From a virus: a stretch of 39,841 nucleotides of DNA. This document shows, in pieces, positions 1 to 39,841 of the stretch (position 1 is its first letter; every line of letters begins with the position of its first letter). The translations under genes were made by a program, and so were the position numbers. The notes beneath the pieces were generated by a model. That model was not told where the DNA came from and searched no databases. It saw only the letters and a list, made by a program, of their open reading frames with translations. The DNA lies in IMG/VR virus record IMGVR_UViG_3300026075_000020, positions 1 to 39,841 of that record; one strand, given 5' to 3'.

Positions 1-39
1 GGCTTGGAGGGAGTTTGTTTAGGGACGACATGACTTGTC

Positions 40-1635
40 ATGGGTAGAAGGGGTCCAGGGGCGCACGCGAAAGGCAGCACCAAGCATCCGGCGCCTCGGG
101 TGGTGTCGTTCCCTATACCTGTGGGTAGCCGGGATGACGCGGTGATCGAGTTTGTCCAGAAGCTGCCGGTGACAAAGGGGCTTAAGGTTGGGAATACGCT
201 CGAGTTGTTGCCCTTTCAGGTGGAGTTTGTGCGGGCGTTGTATGGGGATGATAGCCGGGTCCGGATTGCGTTGCAGAGCATTCCTCGAGGCAATGGGAAA
301 ACGGGCTTAGAAGCGGCGTTGTGTTTGGCGCACATGTTCGGGCCTGTCGCGGAGCCTCGCGGCGAGCTGTACGCGGCCGGGATCGACCGGGTGCAGTCCT
401 CGCTGATGTTCGACGAGATTGCGGCGGTGATTGAGGACGTCCCGGAGTTTATGCAGGATTCCAACATCCTGAAATGGCAGAAGCGGATCGAGGTCGTGGA
501 CGGCCCCGGCAAGGGGACGATCTTCCAGGCGTTGTCGTCGGATATTCGGCGCGGGCATGGCGTCAGTCCGACGTTTGTCGTGGCGGATGAGATGGGGACG
601 TGGAACGATTTGCGGTTGTGGGAAGGGCTGATTACCGCGATGGGCAAGCGGAAGCGGGCGCTCGCGGTCGGGATCTCGACACAGGCCGGTTCTGACCAGC
701 ATCCGTTCTCGCTGCTGGTGGACGATGCGGCGAGGGGGCTGGATCCGACGGTCTATTGTCAGTTGATTTGTGCGCCAGAGGAGGCGGATCCCTTTTCGGA
801 AGAGACGTGGCTGGCCTGTAATCCGGCGTTGGGGTCGTTTCTCAGTCTCGAGGAGTTTAGGAGTCAGGCGGAGCGGGCTAAACGCGTGGCGACGTTTGAG
901 CCGGTCTTTCGCAACCTGCGACTAAATCAACGGGTGGCCGTCAGCGAAACGTGGCTATCACAGGCGGATTGGAATCGATGCCGCATCGCCTTCGACCCGT
1001 TGACGCTCATGGGGCAATCGTGCGTGGGGGGCTTAGACCTGGGCAGCACGCGTGACCTGACGTCGTTTAGCTTGTTTTTTGAAGAGACGGGTCATCTATT
1101 GAACTGGAGCTGGTGCCCTGGGGAGACGATCGACGAGCGGGAACATACCGATCGGGCGCCCTATAGGGTGTGGGCGGATCGGGGTGTGATCGAGTTGACA
1201 CCAGGGCGAGCGTTGGATAAGGCGTTTGTGACGCGTCGGCTCGGGGATATTTTCAACACGTTTCGGCCGCGGCTGATTGCATTCGATCGGTGGGGTATTT
1301 CGGAGCTTGAGCGGCTGTTGGAGGACGAGGGCATCGATCTCCCGCTGAAGGAGTTTGGGCAGGGATTCAAGGATATGAGCCCGGCGACGAAAGCCTTTGA
1401 GTTGAAGGTCTTGAATGGCGACCTGAAGCAGAATGGGAATCCGCTGTTGGACTGGTGCCTTTCGAATGTCCGCCTTGAGCGGGACGCCGCGGATGGCGTG
1501 AAACCGTCCAAGAAACGCAGCCATGAGCGGATTGATCCGATTGTGGCGAGCATTATGGCGGTCGGGATCGGCGTGCGTGAGCCGGTCGTGCAGCCGCAGG
1601 AGTTCCGGATGTTGGTACTCGGAGGGGGACGATGA
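40..1635 (+). CDS. terL: Phage terminase large subunit
   Basis: This 531-residue protein is the DNA-packaging motor: an N-terminal ATPase drives DNA into the prohead and a C-terminal RNase H-like nuclease cuts the concatemer. A Walker A motif (PRGNGKT, residues 82-88) and a Walker B motif (VVADE, residues 180-184) are visible. GGLDLGSTRDL around residues 330-340 supplies the first nuclease aspartate (D333), with later acidic residues in IAFDRW and ERIDPIVAS. The length is normal for the HK97-type family. The ATG at 40 follows an AGGGA stretch at 21-25. The next gene overlaps its stop by four bases. The upstream neighbour (small terminase) is not in the window unless the genome is circular. 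Confidence 0.95.
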   Translation: MGRRGPGAHAKGSTKHPAPRVVSFPIPVGSRDDAVIEFVQKLPVTKGLKVGNTLELLPFQVEFVRALYGDDSRVRIALQSIPRGNGKTGLEAALCLAHMFGPVAEPRGELYAAGIDRVQSSLMFDEIAAVIEDVPEFMQDSNILKWQKRIEVVDGPGKGTIFQALSSDIRRGHGVSPTFVVADEMGTWNDLRLWEGLITAMGKRKRALAVGISTQAGSDQHPFSLLVDDAARGLDPTVYCQLICAPEEADPFSEETWLACNPALGSFLSLEEFRSQAERAKRVATFEPVFRNLRLNQRVAVSETWLSQADWNRCRIAFDPLTLMGQSCVGGLDLGSTRDLTSFSLFFEETGHLLNWSWCPGETIDEREHTDRAPYRVWADRGVIELTPGRALDKAFVTRRLGDIFNTFRPRLIAFDRWGISELERLLEDEGIDLPLKEFGQGFKDMSPATKAFELKVLNGDLKQNGNPLLDWCLSNVRLERDAADGVKPSKKRSHERIDPIVASIMAVGIGVREPVVQPQEFRMLVLGGGR

Positions 1636-1814
1636 TGGCTGAAGAATCTATCCAGACGAAGCCACGCGGGCGTCCTCGAGCCGAGGAACAGGGCACGTCC
1701 GTGTCTGCGTGGGTGCGTCCGAGTGAGTACGACCGGCTCGTGAAAGAAGCGAACCGGCGGGAGACGTCGGTCTCGGCGCTCGTGCGGTCGTTGCTCATCA
1801 CCAAGCTGCGCTAA
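1632..1814 (+). CDS. Ribbon-helix-helix (CopG/Arc-type) small protein
   Basis: A 60-residue basic protein. Residues 24-57 fit a ribbon-helix-helix fold: a short strand (SVSAWV), a helix (SEYDRLVKEANRR), a turn (ETSV) and a second helix (SALVRSLLI). Proteins of this fold bind DNA as dimers. The ATG overlaps the terminase stop (ATGA) and has a strong Shine-Dalgarno sequence, GGAGGGGG at 1621-1628. Its place directly behind the large terminase is compatible with a packaging accessory or a transcription regulator of the late operon. The sequence does not tell which. Confidence 0.7.
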   Translation: MMAEESIQTKPRGRPRAEEQGTSVSAWVRPSEYDRLVKEANRRETSVSALVRSLLITKLR

Positions 1815-1817
1815 TAT
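1791..1817 (+). promoter_or_regulatory. Candidate promoter for the 1828 gene
   Basis: TAATAT at 1812-1817 resembles a -10 box, with TTGCTC at 1791-1796 as a weak -35 box at a short 15-base spacing. Only 10 bases separate the -10 box from the ATG at 1828, and no Shine-Dalgarno sequence is present, so the message could be nearly leaderless. This is inference from spacing and lower GC. Confidence 0.3.
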
Positions 1818-1827
1818 CTCACAGACA

Positions 1828-2286
1828 ATGAAGACAAAAGCCCGCGATGCGTACGGCAAACTGGCGGATGTTGATCCACAGGACTTGGAAGCGGTCGCCA
1901 GCGCCATCGAGGGTATTTTTGTGGAATACCCGATCCTTTCCAATAAGAAGCGGTATCCGTATGTAGCCGCCCCGGACTACGCAAAACTTGTCGATGTTCT
2001 GTGCAAGGGATTACTGGACGAGCCGTGCCATCCTGGCAGTGAATTAGCCATGACGATGGCGGTTATTGGTAATGCAATCGCTCACGCTGCGGTGTCTCGG
2101 TTGACATCTCATTTTGGCTGGACTGAAGCTCAAGAAGATGAGGCGTGCGCTCTACTAACAGTCAGACGCCGTGCTGGTGTGTGCTTTCACTGCCGAGCAC
2201 AGACGCGGACGCCGCGTGAGTGGTTCTGTGATGACTGCGAAGAAAAAATCCACGAAGACGCACCAGTCGATACCCTCTCTGTCTAG
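1828..2286 (+). CDS. Hypothetical protein with C-terminal zinc-finger motif (probable cargo gene)
   Basis: A 152-residue protein I do not recognise. The N-terminal two thirds look alpha-helical. The C-terminus has a CFHC...CDDC pair (about residues 112-134) that can bind one zinc ion. Base composition is visibly lower in GC than the flanking terminase and capsid genes. It sits between terminase and capsid genes, is not overlapped with either neighbour, lacks a Shine-Dalgarno sequence and has its own promoter-like -10 box. These traits fit a moron, a late-acquired gene that might be expressed from the prophage. Function unknown. Confidence 0.7.
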   Translation: MKTKARDAYGKLADVDPQDLEAVASAIEGIFVEYPILSNKKRYPYVAAPDYAKLVDVLCKGLLDEPCHPGSELAMTMAVIGNAIAHAAVSRLTSHFGWTEAQEDEACALLTVRRRAGVCFHCRAQTRTPREWFCDDCEEKIHEDAPVDTLSV

Positions 2287-2324
2287 GTAGTTTTCCTACT
2301 AATCAAATAGCCTATCGGCGGTTG

Positions 2325-2341
2325 CACCTCAGCATGAGGTG
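2325..2341 (+). promoter_or_regulatory. Hairpin covering the capsid gene start
   Basis: CACCTCA (2325-2331) and TGAGGTG (2335-2341) form a perfect seven-base-pair stem with a three-base loop, extendable by two G-T pairs. The 3' arm contains the only purine-rich Shine-Dalgarno-like bases (GAGG) and the first base of the GTG start at 2341. No other ribosome-binding sequence is seen at normal distance. Translational control is an inference. Confidence 0.4.
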
Positions 2342-4254
2342 TGCAGAACCGTGCGTGGTCGACGCTGGACGTCAAAGCCGTAGACCTCGAACAGCGCATC
2401 GTAGAAGGTATTGCCAGCACGCCGTCTCCTGACCGGGGCGGGGATGTCATGGAGCCGTCCGGCGCGCAGTTTGTACTGCCGATTCCGTTTCTCTGGTTCC
2501 ACGACGATCAGAACCCCATCGGTGAAGTGTTCGCGGCGGATGTGCGTCCTGACGGGATCTACATCAAGGCCCGCGTCTCGAAAGTCAACGCACCGGGCCG
2601 GCTGAAGAATCTCGTGGATGACGCCTGGGCTGCGTTCACGGCGAAGCCTCCGCTCGTGCGGGGTCTCAGCATCGGCTGGAAAGAGCTCGAATCGGCGCCG
2701 ATGCCGGGGACGAAGTTTACCCGTGTGCTCAAGTGGATCTGGGGCGAGCTCTCGGCCGTCACGGTCCCGATGAACACGGACGCCACGATCCTCTCTGTCA
2801 AATCTATCGATCTGGCCGCGTCAGGCCTCCATGCACCCGGCGATACGGGACAACCCCTTCAGGTGCGTGCAAAGGGCACGCGAGCTATGACATTCCAAGA
2901 ACAGATTGCAGGCCTCGAGGCCAAGCGTGCGGCCGATCTCGCCGCGATGACCACGATTCAGACGAAAGCCTCGGACGACGGCAACACCAAGGACGCCGAG
3001 CAGAAGGAAGAGTTCACCCGGCTGAAACTCGAGATCAAGAGCATCGACGAAGAGCTGGTCGATCTCCGGGACATGGAGAAGTTGGCGGTGGTCAAGGCCA
3101 CGCCGATCATCAACGCCACCGACCAGACGAAAGCCAGCGAGCTCCGCGGCGGGCTGCTCCCGCGGGTGACGGTGACGCCGAATGTGCCGAAGGGCACGTC
3201 GTTCACGCGCATGTGCATGGCGATGGCGGCCGGCAAGGGCGATTCCTACCAGACGCTGCAGTACGCGAAGCAGTGGAAGGATTCGACGCCCGAGGTCGAG
3301 CAGATGGTCGAGCACATGTGGCGCTCCAAGGCCGCGGTGGCGGCTGGCACGACCACCGATTCGACCTGGGCGGGACCGCTCGTGGTCACGCAGCCGCTGA
3401 ACGAGTTCCTGGACATGCTCCGGCCACGGACCCTCCTGGGCCGCATTCCGGGGCTGCGTCGGGTGCCGTTCAACGTCTCGGTCCCGACGCAGACGACCGG
3501 TGGCACCTACGGATGGGTGGGCCAGAACAAGCCGAAGCCGGTCACGAAGGCGGATTACGCCACGGTGACGGTGCCGTTTGCGAAGGCGGCCGGCATCATC
3601 GTGCTCTCGGAAGAACTGGTCATGCTCTCGACGCCCTCCGCGGAAAACCTGGTCCGCGAGGAAATGATCGCCGGGATGTCCACGTTCCTCGATCAGCAGT
3701 TCAACGATCCGGCGGTTACGGCGGTGGCGAACGTCAACCCCGCGGCGATCACGGTGGGTGCGTCCACCGCGGCGGCCAGCGGTGTCACGGCGGCGGCGGC
3801 GAAGGCCGACATCGCGGCGTCCATTGCCGTGTTCACGGCGGCGAACGTGCCGTTGGCGGATTCGGTGTGGCTGATGAGCGACAGCAACGCCTTCGGTCTC
3901 AGCATCTCGCTGAACGCCTTGGGCCAGCCGTTGTTCCCCGGCATGACGGCACAGGGCGGGACGCTCTTCGGCATGCCGGTCATCGTCAGCAACAACGTCA
4001 GCACGCGAGTCATCCTGCTCCATGCGCCATCGATCCTCTACGCGGATGAGGGTGGCGTGCGTGTGGATGTCAGCCGTGAAGCCTCGGTCCAGATGGACTC
4101 GGCCCCCACGGACACCGTGGATGCGACCACGGTCTACATCTCGCTGTGGCAGCGGAACCTGGTCGGCTTGAAGGCCGAGCGGTTCGTCACCTGGATCAGG
4201 GCGCGCACGGCGGCGGTGCGGTACATCACGGCGGCGGCCTACGTCGGTTCGTAG
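2341..4254 (+). CDS. Fused prohead protease / HK97-type major capsid protein
   Basis: A 637-residue fusion. Residues 1-150 are a U35-type prohead protease: GIASTPSPDRGGD at 23-35, a probable catalytic His54 (WFHDDQN), Ser110 (RGLSIGW) and the ELSAVTVPMNTDA block at 136-148. Residues 183-270 are a charged coiled coil like the delta (scaffold) domain. Residues about 285-637 are the capsid fold, with the 'VPTQTTGGTYGWVGQ...KP' E-loop region and 'LSEEL'. The GTG at 2341 is the first possible start, since TGA lies just upstream in frame. An in-frame ATG at 2887 (residue 183), preceded by AAAGGG, could make a separate capsid precursor. Most phages encode the two parts as separate genes. Confidence 0.92.
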   Translation: MQNRAWSTLDVKAVDLEQRIVEGIASTPSPDRGGDVMEPSGAQFVLPIPFLWFHDDQNPIGEVFAADVRPDGIYIKARVSKVNAPGRLKNLVDDAWAAFTAKPPLVRGLSIGWKELESAPMPGTKFTRVLKWIWGELSAVTVPMNTDATILSVKSIDLAASGLHAPGDTGQPLQVRAKGTRAMTFQEQIAGLEAKRAADLAAMTTIQTKASDDGNTKDAEQKEEFTRLKLEIKSIDEELVDLRDMEKLAVVKATPIINATDQTKASELRGGLLPRVTVTPNVPKGTSFTRMCMAMAAGKGDSYQTLQYAKQWKDSTPEVEQMVEHMWRSKAAVAAGTTTDSTWAGPLVVTQPLNEFLDMLRPRTLLGRIPGLRRVPFNVSVPTQTTGGTYGWVGQNKPKPVTKADYATVTVPFAKAAGIIVLSEELVMLSTPSAENLVREEMIAGMSTFLDQQFNDPAVTAVANVNPAAITVGASTAAASGVTAAAAKADIAASIAVFTAANVPLADSVWLMSDSNAFGLSISLNALGQPLFPGMTAQGGTLFGMPVIVSNNVSTRVILLHAPSILYADEGGVRVDVSREASVQMDSAPTDTVDATTVYISLWQRNLVGLKAERFVTWIRARTAAVRYITAAAYVGS

Positions 4255-4257
4255 ACC

Positions 4258-4872
4258 ATGCGTCTAGCGATTGGGGGGCCGACACGGGACACCGTGCCGG
4301 CCGCCTTCGCGGTTGATGTCGCACAGCTCTACGCCTACACACGCGAGCGTGGGCCGTGGGGCCAGAACGTGACGGTCGGGTTTGTGGCGTCCACGTATAT
4401 CCACGTCGGGCGCGAATGGTTTTTGGAAGCGGCGATCAAGCAAGGCGCGACCCATCTGCTCTGGTTGGACACCGACATGAGCGTCCCCAGAGAGGCAGCG
4501 GTCTTACTGGCGATGCACGAACAGCCCATCGTGGCGTGCAATTACCGCGTGCGTCAGTCCTCGGGCTTGTTCACGGCCTACCGTGACGGCGAGCGGGTTC
4601 AGACCACGGAGACATCGACAGGCTTGGAAGCCGTCGAGTACGTCGGCATGGGCTGCGTGTTGATGCGGGCGGATGTCGTGGCGGGTCTCGGGCGTCCGTG
4701 GTTTCGGCATGGGCTGAACGAGTTCGGCGGGGATGTCGGGGAAGACGTGATGTTCTGCCGCGGACTCGGGCACGCTGGCTACACGATTTACATCGATCAT
4801 GACCTCTCGAAACAGGTGGGACATATTGGGCAAACCACGTATCGAACCTGCGATCCCGTCGTCCCTGTCTGA
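4258..4872 (+). CDS. Glycosyltransferase, GT-A type
   Basis: A 204-residue protein with the hallmarks of GT-A sugar transferases. A metal/nucleotide-sugar-binding DxD motif lies in HLLWLDTDMSVP (about residues 66-77). A late acidic block (GEDVMFCRGLGHAGY) follows and a final histidine sits in QVGHIG, as in glycosyltransferases that process surface glycans. It starts four bases after the capsid stop, inside the virion operon, and is followed by a methyltransferase. This suggests it decorates the capsid or another virion protein, possibly with a methylated sugar. The alternative is modification of a host glycan. Confidence 0.75.
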   Translation: MRLAIGGPTRDTVPAAFAVDVAQLYAYTRERGPWGQNVTVGFVASTYIHVGREWFLEAAIKQGATHLLWLDTDMSVPREAAVLLAMHEQPIVACNYRVRQSSGLFTAYRDGERVQTTETSTGLEAVEYVGMGCVLMRADVVAGLGRPWFRHGLNEFGGDVGEDVMFCRGLGHAGYTIYIDHDLSKQVGHIGQTTYRTCDPVVPV

Positions 4873-5008
4873 CGAGATTGTGGAGTTGAAGCCGCCGGTG
4901 GACTCAGGGTTCAGCGGCACGGCGTTGCTGCACAAGACGGACCAGGCGGCGTTGATTGCGGATCTGCTGAGGCGTGGCTATACCGATGTCACCCGCCGTC
5001 GCGCCTGA
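4799..5008 (+). CDS. Small hypothetical protein in the capsid-modification cassette
   Basis: A reading frame of up to 69 codons bridging the glycosyltransferase and the methyltransferase. The first ATG lies inside the preceding gene. GTG codons at 4877 and 4898 and a TTG at 4826 are alternative starts, so the true N-terminus is uncertain. The downstream part (from IVELKPPVD to LLRRGYTDV) looks like real protein, with a helical end. It overlaps the next gene. No function recognised. Without it, the stretch 4873-4985 would be empty, which is unusual in this tightly packed operon. Confidence 0.5.
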   Translation: MTSRNRWDILGKPRIEPAIPSSLSDEIVELKPPVDSGFSGTALLHKTDQAALIADLLRRGYTDVTRRRA

Positions 5009-5576
5009 GTCCCAAACAGTTCCGGGCTGGTTCCATCACGGCCCGAAGATCCTCGAGCTGCTCGAGCAGCACCGCCCGAAGGTGTGCGTGGAGCTCGGGA
5101 CGTGGCTCGGGGCGTCTGCGATTCCGGTGGCGCGGTCGATTCGTCGGTGGGGCGGGACGCTGACGTGTGTGGATACGTGGGGCGGCGACATCCACACCAC
5201 GACGGCGAAGTCTCCGTGGATGCTGGTGAGTTGTGCCAGGAACATCATCGAGGCGGGTGTCGCGGCGAACGTCCGATTGATTCCGACCACCACGCGAGAA
5301 GCCGCAGCAGCCTGGAATCATCCGATTGATTGGCTCTACGTCGATGCCGACCACAGTTACGAGGCGTGCTGGGAAGACTTGGCGGCATGGGTGCCGTATG
5401 TGCGTCCAGGCGGTGTCATTCTCGGGGACGACTACGACAACCCGCTCTTCCCAGGTGTACGGCAGGCCTGGGAACAGTTCGCAGAGACATCTGGGTTGAC
5501 GCTGACGCGGTATCAGTCCTCGCCAGCGCATCCCGAAGGTATTCAGTTGGTGTACGGCGTGAAGGGGGAGTCATGA
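4986..5576 (+). CDS. SAM-dependent methyltransferase (class I, Methyltransf_24-like)
   Basis: About 196 residues forming a Rossmann-type methyltransferase. The SAM-binding loop is CVELGTWLGASAI near the N-terminus, TCVDTWGGD carries the acidic ribose-binding end of strand 2, and IDWLYVDADHSYEAC plus PGGVILGDDYD match the metal-site and strand 4-5 motifs of the family-24 group. That group includes O-methyltransferases acting on sugars. ATG 4986 was chosen; a GTG at 4974 is in frame. It sits behind the GT-A gene, so a plausible substrate is the sugar that enzyme attaches. Ends with ATGA overlap into the next gene. Confidence 0.78.
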   Translation: MSPAVAPESQTVPGWFHHGPKILELLEQHRPKVCVELGTWLGASAIPVARSIRRWGGTLTCVDTWGGDIHTTTAKSPWMLVSCARNIIEAGVAANVRLIPTTTREAAAAWNHPIDWLYVDADHSYEACWEDLAAWVPYVRPGGVILGDDYDNPLFPGVRQAWEQFAETSGLTLTRYQSSPAHPEGIQLVYGVKGES

Positions 5577-5785
5577 GCGAGACGGTGACGGTGACGGCGT
5601 TGAAGTTCCACACACATCAGGGCGCGGCCTACGTCGAAGGCGAATCCTACGACGTCGCGGTGGAAGACGTCGATAACCTCGTGGCGCAGGGGATGGTCGG
5701 GAGGCCTGACGCTCCGCCGGTCGAACCGAAGGCCTCGCAGCCAGTGGATGTGATGACCACGGCCGACTTCACGAAGCCCGCGTAG
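5573..5785 (+). CDS. Small hypothetical virion-operon protein
   Basis: A 70-residue acidic protein with ATG overlapping the methyltransferase stop and a good ribosome-binding site (GGGGGAG at 5563-5569). The first half (FHTHQGAAYVEGESYDVAVEDVDNLVAQGMV) resembles short beta-rich proteins found near phage portal and capsid genes. The C-terminal 25 residues are Pro/Ala-rich and probably disordered. Its stop directly abuts the portal start. It may be a head-associated accessory; the sequence does not identify it. Confidence 0.65.
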   Translation: MSETVTVTALKFHTHQGAAYVEGESYDVAVEDVDNLVAQGMVGRPDAPPVEPKASQPVDVMTTADFTKPA

Positions 5786-7153
5786 ATGCAGATCGGGCCG
5801 TTCACGATCGGGCGCACCAAGGCGCTGCCCACCCTGCGGGGGTTGAGCTCGCTCAGCTCTGGTGGCTGGGGCTGGTGGCCCATCATCCGCGAGAGTTTCA
5901 CGGGGGCGTGGCAGAACAACGTCGAAGTCCAGGCCAGTACCGCGCTGACCTATTCGGCGGTGTTCGCGTGCGTGACGTTGATTGCCGCGGATGTGGGCAA
6001 GGTCTGTTTGCGACTCGTGCAAGTCGATGCGAACGGCATCTGGACCGAGACGGAATCACCGTCGTTTTCTCCGGTGCTCCGGAAGCCGAACCGCTATCAG
6101 CACATCGTCAAGTTTATCGAGCAGTGGATCGTCTCCAAGCTGATTCACGGCAATACCTACGTCTTGAAGCAGCGCGATCAGCGCGGGATTGTGACGGCGC
6201 TGTATGTCCTCGATCCGACACGCGTGACACCGCTCGTGGCGAACGACGGCAGCGTGTATTACGAGTTGAAGCGGGATGATCTTTCAGGACAAACCCTGGA
6301 ATCGATTACCGTCCCGGCCAGCGAAGTCATCCACGACCTGATGATTCCGCTGTATCACCCGTTGATTGGGGTCTCTCCGATTTACGCCTGTGGGATCGCC
6401 GCGCAGCAAGGGCTGTCGATTCAGAACAACTCCAACAAGCTGTTCAGCAATGGGTCCATGCCGGGAGGCGTGCTGACGGCTCCGGGGGCGATCTCTGACG
6501 AGACGGCGCAACGGCTCAAGGCGTACTGGGATGAGAACTACCAGGGCGATAACGTCGGCAAGGTCGCCGTGCTCGGAGATGGTCTGAAGTACGACCAGAT
6601 GAGCATGAACGCCGTCGACTCGCAACTGATCGAGCAGTTGAAGTGGACCGGCGAGACCGTCTGTTCCGCGTTTCATGTCCCGGCGTACATGGTCGGTATT
6701 GGCCCTCCGCCACCTTACGCGAACATCGAACCACTGGTGCAGCAGTACTACAGCCAGTGTCTCCAGAGCCTCTTCGTGAACATGGAGAAGTGCCTGGACG
6801 AAGGGCTGGAACTGCCGAAGCCGTATGGGACGGAGTTCGATCCAGACGATCTGATCTGGATGAACACCGAGTCTCGGACGAAGGCGTTGCAGGACTCGAT
6901 CGGCTCGGGCGGGCTGTCCCCGGATGAAGCCCGCAAGAAGTTCATGGGTCTCGGCCCGGTGGCGGGTGGGAACACACCCTATCTCCAGCAACAGTACTGG
7001 CCGCTGAAGCAGTTGGCCGAGCGAGAGACCCCCGGAGTACCCGAAGCACCAGGCGAGATTCCGCCACAGCTTGCGCCGGCTGAAGACGAGGAAGACGTGA
7101 TGGACATGGCGGCCAGTTTCGCTGGGCTGTTGCGGAAGGAGTTGGCTGCGTGA
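5786..7153 (+). CDS. Phage portal protein (HK97 family)
   Basis: A 455-residue protein of the size and layout of HK97-type portals, which form the 12-mer DNA gate at one capsid vertex. Typical elements are the N-terminal SALTYSAVFACVTLIAADV-like helix, the KPNRYQHIVKFIEQWI block, GNTYVLKQRDQRG with 'LYVLDPTRVTP', the 'ISDETAQRLKAYWDENYQG' stem region and the 'FHVPAYMVG' clip segment. The C-terminal 50 residues are Pro/Glu-rich and then helical. It begins directly after the preceding stop and ends in a GTGA overlap with the collagen-like gene. It lies after, not before, the capsid gene, which is the reverse of the usual portal-protease-capsid order. Confidence 0.93.
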   Translation: MQIGPFTIGRTKALPTLRGLSSLSSGGWGWWPIIRESFTGAWQNNVEVQASTALTYSAVFACVTLIAADVGKVCLRLVQVDANGIWTETESPSFSPVLRKPNRYQHIVKFIEQWIVSKLIHGNTYVLKQRDQRGIVTALYVLDPTRVTPLVANDGSVYYELKRDDLSGQTLESITVPASEVIHDLMIPLYHPLIGVSPIYACGIAAQQGLSIQNNSNKLFSNGSMPGGVLTAPGAISDETAQRLKAYWDENYQGDNVGKVAVLGDGLKYDQMSMNAVDSQLIEQLKWTGETVCSAFHVPAYMVGIGPPPPYANIEPLVQQYYSQCLQSLFVNMEKCLDEGLELPKPYGTEFDPDDLIWMNTESRTKALQDSIGSGGLSPDEARKKFMGLGPVAGGNTPYLQQQYWPLKQLAERETPGVPEAPGEIPPQLAPAEDEEDVMDMAASFAGLLRKELAA

Positions 7154-7752
7154 CCGAGAAGGATCTTGCCATTCTGGCGCAGACGATTGCGCCGATCGTG
7201 CGCGAAGCCGTGGCGACCGCCGTCCATGACGCAGAGACCCGGTTGGCCGTAGCGGAAGCGCAACTCAAAGCCATTGGAGACATCCGCGATCGGGTGGTGG
7301 TGATGGAGACCAAGGCGGCGTTACCGGCCATTCTCCAGACCGCTGGACCCACGGAAGCGGATGTGGAGCTCTCCGTCAAGGACGCCATAGAACCGATCAA
7401 GGCGGCGCTGGCGGCGGCACAGGAGCGGATCGCCATCCTCGAGACGCGACAGCCGGTGCCAGGCCCAGCGGGCAAGGACGGGGCGCCAGGGCTGGACGGG
7501 AAAGACGGCGCACCCGGGCGAGATGGACTCGCGGGCATGGATTACAAGGGCGTGTTTGAAGAGGGCGCGAGCTACGAGCGCGGGCATCTCGTGACGTGGG
7601 GGGGATCGGGCTGGCACTGCAACGAGCCGACGACCACGAAACCGGGTGAAGGCTCGAAAGCCTGGACGCTCATGGTCAAGCGCGGACGGGACGGTAAAGA
7701 CGGCCGGGACGCTGAGGTGGCGCCGGTAGTCTCGCTCGGGAGCCGCAAGTAA
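7150..7752 (+). CDS. Collagen-like protein with carbohydrate-binding-like domain
   Basis: A 200-residue, three-part protein. Residues 1-100 are predicted helical, with heptad-like Ala/Leu spacing. Residues 105-131 are nine Gly-X-Y triplets (GPA GKD GAP GLD...), able to form a collagen triple helix. Residues 132-178 (YKGVFEEGASYERGHLVTW...) resemble small chitin/cellulose-binding modules of the CBM5/12 type, followed by three more triplets. The GTG start overlaps the portal stop (GTGA). Collagen repeats are common in phage fibres, but one coded between portal and connector suggests a neck or head fibre that binds a host or environmental polysaccharide. Confidence 0.75.
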   Translation: MTEKDLAILAQTIAPIVREAVATAVHDAETRLAVAEAQLKAIGDIRDRVVVMETKAALPAILQTAGPTEADVELSVKDAIEPIKAALAAAQERIAILETRQPVPGPAGKDGAPGLDGKDGAPGRDGLAGMDYKGVFEEGASYERGHLVTWGGSGWHCNEPTTTKPGEGSKAWTLMVKRGRDGKDGRDAEVAPVVSLGSRK

Positions 7753-8273
7753 TGGCTTCGCTCGTCACGCTCGAGGACGCCAAGACGCATCTGCGGGTGG
7801 CGCAGTCGTTCACCGACAACGATCTGGACATCCAGCTCAAGGCGGAATTGGCGAGCGTGGTGATTCTCGACTATCTCAAGTCGCGGGCCAACGTGGTGGC
7901 GACGATCGATGAGTCCTCGGTGGCGGTGGCCTCGGTCATCACCACGGAAGCGGCGCACGGGTTCTCAACCGGGCAGACGGCCGTGATTGTCGGCCATGAG
8001 GACAGCACGCCCGACATCAACGGCTCGTACGTGGTCACGGTGATCGACAGCACGAGCTTTTCAATTCCCGAGACGGTTACCGTGGCCGGCACCGGTGGCA
8101 CGGCGACCGTGGCGTGGACGGCTGGCACGGTGCCGGGACAGGTCCAGGCGGCGGTGTTGTTGCTCCTGAGCCATCTCTACGAGAACCGCGGCGAAGAGAT
8201 GAAGACCGATGACGCGTTGTGGCTGGCGATTGGCCGGCTGTTGATGCGGTCGCGTGATCCGGCGTTCGCGTGA
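7752..8273 (+). CDS. Head-tail connector (gp6-like) with an inserted beta domain
   Basis: A 173-residue protein. The two ends fit the head-tail connector family that rings the portal: LVTLEDAKTHLRVAQSFTDND at the N-terminus and the helix VQAAVLLLLSHLYENRGE at residues 131-148. Residues about 52-122 form a separate beta-rich insert (AAHGFSTGQTAVIVG...NGSYVVTVIDSTSFSI) like the small FCCH-type modules often embedded in virion proteins. The family usually has about 100 residues, so the insert explains the extra length. One-base overlap with the previous stop. Confidence 0.8.
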   Translation: MASLVTLEDAKTHLRVAQSFTDNDLDIQLKAELASVVILDYLKSRANVVATIDESSVAVASVITTEAAHGFSTGQTAVIVGHEDSTPDINGSYVVTVIDSTSFSIPETVTVAGTGGTATVAWTAGTVPGQVQAAVLLLLSHLYENRGEEMKTDDALWLAIGRLLMRSRDPAFA

Positions 8274-8614
8274 TGAACATCGGCGCCTTGCGGCATCGGG
8301 TGACGCTCTTGACCCCAGGGACACCGATTCCGGACGGGGATGGGGGCTATACGGAGACGTGGACCACGCTCGGGTCACGGGTGCCGGCGGCCGTGGAACC
8401 GGCCACGGCACGGTCGCTCGAGCGGATTGCGGCGAATACGGTCACGTCGACGGCCAGTCATCTGGTGACGCTGCGGTATCTCTCGGGAGTCACGACGAAG
8501 ACGCGGCTGACGTTTCACGACACGACGGATCGGACGTTCTCGGTGACGGGCACGCATGACGAAGAAGAACGCCACGAGTCGCTGGTGTTGGAATGCACGG
8601 AGGACGTGCCGTGA
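8273..8614 (+). CDS. Head closure / head-tail adaptor protein
   Basis: A 113-residue protein with the pattern of the SPP1 gp16/HK97 gp7-like family that plugs the filled head: GALRHRVTLLTP at the N-terminus, a YTETWTTLGSRVPAAVEP strand block, and the ERIAANT...HLVTLRYLSGVTTKTRL core. ATG 8273 overlaps the connector stop by one base; a GTG one codon earlier is in frame. The gene order connector, closure, gp10, terminator is the standard neck order. Confidence 0.85.
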   Translation: MNIGALRHRVTLLTPGTPIPDGDGGYTETWTTLGSRVPAAVEPATARSLERIAANTVTSTASHLVTLRYLSGVTTKTRLTFHDTTDRTFSVTGTHDEEERHESLVLECTEDVP

Positions 8615-9027
8615 GTAGTCGTCTGGTGTTCGATGGTCTGGCAGAGCTCCGGGAACAGCTCCGGAACTTGCCGTCTGACCTGACGGCCGAGGCGACTCAC
8701 GAAGTGGAAGGCGCCGCGAACGGGGCCGCGGCGGAGATCAAGCGGGCCTATCCGGTGCGAACGGGCAATCTGCGGGACGGCGTGATTGTCACGCATGTGA
8801 ACCAGGGGAAGTACGCTGCGGGCGCCCTGGTGAAGAACACGTCCAAGCATGCGTTTATTTTCGAGAACGGGACGCAGACGCGGCACAACGACCTCGGCGC
8901 GAATCGAGGCGCGATGCCTCCGGGCAACGTGTTCATCCCGGCGGCGATCCGGGCACGGCGTCTGATGTACGAAAAGCTCAAGGCCATCGTGGCGCGGGCA
9001 GGCTTCACCGTGAGCGGCGATGTCTGA
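8611..9027 (+). CDS. HK97 gp10-like neck/tail component
   Basis: A 138-residue protein with family features: GLAELREQLRNLPSDL at the start, then GAAAEIKRAYPVRTGNLRDGV (the conserved 'P.rTG.Lr.si' motif), HAFIFENGTQTR and 'VFIPAA'. Such proteins join the head-closure ring to the tail. The GTG at 8611 is preferred over the ATG at 8593 because GGAGGA (8599-8604) lies six bases upstream of it and the GTG overlaps the previous stop by four bases, as for most genes here. Confidence 0.85.
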   Translation: MSSRLVFDGLAELREQLRNLPSDLTAEATHEVEGAANGAAAEIKRAYPVRTGNLRDGVIVTHVNQGKYAAGALVKNTSKHAFIFENGTQTRHNDLGANRGAMPPGNVFIPAAIRARRLMYEKLKAIVARAGFTVSGDV

Positions 9028-9442
9028 CAGTTCGGCAGTCGATGCCGCGGTCATTACCAGGCTCTTGAATGACGCCACGTTGGCCGCGCTGATGCCAGAC
9101 GGGGTGTGGTGGGACGTTGCGGCCTCGGGCAAGACGCGGTTCGTGATCGTCTCGCTGGTGATTCATTTCGATGAGGACCAGATGCCCGGCACGACGGTGT
9201 TCGAGGACGTGACGTATCTGGTCAAGGCCGTGGAGCTCTCGACGTCGAGCGCGAACATCCAGGCCGCGGCGGCACGGATCCAGGAGCTCTTGCACGGGGC
9301 GACGTTCTCGGTGACGGGCTACGGGCTGATGAGCAGCCAACGTGTCGAGCGGGTCAGGTTCACGGAAGTGTCCGACGACGACAAAGACCAGCGGTGGCAA
9401 CACCGCGGAGGCAGATACAAGGTGATGGTGGCGCCGGTATGA
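9020..9442 (+). CDS. Tail terminator / tail completion protein
   Basis: A 140-residue protein. The pattern AVITRLLNDATLAALMPDGVWWDVA followed by 'TRFVIVSLVIHFDED' and 'TYLVKAVELSTSSANIQAAAARIQELL' matches small tail-completion proteins (DUF3168-like/gpU-like), which cap the tail tube and dock it to the neck. It overlaps the gp10 gene by eight bases and ends in an ATGA overlap with a methyltransferase. In a standard phage the next gene would be the major tail protein. Here a modification cassette of 1.8 kb has been inserted. Confidence 0.8.
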   Translation: MSDSSAVDAAVITRLLNDATLAALMPDGVWWDVAASGKTRFVIVSLVIHFDEDQMPGTTVFEDVTYLVKAVELSTSSANIQAAAARIQELLHGATFSVTGYGLMSSQRVERVRFTEVSDDDKDQRWQHRGGRYKVMVAPV

Positions 9443-10071
9443 AGCGGGACGTCTTGCTGTACGGGCTGAGTCAGTCGCTCCCGGCTGCACAGTTGCTGCA
9501 ATGGGCACAGACGACCCCAGGCCTGCACGAGATCCCCTGCCCGGACTTCCATCGGCTTCAGTTGGAGCATTGGATCTGGTCCAACCGTGAGGCGTTGGGC
9601 ACGACCATTCTGGACGTCGGGGTCTATTACCCGCGGCGCTGGCTGGGGGATGGCTACGTCACGGTCGGAGAGCACGAGGAAGACACCAAGGGGGATCTGC
9701 TCGCGTTGCCGTTTCACGAGGACGCCTTCGACGGGATCATCCTGACGGAAGTGCTCGAGCACTGCGCCGATCCGATCCGAGCGGTGGCCGAAGTCCGGCG
9801 GGTGCTGAAGCCAGGCGGGTTGTTGCTGGTCACGTCCCCGTTTTTCTGGCCAACGCACGGGATCGAGGGCGAATACAAGGACTACTGGCGGTTTACCCGT
9901 CAGGGCTGGGAGTTATTGCTCCAGGCGTTCGCGGACGTCGAGATTGTGGCCTGTGGCTGGACGGATGAAGGCGCGGCGGCCTACGACTTCATGCGGCGGT
10001 TCGAGTGCCAAGGGTTCATGAGTCAGACGGAAGCCACGACGGGCTACCTCTGCACGGCACGGAAGCCATGA
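9439..10071 (+). CDS. SAM-dependent methyltransferase (type 11-like)
   Basis: A 210-residue enzyme of the class I methyltransferase fold. It shows TILDVGVYYPRRW (degenerate glycine loop, motif I), KGDLLALPFHEDAFDGIILT (motifs II-III), EVLEHCADPIRAVAEVRRVL and KPGGLLLVTSPFFWP (motif V), all typical of Methyltransf_11. The ATG overlaps the tail-terminator stop, and its own stop overlaps the next glycosyltransferase (ATGA). It is expected to methylate a small molecule or sugar rather than DNA, since no NPPY or SPPY catalytic motif is present. It likely acts together with the following glycosyltransferase. Confidence 0.82.
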   Translation: MKRDVLLYGLSQSLPAAQLLQWAQTTPGLHEIPCPDFHRLQLEHWIWSNREALGTTILDVGVYYPRRWLGDGYVTVGEHEEDTKGDLLALPFHEDAFDGIILTEVLEHCADPIRAVAEVRRVLKPGGLLLVTSPFFWPTHGIEGEYKDYWRFTRQGWELLLQAFADVEIVACGWTDEGAAAYDFMRRFECQGFMSQTEATTGYLCTARKP

Positions 10072-11210
10072 AGCTGTTGCTGTTGCATCCGGGGGCGAGT
10101 TGGGCCACGGCCGACGTGGCGATCGGGCTGCACTACGGGCTGAAGTATCACGGCGCACAGATCGTCAACTTCCGACTCGATCAGCGGATCACGTTTGCTC
10201 ACAAGACGCTCCATGTGATGTGGCGGCACAAGGCGAAGGTGGATCCGGACCTGCCGAAGCCGACGCGAGCGGACGTGATGTATCAGGCCGGCGTCGGCGC
10301 GCTCGAAATGGCGCTCAGGGAAAAGGTCGATGCGGTCGTCGTGGTCAGCGGGATGTTGCTGCACCCGGATGTCGTGATCCTGATGAAGCGAGCGGGCCTT
10401 CGTGTGGTGGTGCTCTTCACCGAGTCGCCGTACGACATGGAGAAAGAGCTCAAGTTCGCGGCGATGGTCGATGGCTGCTGGACGAATGAACGGACAGCCG
10501 TCGAGGCGTTCCAGAAGGTGAACCCGAACAGCGGGTACCTGCCGCACGCGTGGCATCCGGAGCGGCACGTCACCGAGCGCGACGATGACGATCAGGTCGA
10601 AGCGCATGACGTGGTGTTTGTCGGGACGGGATTCCACGAACGGGTGACGTGGTTCAACAGCATCGACTGGACCGGCATCGATCTGGGGCTGTACGGGAAT
10701 TGGAAAGGGCTCGGGCTCTCCAAGCAGTTGAAGAAGTGCCTGCGTGGTGATTGTCTGAGCAATGACAAGACGGCGGCGCTCTATCGGCGGGCGAAGGTTG
10801 GGTTGAATCTCTATCGGCAGTCGATGGGGTGGGGGAAAGGCGCTCCGCTTCTCACGGCTACCGCGGCGGAGTCCTTGAGCCCAAGAGCCTACGAGCTCGC
10901 GGCGTGTGGCGTGTTTCATTTGAGCAGTTACCGATCGGAAGTCACGGAAGTGTTCGGGGATCTCGTCCCGACGTTCACGACACCGACCGAAGCGGCGGCG
11001 TTGATTCGTCTCTGGCTGGGGGATCCAGCAGGACGGGCGCGCATTGCCGAACAGTTACCGGCCCGCGTGGCTGAGATGTCCTGGGTATCACGAGCAGCAA
11101 CGGTCCTCGGGGACTTGCAACTGCTCACGGGCGCACAGCCAGCACCTGACATCACCGCGGCGAGGTCTCACGACTTCGATGCCAGGTTACTCGGGGCCGC
11201 CGGAGGGTAA
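10068..11210 (+). CDS. Glycosyltransferase, GT-B type (CgeB / Glyco_trans_1_2-like)
   Basis: A 380-residue protein with two Rossmann-like halves. The N-terminal half has MKLLLLHPGASW and ADVMYQAGVGALEMALREK, then VVVVSGMLL. The C-terminal half has HDVVFVGTGFHERV and the diagnostic AYELAACGVFHLSSYRSE...FGD, which is the nucleotide-sugar-binding end of CgeB-like and family-4-like transferases. It follows the methyltransferase with ATGA overlap and lies just before the major tail gene. By position it could glycosylate the tail tube or neck. It is unrelated in fold to the GT-A enzyme at 4258. Confidence 0.8.
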   Translation: MKLLLLHPGASWATADVAIGLHYGLKYHGAQIVNFRLDQRITFAHKTLHVMWRHKAKVDPDLPKPTRADVMYQAGVGALEMALREKVDAVVVVSGMLLHPDVVILMKRAGLRVVVLFTESPYDMEKELKFAAMVDGCWTNERTAVEAFQKVNPNSGYLPHAWHPERHVTERDDDDQVEAHDVVFVGTGFHERVTWFNSIDWTGIDLGLYGNWKGLGLSKQLKKCLRGDCLSNDKTAALYRRAKVGLNLYRQSMGWGKGAPLLTATAAESLSPRAYELAACGVFHLSSYRSEVTEVFGDLVPTFTTPTEAAALIRLWLGDPAGRARIAEQLPARVAEMSWVSRAATVLGDLQLLTGAQPAPDITAARSHDFDARLLGAAGG

Positions 11211-11215
11211 CGCAC

Positions 11216-11614
11216 ATGTCAGTTTACGCAGGACGCAAGGGCATGGTCTACATGTCCACCACGGCAGCGGGCGCCGCCTCGGCGGTGCTCCATCTGACGC
11301 AGTGGACGCTCAACCAGACCACCGACAAGATCGAAGTCACGTCGTTCGGGGACGCGAACAAGACGTACGTGCAGGGGCTGAAAGACGTCCAGGGCACGTT
11401 CGCGGGGTTCTTCGATGACGCCGAAACGAAGCCGTTCACGGCGGCGGATTCGGTCGATGGCTGCAAGCTCTATCTCTACCCGTCCACCGACGCGCCGACC
11501 ATCTACTGGTATGGGCCGGCGTGGCTGGACGTCAGCGTGGACACCAGCGTCTCCGCGGCGATTTCCCTGTCGGGGAACTTCGCGGCGAATGGCGCGTGGG
11601 GCAAGAAGCCCTAG
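11216..11614 (+). CDS. Major tail tube protein
   Basis: A 132-residue, beta-rich protein. The patterns 'MYMSTTAAGA...LTQWTLNQTTDKIEVTSFGDANKTYVQGLKDVQGTFAGFFDD' and 'YLYPSTD...YWYGPAWLDVSVDTSVSAAISLSGNF' are characteristic of short major tail proteins of non-contractile phages. A strong ribosome-binding site (GGAGGG at 11202-11207, eight bases upstream) fits a highly expressed protein. It is followed by a small protein, the chaperones and the tape measure, the standard tail order. Possible substrate of the cassette just upstream. Confidence 0.85.
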   Translation: MSVYAGRKGMVYMSTTAAGAASAVLHLTQWTLNQTTDKIEVTSFGDANKTYVQGLKDVQGTFAGFFDDAETKPFTAADSVDGCKLYLYPSTDAPTIYWYGPAWLDVSVDTSVSAAISLSGNFAANGAWGKKP

Positions 11615-11617
11615 TCG

Positions 11618-11860
11618 ATGGTCACGATCACGGGCCAAGCAGCCGAGGTGCGGTGGGGCTACTACACCGCAGCGACTCTTGGCCCGTGGTCACTCGTGGA
11701 TGGGCAGCTCACCGCGATTGTGGTGGATGCCGACACCTATCGGGTCTCGCAGCACCCGTTGGTGTTCGAGGTCACGCGTGCGACAGGCGCATGGACGTGG
11801 CCCTTAACAAGCGTGCAGATTGCTGGGACGACGCTCACCGCGAGTCTCCAGCAGGAGTAA
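11618..11860 (+). CDS. Small beta-rich hypothetical tail-region protein
   Basis: An 80-residue protein with alternating hydrophobic/polar residues (VRWGYYTAATLGPWSL, TYRVSQHPLVFEVTRATGAW) that suggest a beta-sandwich. It lies between the major tail gene and the chaperone, with three bases after the previous stop and no clear ribosome-binding site, so coupling is likely. Phages sometimes carry a second, minor tail or tail-surface protein here. I do not recognise the family. Confidence 0.6.
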   Translation: MVTITGQAAEVRWGYYTAATLGPWSLVDGQLTAIVVDADTYRVSQHPLVFEVTRATGAWTWPLTSVQIAGTTLTASLQQE

Positions 11861-11867
11861 CCGACCG

Positions 11868-12374
11868 ATGTCGAGATCACGTTTCGTCAAGCCCGAAGTC
11901 ACTCGGCTGTATCTGGCCGACGTCCACAAGCGCGAACATCACGCCCTACTCGAGCGTACGGGTGCCGAACAGGCCACACCTGAACAGATTGCTGCGTCTG
12001 AGGCCAAGGTGGCCCAGGCCGTGGAAGACGCCGAGTTCATCGACGTCAAGCGCCGGCTGAACACCGGAGAACAACAGGATATGTTCGCCGTCATGGCGCC
12101 GTTCATGACGCCGAACCAGCCGTTGCAGTTGCAGTCCCGTCAGGTGATGACCGGAAAGGTCGTGGCGTACCTGATCGGCTGGTCGCTGACCGATGACGGC
12201 AAGCCAGTCAAGGTGAGTGCGTCCGCGATCAACAACCTCGACCCGGAGACGTTCCGCGAGATCCGCGAAGCGATCGAGTTCCACGAAGAGAGCGTCGAGA
12301 AGGAATTGGCGGTGGTAAAAAACGGCCAGGGTGGCGCGAGCGTGTCGACGCCACCCTCCGTATCTGTCGCTTGA
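11868..12374 (+). CDS. Tail assembly chaperone, G product
   Basis: A 168-residue protein in the position of lambda gpG, between the major tail and tape-measure genes. The start region SRSRFVKPEVTRLYLADVHK, the 'KRRLNTGEQQDMFAVMAP' block and the acidic helical end before the frameshift site fit this fast-evolving family, which coats the tape measure during tail polymerisation. Near its 3' end (12317-12323) lies a canonical A AAA AAC slippery heptamer in the correct phase. Most ribosomes would make this short form; a minority would shift to the T extension. ATG 11868 is chosen as the first start after the previous stop. Confidence 0.8.
   Translation: MSRSRFVKPEVTRLYLADVHKREHHALLERTGAEQATPEQIAASEAKVAQAVEDAEFIDVKRRLNTGEQQDMFAVMAPFMTPNQPLQLQSRQVMTGKVVAYLIGWSLTDDGKPVKVSASAINNLDPETFREIREAIEFHEESVEKELAVVKNGQGGASVSTPPSVSVA
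12317..12356 (+). promoter_or_regulatory. Programmed -1 frameshift signal (slippery site plus stem-loop)
   Basis: AAAAAAC at 12317-12323 is read as gtA AAA AAC in the G frame, the exact X XXY YYZ phase. Five bases later a perfect eight-base-pair stem starts: GGGTGGCG (12329-12336) pairs with CGCCACCC (12349-12356), loop 12 bases. This matches the known arrangement of tail-chaperone frameshift signals. Confidence 0.85.
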
Positions 12375-12469
12375 TGCACGGTTGGAAGTACGAGTGGGTC
12401 GATGAGTTACCGCCCGAGGTGTACGAAGTGCTGGTGGATATGCTGAACCGGGATCAGGAGAAGCGGTAG
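12323..12469 (+). CDS. Tail assembly chaperone, T extension (-1 frame; G-T fusion)
   Basis: After a -1 slip at 12317-12323 the ribosome reads 48 further codons without a stop until TAG at 12467-12469. This gives a fusion of about 200 residues with the G part. The extension contains RICRLMHGWKYEWVDELPP and EVYEVLVDMLN, an aromatic, helical segment as in other T domains, which recruit tail tube subunits. An ATG at 12374 in the same frame could start a 31-residue peptide, but the slippery heptamer makes fusion the better reading. The tape-measure ATG follows directly at 12470. Confidence 0.8.
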   Translation, partial: RPGWRERVDATLRICRLMHGWKYEWVDELPPEVYEVLVDMLNRDQEKR

Positions 12470-15400
12470 ATGGCGATTACCGCCAAGTTTGCCGCGGACT
12501 TCACGAGCTTTTTCACGGCGGTCCAGAAGGCCGAAGTGGAGCTGAAGTCGCTCGACTCTGGCGCCGGGGCGGTGGCGAAGTCTCTTGATCGGATGGTGAA
12601 CAGCTTCACCGGACAGAAGGTCATCAAGGACGCCACGCTGATGGCGGAAGCCGTCCAGCGGATTGGGGGGGCGGCGAACCTCACGGAGAACGAACAGGCC
12701 AAGGTCAATAAGACCGTGACCGAGGCGATCGAGAAATACAAGGCGCTCGGGCAAGTTGCCCCTAAGGCACTGACGGACATGGCGGCGGCCACGGCAAAGG
12801 CTGAGAAGCCGATGTCGACGCTCAATACCACCATCAAGCAAGTCGGCACAACGCTCCTGGCGGCGTTCAGTATCCGGGCGATCTCTGGCGCGGTCACATC
12901 GTTCACCGAGTTCACTGGCAAGATCACCGACCTGTCTGCGAAGACGGGCATCAGCACCACGGAGCTCCAGAAGCTGAAGTATGCCGCGGAGCTCAGTGGT
13001 GGATCACTGGATGGCGTGACGACGGCGATCGGGAAGATGGCGAAGAACCTCGTGGAAGGGGACTCGTCCGCCGTGGAAGCAATGAAGCGGCTCGGGCTGA
13101 ACATCAACGACATCCGCCAGCAGGAACCGGGCAAAGCGTTCGCCACGATTGCCGACGCCATCGGGCAGATCCCGAATCCGATGGAGCGGTCCACGATTGC
13201 CATGCAGTTGTTCGGCAAGAGCGGGGCCGAATTGCTGCCGATGATCACCGGGGGGATGACCGACGCGATGCAGGCGGCGGAACGGCTCGGGATCGTGATG
13301 GACGAAGAGACGGTGGCCGCGGGCGATCGGCTCGGAGATACGTTCACCACGCTCCAGGCGGTCGGTCAGGGCGTGATCGGGAAAGTCCTGACGCCGATGC
13401 TGCCGGCGATCCAGTTGGTCGCTGATGCGATGACGAAGATGGGCGACGTCGTGACCTGGTTGCAAAACCTGTTTACGTCGTTCGTCACGCATGTCATCAA
13501 GGCGATCAAGGGGCTGCTCGATACCGTGGTGGCGGTGACTGAGTTTACGGCGTCTCTGCCATTGCTGGGGCGTGCGCTCGGGGAGTCGGATAAGGCCGCG
13601 CTGGCCTCTGCTAAAACGTGGTCGATCTGGCTCGATGACATGGCGAAGGGCATGGACGTCGTGGTCCCGAAAGCCACGAAGGCGACGGGGAATCTCAAGA
13701 CGGCCGTGGGGCTGCTGACGGATGAGCAAAAGCAGGGTGCGAAGGCGTCCAAGGAACACGCGCAAGCGATCGCTCAGGAAGCCAAGGAAGTCGTGGCGTC
13801 CTATGCCGCGCTGGTGAAAGGGCTCCAGGACTACAACAAGGCCAACATGGAGGCCCAGCAGGAAGCCCAGCGCACGGGGGTCAAGGTCGCGGACTTTGGC
13901 AAGGTGGTGGAGACCAACCACGCCACGATGCTGGCCTGGCTCGGCGCCATCGGAAAAGGTGTGCCGATCATCAAGGGGCTGGGGGACGAGCTCAAGAAGA
14001 TGGGCGACGTGGTGGACGTCTCGTTCAAACCGTTACCGACGACGTTTGAAGAACTACGCGACAAGGCGGACATGTTCGCCAATTCGCTGAAGCGGTTGGG
14101 ACAGGCCACGGGCGGGATCTTCGGCGGGCTCATCTCGAGTGCGGGGTCGGTCATTGGCGCCTTCGGGGATATGGCCGATGCCACGGACAAGTTCCGCCGG
14201 CTGGCGAAGACGTCCTTCTCCCAGGTCGCCGCCTATTCGATCGACATGGCCTCGTCACTGGTGGGTGTGACCCAGACGGCCATTGGCATCATCGAGGGGC
14301 TGTACGACTCTCTGACGGGCAAGGAAAAGCAAGCGGCGTTGAATGCCCGTGGAGGCTTGCATCAGCTCCAGACGGATGCGGCGCTGGCAGGAACGGCCTT
14401 TAACGACACCACGGAAAAGGCGGCAGGGTTCCGGCGTGAAATGGAACGGCTGGATCTGGCGATTGCGGAGAGCACGGCTCGGATGGAGCGGTACGGCCTG
14501 ACCTGGCGCGATCTTCGGGACGATCTGCGACAGGTCCAGATTGACCAGTTCGCCCGAACACTGATCGTGGACTTCCGGGCGCTGAAGGCGGTCATGGGCG
14601 ACAGCGGGAAGGCCGTCTCTGCGATGGGCGGGGCGATCAGCGAGTTGATTGTGAACGCCGTCAAGGCCGGCTCCAAGATTCCCGCGGCGCTGAAGCCCAT
14701 CATCCAGCAGTTGATCCGCATGGGCGGGCTGACAGAGGACGCCGCACGGGCGATGCTCGGACTCGCTGAAGACACCATGCCGTCGTTGGCCGACATCACC
14801 GATGCGGCGGAGCGGTATGGTCTCACACTCGATCAACTCGGGGGCAAGGTCCAACAGCTCCGGCTAACGGAGACGGCTGATCAAATCGTCAAGGACTTCA
14901 ACACGCTGATCGAGGCGGGGGCGGACGTTGGCGTCGTCATGCTGGCGATGAAGGACAAGGTCCAGGGTCTGGTCACGAATGCCCTGACACTGGGGCTGTC
15001 GCTGCCGGAGTCGATGCGTCCGCTCATCGAGGCGATGATCAAGGCAGGGCTCTTGACGGACGAGTTCGGTGACGTCCTCATGGATACCAGCCGGCTCGAA
15101 TTCGCGAAGCCCTTGTCGGAGCGGTTCGATGAACTGCTCGAGAAGCTGGACGACCTGATCGACGCCTTCAGCAAAGTGGGGACGGCAGCCGAGGAAGGCT
15201 TCGGACGTGCTCGAGGAGCGGCGGAGCGATTGGGGACGGCCATCCCCCGCGGGAGCGGCGGTACCGGCGGGGAGACAGCCCCAGGGGATCCGACGCCACC
15301 GAACCGCAACAACCCGCGGCAGGGGGCGCCCGGACCTGGGGGCGATGACGTGTCCGCGATGGCGGCGTCCATCAGCCGGGTGCCGATCTTGTCTGCGTCG

Positions 15401-15517
15401 GCGGGGATGGGCACGCCGATCGTCATCGTCACGAAGACGTATCTGGACGGCAAGGAAGTAGCCGAGTCCGTCGTCCCGCATCTGACCGACGTCGTTCAAA
15501 GTTACGGGGCGTCCTAG
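12470..15517 (+). CDS. Tape measure protein
   Basis: At 1015 residues this is the longest gene, and it sits directly after the chaperones. It sets tail length; by the usual 1.5 angstrom per residue the tail would be about 150 nm. The N-terminus is helical and charged. Residues about 140-290 (SAKTGISTTELQKLKYAAELSGGS..., QLFGKSGAELLPMITGG) are the conserved TMP core. Several glycine/alanine hydrophobic stretches (for example GGIFGGLISSAGSVIGAFG) could insert in a membrane during DNA injection. Residues 673-780 and 781-about 885 form a tandem repeat starting ERYGLT. A Gly/Pro-rich linker precedes the last 50 residues. Confidence 0.93.
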   Translation: MAITAKFAADFTSFFTAVQKAEVELKSLDSGAGAVAKSLDRMVNSFTGQKVIKDATLMAEAVQRIGGAANLTENEQAKVNKTVTEAIEKYKALGQVAPKALTDMAAATAKAEKPMSTLNTTIKQVGTTLLAAFSIRAISGAVTSFTEFTGKITDLSAKTGISTTELQKLKYAAELSGGSLDGVTTAIGKMAKNLVEGDSSAVEAMKRLGLNINDIRQQEPGKAFATIADAIGQIPNPMERSTIAMQLFGKSGAELLPMITGGMTDAMQAAERLGIVMDEETVAAGDRLGDTFTTLQAVGQGVIGKVLTPMLPAIQLVADAMTKMGDVVTWLQNLFTSFVTHVIKAIKGLLDTVVAVTEFTASLPLLGRALGESDKAALASAKTWSIWLDDMAKGMDVVVPKATKATGNLKTAVGLLTDEQKQGAKASKEHAQAIAQEAKEVVASYAALVKGLQDYNKANMEAQQEAQRTGVKVADFGKVVETNHATMLAWLGAIGKGVPIIKGLGDELKKMGDVVDVSFKPLPTTFEELRDKADMFANSLKRLGQATGGIFGGLISSAGSVIGAFGDMADATDKFRRLAKTSFSQVAAYSIDMASSLVGVTQTAIGIIEGLYDSLTGKEKQAALNARGGLHQLQTDAALAGTAFNDTTEKAAGFRREMERLDLAIAESTARMERYGLTWRDLRDDLRQVQIDQFARTLIVDFRALKAVMGDSGKAVSAMGGAISELIVNAVKAGSKIPAALKPIIQQLIRMGGLTEDAARAMLGLAEDTMPSLADITDAAERYGLTLDQLGGKVQQLRLTETADQIVKDFNTLIEAGADVGVVMLAMKDKVQGLVTNALTLGLSLPESMRPLIEAMIKAGLLTDEFGDVLMDTSRLEFAKPLSERFDELLEKLDDLIDAFSKVGTAAEEGFGRARGAAERLGTAIPRGSGGTGGETAPGDPTPPNRNNPRQGAPGPGGDDVSAMAASISRVPILSASAGMGTPIVIVTKTYLDGKEVAESVVPHLTDVVQSYGAS

Positions 15518-17337
15518 TGGCGCTCACACTGACCATCGCCGGCACGCCCAAGAACATCCAGCTTGGGACGTTGCAAATCTCGCTCGTGGCCAATGGCCGC
15601 GGGCGGGCGCGGTTTGCGGTCAAGTCCTTGGATGCCACCTATCGGCCGGCGCTTGATGCGGACGTCCTGATCGATGACGGCGTGACCCGCAACTTCGGCG
15701 GGCTGGTGGACATTCCGACCGAGAAATCTGCGACCGACGACGGGTCAGGCGTCGGCATCATCACCGACATCACCGCAGTCGATTACAACGCGTACGCCGA
15801 TCGCCGGCTGGTGAGCATTGCCATTCAACCGGGCACGCTCAAGGACGCGCTGTTGGCGCTCGAGCCTTACGTCACGCCGTACGGGATCGTGCTCGATGCG
15901 TTCCAAGTGAACGGCCCGAGTCTCCCGCTGCTGGGGTTCACGCTCAAGACGTTTGCCCAGGTGCTCAGCGAGTTGGCGACCCTCACGGCAGACTTCGGGG
16001 AGCCGTACGTCTGGGAGATTGACGCGTTCAAGATCCTCCGGATGTATCAGCCCAGCACGGTGCCGGCGCCGTTCGATGTCGTCGGGACGAGTCTCCCGAT
16101 TCCAGAAGTGGTGGGCGACATCATCGTGGAGAGCAAGCGCGGCTCCACGTACGCCAATCGGTTCGTGGTCTACATGCCTCCGGTGTCGGAGACGAACCGG
16201 GTGGAGACGTTCGACGGGGATGGCGTGACGGATACGTTTACGCTCCAGTACACACCGACCCTGTTTACCCAAGGCTATGTCACGTCTGACCTTGTGAACG
16301 AAACCCTCGGGGTGACGGGTGACGGGGCACAGTGGGAGTACGACGCCGGCACGAACACGATCACTCGCACGGTTGGCCCTCCGGCCAGCGGCACGGCCAA
16401 CATCTCCGTGATGTTCAACGGCGCCTTCTCTGCGCTCGCGGCGGCAGAAGATACCGGCGAGATTGCCGCGGTTGGGCTCTGGGAGAAGTTTCTCATCCTC
16501 GACCAGATCGACGCCGGCACATCGGCCCAGGACATCGCAGACGCGAACCTAGCGCGGTCGGTGTTTATCAGCAAGACGGTGAAATACCGGACGACGCAGG
16601 ATGCCGTGCTACCAGGCATGAGCCAGTTGATCAACGTGCCGCGCCGGAACGTGAACGCCACAGGGGTCATCAGTGAAGTGGTGATCCGGGACATCGGGAA
16701 GGGTCTCCTCGTTCGAGACGTGACGGTCGTGATCGATGGGTCACAGACGAATCTGAACCGCGGGTTCCGTGACGTGTACAAGCGGTGGAATGCCATCGGG
16801 ACTGGGGGCGTGGCGTCGTCTACCGTGGTCGGATCAGGGACTGTTCCAGGCACCGGCAGCGGGACGAGCGGACACAAACACGTCTTCAAGACAGCGAACG
16901 AGACGGTCACGTCTGCGACCACCGGGACCACGCTGCACGACGACATTCACCTGTTCTTCCCGGTGCCAGCGAATGCGCGCATCTGGTTTGAGATGCGGAT
17001 TTTTCACGGGGCACCGAACAGTAACGCCGACTTCAAGTTGAAGTGGACCGTTCCGTCAGGGACCACGATGCTCTGGGGCGGCAACTCCGGTGTCGGGGCC
17101 AACTTCCAACCCAGCAACCAGGCGACCATCCCCAACCACCTTGTCACGGAATCCGACACGGTGGTGCTCGGGAGCACGACGTTTCTCACGGAGCCCTTCG
17201 GGGCGATCTTTGTGGGACTGATCAAGACCTCGAGCACGGCCGGCACGATGCAGTTGCAGTGGGCGCAGAACACGAGCGATGCGGGGAACAGCACGTTCTA
17301 CGTAGACAGCCACATCCAGTACGAAGTGATTGGGTAG
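15517..17337 (+). CDS. Tail hub / baseplate-like protein with C-terminal beta domain
   Basis: A 606-residue protein; its GTG start overlaps the tape-measure stop. The first 400 residues match tail-hub proteins: LTLTIAGTPKNIQLGTLQIS, 'ADVLIDDGVTRNFGGLVD', 'ALEPYVTPYGIVLD' and a later 'ARSVFISKTVKYRTTQDAVLPGMSQLI', as in proteins that form the central ring at the tail tip. After a Gly/Ser-rich linker with GHKHVF (about residue 455), a separate beta domain of about 140 residues (IHLFFPVPANARIWFEMRIFHG...) follows. It is likely a tip decoration or receptor-binding module. Distal tail and hub functions may be merged here, as no other such gene is seen before the lysis genes. Confidence 0.78.
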   Translation: MALTLTIAGTPKNIQLGTLQISLVANGRGRARFAVKSLDATYRPALDADVLIDDGVTRNFGGLVDIPTEKSATDDGSGVGIITDITAVDYNAYADRRLVSIAIQPGTLKDALLALEPYVTPYGIVLDAFQVNGPSLPLLGFTLKTFAQVLSELATLTADFGEPYVWEIDAFKILRMYQPSTVPAPFDVVGTSLPIPEVVGDIIVESKRGSTYANRFVVYMPPVSETNRVETFDGDGVTDTFTLQYTPTLFTQGYVTSDLVNETLGVTGDGAQWEYDAGTNTITRTVGPPASGTANISVMFNGAFSALAAAEDTGEIAAVGLWEKFLILDQIDAGTSAQDIADANLARSVFISKTVKYRTTQDAVLPGMSQLINVPRRNVNATGVISEVVIRDIGKGLLVRDVTVVIDGSQTNLNRGFRDVYKRWNAIGTGGVASSTVVGSGTVPGTGSGTSGHKHVFKTANETVTSATTGTTLHDDIHLFFPVPANARIWFEMRIFHGAPNSNADFKLKWTVPSGTTMLWGGNSGVGANFQPSNQATIPNHLVTESDTVVLGSTTFLTEPFGAIFVGLIKTSSTAGTMQLQWAQNTSDAGNSTFYVDSHIQYEVIG

Positions 17338-17372
17338 TTGGCGAGCGGCATGCAGATAGAGGAGACCGTGCG

Positions 17373-17663
17373 ATGAGTGAGCAGCAGGAGAAAGGCGGGG
17401 ACGTGGAAGCACGCAAAGTCAGTCAGCAATCGTTCACCGCGGCGCTGGTCGTCGTCGGTCTCGGGTTCGGCTGGTGTCAGTGGGGCATCACGTCACAGAA
17501 CACCCGGATCGCTGTGGCAGAAGCCAAGGCGGAAGCCGCTGCGACAGCCGCCACGACCTACAACCTGTCGCTGAGTATTCAGGTGGCAGAAGTGAAGTCC
17601 GACGTGAAGTGGATTCGGGACAAGATCGAAGGCCTGAGTGAAGGGCCGAAGCCGCGGCGATGA
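17373..17663 (+). CDS. Small membrane protein with coiled coil, before the lysozyme
   Basis: A 96-residue protein with one membrane segment (FTAALVVVGLGFGWCQWG, about residues 21-38) followed by an Ala/Glu-rich helix (AVAEAKAEAAATAATT) and a charged helical end. The ATG at 17373 has a good ribosome-binding site (AGAGGAGA at 17357-17364). The gene overlaps the lysozyme by four bases. A single-pass N-in protein with a long outside helix in a lysis cassette fits an inner-membrane spanin or a holin-type protein. The sequence does not decide between them. Confidence 0.7.
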   Translation: MSEQQEKGGDVEARKVSQQSFTAALVVVGLGFGWCQWGITSQNTRIAVAEAKAEAAATAATTYNLSLSIQVAEVKSDVKWIRDKIEGLSEGPKPRR

Positions 17664-18097
17664 CCCGAGACGACGTACTCGACCAGCTTATACGCCACGA
17701 AGGCACCGGCCCGATCCGGAACGGGCGGTTGATGCCCTACAAGGACAGCAAGGGCATTCTCTCGATCGGCTACGGGCGGAACCTGCAAGCCAATGGTGTG
17801 CGGCCGAGCGAAGCGCGGCTGATGCTGGTAAACGACTACGGCGAGGCGGTGACGCTCGCTGACGGCGCGTTTCCGTGGTACTCCAGCCTCGACCCGGTAC
17901 GGCAAGCGGTCGTCTCGGAGCTGGTGTTCAACATGGGCCTGACGACAGTGCTGGAATTCGTGAACACGCTGGAGGCGATTTCACGGCATGAGTTCCAGCG
18001 GGCGGCGATGGGGCTGCGGCGCTCCAAGTGGTATCAGGACGTGAAAGAGATTCGCGGGGAACGGCTGGCGACCCTACTTGAGAGTGGTCAATGGTAG
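17660..18097 (+). CDS. Endolysin, GH24 (T4-type) lysozyme
   Basis: A 145-residue muramidase. The active-site block aligns with T4 lysozyme: Glu14 in IRHEGTG, Asp29 in PYKDSKG, and Ser35 in GILSIGYGR where T4 has Thr26. 'FNMGL', 'EAISRHEFQRAAMGLRRSKWY' and a C-terminal 'RGERLATLL' are also typical. It has no signal peptide or anchor, so it needs a holin for release. The ATG overlaps the membrane protein stop (ATGA). Its last 24 bases overlap a gene on the opposite strand. Confidence 0.93.
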   Translation: MTRDDVLDQLIRHEGTGPIRNGRLMPYKDSKGILSIGYGRNLQANGVRPSEARLMLVNDYGEAVTLADGAFPWYSSLDPVRQAVVSELVFNMGLTTVLEFVNTLEAISRHEFQRAAMGLRRSKWYQDVKEIRGERLATLLESGQW

Positions 18098-18271
18098 GGC
18101 TTCGCGGAGCGCCACGAGGATCTCTTCGATCGCGTTCGCAAGGATGCGCTCGTCTGAGCGGTCTTTGCAGGATTCCGGCGGCGTCCAGTAGATGCCATGG
18201 TTGCCACCGTTCCGCGACACGTACTGCACTTGTTCGATCAGGTCCGCGATGCGCTCAGGTGTTAGTGGCAT
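18074..18271 (-). CDS. Small antisense protein, unknown
   Basis: A 65-residue frame on the minus strand, the only one in the late region with protein-like composition: PLTPERIADLIEQVQYVSR followed, after a Gly/Trp turn, by a second amphipathic helix (ILANAIEEILVALREALP). The ATG at 18271 is preceded on its strand by AGGAGT, ten bases upstream. It overlaps the lysozyme 3' end by 24 bases and the lipoprotein start by 13 bases. It resembles small independently expressed genes (morons) or regulators. The family is not recognised. Confidence 0.5.
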   Translation of the reverse strand: MPLTPERIADLIEQVQYVSRNGGNHGIYWTPPESCKDRSDERILANAIEEILVALREALPLTTLK

Positions 18272-18528
18272 GCCTGATTCTACTCCTGTCAGGCTGCGCG
18301 ATGCATGAGCGCCCGATTGTGTTCTGGCACCGGATGGCCCCGGAGGGCTTCGTGCCGCCGGCAAAGTTCGCGGACTGCACCGTGAACGCGGTCACGTACG
18401 TGCTCGAGAACGGGAAGCGGTCAGGGCAGGAAGCGATCCGGCTGGACTGTCTGCAAGAGGAAGAAACCGTGCTACTCGACATCAAGACGAAGCGCGTCAT
18501 CTGGCGCGAGTACTGGGGGCGGTCGTGA
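18259..18528 (+). CDS. Putative lipoprotein (possible outer-membrane spanin)
   Basis: About 89 residues. A hydrophobic start (LVACLILLLSGCA) ends in the lipobox L-S-G-C, so the cysteine at about residue 13 could be lipidated. The rest is a compact charged domain (HRMAPEGFVPPAKFADC, ending VIWREYWGRS). The only nearby in-frame starts are GTG at 18259 and 18265; no good ribosome-binding site is seen, and an ATG at 18301 would give a form without the lipobox. Position after the lysozyme suggests a spanin-like role, but the Pro-rich linker of classic o-spanins is absent. Confidence 0.55.
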   Translation: MLVACLILLLSGCAMHERPIVFWHRMAPEGFVPPAKFADCTVNAVTYVLENGKRSGQEAIRLDCLQEEETVLLDIKTKRVIWREYWGRS

Positions 18529-20000
18529 GTACGACATGGCCTGACGTCGTGGCGCATCCGGCCGGCGGGTTCCTGACCGCGATCGGAGACGTCGGCACCG
18601 GCAAGATCGAGGTGTTCCACGATGGCGTCTTCGTCGGGACGCTCACGGCCCCTACGGACTGGCTGCGGTTCCTACGGCTGCGTGTCTCCCCGTCTGGCGC
18701 GTTCGCGGTCATCGGGCAAGGCGGCGAGGGGCTGGCGTGGTTGCTCCGCAGCGATGCGACGGTCACGTCTCTCGGCCAGACGTATGGCATGAATCCTGTC
18801 GCGTTGAACTTCGACGGGGAGACGCTCCACACCTACCGCTGCGGCCCCGGCGATTTCGTCCCGCTCTACCTCGATGACGTCCAGATAGGCCTGATGCATG
18901 CGGTGGAAGGGATCCGCGAAGTCCTCGCGGACGGCACCATCCAGCACGGGCAGGCCACGGCTGCGGCGGTCATTCAGGGCCACAACTTCGGCCAGTTCAC
19001 GCGCAAAGACGGCTGGGTGGTCGGACAGTCCGGGAACTCGATTGCGTGTCTCCACGAGGCGTCAGGGACGTTCTTCACGGCGCGTCGTGGCCCGATGGCC
19101 GAAGGCATTCACTTCGCGGTCCAGGGGGCACGCATTGCCGTCTGTGCGCTGACGGAAGCGGGGGCGTGGGTGGACGTGTTCCAGGCGCCGTATCCAGTTG
19201 ACCCGATTGATCCCAAGCCCATCTGCGCCACCGTCTACACCGTTGGCGACACCGGGCCGTGTCCCATCTGCGGCCACGACAAGTCTGTCCACGCGTTGAA
19301 ACCGAAACCCGAGGAGCCCATGCCGACTGTCCCGAACTACGTGGAATACGTGAAGGTGCGCGCCGCACAGTTTCCAGACTACACCAACGATGACCTGACC
19401 GACGAGCAGCGCGTCGATGCGGCGGCGAAGCTCACGGCCATCGTGGCGCACGATATTCACTTCGGGAAGAACGGGGCGCCGAGAGACCCGCGAGTGGGGT
19501 TGTTCCGCAAGGGCAACAAGTACGGGTTCGATGAGAACCGGCTGGACTTCTACTTCCCCGACGAGGACGTGACAGTCCTAGCCAAGATCGTCATTCAGAC
19601 CGGCGCCGCACACGCCAGCATAGGCTGGACTGAGACGGAAAAGGTTTGGCCTGATGGCCGTGGCGACTTCATCGTCCCGCCTCCGGTGCCTGGGGTTCAC
19701 ACGCCCACGGACCCGACAGATCCTCCGGCCGGCGACCACGAAGCCCGGCTCGCGGCGCTTGAGGCCAGCGATAAGAGCCAGTGGAACACGCTCCAGAACC
19801 TGACGGCCGATTACCTCGCGTTCAAGGGCGACGTGCTGAACCGGCTGAGCGTGCTCGAGACGGCGCCGCCGGGAAGCGAACTGACGCCGGCGCAGAAACT
19901 GACGCTGGCCCGTTCCGCGCAACTGCTCGACGCGATCGGGAAAGGCCTCTCGACCAACAGCGTCTGGGGTCACGCGCATGTGACGAAGTGGGTGCCGTAA
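18525..20000 (+). CDS. Large tail-associated protein, beta-propeller-like N-terminus
   Basis: A 491-residue protein; its GTG overlaps the previous stop. Residues 1-225 have repeated beta motifs (VVAHPAGGFLTAIGDVGTG, RLRVSPSGAFAVIGQGGEG, TAAAVIQGHNFGQFTRKDGWV), as in WD/Kelch-like propellers. Residues about 240-260 hold CPICGHDKSVH, a possible half zinc site. Residues 265-395 (EYVKVRAAQFPDYTND...AKLTAIVAHDIHFGKNG) form another domain, then a Pro/Thr linker and a helical, coiled-coil-like end. Probably a virion protein at the tail tip or side fibre. No enzyme motif seen. Confidence 0.6.
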   Translation: MSTTWPDVVAHPAGGFLTAIGDVGTGKIEVFHDGVFVGTLTAPTDWLRFLRLRVSPSGAFAVIGQGGEGLAWLLRSDATVTSLGQTYGMNPVALNFDGETLHTYRCGPGDFVPLYLDDVQIGLMHAVEGIREVLADGTIQHGQATAAAVIQGHNFGQFTRKDGWVVGQSGNSIACLHEASGTFFTARRGPMAEGIHFAVQGARIAVCALTEAGAWVDVFQAPYPVDPIDPKPICATVYTVGDTGPCPICGHDKSVHALKPKPEEPMPTVPNYVEYVKVRAAQFPDYTNDDLTDEQRVDAAAKLTAIVAHDIHFGKNGAPRDPRVGLFRKGNKYGFDENRLDFYFPDEDVTVLAKIVIQTGAAHASIGWTETEKVWPDGRGDFIVPPPVPGVHTPTDPTDPPAGDHEARLAALEASDKSQWNTLQNLTADYLAFKGDVLNRLSVLETAPPGSELTPAQKLTLARSAQLLDAIGKGLSTNSVWGHAHVTKWVP

Positions 20001-20212
20001 TGGAATGGCTCGGTTGGTTACTCTCGACGGCGGCGATGCGCGGAGCGATCTCCGGCGTGGTCACGGCGGCGATTGTCGACGTGGGGGCGTTTCGCGGCTG
20101 GAAGTCGTGGGATGACGCGCTGACCTATCAGTGGGGCATTGCCACGTTCCGGTGGTTCCAGGGTGCCGTCATCGGGGCGCTGACCGGGCTGGGGCTCGGT
20201 TCTTTCGACTGA
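20000..20212 (+). CDS. Small two-helix membrane protein (holin candidate)
   Basis: A 70-residue protein with two hydrophobic stretches (about residues 6-30, AMRGAISGVVTAAIVDVGAF, and 49-70, FQGAVIGALTGLGLGSF) joined by a polar loop rich in Trp. The ATG overlaps the previous stop by one base (TAATG). Size and topology suit a class II holin, and a holin is needed for the signal-less lysozyme. However, several other membrane proteins here compete for that role. Confidence 0.6.
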   Translation: MEWLGWLLSTAAMRGAISGVVTAAIVDVGAFRGWKSWDDALTYQWGIATFRWFQGAVIGALTGLGLGSFD

Positions 20213-20216
20213 GGGT

Positions 20217-20732
20217 ATGCCCACGCGAGTCCCCACGTCCCCGACGCCGATCCACTCTGGCTGGTCGCTGGAGACGGCGATCGACTATCTGCTGGGCATT
20301 CTGCACGAGAAGCAGGCGACGTTCCAGGAGAAGCACAACCACGTCGTGTCAGTGATTGACGGCAACGACCGGCGGTATGAGCAGCGGTTTGTGGCGACGG
20401 CACTGGCAACCGATGCGGCGTTGCAGGCGGCGAAGGAAGCCGTGCTGAAAGCGGAATCGGCCAGTGAGAAACGCTTCGAGAGCGTGAACGAGTTCCGGAA
20501 CACGCTGGCCGACCAGCAGCGCAACCTGATGCCGCGGGCGGAAGTCGATGCGATCGTCAAGGGCTTGACCGACAAGATCGCCGCGAACGGCGAGAAGATT
20601 AGCGACTTGCAATCACGGCTGAACGCGTTGCAGTCGGAGCGGGTGGGCCTCAAGGGTGGCTGGGCGATAGCGGTGGCGGTGGCGGGATTTGTGGCAGTGA
20701 TTGCCGCGCTCGTAGTTCGGTTCGCGCCGTAG
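20217..20732 (+). CDS. Coiled-coil protein with C-terminal membrane anchor
   Basis: A 171-residue protein. Residues 20-140 are a long charged helix (HEKQATFQEKHNHVV... to SRLNALQSERV) likely to form a coiled coil. Residues 146-168 (GWAIAVAVAGFVAVIAALVV) are a single membrane segment close to the C-terminus. The short purine run just before the ATG is too close to act as a normal ribosome-binding site, so coupling to the previous gene is likely. The layout resembles spanin-like or membrane-tethered lysis proteins found near phage holins. Function not proved. Confidence 0.65.
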   Translation: MPTRVPTSPTPIHSGWSLETAIDYLLGILHEKQATFQEKHNHVVSVIDGNDRRYEQRFVATALATDAALQAAKEAVLKAESASEKRFESVNEFRNTLADQQRNLMPRAEVDAIVKGLTDKIAANGEKISDLQSRLNALQSERVGLKGGWAIAVAVAGFVAVIAALVVRFAP

Positions 20733-20741
20733 GAGAGACAC

Positions 20742-20933
20742 ATGCTCGGACTTCTACTCTATGTCGTGCTCGTGGTGCTCATCGGCTGGCTCGCGGTCTG
20801 GGTGCTCGGGCAGTTGGCTCCAGGCCATCCCGGCATCATCGACAACATCATCTGGGTCGTCGTGGTGCTGGTGGTTGTGCTCGTCCTGGCGCGGGCGTTC
20901 GGGATCGGTGACGTGGCTGTGCCGAGGCTATAA
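20742..20933 (+). CDS. Small two-helix membrane protein
   Basis: A 63-residue protein that is almost all membrane helix: residues 1-24 (LLLYVVLVVLIGWLAVWVLG) and 36-55 (NIIWVVVVLVVVLVLARAFG), joined by a loop with PGHPG. It has a good ribosome-binding site (AGGAG at 20731-20735). It resembles small Thivi_2564-type membrane proteins common in bacteria and prophages. Holin or antiholin function is possible. It is the last gene of the late run before a hairpin. Confidence 0.7.
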   Translation: MLGLLLYVVLVVLIGWLAVWVLGQLAPGHPGIIDNIIWVVVVLVVVLVLARAFGIGDVAVPRL

Positions 20934-20938
20934 GGAAG

Positions 20939-20966
20939 GGTCCCGACTACTTTGCCGCTCGGGACC
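20939..20966 (+). terminator. Perfect hairpin after the late membrane genes
   Basis: GGTCCCGA (20939-20946) pairs with TCGGGACC (20959-20966), eight base pairs, loop 12 bases, six bases after the stop at 20933. No U-run follows, so it is not a classic intrinsic terminator. It could be a Rho-assisted stop, an RNA-stability element or a processing site. Confidence 0.35.
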
Positions 20967-21095
20967 ACACTGGCCATGTCCTTGCCGTTCGCATCTCCGC
21001 TCGCGTGGCTGGCCGTGTCACAGCCCTTTGGACTCGCGCCCGGTGCGTAACGCCATGATCAGTGGCGTCCGGCAAGGTAAGAGAATCATACACCC
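20967..21095. other. Gene-free gap with second small hairpin
   Basis: This stretch holds ACGCCA (21050-21055) / TGGCGT (21063-21068), a six-base-pair stem with a seven-base loop. A 24-codon frame at 20976-21050 lacks a ribosome-binding site and is not called. The next gene starts at 21096 after a weak purine stretch. Confidence 0.35.
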
Positions 21096-21350
21096 ATGAG
21101 CGACGAACCGTCTGACCCATTCAACCGTCCTCCGATTACTGGCCCGATTCGTCAGGCGATTGCGGACGCTTTCGCGGTGGTCCCGGAAGGGAAGCACAGC
21201 GCCATCTTAGCCATTGCGGATCTCGGGACAGGAGAAGCGCGGCTCCACGTCGCCTGGAAGGTAAACGAGACGTGGCGTGTCGGAGCCCAGGTGGGGATCT
21301 CCAAAGAGTTGAAGCCGGACGGGTACGTGGCTGTTGAGGCGAGCTGGTGA
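21096..21350 (+). CDS. Hypothetical protein
   Basis: An 84-residue protein. The first half is helical (GPIRQAIADAFAVVPEG); the second is beta-rich (SAILAIADLGTGEARLHVAWKVNETWRVGAQVGI). It resembles small proteins sometimes coded next to phage holins and peptidoglycan genes, but I do not recognise a named family. It ends in a GTGA overlap with the following zinc-ribbon gene, so the two are coupled. Confidence 0.65.
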   Translation: MSDEPSDPFNRPPITGPIRQAIADAFAVVPEGKHSAILAIADLGTGEARLHVAWKVNETWRVGAQVGISKELKPDGYVAVEASW

Positions 21351-21529
21351 GCTACTGGAAGGACATGCGCGACGACGCCACGAAGCAGCGCGAAGCCGAA
21401 CGGCTCGCGGTCGTGGGGATGCCGCGGCAGTGTCCGCTGTGTACGGCGTTGCCGAGCCAGTTGGAACGCGTCGGACGCGATACCGGCTGGTGGTTCTGTA
21501 ACGGCTGCGGCAAGACTTTTCGAGAATGA
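21347..21529 (+). CDS. Small zinc-ribbon protein
   Basis: A 60-residue protein starting at a GTG that overlaps the previous stop. Residues 28-56 hold CPLC...CNGC, two cysteine pairs separated by about 20 residues, a typical zinc ribbon. The N-terminal part is a short charged helix. It is the last plus-strand gene of the late region before the attachment-site area. Function unknown; nucleic-acid binding is the usual role of such folds. Confidence 0.65.
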   Translation: MSYWKDMRDDATKQREAERLAVVGMPRQCPLCTALPSQLERVGRDTGWWFCNGCGKTFRE

Positions 21530-21599
21530 CCGGTCACGGGCTGATTGGCTGGGAAACGTCAACGGATCGGACCCTGACGATGCTTTCAACCGTGACCGG

Positions 21600-21680
21600 T
21601 CAGCGATTCTTCAGCAAGGCCCAGACGAACAGCCCCATCAAGAACAGCAGCACCACCGACAGCAGCAGGCGACTGATCAT
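21600..21680 (-). CDS. Tiny membrane peptide, coupled to the 21677-21829 gene
   Basis: A 26-residue peptide on the minus strand, ISRLLLSVVLLFLMGLFVW plus a basic end (LLKNR): one membrane helix. Its ATG overlaps the stop of the upstream minus-strand frame by four bases (ATGA), the same coupling used throughout this genome. It lies in what would otherwise be an empty region between the late genes and the attachment site. Function unknown. Confidence 0.45.
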   Translation of the reverse strand: MISRLLLSVVLLFLMGLFVWALLKNR

Positions 21681-21829
21681 CGGTACCCATCCGTCTCGAC
21701 CTTCAACCGCTCGCGGGCCTGACGCCGGCGGTATGCCGGGACCAGCCGCAAGAGATCCTCCAGCTTCGAGTCCGACGAGAAGCAGAGCCGCCACAAGAGC
21801 TCGCGGAAGAGTCCGTGAGCGGCTGGCAC
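21677..21829 (-). CDS. Small basic helical protein, unknown
   Basis: About 50 residues on the minus strand from GTG 21829: GLFRELLWRLCFSSDSKLED, then LLRLVPAYRRRQARERLKV. The composition is that of a helical basic protein, unlike the plus-strand frame opposite. Its stop overlaps the start of the 26-residue membrane peptide (ATGA). No clear ribosome-binding site is visible, so the start is uncertain. The pair lies next to the attachment site and would sit at a prophage end. Confidence 0.4.
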   Translation of the reverse strand: MPAAHGLFRELLWRLCFSSDSKLEDLLRLVPAYRRRQARERLKVETDGYR

Positions 21830-21873
21830 TGCCAGCTTTCGGTGGCCCGAAGTGGCACGTTCGGGTATTTTCT

Positions 21874-21935
21874 GGCCTATTCCTGCACAGGCGAGAAGCG
21901 GCCTGGGAAGGGGACAGAAGTACTCGAAATAGGCC
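21874..21935. repeat. Inverted repeat beside the attachment site
   Basis: GGCCTATT (21874-21881) and AATAGGCC (21928-21935) are perfect eight-base inverted copies 46 bases apart, ending six bases before the tRNA-like segment. Integrase arm sites or excisionase sites often lie in this position. That role is inferred only from location. Confidence 0.4.
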
Positions 21936-21940
21936 GATTT

Positions 21941-21993
21941 GGTGGGTTGCGGGGGCGGGATTTGAACCCGCGACCTTTGGGTTATGAGTCCAA
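21941..21993 (-). other. Candidate attP: 3' half of a tRNA gene (CAU anticodon)
   Basis: On the minus strand this segment reads as the anticodon arm, variable loop, T arm and 3' acceptor strand of a tRNA. The anticodon loop CTCATAA (plus 21982-21988) contains CAT. The T arm GCGGG / CCCGC (21955-21959 and 21967-21971) closes a TTCAAAT loop. The acceptor strand CCCCGCA is at 21948-21954. The 5' half (D arm and 5' acceptor) is missing upstream, and no CCA follows. This is the form expected of an attachment core that restores a host tRNA after integration. The integrase gene lies 0.5 kb away. Confidence 0.7.
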
Positions 21994-22035
21994 CGCGTGG
22001 TGTCATTAGGAGTACCCTTAGAAGCTGAAATGCTT

Positions 22036-22041
22036 TATAAT
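22036..22041 (+). promoter_or_regulatory. -10 box of candidate promoter for the HNH gene
   Basis: A perfect TATAAT at 22036-22041 lies ten bases before the ATG at 22052. No convincing -35 box or Shine-Dalgarno sequence is visible. Transcription would start only a few bases before the ATG, giving a nearly leaderless message. Confidence 0.45.
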
Positions 22042-22051
22042 ACAGCACATA

Positions 22052-22543
22052 ATGGAACGAGACCTTAAGATTGACAGCCAAAATTGCCAGCTTCTCCCCC
22101 CACGCTTCTGGTCCAAGGTTCGCAAGACGCGTACCTGTTGGCTGTGGACTGGCGGCACGAGCGACGGGTACGGCATGTTCTGGTGGGAAGGCCGCACAGT
22201 AGCCGCGCACCGGCTGGCCTACCAGCAATTGTCGGGACCGATCCGTAACGACCTGGAGCTCGATCATCGGTGCCGGCGGCGTGCGTGCGTGCGTCCGGAC
22301 CATCTCCGCGTGGTCGATCACTGGACCAACGTCAGTGCTGGTGTGAACTTCACCGCGGTCAACGCGAAGAAGGTCTGCTGTCCAAAGGGTCATCAGTACT
22401 CCACGAAGAAACGCCTGGGAAAGGTCCAGCGGTACTGCCCCAAGTGCGAGTCCGACCGGATGAAGTTACGACGCGCGGCGGCGAGAATTGCGAGATGGGC
22501 GCTGCTTTGGGGGGAGTCCCCAGCCGAGCCGGCCACTAAGTAG
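22052..22543 (+). CDS. HNH endonuclease (HNH_3-type)
   Basis: A 163-residue protein with the plant-AP2/HNH_3 pattern: CWLWTGGTSDGYGMFWWEG, then AAHRLAY (His53), ELDHRCRRRACVRPDHLRVV (His72, Cys74, Cys79, His84) and a C-terminal zinc finger (CPKGH...CPKC). Such genes are typically free-standing homing endonucleases or nicking enzymes. It stands alone between the attachment site and integrase, has its own -10 box, and its 3' end overlaps the integrase end by 78 bases in convergent orientation. It is lower in GC at its start. Probably a mobile gene. Confidence 0.82.
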   Translation: MERDLKIDSQNCQLLPPRFWSKVRKTRTCWLWTGGTSDGYGMFWWEGRTVAAHRLAYQQLSGPIRNDLELDHRCRRRACVRPDHLRVVDHWTNVSAGVNFTAVNAKKVCCPKGHQYSTKKRLGKVQRYCPKCESDRMKLRRAAARIARWALLWGESPAEPATK

Positions 22544-23482
22544 CTGGCCGGTCTTCTTCAGGCGCGAGGCGATCATCCCGGTGTAGATCCTTGTTGTCTT
22601 CACGTCGGTGTGCCCGAACCAGTCCTTGATGTCTTCCCACTCCGCTGACGATTCTGCCAGCGTGATCCCGATGGTGTGCTTCAGATTGTAGACCCGCACA
22701 CCCTTCGGCCAGCCAGCCGCACGGACCGCCCGCACGAAGTCACTGCCATCGTACGCACCCCACGCCTGACTAACGATGAAGGCGCGGAAAGCGAACAACA
22801 TATCTTCGGTGAGGGCGACGGGTATCGGGTTCCCACCCTTGGCAGGACGCACCAGCCACAGCCGGCGGGACAGGCTGACGTCTCCCGGCAGGGCGCGTCG
22901 GAGCTGCGCGGGCCGCTGGCCGGTCGACGCCAGCACCATGAACCGCGCACGGGTTTTGGGATCGGTCAGGCGCTTGGCGACCTGGCGGATCTTGGCCGGC
23001 GAGACGTACCGAGGGTTGGCGGGCGGCTCCTCGAGCTTCTGGACGTCGTCGCAGGGGGTGTCGGCCTTCTTCCCGTCCAGCCGGTGAAAGAGTCCCCTGA
23101 GGGCTCTGACGCGGTGGTTGACCGTCTTGGGAGCGTATCCGTCCGACAGCCACTGTTCACGAGCCTCGAGCACCATCGGCCGGGTGATGTCCTCCCGGCG
23201 CTCTTCGCCATACAGCGCGGTCCAGGCGTCGAGCTCACAGGTGAGACTGCCGACGCTCGCCAGCGTCTTGACCGTCTCGAGCTCCAGGTAGGCGGCGACG
23301 TCGGCGGCGAGTGTGCCGCGGGTGTTCCGTTTCGGGCGCTTGCGGAGGGCGACTCGGGTTTCGTCCCGCCACGCCTGCATCTTTGTGGCGGGGGTATCGA
23401 AGGGGAAGCGGCGCTCGCGCTGGAAGCCGCGGACCTTCACGTAGGCGCGGTATCCGTATCTGTCCCGGCGAATCCCTTTCAT
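22466..23482 (-). CDS. int: Tyrosine-type site-specific integrase
   Basis: A 338-residue recombinase that joins attP to the host site. N-terminal residues 1-60 are a basic arm-binding region, residues 65-140 the SAM-like core-binding helices, and residues 160-310 the catalytic domain. Visible active-site residues: Arg190 (STGQRPAQ), Lys215 (VRPAKGG), His291 (FGHTDV) and the nucleophile Tyr300 (TRIYTG). The usual HxxRH box reads Y265-N-L-K268-H269, so the second arginine is replaced by lysine. The C-terminal tail is basic. The start overlaps the exported protein stop by four bases (ATGA). Confidence 0.93.
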   Translation of the reverse strand: MKGIRRDRYGYRAYVKVRGFQRERRFPFDTPATKMQAWRDETRVALRKRPKRNTRGTLAADVAAYLELETVKTLASVGSLTCELDAWTALYGEERREDITRPMVLEAREQWLSDGYAPKTVNHRVRALRGLFHRLDGKKADTPCDDVQKLEEPPANPRYVSPAKIRQVAKRLTDPKTRARFMVLASTGQRPAQLRRALPGDVSLSRRLWLVRPAKGGNPIPVALTEDMLFAFRAFIVSQAWGAYDGSDFVRAVRAAGWPKGVRVYNLKHTIGITLAESSAEWEDIKDWFGHTDVKTTRIYTGMIASRLKKTGQLLSGRLGWGLPPKQRPSRNSRRRAS

Positions 23483-24120
23483 CGGATGTTGGCGCGGATG
23501 TCGACCCGGCAGTACGTCAGACCCGCCTGATCACAGTTCCAGCCATCGTCGTAAACGATCCGGATCTCGTTGGCGTCGTTCAGGAGCTCCAGCGGGAACA
23601 TGGCGATCAGTCCTTGCCCGTCGAACTTCGCCCGGAACATGGCGCGGTAGACCTCGGAGAAGGGCATCGTGCGGAGCGGGTGGTGTGCGGTCACGTCTCC
23701 GCCAGCCTTCCGCGGCGTGATGACGACCGTCTTCGGTTCCCGGACATCCGGACCAGGGCGGATGCCGATGGCGTTGTCGGGGAACACGTACAGCCACGCC
23801 TCCGGCGCCAAGAGTTCGGGCGGGACGGAGGCCGCGGTGAACGGGAGGAACTGGCGGCGGTAGTGTTCCGCGACCAGGGCGATGCGCGAGAACGGCGTTG
23901 AGAGGTACCCGAGAGCGAAGGGCCGGCGTTTGCTGTCGGTCACCAAGCGGTACTGCTTGGTGATGTCACCGGCCCTGATCGCGGCGTCGACGTCGGAAGG
24001 GCTGAGACTCACCCGCTGGGCATGGGCGCTCATGCCCACCAGGATCACGCAACCCACGAGGAACCCGATGGATTTACCCGAGGAACCCCACGACGAGCAG
24101 GCAGAAGATCGCCGCGTCAT
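23479..24120 (-). CDS. Exported protein in the lysogeny operon, unknown function
   Basis: A 213-residue protein. Residues about 15-34 (SIGFLVGCVILVGMSAHA) form a signal peptide with a probable cleavage after AHA. The mature part starts QRVSLSPSDVDAAIRAGD and has a beta-rich body (KTVVITPRKAGGD, GLIAMFPLELLNDANEIRIV) with two cysteines near the end, suiting a periplasmic location. It is coupled by four-base overlaps to the repressor before it and the integrase after it, so it should be made in the lysogen. Superinfection exclusion or another lysogenic-conversion role is plausible. I do not recognise a named family. Confidence 0.75.
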   Translation of the reverse strand: MTRRSSACSSWGSSGKSIGFLVGCVILVGMSAHAQRVSLSPSDVDAAIRAGDITKQYRLVTDSKRRPFALGYLSTPFSRIALVAEHYRRQFLPFTAASVPPELLAPEAWLYVFPDNAIGIRPGPDVREPKTVVITPRKAGGDVTAHHPLRTMPFSEVYRAMFRAKFDGQGLIAMFPLELLNDANEIRIVYDDGWNCDQAGLTYCRVDIRANIR

Positions 24121-24650
24121 CGCTTCTTACCTCCGCGAGCATGCGATCGAGGAGGTCTTCCACCAGCACGACGGCGCTGGGGCGGGAGAACATGAGGAGC
24201 TGCAATTTGCTCATGACGCTCATCGAGCGGGAGGTGCTGCTCGAGGGAGAAGAGTAACGCGAGCGCGTCTCTGAGGAGCTCCCTGGGGGTCTGTCCTTTC
24301 GGACGAGGAACAGACTGGGGCGGTTTACGAACGTCGGGTCCGGCATAGGCGAAGCCCTCACCCGCAGGCGTATGGCTGACGTGGGTGTCAGGGAGCGGCC
24401 TACGGACAGGGATATTTACACCAAGGTCACGCGTGTGATCTGTGTCCTTTTGCACACCTCGCAGCTCGTTTTCAAAGGCATTTAGGCGATCCAGCGCATC
24501 CACCCGGAGTGACGGCTGGTCTCCTGTGAGCCACCGCGTGATAGTGGAACTGCTTTCGTCCAGCTTGTTGGCGATGGCCTTCTGAGTGACGCCCATATGA
24601 ATCAGGGCGCGCACGCGGGCTTTCATGGCGTCGTTGGTGGTCACGGGCAT
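24117..24650 (-). CDS. Repressor-like helix-turn-helix regulator
   Basis: A 177-residue protein, likely the lysogeny repressor. Residues 10-45 fit a helix-turn-helix (VRALIHMGVTQKAIANKLDE, then SSSTITRWLTGD). A middle linker rich in Pro/Asp follows, then a helix (PRELLRDALALLFSLEQHLP) and a basic, Arg/Pro-rich tail. No LexA/S24 autocleavage domain is seen, so induction would not follow the lambda route. ATG 24650 has a purine-rich stretch just upstream on its strand; longer frames upstream run through the control region. It is divergent from the gene at 24761 and begins the operon with the exported protein and integrase. Confidence 0.78.
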   Translation of the reverse strand: MPVTTNDAMKARVRALIHMGVTQKAIANKLDESSSTITRWLTGDQPSLRVDALDRLNAFENELRGVQKDTDHTRDLGVNIPVRRPLPDTHVSHTPAGEGFAYAGPDVRKPPQSVPRPKGQTPRELLRDALALLFSLEQHLPLDERHEQIAAPHVLPPQRRRAGGRPPRSHARGGKKR

Positions 24651-24760
24651 CCACCCTACTTCCAAATTGCGCCTGATTTCTGTTCCTGACAGCACCGCAA
24701 AACTCCTTGCTGAAAAGCCTTGACGGCTTGCGGGGCTGCATGTATCGTTGCTCCACCGCA
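24651..24760. promoter_or_regulatory. Divergent control region between repressor and Cro-like gene
   Basis: TTGACG (24720-24725) and TATCGT (24743-24748) have the ideal 17-base spacing for a rightward promoter, ending 12 bases before the ATG at 24761. CTGT-N5-ACAG at 24680-24692 is a small dyad and a possible operator. A leftward promoter for the repressor must also lie here but is not clear by eye. Confidence 0.45.
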
Positions 24761-24982
24761 ATGACAATGGCTTTCAACAAAACGCTCAAGCTCGCAATCC
24801 TCGAGACCGGCATCCGACAGGAAGTGCTCTGTCACCGGGTCGAGATGACGCCGTGGCGGCTCAGCCGCGTGATTCACGGGGTGGCGGAACCCACGCCGGA
24901 CGAAAAGCGCCGGCTGGCGCGGGCGCTCAAGTCGTCGGTTAAGGCGTTGTTCCCCCCGGCGGCCACGGAGCTCGCGTCATGA
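24761..24982 (+). CDS. Cro-like helix-turn-helix protein
   Basis: A 73-residue protein with ATG at 24761 (a second ATG two codons later). LKLAILETGIRQEVLCHRV and EMTPWRLSRVIHGVAEPTPDE fit an XRE/Cro helix-turn-helix: helix, turn, recognition helix, then the 'P..e....la..l' ending. It is the first rightward gene opposite the repressor, the normal place of a Cro-type switch protein. It overlaps the next gene by four bases. No Shine-Dalgarno sequence is seen. Confidence 0.75.
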   Translation: MTMAFNKTLKLAILETGIRQEVLCHRVEMTPWRLSRVIHGVAEPTPDEKRRLARALKSSVKALFPPAATELAS

Positions 24983-25272
24983 CCTCCGAGCACCAGCTTC
25001 AGGTGCGCCCGCGCAACCGCGAGGTCATCCAGCGCACGGCGGACGGCGGCGATCGCCAGCCGGATGTCCTCTTCATTGAGGACTTGGTGCGCGAGCTCCG
25101 AACCTCCCGGCGCACGATTGCGCGTCTCCGTCGTCAGCGTGTCTTCCCCATTCCCGAGCTTCCCTCCCTTGACAAACGGCCGCGCTGGTCCCGCGTGGCG
25201 GTCGAACAGTTCTTGGCAGGCGGGCCGAGACGTGTGTCTCGACCCGTGAAGAGCGCGGCGAACGCTCGGTAG
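24979..25272 (+). CDS. Excisionase-like / AlpA-type DNA-binding protein
   Basis: A 97-residue basic protein. Residues 30-80 (VLFIEDLVRELRTSRRTIAR, LRRQRVFPIPELPSLDKRP, RWSRVAVEQFLAG) match the winged-helix HTH_17/MerR-like pattern of excisionases, in which a strand is followed by a helix-turn-helix and a Trp-containing wing. The ends are polar and basic. It overlaps the Cro-like gene (ATGA). It may control excision, or act as a transcription factor in the early operon. Confidence 0.7.
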   Translation: MTSEHQLQVRPRNREVIQRTADGGDRQPDVLFIEDLVRELRTSRRTIARLRRQRVFPIPELPSLDKRPRWSRVAVEQFLAGGPRRVSRPVKSAANAR

Positions 25273-25288
25273 GAAAGGCGACTCAACC

Positions 25289-25687
25289 ATGAAACCCAAT
25301 CTACAAGGCGCGCTCGGGCCAATGGAAGTCATCACTGTTGACCGTCCGAAGTCAACGACAGTCAACCCGGTTGACCGCGAGCGGAAGTGGCTCGGCCTCG
25401 TGGCGCAGGCGTTCGCCAAGGCTGGGCTGACGCACAAGGCGGCGGCCTATGCGATGGACATCGACACCGGCCAGTTGTCAGCGCAGTTGTCTGGCGTGCC
25501 CTCGAAGCACTTGTCGTTCAGGAAGCTCGGGTTGCTCGGGCCGGACTTCTGGCAGGAGATGGTCGACCTGATCTGTGAGTTCCACGAGCTGCCGGCGCGG
25601 GGCGCGAGTCCGCAGGACATCGAGGACATGCGGATCGGGCGGGCGTATCGGGAGCTTCAGTCGCTCACCCTCCGGAGCCAGCGGTGA
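25289..25687 (+). CDS. Putative early regulator with HTH-like core
   Basis: A 132-residue protein with a good ribosome-binding site (AGGAAAGG at 25272-25279). Residues 39-75 (VAQAFAKAGLTHKAAAYAMD, TGQLSAQLSG) resemble a helix-turn-helix, followed by FWQEMVDLICEFHEL. Its place as third gene of the rightward operon recalls CII-type regulators, though no direct family match can be claimed. The N-terminal coding part contains four GTTGAC/GTCAAC motifs. Confidence 0.6.
   Translation: MKPNLQGALGPMEVITVDRPKSTTVNPVDRERKWLGLVAQAFAKAGLTHKAAAYAMDIDTGQLSAQLSGVPSKHLSFRKLGLLGPDFWQEMVDLICEFHELPARGASPQDIEDMRIGRAYRELQSLTLRSQR
25337..25375. repeat. Four GTTGAC/GTCAAC half-sites
   Basis: GTTGAC at 25337-25342, GTCAAC at 25351-25356 and 25361-25366, and GTTGAC at 25370-25375 occur within 39 bases, pairing into dyads. 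They lie inside coding sequence. They may be protein-binding sites for an early regulator, or chance in a Val-Asp/Val-Asn rich segment. Confidence 0.35.
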
Positions 25688-25785
25688 ACGGGTTCTCGTT
25701 CTATGCCGGCGCCAGTGCGAGCGCAGTCGGGATCGTCCTGTTCATGGCGCTCCTACGAATCGGTCGCAAACAAGGGTGGTGGTAG
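25684..25785 (+). CDS. Tiny membrane protein
   Basis: A 33-residue peptide from a GTG overlapping the previous stop (GTGA). It contains one hydrophobic helix (YAGASASAVGIVLFMALL) and a basic C-terminus (RIGRKQGWW). Its stop directly abuts the next ATG. Tight coupling on both sides supports expression. Function unknown. Confidence 0.55.
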   Translation: MNGFSFYAGASASAVGIVLFMALLRIGRKQGWW

Positions 25786-25935
25786 ATGCATCTCGTGAAG
25801 CTCGAGTCCGACTACACCCGTGATCAGGAAGAGGGCTACGCCATGCCGTGGATTGTCAGCGTGGTCGCGTTGATTGTCGTCCCGTTGCTGATTGCGGGTG
25901 GGATCGGGTGGCTGATTCTGCGGTGGCTGCGATGA
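25786..25935 (+). CDS. Small single-pass membrane protein
   Basis: A 49-residue protein. The charged start (HLVKLESDYTRDQEEGYA) is followed by one long hydrophobic helix (WIVSVVALIVVPLLIAGG plus IGWLIL) and a basic end. It starts directly after the previous stop, with GGTGG just upstream, and overlaps the next gene (ATGA). It is the middle member of three small membrane proteins in a row. Superinfection exclusion and early membrane effects are possible roles; none is shown. Confidence 0.6.
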   Translation: MHLVKLESDYTRDQEEGYAMPWIVSVVALIVVPLLIAGGIGWLILRWLR

Positions 25936-26099
25936 GCGACACCTTCCATGCGCTCTGGATCGGCGGCTGTCTCGGGTTGTGTGGGGTGGTCCTGTACTGG
26001 ACGGTGGACAAGGCTGCGCAGTGGCTCCAGGGCAGGCGCGGGCGGTTGACGATTGGTCGCCTGACGCTGGCGGAGCACAAGCGCAAAAGTTGGAAGTAA
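25932..26099 (+). CDS. Small membrane protein with basic tail
   Basis: A 55-residue protein. Residues 5-27 (FHALWIGGCLGLCGVVLYWT) form one membrane helix, followed by a basic cytoplasmic-type tail (WLQGRRGRLTIGRLTLAEHK). The ATG overlaps the stop of the preceding membrane protein. It is followed by a gap of 99 bases with a strongly structured element. Function unknown. Confidence 0.6.
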   Translation: MSDTFHALWIGGCLGLCGVVLYWTVDKAAQWLQGRRGRLTIGRLTLAEHKRKSWK

Positions 26100-26105
26100 C
26101 GAGCA

Positions 26106-26180
26106 TGCGAAGGCTGCTGGGTCAGCCGGCCGAGTGGCCGCGCCCCTTGGAACTGAAGAGCCAGCGGGCGAGCCTTCGCA
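26106..26180 (+). ncRNA. Structured RNA element, novel candidate
   Basis: The 75 bases fold into one long branched-free hairpin of 24 base pairs. Stem 1 is 26106-26115 with 26171-26180 (ten perfect pairs); stem 2 is 26116-26120 with 26161-26165; stem 3 is 26122-26125 with 26053+100-26156, i.e. 26153-26156; stem 4 is 26127-26131 with 26136-26140, closed by a GAGT loop. A five-base bulge (26166-26170) separates stems 1 and 2. It fills the gap between two early genes and has no U-run after it. A 26-codon frame (26105-26185) overlaps it. It could be a small RNA, a cis-regulator of the gene at 26199 or a processing site. Confidence 0.5.
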
Positions 26181-26198
26181 GTTAGTCACAGAGGGCAT

Positions 26199-26657
26199 AT
26201 GAGCTTATTGAGTTTTGATCCTCGGGAAGCCCCGCAGTACCGGACGCCACAGTACATCCAGTTCCGTCAGCAGCTCGCCGCGAGTGAGCAGTTGCACGCG
26301 CTGGCCTCGATGCTGCGCCACGTCACGATGCTCTTTGACGGCAACCTCCGCGAACCCGGTCCCGCCATCGAACCGCGCTACCTCAATGCGGCGGCGATGG
26401 CGATCCGCTACACGTCGGAAGAGAGCCGGATTAGTGCTGAGCGAGGGATGGAAGAGTACGCGGTGGCGCGGTTTGACGAGTTGGAGGACCGGCTGCGGAG
26501 TTGTGACTGCGACAAGGCCACGCGGCGGAGCTTGATTATCGAGCACATCCGGAACGCGAACAGCGTCTATCTGAACCGGCTGAAGAACGGGCCGGTACGG
26601 AGTGCGTTGGAAGAGGCCGAGTACGACCGGCGCGAGGCGCTCGATGTTCAGGAGTGA
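26199..26657 (+). CDS. Hypothetical early protein
   Basis: A 152-residue, mainly helical protein (QQLAASEQLHALASMLRHVT, AERGMEEYAVARFDELEDRL, RRSLIIEHIRNANSVYLNRL) without recognisable catalytic motif. A GAGGG sequence at 26191-26195 lies just before the ATG. It follows the structured element at 26106-26180 and precedes a small acidic protein and the Dam-type methyltransferase. Small helical proteins at this place in phages often modulate host replication or transcription. That is not shown here. Confidence 0.65.
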   Translation: MSLLSFDPREAPQYRTPQYIQFRQQLAASEQLHALASMLRHVTMLFDGNLREPGPAIEPRYLNAAAMAIRYTSEESRISAERGMEEYAVARFDELEDRLRSCDCDKATRRSLIIEHIRNANSVYLNRLKNGPVRSALEEAEYDRREALDVQE

Positions 26658-26697
26658 CGCCAGCTTCCCGGAGCGGTGCCTGGAGGACGCGCAGCCG

Positions 26698-26835
26698 ATG
26701 CCGTCCAACCGCACGGTGGAGGACGACCGCGAAGCGTTCGCGGCGAGCTTCGAGCAGGACGTGCTGCACGCGGCAGACGTGCTGGGCTGGGCGCACGTCA
26801 ACGCCATCATCGCAGACGCAAAGGCGAATCATTGA
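26698..26835 (+). CDS. Small acidic hypothetical protein
   Basis: A 45-residue protein from ATG 26698, chosen because GGAGGA (26682-26687) lies ten bases upstream. An in-frame ATG at 26644 would add 18 residues and overlap the previous gene by 14 bases. The core EDDREAFAASFEQDVLHAAD, VLGWAHVNAIIADAK looks like two helices. The stop overlaps the methyltransferase start (TGATG). Function unknown. Confidence 0.55.
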   Translation: MPSNRTVEDDREAFAASFEQDVLHAADVLGWAHVNAIIADAKANH

Positions 26836-27281
26836 TGGCTTGCGAGCGGCCAGAAGGGTGGAGCAGCGACAAGTGGGCCACGCCGGTCTATCTGGTCCGC
26901 GATCTGGAGGCGGAGTTCGGGCCGTTCGACTTGGACCCGTGCTGCGAGGAGCACACCGCGAAGGCGGCGACGTTTTACACCGAGGGCGGATTGGAGCGTC
27001 CGTGGTTTGGGCGCGTGTTCCTCAACCCGCCGTACAGCGACCCGCGTCCGTGGCTGGACAAGGCGATTGCGGCGAAGTCCGAGGGCTGCACGGTGGTTGC
27101 GTTGCTCCCGGCTTGCACAGACACGCGGTGGTTCCACGAGGCGGTCATCGGTCACGCCGAGGTGCGGTTTCTACGCGGTCGCGTGAAGTGGCTGGGGTGG
27201 GAAGGGACACCGATAGGGTCTCCTAAAAGCCCAACCATCATCGCTATCTATCACGGCAAGCGTGTAGGGGTTCCGGCATGA
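26835..27281 (+). CDS. DNA N6-adenine methyltransferase (phage Dam family)
   Basis: A 148-residue enzyme of the short phage Dam-type family. The catalytic motif NPPY is at residues 64-67 (VFLNPPYSDPRPW). The SAM-region motif FDLDPC is at 31-36 (LEAEFGPFDLDPCCEEHTAKA), and the start SSDKWATPVYLVRDLEAEFG is characteristic. It methylates adenine in a short site, protecting phage DNA or altering regulation. No cognate restriction gene is nearby. It overlaps its neighbours on both sides (TGATG and ATGA). Confidence 0.88.
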   Translation: MACERPEGWSSDKWATPVYLVRDLEAEFGPFDLDPCCEEHTAKAATFYTEGGLERPWFGRVFLNPPYSDPRPWLDKAIAAKSEGCTVVALLPACTDTRWFHEAVIGHAEVRFLRGRVKWLGWEGTPIGSPKSPTIIAIYHGKRVGVPA

Positions 27282-27433
27282 GCTATTGCGACAAGTGCGG
27301 ACGGATGACGCCCCAGGCCAAGCTGGTCCCGGTGCAAGTCCTCCGGCAGACGTACCTGAGCCCCGCAGAGTTTGAACTGCGCTGCCCGAAGTGCCGGCCG
27401 AGCGAGCGTGAACGGGAAGGCGCGGATGCCTAG
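27278..27433 (+). CDS. Small zinc-ribbon protein
   Basis: A 51-residue protein with ATG overlapping the methyltransferase stop. Two cysteine pairs (YCDKCGR at the start and CPKCRP near residue 36) form a typical zinc ribbon around a short helical middle. The C-terminus is charged. The stop lies within the next gene (8-base overlap). Nucleic-acid or protein binding is likely; the exact role is unknown. Confidence 0.65.
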   Translation: MSYCDKCGRMTPQAKLVPVQVLRQTYLSPAEFELRCPKCRPSEREREGADA

Positions 27434-27626
27434 GCTCATCGTGGACGAGGACGGCTTCCGCATCGTGCATGACGTCATCGGCGGAGAGGACGTCTTCACG
27501 CTGGAGAAGCGGCAAGGCCATAACGCGATGGGCGATCCGCACTGGGAGCGTGTGGAAACCAAGAGCACCAAGCTCGTGCAGATGCTCTACAACTACATCG
27601 TCAAAATCACACCGATTGAGGAGTAA
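27426..27626 (+). CDS. Hypothetical early protein
   Basis: A 66-residue protein, beta-rich with alternating hydrophobic residues (PRLIVDEDGFRIVHDVIGG, DVFTLEKRQGHNAMGD) and a helical end (STKLVQMLYNYIVK). The ATG lies eight bases inside the previous gene. It is followed by the SSB-like gene three bases after its stop. Not recognised. Confidence 0.6.
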   Translation: MPRLIVDEDGFRIVHDVIGGEDVFTLEKRQGHNAMGDPHWERVETKSTKLVQMLYNYIVKITPIEE

Positions 27627-27628
27627 CC

Positions 27629-28015
27629 GTGAATATCAACGCTGCGTTTCCAAGCAAGTACATCAAGGCGGCTGAAGTCCCCGAGGAAGGCGTTTCGCTG
27701 TCGATCGACCGTCTGGAAGTGGATGACGTCGATGGCAAGGGCACACGCAAGCCGGTGCTCTACTTCGCCAAGGCCAAGAAGGGGCTGGTGCTGAACGTCA
27801 CCAATTCCAAGAAGATCGCCACGCTGCTCGGGACGGCCGAGACCGACGAGTGGGCCGGCCACACGATCACGCTCTACCGCAGCGAGACGGAGTACGCCGG
27901 GGAGACGGTCGAGTGCATCCGCGTGCGGGCCGCGAAGAACGGCAAGTCGCCCGTGGTGGAGAAGCCGAAGCCGGAACCGGCCACCGAACTGACCGACGAC
28001 GACATCCCGTTCTAG
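27629..28015 (+). CDS. Phage single-strand-binding-like protein with DDIPF tip
   Basis: A 128-residue protein; GTG start with ribosome-binding sequence GAGGAG just upstream. The first 105 residues (MNINAAFPSKYIKAAEV, LSIDRLEVDDV, KPVLYFAKAKKGLVLNVTNS, HTITLYRSETEYAG, TVECIRVRAA) form a compact beta-rich domain seen in many phage early regions. The C-terminus is a Pro/Glu linker ending TDDDIPF, the same acidic tip by which bacterial SSB recruits replication and repair proteins. It could coat DNA or act as a decoy or adaptor for host SSB-binding enzymes. The N-terminal domain is not the standard OB family. Confidence 0.65.
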   Translation: MNINAAFPSKYIKAAEVPEEGVSLSIDRLEVDDVDGKGTRKPVLYFAKAKKGLVLNVTNSKKIATLLGTAETDEWAGHTITLYRSETEYAGETVECIRVRAAKNGKSPVVEKPKPEPATELTDDDIPF

Positions 28016-28019
28016 GCCC

Positions 28020-28370
28020 ATGCCGACCGCAGAGAAGTCGATTCGTCAGATGGTCCGCGAGATCCAGGTGGAGTGCCGCGACACCGAAGTGTCGCCCATG
28101 CGCGCCGCCGAGATGCTAACCACGCTCACGGCATTGCTCGGGAACATCGCGGACGAGGTACGGCAGGCGAATCTGGCGTGTGACGTGAAGTATCTGGAGC
28201 TGTTCCGCACCCACGAGGCGGCCAACCGGGCGAAGTTGTTTCTCAATGTCACGAGCGAGTACGCCCGGAAGTGCGAGGCGGCCGACACGAAAGAGGAAGC
28301 CAAGCAGCTCGTGATCACGTTGCGGCAGGTGCTACGGACTGCCGGGGATGAAATGAGGCTGACCCGATGA
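28020..28370 (+). CDS. Helical hypothetical protein
   Basis: A 116-residue protein almost wholly helical (KSIRQMVREIQVECRDTEVS, RAAEMLTTLTALLGNIADEV, RAKLFLNVTSEYARKCEAAD). It follows the SSB-like gene by four bases and ends in an ATGA overlap. Phage genes of this look often accompany recombination or single-strand-binding proteins. No family can be named. Confidence 0.6.
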   Translation: MPTAEKSIRQMVREIQVECRDTEVSPMRAAEMLTTLTALLGNIADEVRQANLACDVKYLELFRTHEAANRAKLFLNVTSEYARKCEAADTKEEAKQLVITLRQVLRTAGDEMRLTR

Positions 28371-28573
28371 CCATCTTCCGCGCCACGTTCGCCACGGCCA
28401 CCCAGACGCGCTTGGTGGGCCTGTGGCATCTCTCGGAGGGGCAGGCGACATTCTGGTCTCGCGGCTCGAGGACGATGCTCGTGGGGCACCTGGAGCCACT
28501 GGCAGGCAAGGGCATATTGCACTGGCGGTTCACGTTGGCGTCGGGGACGCAGTTCGTGGGGGCGTTTCGCTGA
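28367..28573 (+). CDS. Small beta-rich hypothetical protein
   Basis: A 68-residue protein with alternating residues and many Thr/Trp (TIFRATFATATQTRLVGLWH, ILHWRFTLASGTQFVG). The ATG overlaps the previous stop, and the stop overlaps the next ATG (TGATG). Probably a small beta-barrel or sandwich. Not recognised. Confidence 0.55.
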   Translation: MTIFRATFATATQTRLVGLWHLSEGQATFWSRGSRTMLVGHLEPLAGKGILHWRFTLASGTQFVGAFR

Positions 28574-29001
28574 TGGCGAACTATGCGCGGCCGGCGTTTA
28601 CGGAGCCTGACTGGAAGCCCATGCGCGGGCAGCGTGTCCTTGACAAGGAAGCGCGAGACGCCGCGCTGCTCAAGAGCGAACTGCTGGAGAAGAAAGCCGC
28701 GAAGCGTCGGGATGGTGGCTGTCGGTGGCCGGAGAAGCACAAGTGCCGTGGCGGGTTGGAAGCCGCGCATGTGCGGGACGCGAGCTTAGGCGGGCTGATG
28801 TTTCGCTGGAACTTGATCACGCTCTGTGCGTGGCTCCATAGACGTGGGCCTGTCTCGATTCACGGCAAACAGCTTCGGGTGGAGATTGAAAATCCCGAGC
28901 TGGGGACGGACGGGCCGTGCAGTTTCTGGCAGCAAGGCATCGACGGGAAGCTGTATCTCGTGGCGCGAGAAGTCGGCATCAGGGAATACGAGAGGGACTG
29001 A
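28573..29001 (+). CDS. HNH-like nuclease / zinc-finger protein
   Basis: A 142-residue protein. Residues 50-90 contain CRWPEKHKCRG, LEAAHVRDASLGG and NLITLCAWLHRRG, which fits an HNH pattern: zinc cysteines 50 and 58, metal His66, Asn80, Cys85 and His89. The N-terminal 45 residues are charged and helical. It ends in a mixed region (CSFWQQGIDGKLYLVARE). Related phage proteins are often called NinG-like or HNH proteins and act on recombination intermediates. Assignment to a precise family is uncertain. Confidence 0.6.
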   Translation: MANYARPAFTEPDWKPMRGQRVLDKEARDAALLKSELLEKKAAKRRDGGCRWPEKHKCRGGLEAAHVRDASLGGLMFRWNLITLCAWLHRRGPVSIHGKQLRVEIENPELGTDGPCSFWQQGIDGKLYLVAREVGIREYERD

Positions 29002-29003
29002 CC

Positions 29004-29267
29004 ATGACTCAACCTGCGCTCGACTTCACCGTGCCCGTCCGAGACAGCCATGTGTTGGACCCTGGAGAGCAACAGCGGTTGTCTGGTCAGAGTCGATTGA
29101 TTCTCGCCAGACTGCAACAGGGGCCGATGACGCGGGATGAGATTTCTGCAATCGGCAGGAACGTGACCGCCCGCGTGAGCGATCTCAGAAAAGCTGGGTA
29201 CAACGTGCGCTGCATCGAACACAACCGCAAGACGGGATTCTCCCGTTATGCATTGGTGGAGGCGTGA
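29004..29267 (+). CDS. Winged-helix-like small protein
   Basis: An 87-residue protein. LSGQSRLILARLQQGPMTRD, EISAIGRNVTARVSDLRKAG and YNVRCIEHNRKTGFSRYAL match the winged-helix pattern found in many phage 'helix-turn-helix' proteins: helix 1, helix 2, recognition helix, then a beta wing. It likely binds DNA in early regulation or replication. The ATG at 29004 follows the HNH-like gene by two bases. Confidence 0.7.
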   Translation: MTQPALDFTVPVRDSHVLDPGEQQRLSGQSRLILARLQQGPMTRDEISAIGRNVTARVSDLRKAGYNVRCIEHNRKTGFSRYALVEA

Positions 29268-29503
29268 TGTCTCAGAACTGCAATCACACAGACGGCATGG
29301 TGATCGTCCCGAAACATAACGCAGCTCCAGCCACGTCGTACTGGACCGAGCGCGGTCCTGAAGGCTGGACAGCGTACGTGGAGAAGGAACAGTTGGAGCG
29401 GATGCAGCGGGCACCGAAGTCCTTGGTGGAACCCACGGCGCGGACGGTGAAAGAGAAGCCAGGGCACAAGCCGAGTCTGCTCTTGGATGGGTGGGGCTAT
29501 TGA
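29267..29503 (+). CDS. Hypothetical protein
   Basis: A 78-residue hydrophilic protein from ATG 29267, overlapping the previous stop by one base; a GTG codon one triplet earlier is also possible. It has Trp/Tyr-rich parts (ATSYWTERGPEGWTAYVEKE) and a basic Pro/Lys end. Not recognised. Confidence 0.55.
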   Translation: MSQNCNHTDGMVIVPKHNAAPATSYWTERGPEGWTAYVEKEQLERMQRAPKSLVEPTARTVKEKPGHKPSLLLDGWGY

Positions 29504-29688
29504 AATTCGTGTCGGGCTATGTCGTGCACGGCGTGCGGTACGAGTTCCCGCACATGTGCCCAGACGTGGGTCACTGTGCGGTGGCGCGGTGGGTGGCGGC
29601 CCGGTACGTGCGGGAGTATTTCGGCGGCGAAAGTTCGGTTGACGACGCTGATTTTGCTAGGAGAAGCGTGGAAGAGGTGGGAGAATAA
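29491..29688 (+). CDS. Hypothetical protein
   Basis: A 65-residue protein whose start lies 13 bases inside the previous gene (ATG 29491; TTG 29500 is an alternative). HGVRYEFPHMCPDVGHCAVA contains Cys/His residues that could bind zinc. The end is acidic and helical. It is the last gene before a 413-base gap. Not recognised. Confidence 0.5.
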   Translation: MGLLKFVSGYVVHGVRYEFPHMCPDVGHCAVARWVAARYVREYFGGESSVDDADFARRSVEEVGE

Positions 29689-30101
29689 ATGCGGAGTCGA
29701 GCTTCGTTGGAAGCGTCGCCCGACCCCTAACCGACGTTGCTGCTATGGACAGCGCGGAAGGCTAATAAACAAGCCTACCTGTTTTCCCTCCAGCAGCCAA
29801 ATCTTCCACACGCGAGCGGGTTTCGTTTTTTGAAGTCGCGCCGATGTTCTGACCGTGCAGCACTAGCGTCTTGCGGAAGTTTTCCGACGACGACACGGGA
29901 CCCTGTAGGCGAGCTGGTTGCGAGCGGGCGCTGACGACGACGGTCAACCCGCGCATATGGCATGACCCTGATGAAGGGTTTCCAGTGACTGGTTCTTATC
30001 TGTCCTGCCGGAGACAGACCTACAGCGGCGCTTCGCGACGACTCCCGAGTGTTCATGCCGGGAGTAATGGGTCGGGTCTGTCTTGGAGTACGAGAGATGA
30101 G
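29689..30101 (+). other. 413-base gene-free gap with tandem hairpins
   Basis: No convincing frame fills this gap; longer frames on either strand lack protein-like composition. It holds small hairpins at 29701-29714 (GCTTC/GAAGC) and 29759-29776 (AGGCT/AGCCT, followed by a short TTTT), then the structured leader at 29965-30083. A promoter is expected here, but no clear pair of boxes was found by eye. Confidence 0.5.
29965..30083 (+). promoter_or_regulatory. Structured leader with two competing stems before the methyltransferase gene
   Basis: Hairpins: ACCCT/AGGGT (29965-29969, 29975-29979); CCAG/CTGG (29982-29985, 29989-29992); and a long stem AGACAGACC (30012-30020) with GGTCTGTCT (30075-30083). 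The long stem encloses ACTCCCG/CGGGAGT (30041-30047, 30059-30065). TCTGTC at 29999-30004 can also pair with GACAGA at 30013-30018, excluding the long stem. The long stem ends two bases before GGAG (30085-30088), upstream of the ATG at 30102. This is the form of a riboswitch-like leader. Confidence 0.5.
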
Positions 30102-30992
30102 ATGTTGATTCGCGCCGACGCCAGACAGATCCCGCTCATCGACGGCTGCGTCCAGACCGTGGTGACGAGTCCTCCGTACTGGGGGCTGAGGGATTACGGC
30201 AACGGCGGGCAGATTGGGCTCGAGAAGACGCCGGAGGCGTTCGTGGCTTCACTGGTGGCGGTGTTCGCGGAGGTCTGGCGCGTGCTGAAGGACGACGGGA
30301 CGGTGTGGCTGAATTTGGGCGACAGCTACAGCGGCGGCAAGACGGGCAGGGCGGACGGTGGGCGGTCATCCGAGACGTTTACCGGCAACCCGTATCACGG
30401 CGAAGTGTCGCCCAGTCAGCGGGCCGTCCCTCTTGGTTATAAGGCGAAGGATCTAGTGGGCATCCCGTGGCGAGTCGCCTTCGCGTTGCAAGCGGCTGGA
30501 TGGTACCTCCGCGCGGACATCATCTGGTCGAAGCCGAACCCGATGCCGGAGAGCGTGACGGATCGGCCGACGAAGGCGCATGAGTACATCTTCCTGCTAT
30601 CAAAGCAGGAGCGGTACTACTACGACGCGGCGGCGGTTTCTGAAGTTGCTATACGTGCCGGGGACCAAAACAACGCGACGGAGCAACACAGTGAGTATGC
30701 GATGAGCCGCGTGATTACGGTTGGAGAGCGGCGCAACAAGCGCAGCGTCTGGCACATCGCCACGCAGCCCTATGCCGGGAGTCACTTCGCCACGTTCCCC
30801 GAAGCCCTAATCGAGCCGTGCATCCTCGCTGGCTCACGGCCGGGGGATCTCGTGTTCGACCCGTTCGTGGGCAGCGGGACAGTTGGGGCGGTGGCGGAAC
30901 GATTCGGACGCAGATGGGTGGGGACCGATTTGGGCTATCAGCATCTGGCGAAGAAGCGGACCCAGCAGCGCGGGCTTAGGCTGGGGGCGTGA
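30102..30992 (+). CDS. DNA methyltransferase, N4-cytosine/N6-adenine (beta-type order)
   Basis: A 296-residue enzyme of the N6_N4_Mtase family. The catalytic motif TSPPYW is at residues 22-27 and the SAM motif FDPFVGSGT at 252-260, the order of beta-class enzymes. 'LKDDGTVWLNLGDSY', 'LVGIPWRVAFALQAAGWYLR', 'IIWSKPNPMPESV' and 'THEYIFLLSKQERYYYD'-like blocks confirm it. SPPY is more frequent in N4-cytosine enzymes, but both activities occur. ATG 30102 is chosen because homology starts there and the upstream sequence is a structured leader. No restriction partner is present. It ends in a GTGA overlap. Confidence 0.9.
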   Translation: MLIRADARQIPLIDGCVQTVVTSPPYWGLRDYGNGGQIGLEKTPEAFVASLVAVFAEVWRVLKDDGTVWLNLGDSYSGGKTGRADGGRSSETFTGNPYHGEVSPSQRAVPLGYKAKDLVGIPWRVAFALQAAGWYLRADIIWSKPNPMPESVTDRPTKAHEYIFLLSKQERYYYDAAAVSEVAIRAGDQNNATEQHSEYAMSRVITVGERRNKRSVWHIATQPYAGSHFATFPEALIEPCILAGSRPGDLVFDPFVGSGTVGAVAERFGRRWVGTDLGYQHLAKKRTQQRGLRLGA

Positions 30993-31363
30993 CGTTGCTC
31001 CCGTTTCGCAGAGAGCCTGCACCGTTGTCGATTCCGGCCCCGGCCGAGTTTGGAGAGTTCTGGGCCGCGTATCCGAGACACGTCGGCAAGCTCGCGGCGA
31101 TCAAGGCGTATGCGGCAGCGAGGAAGCTGGCCAGTGCGGAGGACATCTTAGCGGGGGTGGAGCGGTACAAGGCCAGCAAGCCGGCCTATGCAGACTGGTG
31201 CCATCCCAGCACGTTTCTCGCACAGGGCCGGTGGATGGACGAGGACGACACGCCTCGCGTGCAACAGGTGCAGGTGCAGGACTGGCGGTGTCAGCATCAG
31301 CCCGCCTGTTACAACGTCTCGGCGCATATGGTGCGGCTGGCGAAAGAGCGGGGTGAAGTGTAA
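30989..31363 (+). CDS. Replication-protein C-terminal-like domain
   Basis: A 124-residue protein from a GTG overlapping the methyltransferase stop. EFGEFWAAYPRHVGKLAAIK, AYAAARKLASAEDILAGVERY and HPSTFLAQGRWMDE match the short domain found at the C-terminus of many phage replication initiators (O- or DnaT-like). The large N-terminal DNA-binding half is absent, so it is a stand-alone copy of this domain. It may help load host helicase, or be the remnant of a longer protein. Confidence 0.6.
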   Translation: MTLLPFRREPAPLSIPAPAEFGEFWAAYPRHVGKLAAIKAYAAARKLASAEDILAGVERYKASKPAYADWCHPSTFLAQGRWMDEDDTPRVQQVQVQDWRCQHQPACYNVSAHMVRLAKERGEV

Positions 31364-31626
31364 TGCCGTGTCAAGACGCTGGACCGCACGAGCCAGATCC
31401 GCGCATCGCTGCATACAAGGCGCTCGTGGCGATCATGTGTGAAGCCTGCCAGCACTGGGGAAAAGGCGAGATGCCCGAACGACTCCGGCTGTGGTGGGAG
31501 GAACATCAGGCGGATGATGTCATCCGGGTCCAGCAGATGGAACGCCAGAGGGCGCGGTCGATTGCGCGGCTAGAACAGCAGCAGCGGCAGATCGCGGCAG
31601 AGTTGCAGCGGTTGAAGGCAACGTGA
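31363..31626 (+). CDS. Hypothetical protein with coiled-coil end
   Basis: An 87-residue protein; ATG overlaps the previous stop (TAATG). A Cys/His-containing start (CQDAGPHEPD, CEACQHWG) precedes a long Arg/Gln-rich helix (RQRARSIARLEQQQRQIAAE). It may bind zinc and form a coiled coil. Not recognised. Confidence 0.55.
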   Translation: MPCQDAGPHEPDPRIAAYKALVAIMCEACQHWGKGEMPERLRLWWEEHQADDVIRVQQMERQRARSIARLEQQQRQIAAELQRLKAT

Positions 31627-31627
31627 C

Positions 31628-31792
31628 ATGGCGCAACCTGTCTCTGCCTGGGCGAAGCAGAAGCAGCAAGAGCTGGAGGAGTGGATCCACGAACCGGATC
31701 CCCATCTGAAAGCGGCGAAGAAGGCGGCCTGGGAGCGGGCGTTATTCGAGCAGCACCCAGGGAAAGTCCAGGGACGGAAAGAGCACGACTGA
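31628..31792 (+). CDS. Small helical protein
   Basis: A 54-residue basic, helical protein (VSAWAKQKQQELEEWIHEPD, LKAAKKAAWERALFEQHPG) starting two bases after the previous stop. Composition and codon use match its neighbours. Not recognised. It is followed by a gap with a 10-base-pair inverted repeat. Confidence 0.55.
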   Translation: MAQPVSAWAKQKQQELEEWIHEPDPHLKAAKKAAWERALFEQHPGKVQGRKEHD

Positions 31793-31794
31793 TA

Positions 31795-31843
31795 CGCGCG
31801 TAGAGACTCGTTCCAGATCTTCAGCGACAGGATCTACCGCGCG
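31795..31843 (+). other. Inverted repeat / hairpin in intergenic gap
   Basis: CGCGCGTAGA (31795-31804) pairs with TCTA-C-CGCGCG (31833-31843): ten base pairs with one bulged C, loop 28 bases containing AGATCT. It ends 9 bases before GAGGT (31852-31856), the ribosome-binding site of the next gene. It may act as a terminator-like or regulatory hairpin. Confidence 0.4.
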
Positions 31844-31866
31844 AGGGCAACGAGGTAATTCGACCG

Positions 31867-32355
31867 ATGGCGAGCACGGTACAACGAGCAATGGAATGGA
31901 TCGTCGGACGAGACACCGGCACGTCGTCGAAGACGATCTGGTCGGTGATGCAGGGTGTGACGCCGGAGCACGCGTCAACGCCGTCCGATCCTGACGACTT
32001 CGGTCGATGCTACCGACTGTTGCGGCTGATTCCAGAGTGGCGGCACAACCTTCGACTTGTGGCGTTGACCTATCCGCAGTGGGCACCACTCGTGCGCGAA
32101 TGGGACGCGTTGACGGCGATGTTTGAAAAAGGCGAGCGCACCCACTGGCAGCCGCCCTATGTGATGTATGAGCGGATGAAGCGGCTCAACGACGAGGGGT
32201 TGGTTCTCTGCGGGTGGACGATGACGTCGCCCGGTTGCGGTACCGGCCCCAGCCGCGGCTACAAGGTTCCGCGAGAGGCGATCGAAAAAGCACTGTCATC
32301 CGACGCGGTAGATCCAGTCGTCTCGAAGGAGCACGAGCCGTCCACGCGCGTATAA
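31867..32355 (+). CDS. Conserved phage hypothetical protein
   Basis: A 162-residue protein. ASTVQRAMEWIVGRDTGTSS, KTIWSVMQGV, PSDPDDFGRCYRLLRLIPEW and HPQWxPLVREWD-like (YPQWAPLVREWDALTAMFEK) form a pattern I recognise from unannotated early genes of several temperate phages. It has no catalytic motif. The C-terminal 50 residues are less regular. Function unknown; the compact helical N-terminal 110 residues look like a protein-binding domain. Confidence 0.7.
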   Translation: MASTVQRAMEWIVGRDTGTSSKTIWSVMQGVTPEHASTPSDPDDFGRCYRLLRLIPEWRHNLRLVALTYPQWAPLVREWDALTAMFEKGERTHWQPPYVMYERMKRLNDEGLVLCGWTMTSPGCGTGPSRGYKVPREAIEKALSSDAVDPVVSKEHEPSTRV

Positions 32356-32405
32356 GTCTTGTCGTCGTCGTACTTTCCGGGTCAGGTGAAGGAGCGCGAA
32401 CAGCG

Positions 32406-32621
32406 ATGAGCAAGCAGACGCTACGAACAATCGGTGACGACTTCCCGAAAGAGCAGGCCCGGCTGCGTGAGCTGCTGGTGGGCTACCGCGAGATCGGCCC
32501 GGTGGGACGGTTCGGCGCGATGCTGATCGAAGAAGTGCTGAAGCGTGCGGATCATGCGGTCATGGCGGGTGACGTCGTGGCGATGATCCGGCTCTACAAG
32601 GAAATGCAAGGCTTTGAGTAG
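32406..32621 (+). CDS. Small helical phage protein
   Basis: A 71-residue protein from ATG 32406, with GGAG about ten bases upstream. FPKEQARLRELLVGYREIGP, RFGAMLIEEVLKRADHAVMA and GDVVAMIRLYKEM give two or three amphipathic helices. Similar short proteins are frequent in phage early regions next to the protein at 31867. The role is unknown. Confidence 0.65.
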   Translation: MSKQTLRTIGDDFPKEQARLRELLVGYREIGPVGRFGAMLIEEVLKRADHAVMAGDVVAMIRLYKEMQGFE

Positions 32622-32627
32622 GGGCCG

Positions 32628-32963
32628 ATGACTGATCTCCCCTACTGCGAGTGTGGCTGTGGCAACCGCGTAAAACGGCTGGAGGTTGTCCGGCCGGGCC
32701 GTGGGGTGGTCAAGGTGCGGTTCTACGAGCGGGCCTGTTACAGCCGCAGTGGGGCACGAGGACATATCTGTGTGGAGACGACGAGGTTGGCGACGTATCG
32801 GCGGCGCCGGCAGAAGTTCTTGGGGTATCTGGAGCGCTTGGGGCCGAAGGTAACGCGGGAAGATTTGCTGGTGGTGTTCCAGGAGATTGCGCGGGACTTC
32901 AAGAACCGCGGGATCAACCAGGAGCGCGAGGCGTGGCGGAAGCAGCGGAGGTCGGCGGCGTGA
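32628..32963 (+). CDS. Cys-rich N-terminal basic protein
   Basis: A 111-residue protein. The start PYCECGCGNRVKRLEV has a CxCxC cluster and a later CYSRSGARGHIC pair, suggesting a zinc site as in the N-termini of some HNH and homing proteins. The remainder is a basic helical region (TYRRRRQKFLGYLERLGPKV, LLVVFQEIARDFKNRG). No nuclease motif is visible. It overlaps the next gene by four bases (GTGA). It may bind DNA. Confidence 0.6.
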   Translation: MTDLPYCECGCGNRVKRLEVVRPGRGVVKVRFYERACYSRSGARGHICVETTRLATYRRRRQKFLGYLERLGPKVTREDLLVVFQEIARDFKNRGINQEREAWRKQRRSAA

Positions 32964-33226
32964 GCTTACATCGGCGCAATCCTAAACGGGACGCCTCGGA
33001 GAAGGAAATCGTGGAGGTGCTCGAGCGCCGTGGGGCGTATGTGCGTCGGCTGTCCGATACCGGCGTCCCGGATTTGCTGGTGTGGTGGCCGGAGTCCTCA
33101 CGGGTGCATCTCATCGAGTGCAAGACCGGCAAGGGGAAGCTCCGCGAGACACAGCAGTGGGACAAGGTGGGGCTGGTGGTCACGGTGCTCCGGTCAGCAG
33201 AAGAGGCGATGCGGTGGAACCGATGA
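32960..33226 (+). CDS. VRR-NUC / PD-(D/E)XK nuclease-like protein
   Basis: An 88-residue minimal nuclease fold. KRDASEKEIVEVLERRGAYV is helix 1, GVPDLLVWW carries Asp38, and HLIECKTGKGKLRETQ carries Glu53 and Lys55. Together these form the D-(E)xK active site of the VRR-NUC and Holliday-junction-resolvase-like group. GTG start overlaps the previous stop. Likely role: processing of branched DNA during replication or packaging. Confidence 0.8.
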   Translation: MSLHRRNPKRDASEKEIVEVLERRGAYVRRLSDTGVPDLLVWWPESSRVHLIECKTGKGKLRETQQWDKVGLVVTVLRSAEEAMRWNR

Positions 33227-33351
33227 AGAAACGCTATTGCGAGATGTGCGACTCGTGGCTGACGAAACGTATCTGCCCCGCGTGCGGCATGGTGACGCTG
33301 AAGGCCGCCTTTGTCTGGGTCAAACGGGCGCTCGAGGAACGGAGGAAGTGA
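33223..33351 (+). CDS. Tiny zinc-ribbon protein
   Basis: A 42-residue protein with ATG overlapping the nuclease stop. Two pairs, YCEMCDSW and ICPACGMV, give a minimal zinc ribbon, followed by a basic helix (FVWVKRALEERR). It may assist the nuclease gene just before it or regulate transcription. Not recognised beyond the fold. Confidence 0.6.
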   Translation: MKKRYCEMCDSWLTKRICPACGMVTLKAAFVWVKRALEERRK

Positions 33352-33352
33352 G

Positions 33353-33436
33353 TTGCATTCACAGCACGTCATATTGATCTTCCCGGTGTTGTTGCTCTTT
33401 GTCTTCTGGCTCATTCTCTCAGCGAGGCCGAAGTGA
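33353..33436 (+). CDS. Tiny membrane peptide with TTG start
   Basis: A 27-residue peptide from TTG 33353. GGAGGA (33341-33346) lies six bases upstream, an ideal ribosome-binding distance. It contains one membrane helix (VILIFPVLLLFVFWLILS) and a short basic end. Its stop overlaps the GTG of the next gene by four bases. The coupling supports expression. Function unknown. Confidence 0.55.
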   Translation: MHSQHVILIFPVLLLFVFWLILSARPK

Positions 33437-34155
33437 CCCCCACCGATCCCCCGAAGGCCACGCCAGCCGCCCCGCTCTACGTGTGCGACAAGTGCGGCTA
33501 TTCAGATCACGTCGGACCGGACAAGACAGGCCACGGCTGCGGCGGACTTCTCATCGAGCCAGCCGCACCGCTCTCGTCAGAGGCGCTGGCGGAGAAGTTG
33601 ATTCATGCCGCCGAGGTGCTGGAGCGTGGGCAGATCCGGTGGACGCTCGGTATCGCTGGCCGAATGCGAGAAGCTGCGGCTGCACTCACCAGCCTCCGTG
33701 CGGATCTCTCAGCCGCCCAACAGGCACGAGACCTTGAGCGTAGTCGGTTCGCATCGTGGGCCGAAACGTTTCAGGGTATTAGCATTCAGATAGAAAACGG
33801 CAGCGAATGGGGTCACATGCGGGCCGTTCTCATCGGGAAGCTGTCAGCGGCAACGAGTGAGTTTAAGCGATATGCGCAGGGAGCGTCGTCGCCGAGTAAC
33901 TTCAGGAAGCGCGCTGAAGCGGCGGAAGCCCAGCTCACCGACGCTCGCCACGCACTCGAGCGGGTACAGCAGGAGCTACAGGCGTTGAAAGAGACGAAGA
34001 TTTTGGCGCGCGGTGACGGCGTTCCCGACGTCCACTGGGGCGAGCTACCGCACCCACCGCCTGTCGTACCGTCAGCGACTGGCAATGACGCAAGAACGCC
34101 AGAGTGGAAAGAGACGCTCGGTAATATTCCAAAGAAAGGGCAAGACGTTGGCTAG
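33433..34155 (+). CDS. Zinc-ribbon plus coiled-coil hypothetical protein
   Basis: A 240-residue protein; GTG overlaps the previous stop. Residues 17-37 contain YVCDKCGYSDHVGPD and HGCGG, a half-to-full zinc ribbon. Residues 50-110 and 150-190 are long Ala/Glu/Arg-rich helices (RKRAEAAEAQLTDARHALER) that form coiled coils. The C-terminus is Pro-rich and unordered. This chimeric look is common in rapidly changing phage early genes. Function unknown. Confidence 0.6.
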   Translation: MTPTDPPKATPAAPLYVCDKCGYSDHVGPDKTGHGCGGLLIEPAAPLSSEALAEKLIHAAEVLERGQIRWTLGIAGRMREAAAALTSLRADLSAAQQARDLERSRFASWAETFQGISIQIENGSEWGHMRAVLIGKLSAATSEFKRYAQGASSPSNFRKRAEAAEAQLTDARHALERVQQELQALKETKILARGDGVPDVHWGELPHPPPVVPSATGNDARTPEWKETLGNIPKKGQDVG

Positions 34156-34477
34156 AAAATTAGCGACTCGCGCGCAGAAGGACGTCATAAATATTCGTAA
34201 GAGGCTTCGTCAAGACATGGAGCGCATCGCGCTGACGCATCGTGGGTGCGCGACGGCGCGTGGGTGCGGCTGCTTGGTTGATAAAGTGCTCGGGCTCCTG
34301 CAGGCCACTGAAGCACAACTCTTCGCATGGGAGATTGACAGCTATGCGAATCCAGACATGCCACGGAGGATTGTCGGCGACGACAATGTCGTTACGATGG
34401 AGCAGGGACGTCCACGCTCCGAAGAATCCAAGTCCGTCGACGCGGTAGCCCGCCCATACGGAGGAAGCACGGAATGA
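34148..34477 (+). CDS. Hypothetical basic helical protein
   Basis: About 109 residues from TTG 34148, chosen for AAAGGG seven bases upstream; an ATG at 34085 in frame would overlap the previous gene by 71 bases. LARKLATRAQKDVINIRKRL is basic and helical, and CATARGCGCLVDKVLGLLQA carries three cysteines. The acidic, Ser-rich end is likely unordered. Not recognised. Confidence 0.5.
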   Translation: MARKLATRAQKDVINIRKRLRQDMERIALTHRGCATARGCGCLVDKVLGLLQATEAQLFAWEIDSYANPDMPRRIVGDDNVVTMEQGRPRSEESKSVDAVARPYGGSTE

Positions 34478-34551
34478 CCACGCGCGTGAAAGGGTCTTTC
34501 TCTTTTTCTGACGTTCTGCGGACGACGACGCCCGACAGGACCAAGCCATGA
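34474..34551 (+). CDS. Tiny basic peptide
   Basis: A 25-residue peptide. The ATG overlaps the previous stop (ATGA), GGAGGA (34461-34466) lies seven bases upstream, and the stop overlaps the next ATG (ATGA). The peptide is Thr/Ser/Arg-rich without a known motif. Expression is likely because of the signals; it might mainly serve to couple translation. Confidence 0.4.
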   Translation: MTTRVKGSFSFSDVLRTTTPDRTKP

Positions 34552-34760
34552 TCCCAGACGTGCCGTGCATCAATGACGAAAAGCACGAGATCGAAATGGT
34601 CGAGGGCGAAGTGACTAATTACGCGCCCACGCCGGGCGTGCAACAGGCGGGCTGGCGCTGTCGTCGCTGCCAGCGGTTCTTCTTGTGGGACTGTCCTCCT
34701 GGTAAGGACGCGGCGGTGCGCGTGGGAAACGTCATCCCGTCGTGGGAGCGGTGGAAGTGA
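34548..34760 (+). CDS. Small zinc-finger protein
   Basis: A 70-residue protein. IPDVPCINDEKHEIEMVEGE and WRCRRCQRFFLWDCPPG give four cysteines suited to one zinc ion. It overlaps both neighbours by four bases. It belongs to the run of small zinc-binding proteins in this region. Function unknown. Confidence 0.55.
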   Translation: MIPDVPCINDEKHEIEMVEGEVTNYAPTPGVQQAGWRCRRCQRFFLWDCPPGKDAAVRVGNVIPSWERWK

Positions 34761-34954
34761 CACGCGAGCCCCGCGGTCGTCCCTGCCCGAAATGCCGAGG
34801 TGGTAGTCGTGTCCTCGAAACCGATCATCAGTCACACGCGGAGTCGCATCGACGGCGCGAGTGCCTCGCGTGCGGCCATCGCTGGAACACACAAGAAATA
34901 GACGTCGAAAATCGCTCGACCCCCACCCGTGGGGCTGACGCCATCAGCCTTTAG
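34757..34954 (+). CDS. NrdR/Ogr-like zinc-ribbon protein
   Basis: A 65-residue protein from a GTG overlapping the previous stop. CPKCRGGSRVLETDHQSHAE, then SHRRRECLACGHRWNTQEI, matches the zinc ribbon of NrdR and phage Ogr/Delta-type activators, where CxxC pairs flank an Arg-rich 'RRREC..C..RW.T.E' segment. A role as transcription activator of the nearby virion genes is attractive by position, just before the 35-39 kb module, but is inferred. Confidence 0.6.
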   Translation: MTREPRGRPCPKCRGGSRVLETDHQSHAESHRRRECLACGHRWNTQEIDVENRSTPTRGADAISL

Positions 34955-34989
34955 CGCGACAATTCAATCTCAGTACCTCTCTTGCGCCA

Positions 34990-35307
34990 GTGGTGTGCCG
35001 CTGCGGATCGTCGCGTCGTGAGTACCGCCCCAGCGGGATCATCCTGTGCTTGCTTTGCGGGCGCACGTTGGATGTCAAATCCTATGACTACCGCGATCTG
35101 GAAGACTTGGAACGTCGCTATCCGAGTGCTGATCAGTTGGGCACTGCTACTCGTGAGCGGTTCATCCGTCAGCGCGCAAACGCCCTGCACCGCGAATTGC
35201 ACGGTGACGGTGAACAAGCCGTTTCAGGTGCTGTTCGAGGCGCCGACGACTGGCGGGGCGGCCACGGGCTTCCGCGTCTATCTCGACGGCGCGAAGCTGG
35301 GCGCTGA
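34990..35307 (+). CDS. Zinc-ribbon protein overlapping the FN3 gene in another frame
   Basis: A frame of 105 codons from GTG 34990. The first 60 residues look real: CRCGSSRREYRPSGI and LCLLCGRTLDVKSYDYRDLE form a zinc ribbon, then YPSADQLGTATRERFIRQ a helix. The last 40 residues lose protein character, where the frame lies over the FN3 gene. No good ribosome-binding site is visible. It is either a true overlapping gene or the 5' part of a gene whose end was replaced when the virion module was joined. Confidence 0.4.
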   Translation: MVCRCGSSRREYRPSGIILCLLCGRTLDVKSYDYRDLEDLERRYPSADQLGTATRERFIRQRANALHRELHGDGEQAVSGAVRGADDWRGGHGLPRLSRRREAGR

Positions 35308-35560
35308 CATCCCTGCCAGTGCCGGCACCGTCACGGTCAACGGTGTCCTCGTGGCGACGGCTGGCGCGCACACGCTCGAGGTGAGTGCGTTCAATGCCAT
35401 TGGGGAAGGCGCGAAGACGCAGCCGTTGACGCTGACCGCCTCGCAGGGGGTACCGGGCACGCCTGGCAATCTGCGGATTCAGGTCGTGTTTACGGTGGCC
35501 CAGGACGGCTCCATCAGCGTCCGCGTGGTGGGCGTCGAGCAGGACCCGATCAAGCCGTAG
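35075..35560 (+). CDS. Secreted or virion protein with signal peptide and FN3 domain
   Basis: About 161 residues (ATG 35075; a second ATG at 35084). Residues 10-34 (KTWNVAIRVLISWALLLVSG, then SSVSA) form a clear signal peptide, cleaved before QTPCTANC. The mature part is a fibronectin-III-like domain (PFQVLFEAPTTGGAATGFRV, GAHTLEVSAFNAIGEG). A last 35-residue stretch follows the linker GVPGTPG. Export signals are rare in virion proteins, so it may instead act at the host surface. It starts the second virion module. Confidence 0.65.
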   Translation, partial: SNPMTTAIWKTWNVAIRVLISWALLLVSGSSVSAQTPCTANCTVTVNKPFQVLFEAPTTGGAATGFRVYLDGAKLGADIPASAGTVTVNGVLVATAGAHTLEVSAFNAIGEGAKTQPLTLTASQGVPGTPGNLRIQVVFTVAQDGSISVRVVGVEQDPIKP

Positions 35561-35562
35561 TC

Positions 35563-35760
35563 ATGGCGCTTATCAACACCACGCACGGCCCGCTGGAAGA
35601 ATCGACGCTTGCACGGACGGTGCACTTCGAGGATCGGCCCACAGAGTTTGTCGTCTCGGTGGAATGGAAGCTCGGGGATGAGCTCGTCAGACGTGATGCC
35701 CACGTCATTCTGAAACAGCCATCGGTCACGGCTGACGCCCTCGTGGCGAGTTTCGGCTGA
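35563..35760 (+). CDS. Small beta-rich protein of the second virion module
   Basis: A 65-residue protein two bases after the FN3 stop. TLARTVHFEDRPTEFVVSVE and WKLGDELVRRDAHVILKQP show a repeated strand pattern. It has the look of short proteins often coded beside tail-fibre and Ig-like genes in siphoviruses. No family name can be given. Confidence 0.6.
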   Translation: MALINTTHGPLEESTLARTVHFEDRPTEFVVSVEWKLGDELVRRDAHVILKQPSVTADALVASFG

Positions 35761-35773
35761 AAGGGAACAGTTC

Positions 35774-36244
35774 ATGGCGAATACGCAGGCGATGTGTACG
35801 AGCTTCAAGGGTGAAGTGCTGGTGGGCGCGCACCAGTTCGGGGCGGTCACGCTGACGTCGAGAACGAGTCTCACGGCGCCCACGAAGGACTCGTTCAAGG
35901 CGGCGCTGTACTTGGTATCGGCCACGTACAACGCGTCCACGACCGCGTACAGCGCCACAGGCGAAGTCTCTGGGGCGGGGTACAGCGCGGGCGGTATTGC
36001 CGTCACGAACGCCACCGACCCGAGCACGAGCGGTACCACGGCCATCTGGACGCCATCGGCCAGCTTGGTCTACACCACAGTCACGCTGGCGACGGCCTTC
36101 GATGCGGTGCTCATCTACAACAGCACGCAGGGCAACAAGGCGGTCAGCGTCCACACCTTCGGGTCGCAAACGGTCACTGCGGGCACGTTCACCTTGACCA
36201 TGCCCACCAACGATGCGAGCAACGCGCTCATCAGGTTCGCGTAA
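35774..36244 (+). CDS. Virion surface protein, Ser/Thr/Ala-rich beta fold
   Basis: A 156-residue protein with AAGGGAA before the ATG. MCTSFKGEVLVGAHQF, KDSFKAALYLVSATYNASTT, YSATGEVSGAGYSAGGIAV and TTAIWTPSASLVYTTVTL form a pattern common in siphovirus virion genes placed near tail-fibre genes. The protein is beta-rich and Thr/Ser-rich, suitable for a decoration protein. Stop overlaps the next ATG by one base. Confidence 0.7.
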   Translation: MANTQAMCTSFKGEVLVGAHQFGAVTLTSRTSLTAPTKDSFKAALYLVSATYNASTTAYSATGEVSGAGYSAGGIAVTNATDPSTSGTTAIWTPSASLVYTTVTLATAFDAVLIYNSTQGNKAVSVHTFGSQTVTAGTFTLTMPTNDASNALIRFA

Positions 36245-36753
36245 TGGCGCTCTACAGAATCTTCAACGGGCCGGCACCGACCACGGCGTCTCAGGTCGCG
36301 GTCACGACGGGGACGGCGATCAAGACGCTCCTTCAGGTCAAGCCTGGGACGACCCAGGTGCTGCGGGTGACCGAGTACGGGATCTCGTTTGACGGGTCTG
36401 CGGCGGCGACACCAGGCATCGTGGAGCTGATCGTCACGGACGTGGCGGCTACTGTGACGGCGCATGTGGCGGCCGGCATTTCCAAGCAGGACTCGGCTGC
36501 GCTTGCTGGTGGCGATCCGACCACGAACATCATCGCCGTGGGGACTACATCCACGGGCTACACCGCGAGTGCCGAGGGGACCATCACGGCGACACGTCCG
36601 CTTGATGCTCAGCATATCTCCCCGACGAATCAGTGGGGCTTCCAGAAGCCGCTGGGCCGGGAGTGCATCATCAACCCCGGCGAGTTTCTCCGGGTGCGCG
36701 TCAAGTTTGGCGCGGCGATCAACGCGATCTGCTACGTCGAAGTTGAGGCGTAG
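36244..36753 (+). CDS. Virion beta-sandwich protein
   Basis: A 169-residue protein. ALYRIFNGPAPTTASQVAVT, LLQVKPGTTQVLRVTEYGIS, GIVELIVTDVAATVTAHVAA and PLGRECIINPGEFLRVRVKF form regular strands, ending in a 'CYVEVEA' strand. Proteins of this look accompany the previous gene in several siphoviruses and are assumed to be structural. No enzyme motif. Stop directly abuts the next ATG. Confidence 0.68.
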   Translation: MALYRIFNGPAPTTASQVAVTTGTAIKTLLQVKPGTTQVLRVTEYGISFDGSAAATPGIVELIVTDVAATVTAHVAAGISKQDSAALAGGDPTTNIIAVGTTSTGYTASAEGTITATRPLDAQHISPTNQWGFQKPLGRECIINPGEFLRVRVKFGAAINAICYVEVEA

Positions 36754-37455
36754 ATGCCTCGTGTCGGAGGCATGCGGCCCGTAGCGATCTACGAGTCTTA
36801 CAGCACGACGTTTCCGGCCACGGAGAACCCGTTGGTTGGAGATGGGCTGTGGTTGCAGGGTCAGACGGTTGGACTCGACTGGACGAACACCCGCACGACG
36901 ACGAACAAAGTCTTTGGCACGCAGTCCGAGGGCTCGCACGGGACGGGACAGCCTGGTGGATACAACGACTCCGCCACGGCGCGGCAAGCGCGAACAGGGC
37001 GTGTGTGGAGCCCCAATCAGGACGTGCGCGGGCGGATCTACATCACGTCACGCAGTGGCTGGTCTGGGTTCCACGAGGTCGAGCTTCACGCACGGGTGCA
37101 GATGTCCGCGAACAGTATCAAGCTGTACGAAGCCATTTTCTCGGTGACGGGCGGGACGACCTACTACGAGATCGTCATGTGGAACGGGCCACTCGGTGAT
37201 GATTCCGGAGACTTTACGTTCCTCGCGCATACGGACGCGGCGGGTGTGGATGACGGGACATACGTACGGTTTACCGCGATCGGTCCATCGTTGGCGCTCT
37301 ACACCAGCACGGACGGTGTGAGCTGGGGGACCGCGAAAGCGACCGCGACAGACAGCACGTTGATCACGGGCCTTCCGGGTTTCGGCATGTGGACGAACGG
37401 CAACGGCAACCCCAATACCTACGGACTCTCGGAATGGTCCGCGCAGGCCGCGTAA
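36754..37455 (+). CDS. Jelly-roll (LamG/concanavalin-like) virion protein
   Basis: A 233-residue protein. YSTTFPATENPLVGDGLWLQ, QTVGLDWTNTRTTTNKVFGT, GFHEVELHARVQMSANSIKL and YVRFTAIGPSLALYTSTDGV match the concanavalin-like jelly roll that begins 'F.....l.......W'. Such domains bind glycans and are common in phage fibres and decoration proteins. It directly abuts the following gene, which has the same general plan. Confidence 0.68.
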   Translation: MPRVGGMRPVAIYESYSTTFPATENPLVGDGLWLQGQTVGLDWTNTRTTTNKVFGTQSEGSHGTGQPGGYNDSATARQARTGRVWSPNQDVRGRIYITSRSGWSGFHEVELHARVQMSANSIKLYEAIFSVTGGTTYYEIVMWNGPLGDDSGDFTFLAHTDAAGVDDGTYVRFTAIGPSLALYTSTDGVSWGTAKATATDSTLITGLPGFGMWTNGNGNPNTYGLSEWSAQAA

Positions 37456-38118
37456 ATGCCCACCCTGGTCACTGACGACTTCAACCGCGCCGACTCCGGC
37501 TCGCTTGGGGCCAACTGGACGGATGTGGTCAACGGGTTGGACATCGCCAGTAACCAAGCCGTTCCAGGCAATACCACTAACGCGCTGAACCTAAGTGTCT
37601 ACACCGGATTCGGTGCATTCCCCAACAACCAGTGGGCGCAAGCGAAGGTCAATCGGCAGGGGTCATCGAGCGATGGCGGGGTCGTCGTGCGATGCTCCAA
37701 CTCTGCCCAGACCATGTATTGGTTCAACATCGGAGACGACACATCGGCGGCCATCCCCGGCACGCTGGCGCTGAACATCCTAAAAGGCGTGGCGGGGAGC
37801 TATTCGGTGGTCAGTTCATCGCCGGCGGGTGGGTCCACGATGACCATCAGCGCGGGCGATGTGCTCTATATTGAGGCGCAAGGTACGAGCACGGTCACGA
37901 TTATCTGTAAGGTGAACGGCGTCACGGTCATGACTGGTACCGACAGCAGCTCACCTATCGCCAGCGGCTTTCCTGGCCTCTTCCCGTTCCAGCACAACAA
38001 TGACGCGCTGAGCTTCACACAGTACGACGATTTCGCGGCCGGTGACTTCGCGTCTGCCTTCATTGCGAAACAGAATGCTCCACTACGGCAAGCGGTAAAG
38101 CGAGCGGCGTTCTACTGA
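37456..38118 (+). CDS. Second jelly-roll virion protein
   Basis: A 220-residue protein that starts TLVTDDFNRADSGSLGANWT, the classic opening of concanavalin/laminin-like modules in phage and bacterial surface proteins. Later blocks (QWAQAKVNRQGSSSDGGVVV, MYWFNIGDD, DVLYIEAQGTSTVTIICKVN) are beta strands of the same roll. It is likely a paralogue-type partner of the preceding gene and a glycan-binding structural protein. Confidence 0.72.
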   Translation: MPTLVTDDFNRADSGSLGANWTDVVNGLDIASNQAVPGNTTNALNLSVYTGFGAFPNNQWAQAKVNRQGSSSDGGVVVRCSNSAQTMYWFNIGDDTSAAIPGTLALNILKGVAGSYSVVSSSPAGGSTMTISAGDVLYIEAQGTSTVTIICKVNGVTVMTGTDSSSPIASGFPGLFPFQHNNDALSFTQYDDFAAGDFASAFIAKQNAPLRQAVKRAAFY

Positions 38119-38119
38119 C

Positions 38120-38893
38120 ATGCCGAGATTTGGCCGCAGCTTCCCGATTCGTCCGTGGTTCGATACGACCTTCCGTCAGGCGGCTGGAGACGTTACTGTT
38201 GCGCTGACAGGGGTGAGCACGGCCTGTGCGGTGGGCACGCTCGGGGTGGCACTCAGCCTGGGCGTGACCGGGAACGCCTCCACGGCGTCCGTTGGAAGTG
38301 TCACACCGAGTCGTTTGATCGCCCTCTCCGGTAACGCCAGCACGTCGGCTGTTGGTACGACCACTCCCAGCACGACGATTGGTCTGACAGGAAACGCGTC
38401 GACTACGGCCGTTGGTACCGTCACCGCTGGCAATGCGGTCACGGTGGCGCTGACGGGCGTCAGTTCGACGACTGCGGTCGGTATGGTCACGCAGAGCCGT
38501 ACTGTCCCGATTTCGGGGAATGCGGCCAGTTGTGCGGTGGGCTCGGTTACCACGGGCAGCGATGTCACCGCCGCCCTTACAGGTGTCTCGAGCACGACCG
38601 CCGTAGGTACGTTGACGCCGAGTGCGACGAAGGCGATTACGGGCAACGCCTCGACAGCAGCGGTTGGGACGATCACTCCCTCGAGAAGTCTCACGCTGAC
38701 AGGTGCGTCGGCGACAGGTCAGGTTGGGACGGTCGGCGCCGCAGGAGATGTCACCCTCGCTCTTACAGGGGTGTCCACCACAGGATCCGTGGGTACCGTG
38801 GGAAGCAACATCCCGAACACGGTAGAAGTCACGAACGTGCGGTATGTGCCCTCGTCCTCGGTTGCCAACGTGCGGTACGTGGCGGATTCCTAG
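38120..38893 (+). CDS. Ten-copy beta-repeat virion protein
   Basis: A 257-residue protein. After a short start (PRFGRSFPIRPWFDTTFRQA) come ten consecutive repeats of 20-22 residues with the pattern vaLTGvSsttAVGTvTpsrt, alternating between GVS and GNAS types. The last part has a doublet NVRYVPSSSVANVRYVADS. Such repeats fit a beta-solenoid or beta-prism. It is probably a fibre or surface protein, since every neighbour is a virion protein. Confidence 0.7.
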   Translation: MPRFGRSFPIRPWFDTTFRQAAGDVTVALTGVSTACAVGTLGVALSLGVTGNASTASVGSVTPSRLIALSGNASTSAVGTTTPSTTIGLTGNASTTAVGTVTAGNAVTVALTGVSSTTAVGMVTQSRTVPISGNAASCAVGSVTTGSDVTAALTGVSSTTAVGTLTPSATKAITGNASTAAVGTITPSRSLTLTGASATGQVGTVGAAGDVTLALTGVSTTGSVGTVGSNIPNTVEVTNVRYVPSSSVANVRYVADS

Positions 38894-38901
38894 AGGCAGT
38901 T

Positions 38902-39297
38902 ATGGCCAGCATCACCACTATCAGCGAGCGGGTACGGGAACTGTCCTCAGGCAGCGTGTACCTGCTGCTCCAGGATGATCTTGGGGTACCCATCGGCTCA
39001 GGTTCCCTGAACACACTGACCTTGTCCCTATACGACAAGCGCACCGGTACCGTGATCAACAGCCGGAACAACCTGAACGCCCTGAACGCCAACAACGTCA
39101 CGGTCTACAGCTCAGTTCAGGGTTCAGGTACTACTGCCTACACCGTGCTGTGGGAAGTCCAGCCGGCAGACAACGCCCTGGTGGGTACGAGAGAACTAGA
39201 GCCCCATCGGGCCATCTTTGAATACACCTGGGGTAGCGGCAAGCGAGACCATCACGGCATCGATACCGTCATCGAGGCTGAGCTCGAGGTGAGCTAA
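38902..39297 (+). CDS. Hypothetical virion-module protein
   Basis: A 131-residue protein from ATG 38902. ITTISERVRELSSGSVYLLL, GSGSLNTLTLSLYDKRTGTV, NNVTVYSSVQGSGTTAYTVL and HRAIFEYTWGSGKRDHHGID form a beta-sandwich pattern. It resembles small phage proteins with Ig-like folds coded just upstream of packaging genes. It has AGAGGCAG eight bases before the ATG. Stop overlaps the HNH start by one base. Confidence 0.65.
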   Translation: MASITTISERVRELSSGSVYLLLQDDLGVPIGSGSLNTLTLSLYDKRTGTVINSRNNLNALNANNVTVYSSVQGSGTTAYTVLWEVQPADNALVGTRELEPHRAIFEYTWGSGKRDHHGIDTVIEAELEVS

Positions 39298-39632
39298 TGC
39301 GGTTCTGCGCGGAACCCCGGTGCGGCGTCATGGTTCCAAAGGGCTACTGTGCGAACCACACGAAGGCCCAATGGACCTCCCAGCAGCCCACAACTCGCAT
39401 CCGAGGTCGCAAGCTCCAGCTCCTGCGAGCGCAACTCTTCGATCGAGAGCCTCTGTGTGCCGAGTGCAAGCGCCACAACAGAGTCGCCATCGCCGTCATC
39501 CGAGACCACATCATCCCCCTCGCAGAAGGTGGAAAGGATGACCGCACCAATGAACAGGGACTGTGCCAGGCGTGTTCCGACAAGAAGACACAAGCGGAAT
39601 CACTACGAGGTCGGGACCGTGGCAGAGGTTAA
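39297..39632 (+). CDS. HNH endonuclease (packaging-associated)
   Basis: A 111-residue protein. Residues 4-21 contain a Cys3His zinc knot (FCAEPRCGVMVPKGYCANH). Residues 54-97 are the HNH core: CAEC, DH (70-71) in AVIRDHIIPLAEGG, Asn85 in DDRTNEQGLCQAC and a lysine-rich end. Small HNH proteins of this type are coded beside terminases in many cos and headful phages and take part in DNA cutting during packaging. Its place just before the end of the window, with terminase at the start, supports circular continuity. Confidence 0.85.
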   Translation: MRFCAEPRCGVMVPKGYCANHTKAQWTSQQPTTRIRGRKLQLLRAQLFDREPLCAECKRHNRVAIAVIRDHIIPLAEGGKDDRTNEQGLCQACSDKKTQAESLRGRDRGRG

Positions 39633-39816
39633 GGCGGATCTTCCGCCAACTAAAGGGCAGACTCCTGGATGGGGTGGCGTGACGTGGTTACGCTGCGATG
39701 TCTGCGGCGAATGGACAGACATGTGGCTCGAGGTGGCGAAGCCGTTCGAAGGCAAGCCGTTCACCTGCCGTGATTGTCTCATCCAGAAAAAAGATAACCG
39801 GGGGGGGGCGTTCTGA
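39619..39816 (+). CDS. Small zinc-ribbon protein near packaging genes
   Basis: A 65-residue protein from GTG 39619, with GAGG eight bases upstream, overlapping the HNH gene by 14 bases. WLRCDVCGEWTDMW and FTCRDCLIQKK form a zinc ribbon around an acidic-aromatic middle. A run of nine G (39800-39808) near its end could cause sequencing or assembly frame errors, so the last five residues (RGGAF) are less certain. Confidence 0.6.
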   Translation: MAEVKADLPPTKGQTPGWGGVTWLRCDVCGEWTDMWLEVAKPFEGKPFTCRDCLIQKKDNRGGAF

Positions 39817-39841
39817 TGTTGCCAACGACACCTCTGGAAAC
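39816..39841 (+). CDS. Start of a further gene, cut by the window end (possible small terminase)
   Basis: ATG 39816 overlaps the previous stop by one base (TGATG) and opens a frame reading LPTTPLE to the window edge. The small terminase gene would be expected here. If the window is joined end to start, the frame would instead stop at 18-20 after only 15 codons, so either the molecule is not closed exactly here or this is not a gene. Confidence 0.35.

Follow-up and report, generated by a model that had tools for sequence, protein, structure and literature searches.

Two putative virion-protein glycosylation modules, beside the capsid and tail-tube genes of a temperate siphovirus

Gene content of the window

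In the window (the whole stretch of DNA that was analysed, a 39.8 kb IMG/VR virus record), a siphovirus late operon ran along the + strand, and an integrase gene lay on the - strand (Table 1); its phage is a temperate siphovirus. The sole close genome match was a 5.6 kb contig of a Propionibacteriaceae MAG, possibly mis-binned (L206). No tRNA genes were found in the window, and positions 3000 to 12000 had no megablast match among 50,697 phage records.

Two enzyme genes followed the capsid gene (cassette 1) and two preceded the tail-tube gene (cassette 2). All four ORFs were present and intact at the places in the late operon given in a preliminary description of this DNA. That description also had four-base overlaps at most junctions, an overestimate, as overlaps of exactly four bases were found at 6 of the 19 junctions examined, and the glycosyltransferase and methyltransferase genes of cassette 1 were separated by 113 bases. 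The four ORFs are not chance reading frames, since they had strong homologues in dozens of contigs and evolved under purifying selection, with median dN/dS of about 0.09-0.18 (GT-A, Methyltransf_11 and GT-B, 0.09 each; Methyltransf_24, 0.18).

All four enzymes looked soluble by hydropathy; the GT-B enzyme had one hydrophobic stretch at residue 87, which may correspond to a Rossmann strand. The membrane-embedded glycosyltransferase and flippase typical of Gtr-type host surface glycosylation were seen neither in the hydropathy of the four enzymes nor in the neighbouring genes. Among the window genes examined, none was recognised as serving nucleotide-sugar synthesis, and the donors would therefore come from the host.

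Table 1. Features of the two cassettes, the adjoining structural genes and the integrase gene in the window
Feature	Position	Strand	Evidence and remarks
Protease-major capsid fusion	2341..4254	+	phrog_617 major head protein, E=9e-128; presumed substrate of cassette 1
Minimal GT-A glycosyltransferase (predicted), cassette 1 core	4258..4872	+	AlphaFold2 pLDDT 92; Z 18.5 to LH3 GT domain, Z 18.3 to STIV A197
Conserved 42-codon ORF, GTG start	4880..5008	+	Between GT-A and methyltransferase; 49-76% identical in 37 contigs
Class I methyltransferase (Methyltransf_24), cassette 1 accessory	4986..5576	+	Pfam PF13578, E=1e-23; best start ATG
Class I methyltransferase (Methyltransf_11), cassette 2 accessory	9439..10071	+	Pfam PF08241, E=6e-13; ATG start
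GT-B glycosyltransferase, cassette 2 core	10068..11210	+	Pfam PF13524 (Glyco_trans_1_2), E=3e-17; EX7E E268/E276; ATG start
Major tail-tube protein, presumed substrate of cassette 2	11216..11614	+	phrog_1407; model pLDDT 88
Integrase	22466..23482	-	

Enzymes of the two cassettes

The product of the gene directly after the capsid gene (ATG start) had 204 aa and matched no Pfam family strongly. Its model, built from 21 relatives, best matched the glycosyltransferase domain of LH3 (lysyl hydroxylase) and STIV A197, followed by mimivirus R699, Mnn9 and COLGALT1. The residues DTD 71-73, GED 161-163, HDLSK 181-185 and H189 were invariant in 21 sequences. Judged by its modelled fold and DXD metal motif, this weakly annotated protein is a GT-A glycosyltransferase. 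The preliminary reading of cassette 1 as a GT-A enzyme with a DTD motif and a family-24-like methyltransferase is borne out by the modelled fold, the DTD motif and the PF13578 match; for the methyltransferase, the TylF profile remained sub-threshold.

Cassette 2 had been described as a type-11-like methyltransferase and a CgeB-like GT-B enzyme ahead of the major tail gene, in agreement with the Pfam matches and with the modelled fold of the tube, which matched the monocin, R4C, gene-transfer-agent and lambda tail tubes. The GT-B enzyme scored 63.3 bits against the Glyco_trans_1_2 profile (cut-off 25), its EX7E glutamate pair was conserved in 21 sequences, and tblastn returned no relative of it among 50,697 phage records. 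The Methyltransf_11 enzyme reads ILDVGVYYPRR at SAM motif I, where GxGxG is canonical, and its Pfam match spanned only the C-terminal half of the domain. Both methyltransferases scored above the Pfam cut-off for class I SAM methyltransferases. The unrelated folds earlier ascribed to the two enzyme pairs consequently apply to the glycosyltransferases (GT-A versus GT-B) and not to the methyltransferases, both class I by Pfam.

Cassettes in related contigs

Relatives were collected in seven scans of viral contigs; by shared sequence, the loci from the first six fell into 151 groups. As the contigs were gathered with seeds from the window, the frequencies below are not population estimates.

On the capsid side, the GT-A gene was present in 54/54 contigs whose capsid was at least 58% identical to that of the window. 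A sharp threshold in capsid identity (54/54 above 58%, 0/7 below 52%) was considered and abandoned when a later scan recovered GT-A genes with capsids 43-50% identical. Distant relatives of the enzyme (36-43% identical) occurred, at most one small ORF away, after unrelated capsid genes of podovirus-like phages, and another (35%) occupied the same position after a further capsid gene in a Microcystis phage. The methyltransferase was less constant: Methyltransf_24 accompanied the GT-A gene in 40/40 cases where the latter was at least 62% identical and in 2/12 below 62%, which makes the methyltransferase accessory and the glycosyltransferase the core. A GT-A subclade (52-60%) followed the same capsid family without any Methyltransf_24.

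Seen from the methyltransferase, METHYLTRANSFERASE goes with a glycosyltransferase: the gene immediately upstream of Methyltransf_24 was a GT-A in 50/50 loci with room for one, either of the capsid type or a different GT2 (L040, L301, L302, L075, L169), and in two loci GT2 and Methyltransf_24 were fused into one polypeptide (L075:3624-4739; L169:3783-4901). A Methyltransf_24/GT-B fusion initially suspected in L169 came from the wrong choice of ORF; the polypeptide there joins GT2 to Methyltransf_24.

On the tail side, a scan seeded with the tail tube returned 34 contigs, and all 33 with upstream sequence carried GT-B beside the tail tube; many of them had head genes unrelated to those of the window, yet kept GT-B. 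Pooled over scans, GT-B occurred in 70/74 tail-tube contigs (counting L189, where it lies just upstream). The four contigs lacking it (L005, L017, L084, L113) had tail tubes 37-42% identical to that of the window, and it was absent from DSL-LC06 and CRP-406, relatives among the known phages.

The slot between the tail terminator and GT-B held a changing set of enzymes. Methyltransferases of the Methyltransf_11, other class I, TylF, FkbM and Methyltransf_24 types were found there in relatives, as were GT2s, a radical SAM/SPASM protein, a B12-type radical SAM protein, a PseC-like DegT aminotransferase with a GNAT acetyltransferase, and a cytidylyltransferase. GT-B and the tail tube form a stable core, and the genes ahead of it are swapped among sugar-pathway enzyme types. 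Accessory enzymes numbered 120 upstream and 0 downstream of the tail tube, a contrast that is biased, and descriptive only, because the families were chosen from the upstream side. Comparable enzyme sets were also seen close to the connector in L072, L147, L180 and L154, and next to a different capsid in L054 and L148.

These distributions refine the earlier picture of two glycosyltransferase/methyltransferase pairs: the glycosyltransferases are coupled to their neighbours, but the methyltransferases are not fixed, with a GT-A subclade lacking Methyltransf_24 and the enzyme ahead of GT-B being swapped. Separate acquisition of the cassettes, as already proposed, is likely, because they assort independently among contigs: GT-B and the tail tube are kept with unrelated heads, and some capsid cassettes come without GT-B. 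Two such pairs in one structural operon were previously called unusual; within this lineage, a large uncultivated phage group, they are the rule.

Co-divergence of glycosyltransferases and structural proteins

Co-variation of each cassette with its neighbouring structural gene, a check advised in the preliminary description, was assessed by comparing pairwise protein distances across contigs (rho, Mantel p). GT-A distances followed those of the capsid (rho 0.55, n=49, Mantel p=0.0005) and not those of the portal (rho 0.10, p=0.11) or the tail tube (rho -0.17, n=18). For GT-B, the protein whose distances matched was the tail tube (rho 0.59, n=69, Mantel p=0.0005). Values were lower for g11618, the gene directly following the tail tube (rho 0.24 to GT-B, 0.32 to the tail tube), and for gp10 (0.14 and 0.04, respectively). 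Given these two comparators, which are short or noisy, the partial correlation between GT-B and the tail tube was 0.51. The GT-B-minus set comprised four contigs only. The distances support, as sequence evidence short of proof, a specific co-divergence of each glycosyltransferase with its own neighbour, beyond adjacency. The earlier view of two separate cassettes, each tied to its neighbour, fits this pattern.

Joint recombination of adjacent genes could also add to co-divergence, and would be expected to affect other neighbours as well.

Candidate acceptor residues were sought in the tail tube, and no conserved acceptor was identified with confidence. Tyr88 was present in 55/55 GT-B-bearing contigs, but also in the GT-free relatives DSL-LC06 and CRP-406, and was discarded. 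Tyr86, a weak lead only, was present in 53/55 GT-B-bearing contigs (Phe replaced it in the GT-B-bearing L183) and in 0/6 without GT-B.

Proposed function and alternatives

The reading we favour, and consider fairly probable as a whole, is that the cassettes are two virion-protein glycosylation modules. Each would be inherited together with its substrate gene, and accessory enzymes would tailor the sugar. In late expression, the soluble GT-A enzyme would move a sugar from a host nucleotide-sugar onto the capsid protein, and the soluble GT-B enzyme would move one onto the tail-tube protein. The adjoining methyltransferases would then tailor the sugar, joined in relatives by extra glycosyltransferases, radical-SAM enzymes and an aminotransferase/acetyltransferase. 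A glycosyltransferase that recognises the protein would be locked to that protein and its gene, while tailoring enzymes that recognise the growing glycan would be exchangeable. In the version of the window, the sugar would be methylated by the partner enzyme, on the capsid and on the tail tube alike. The transfer reactions, the acceptor residues and the placement of the methyl group on the sugar are what we infer from these genes. The benefit may be that the sugars shield the particle (from host receptors, decoys or defence) or tune adsorption.

The enzymes could instead modify other virion or assembly proteins, not strictly the neighbour, with one or both glycosyltransferases acting on capsid, tail tube and minor proteins without distinction. 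Such a broader range has a precedent in cluster O, where a single cassette next to the portal and protease genes reportedly modifies the capsid as well as the tail tube (PMC11600133, PMC4351075), and would suit the glycosyltransferase blocks lying near the connector, away from capsid or tube, in L072, L147 and L180. We nevertheless regard it as unlikely, as co-divergence was specific to the pairs GT-A/capsid and GT-B/tail tube (the cross pairs having n=13-18 only) and GT-B persisted with the tail tube when heads were unrelated.

Less probable again is an action of the cassettes on host cell-surface glycans (receptor masking or seroconversion), their position in the structural operon being an insertion accident. 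Phage glycosyltransferases commonly act on host surface glycans (gtr operons), and the temperate lifestyle indicated by the integrase would fit such a role. The soluble appearance of the four enzymes without a membrane glycosyltransferase or flippase partner argues against it, as do their late-operon position, the tight coupling to capsid and tube sequences and the recurrence beside unrelated capsids.

That the glycosyltransferases act on virion proteins while the methyltransferases modify protein side chains or another target, not the sugar, is the least probable alternative: the Pfam class leaves the acceptor unfixed and the GT-A subclade without Methyltransf_24 indicates a sugar that does not need the methyltransferase, but the GT2-Methyltransf_24 fusions, the constant glycosyltransferase partnership and the presence of an O-methyltransferase of the TylF type (macrocin sugar) in the slot before GT-B point to the glycan.

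With virion-protein glycosylation retained as the preferred reading, shell and tail are probably decorated separately, with changeable sugars, in these viruses. A wider proposition, to which we give about an even chance, is that a large uncultivated phage group carries O-antigen-like hypervariable glycan loci in its structural operon, in which one conserved initiating glycosyltransferase co-evolves with the capsid and one with the tail tube. Exchangeable tailoring sets (including SPASM and B12 radical-SAM enzymes, PseC-like aminotransferase/acetyltransferase, cytidylyltransferase) would then give each lineage its own sugar coat, separate on head and tail. Such an exchangeable set beside a conserved GT-B/tail-tube core is the most interesting part of these results, and was seen in the relatives, not in the window itself.

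What is known of phage virion glycosylation comes mainly from a few mycobacteriophages, in which antibody recognition was the subject of study. The antibody context invoked in the preliminary description stems from that work on mycobacteriophages and has no evident bearing on a soil phage. Here, the glycan machinery is conserved, selected and re-assorted in soil phages without obvious antibody pressure; adsorption, decoys, surface receptors or environmental stability may supply the selective force. Neighbour-specific co-divergence offers testable enzyme-substrate pairs, each made up of a small soluble glycosyltransferase and the protein proposed as its acceptor. The results also point to glycans as a possible target of some phage methyltransferases that are annotated as DNA methyltransferases (phrog_2675, several actinophage records).

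Comparison with known systems

The protease-capsid fusion also occurs without a cassette. PAJU2-like phages have a homologous fusion (about 40-42% identical; 42% in Pseudomonas phage PAJU2), and PAJU2 has only two small ORFs between capsid and portal and no glycosyltransferase; the cassette is thus not needed for the capsid fold. Comparable sugar-enzyme sets, lying a few genes after the major head gene, were found in podovirus MW202801 (radical SAM, glycosyltransferase, methyltransferase, NodB-like, glycosyltransferase) and in Actinoplanes phage phiAsp2 (glycosyltransferase and O-methyltransferase), but beside genes annotated as other capsid genes, and with no tail-tube cassette in the stretches read.

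STIV A197 resembles the predicted GT-A enzyme in being a minimal single-domain GT-A of about 200 aa; it belongs to a different kind of virus and is 19% identical over the structural alignment. To our knowledge, it has no methyltransferase partner. It is essential, and the major capsid protein is a possible target of its glycosylation (PMC10551542).

The closest functional parallel lies in the Corndog-type and cluster O phages, whose cassette (gp35-38) likewise places an O-methyltransferase and glycosyltransferases inside the virion structural operon. Capsid and tail-tube modification in cluster O was reportedly described by Freeman et al. in 2023. In cluster O mycobacteriophages, the O-methyltransferase and glycosyltransferase genes lie between portal and protease (PMC4351075), and published accounts report that the glycosyltransferase/O-methyltransferase set in the structural operon of Corndog-type phages modifies capsid and tail tube (PMC11600133, PMC4351075, PMC12363180). 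The methyltransferase is of the TylF/Methyltransf_24 class and shares PF13578 with that of the window. The arrangement differs, with one cassette between portal and protease (L268) against two in the window, GT-A tied to the capsid and GT-B to the tail tube. Between the glycosyltransferases of a cluster O relative and those of the window, neither sequences nor profiles revealed any kinship (hhalign probability under 2%). The window appears to work like a Corndog-type cassette while standing outside that family by glycosyltransferase homology. The kind of system is already known from Corndog capsid and tail glycosylation; what is new is the GT-B/tail-tube core with swapped upstream enzymes.

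Tail tube and its upstream neighbours

Tyrosine at residue 86 of the tail tube was found in 53 of the 55 contigs with GT-B and in none of the six without it, with phenylalanine at this position in L183, a GT-B-bearing viral contig. As a weak lead, Tyr86 could be considered a candidate acceptor or docking site. In three of the related contigs lacking GT-B (L017, L084 and L113), the position directly upstream of the tail-tube gene was taken by another gene, whose product of roughly 166 aa has a high Thr, Ser and Gly content and is possibly an alternative decoration protein.

Radical SAM/SPASM enzymes preceding GT-B were confined to a subset of relatives, and their closest NCBIfam models were cofactor and RiPP maturases, with scores far under the cut-off; these enzymes may act either on the sugar or on a tail protein. 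A four-gene block (GT2, B12-type radical SAM and two GT-A-like proteins) was located upstream of GT-B in one phage (L042) and upstream of the connector in another (L072), these two different sites suggesting its transfer as a unit.

Coordinates of the features (window, or related viral contigs designated by L-numbers)
Feature	Location	Context
42-codon ORF, GTG start	window 4880-5008	between GT-A and Methyltransf_24 genes
~70-aa protein family	L007:2131-2340 and 48 other gene calls	between capsid and GT-A, many relatives
Methyltransf_11 enzyme	window 9439-10071	
Tail tube (Tyr86)	window 11216-11614	
Dam type and N6_N4_Mtase DNA methyltransferases	window 26835-27281 and 30102-30992	early region
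Radical SAM/SPASM enzymes	L041:5925-6989, L161:3851-4915 and 13 other gene calls	directly upstream of GT-B
Four-gene block	L042:3149-6799, L072:1589-5116	
~166-aa protein	L017:11886-12389, L084:11862-12362, L113:10853-11347	directly upstream of tail tube

Small ORFs and methyltransferases

The 42-codon ORF, a possible small partner of the cassette, was conserved in 37 contigs (49-76% identity) and had no family matches. The ~70-aa family, without Pfam matches, was absent from the window.

SAM motif I of the Methyltransf_11 enzyme was atypical (ILDVGVYYPRR), and the two DNA methyltransferases stood apart from both cassettes. Actinophage relatives of the Methyltransf_24 enzyme (phage records NC_005885, NC_051592, NC_051590) were labelled DNA methyltransferase in RefSeq, likely a mis-annotation; for phiAsp2 and Patt, the corresponding GenBank entries instead give O-methyltransferase.
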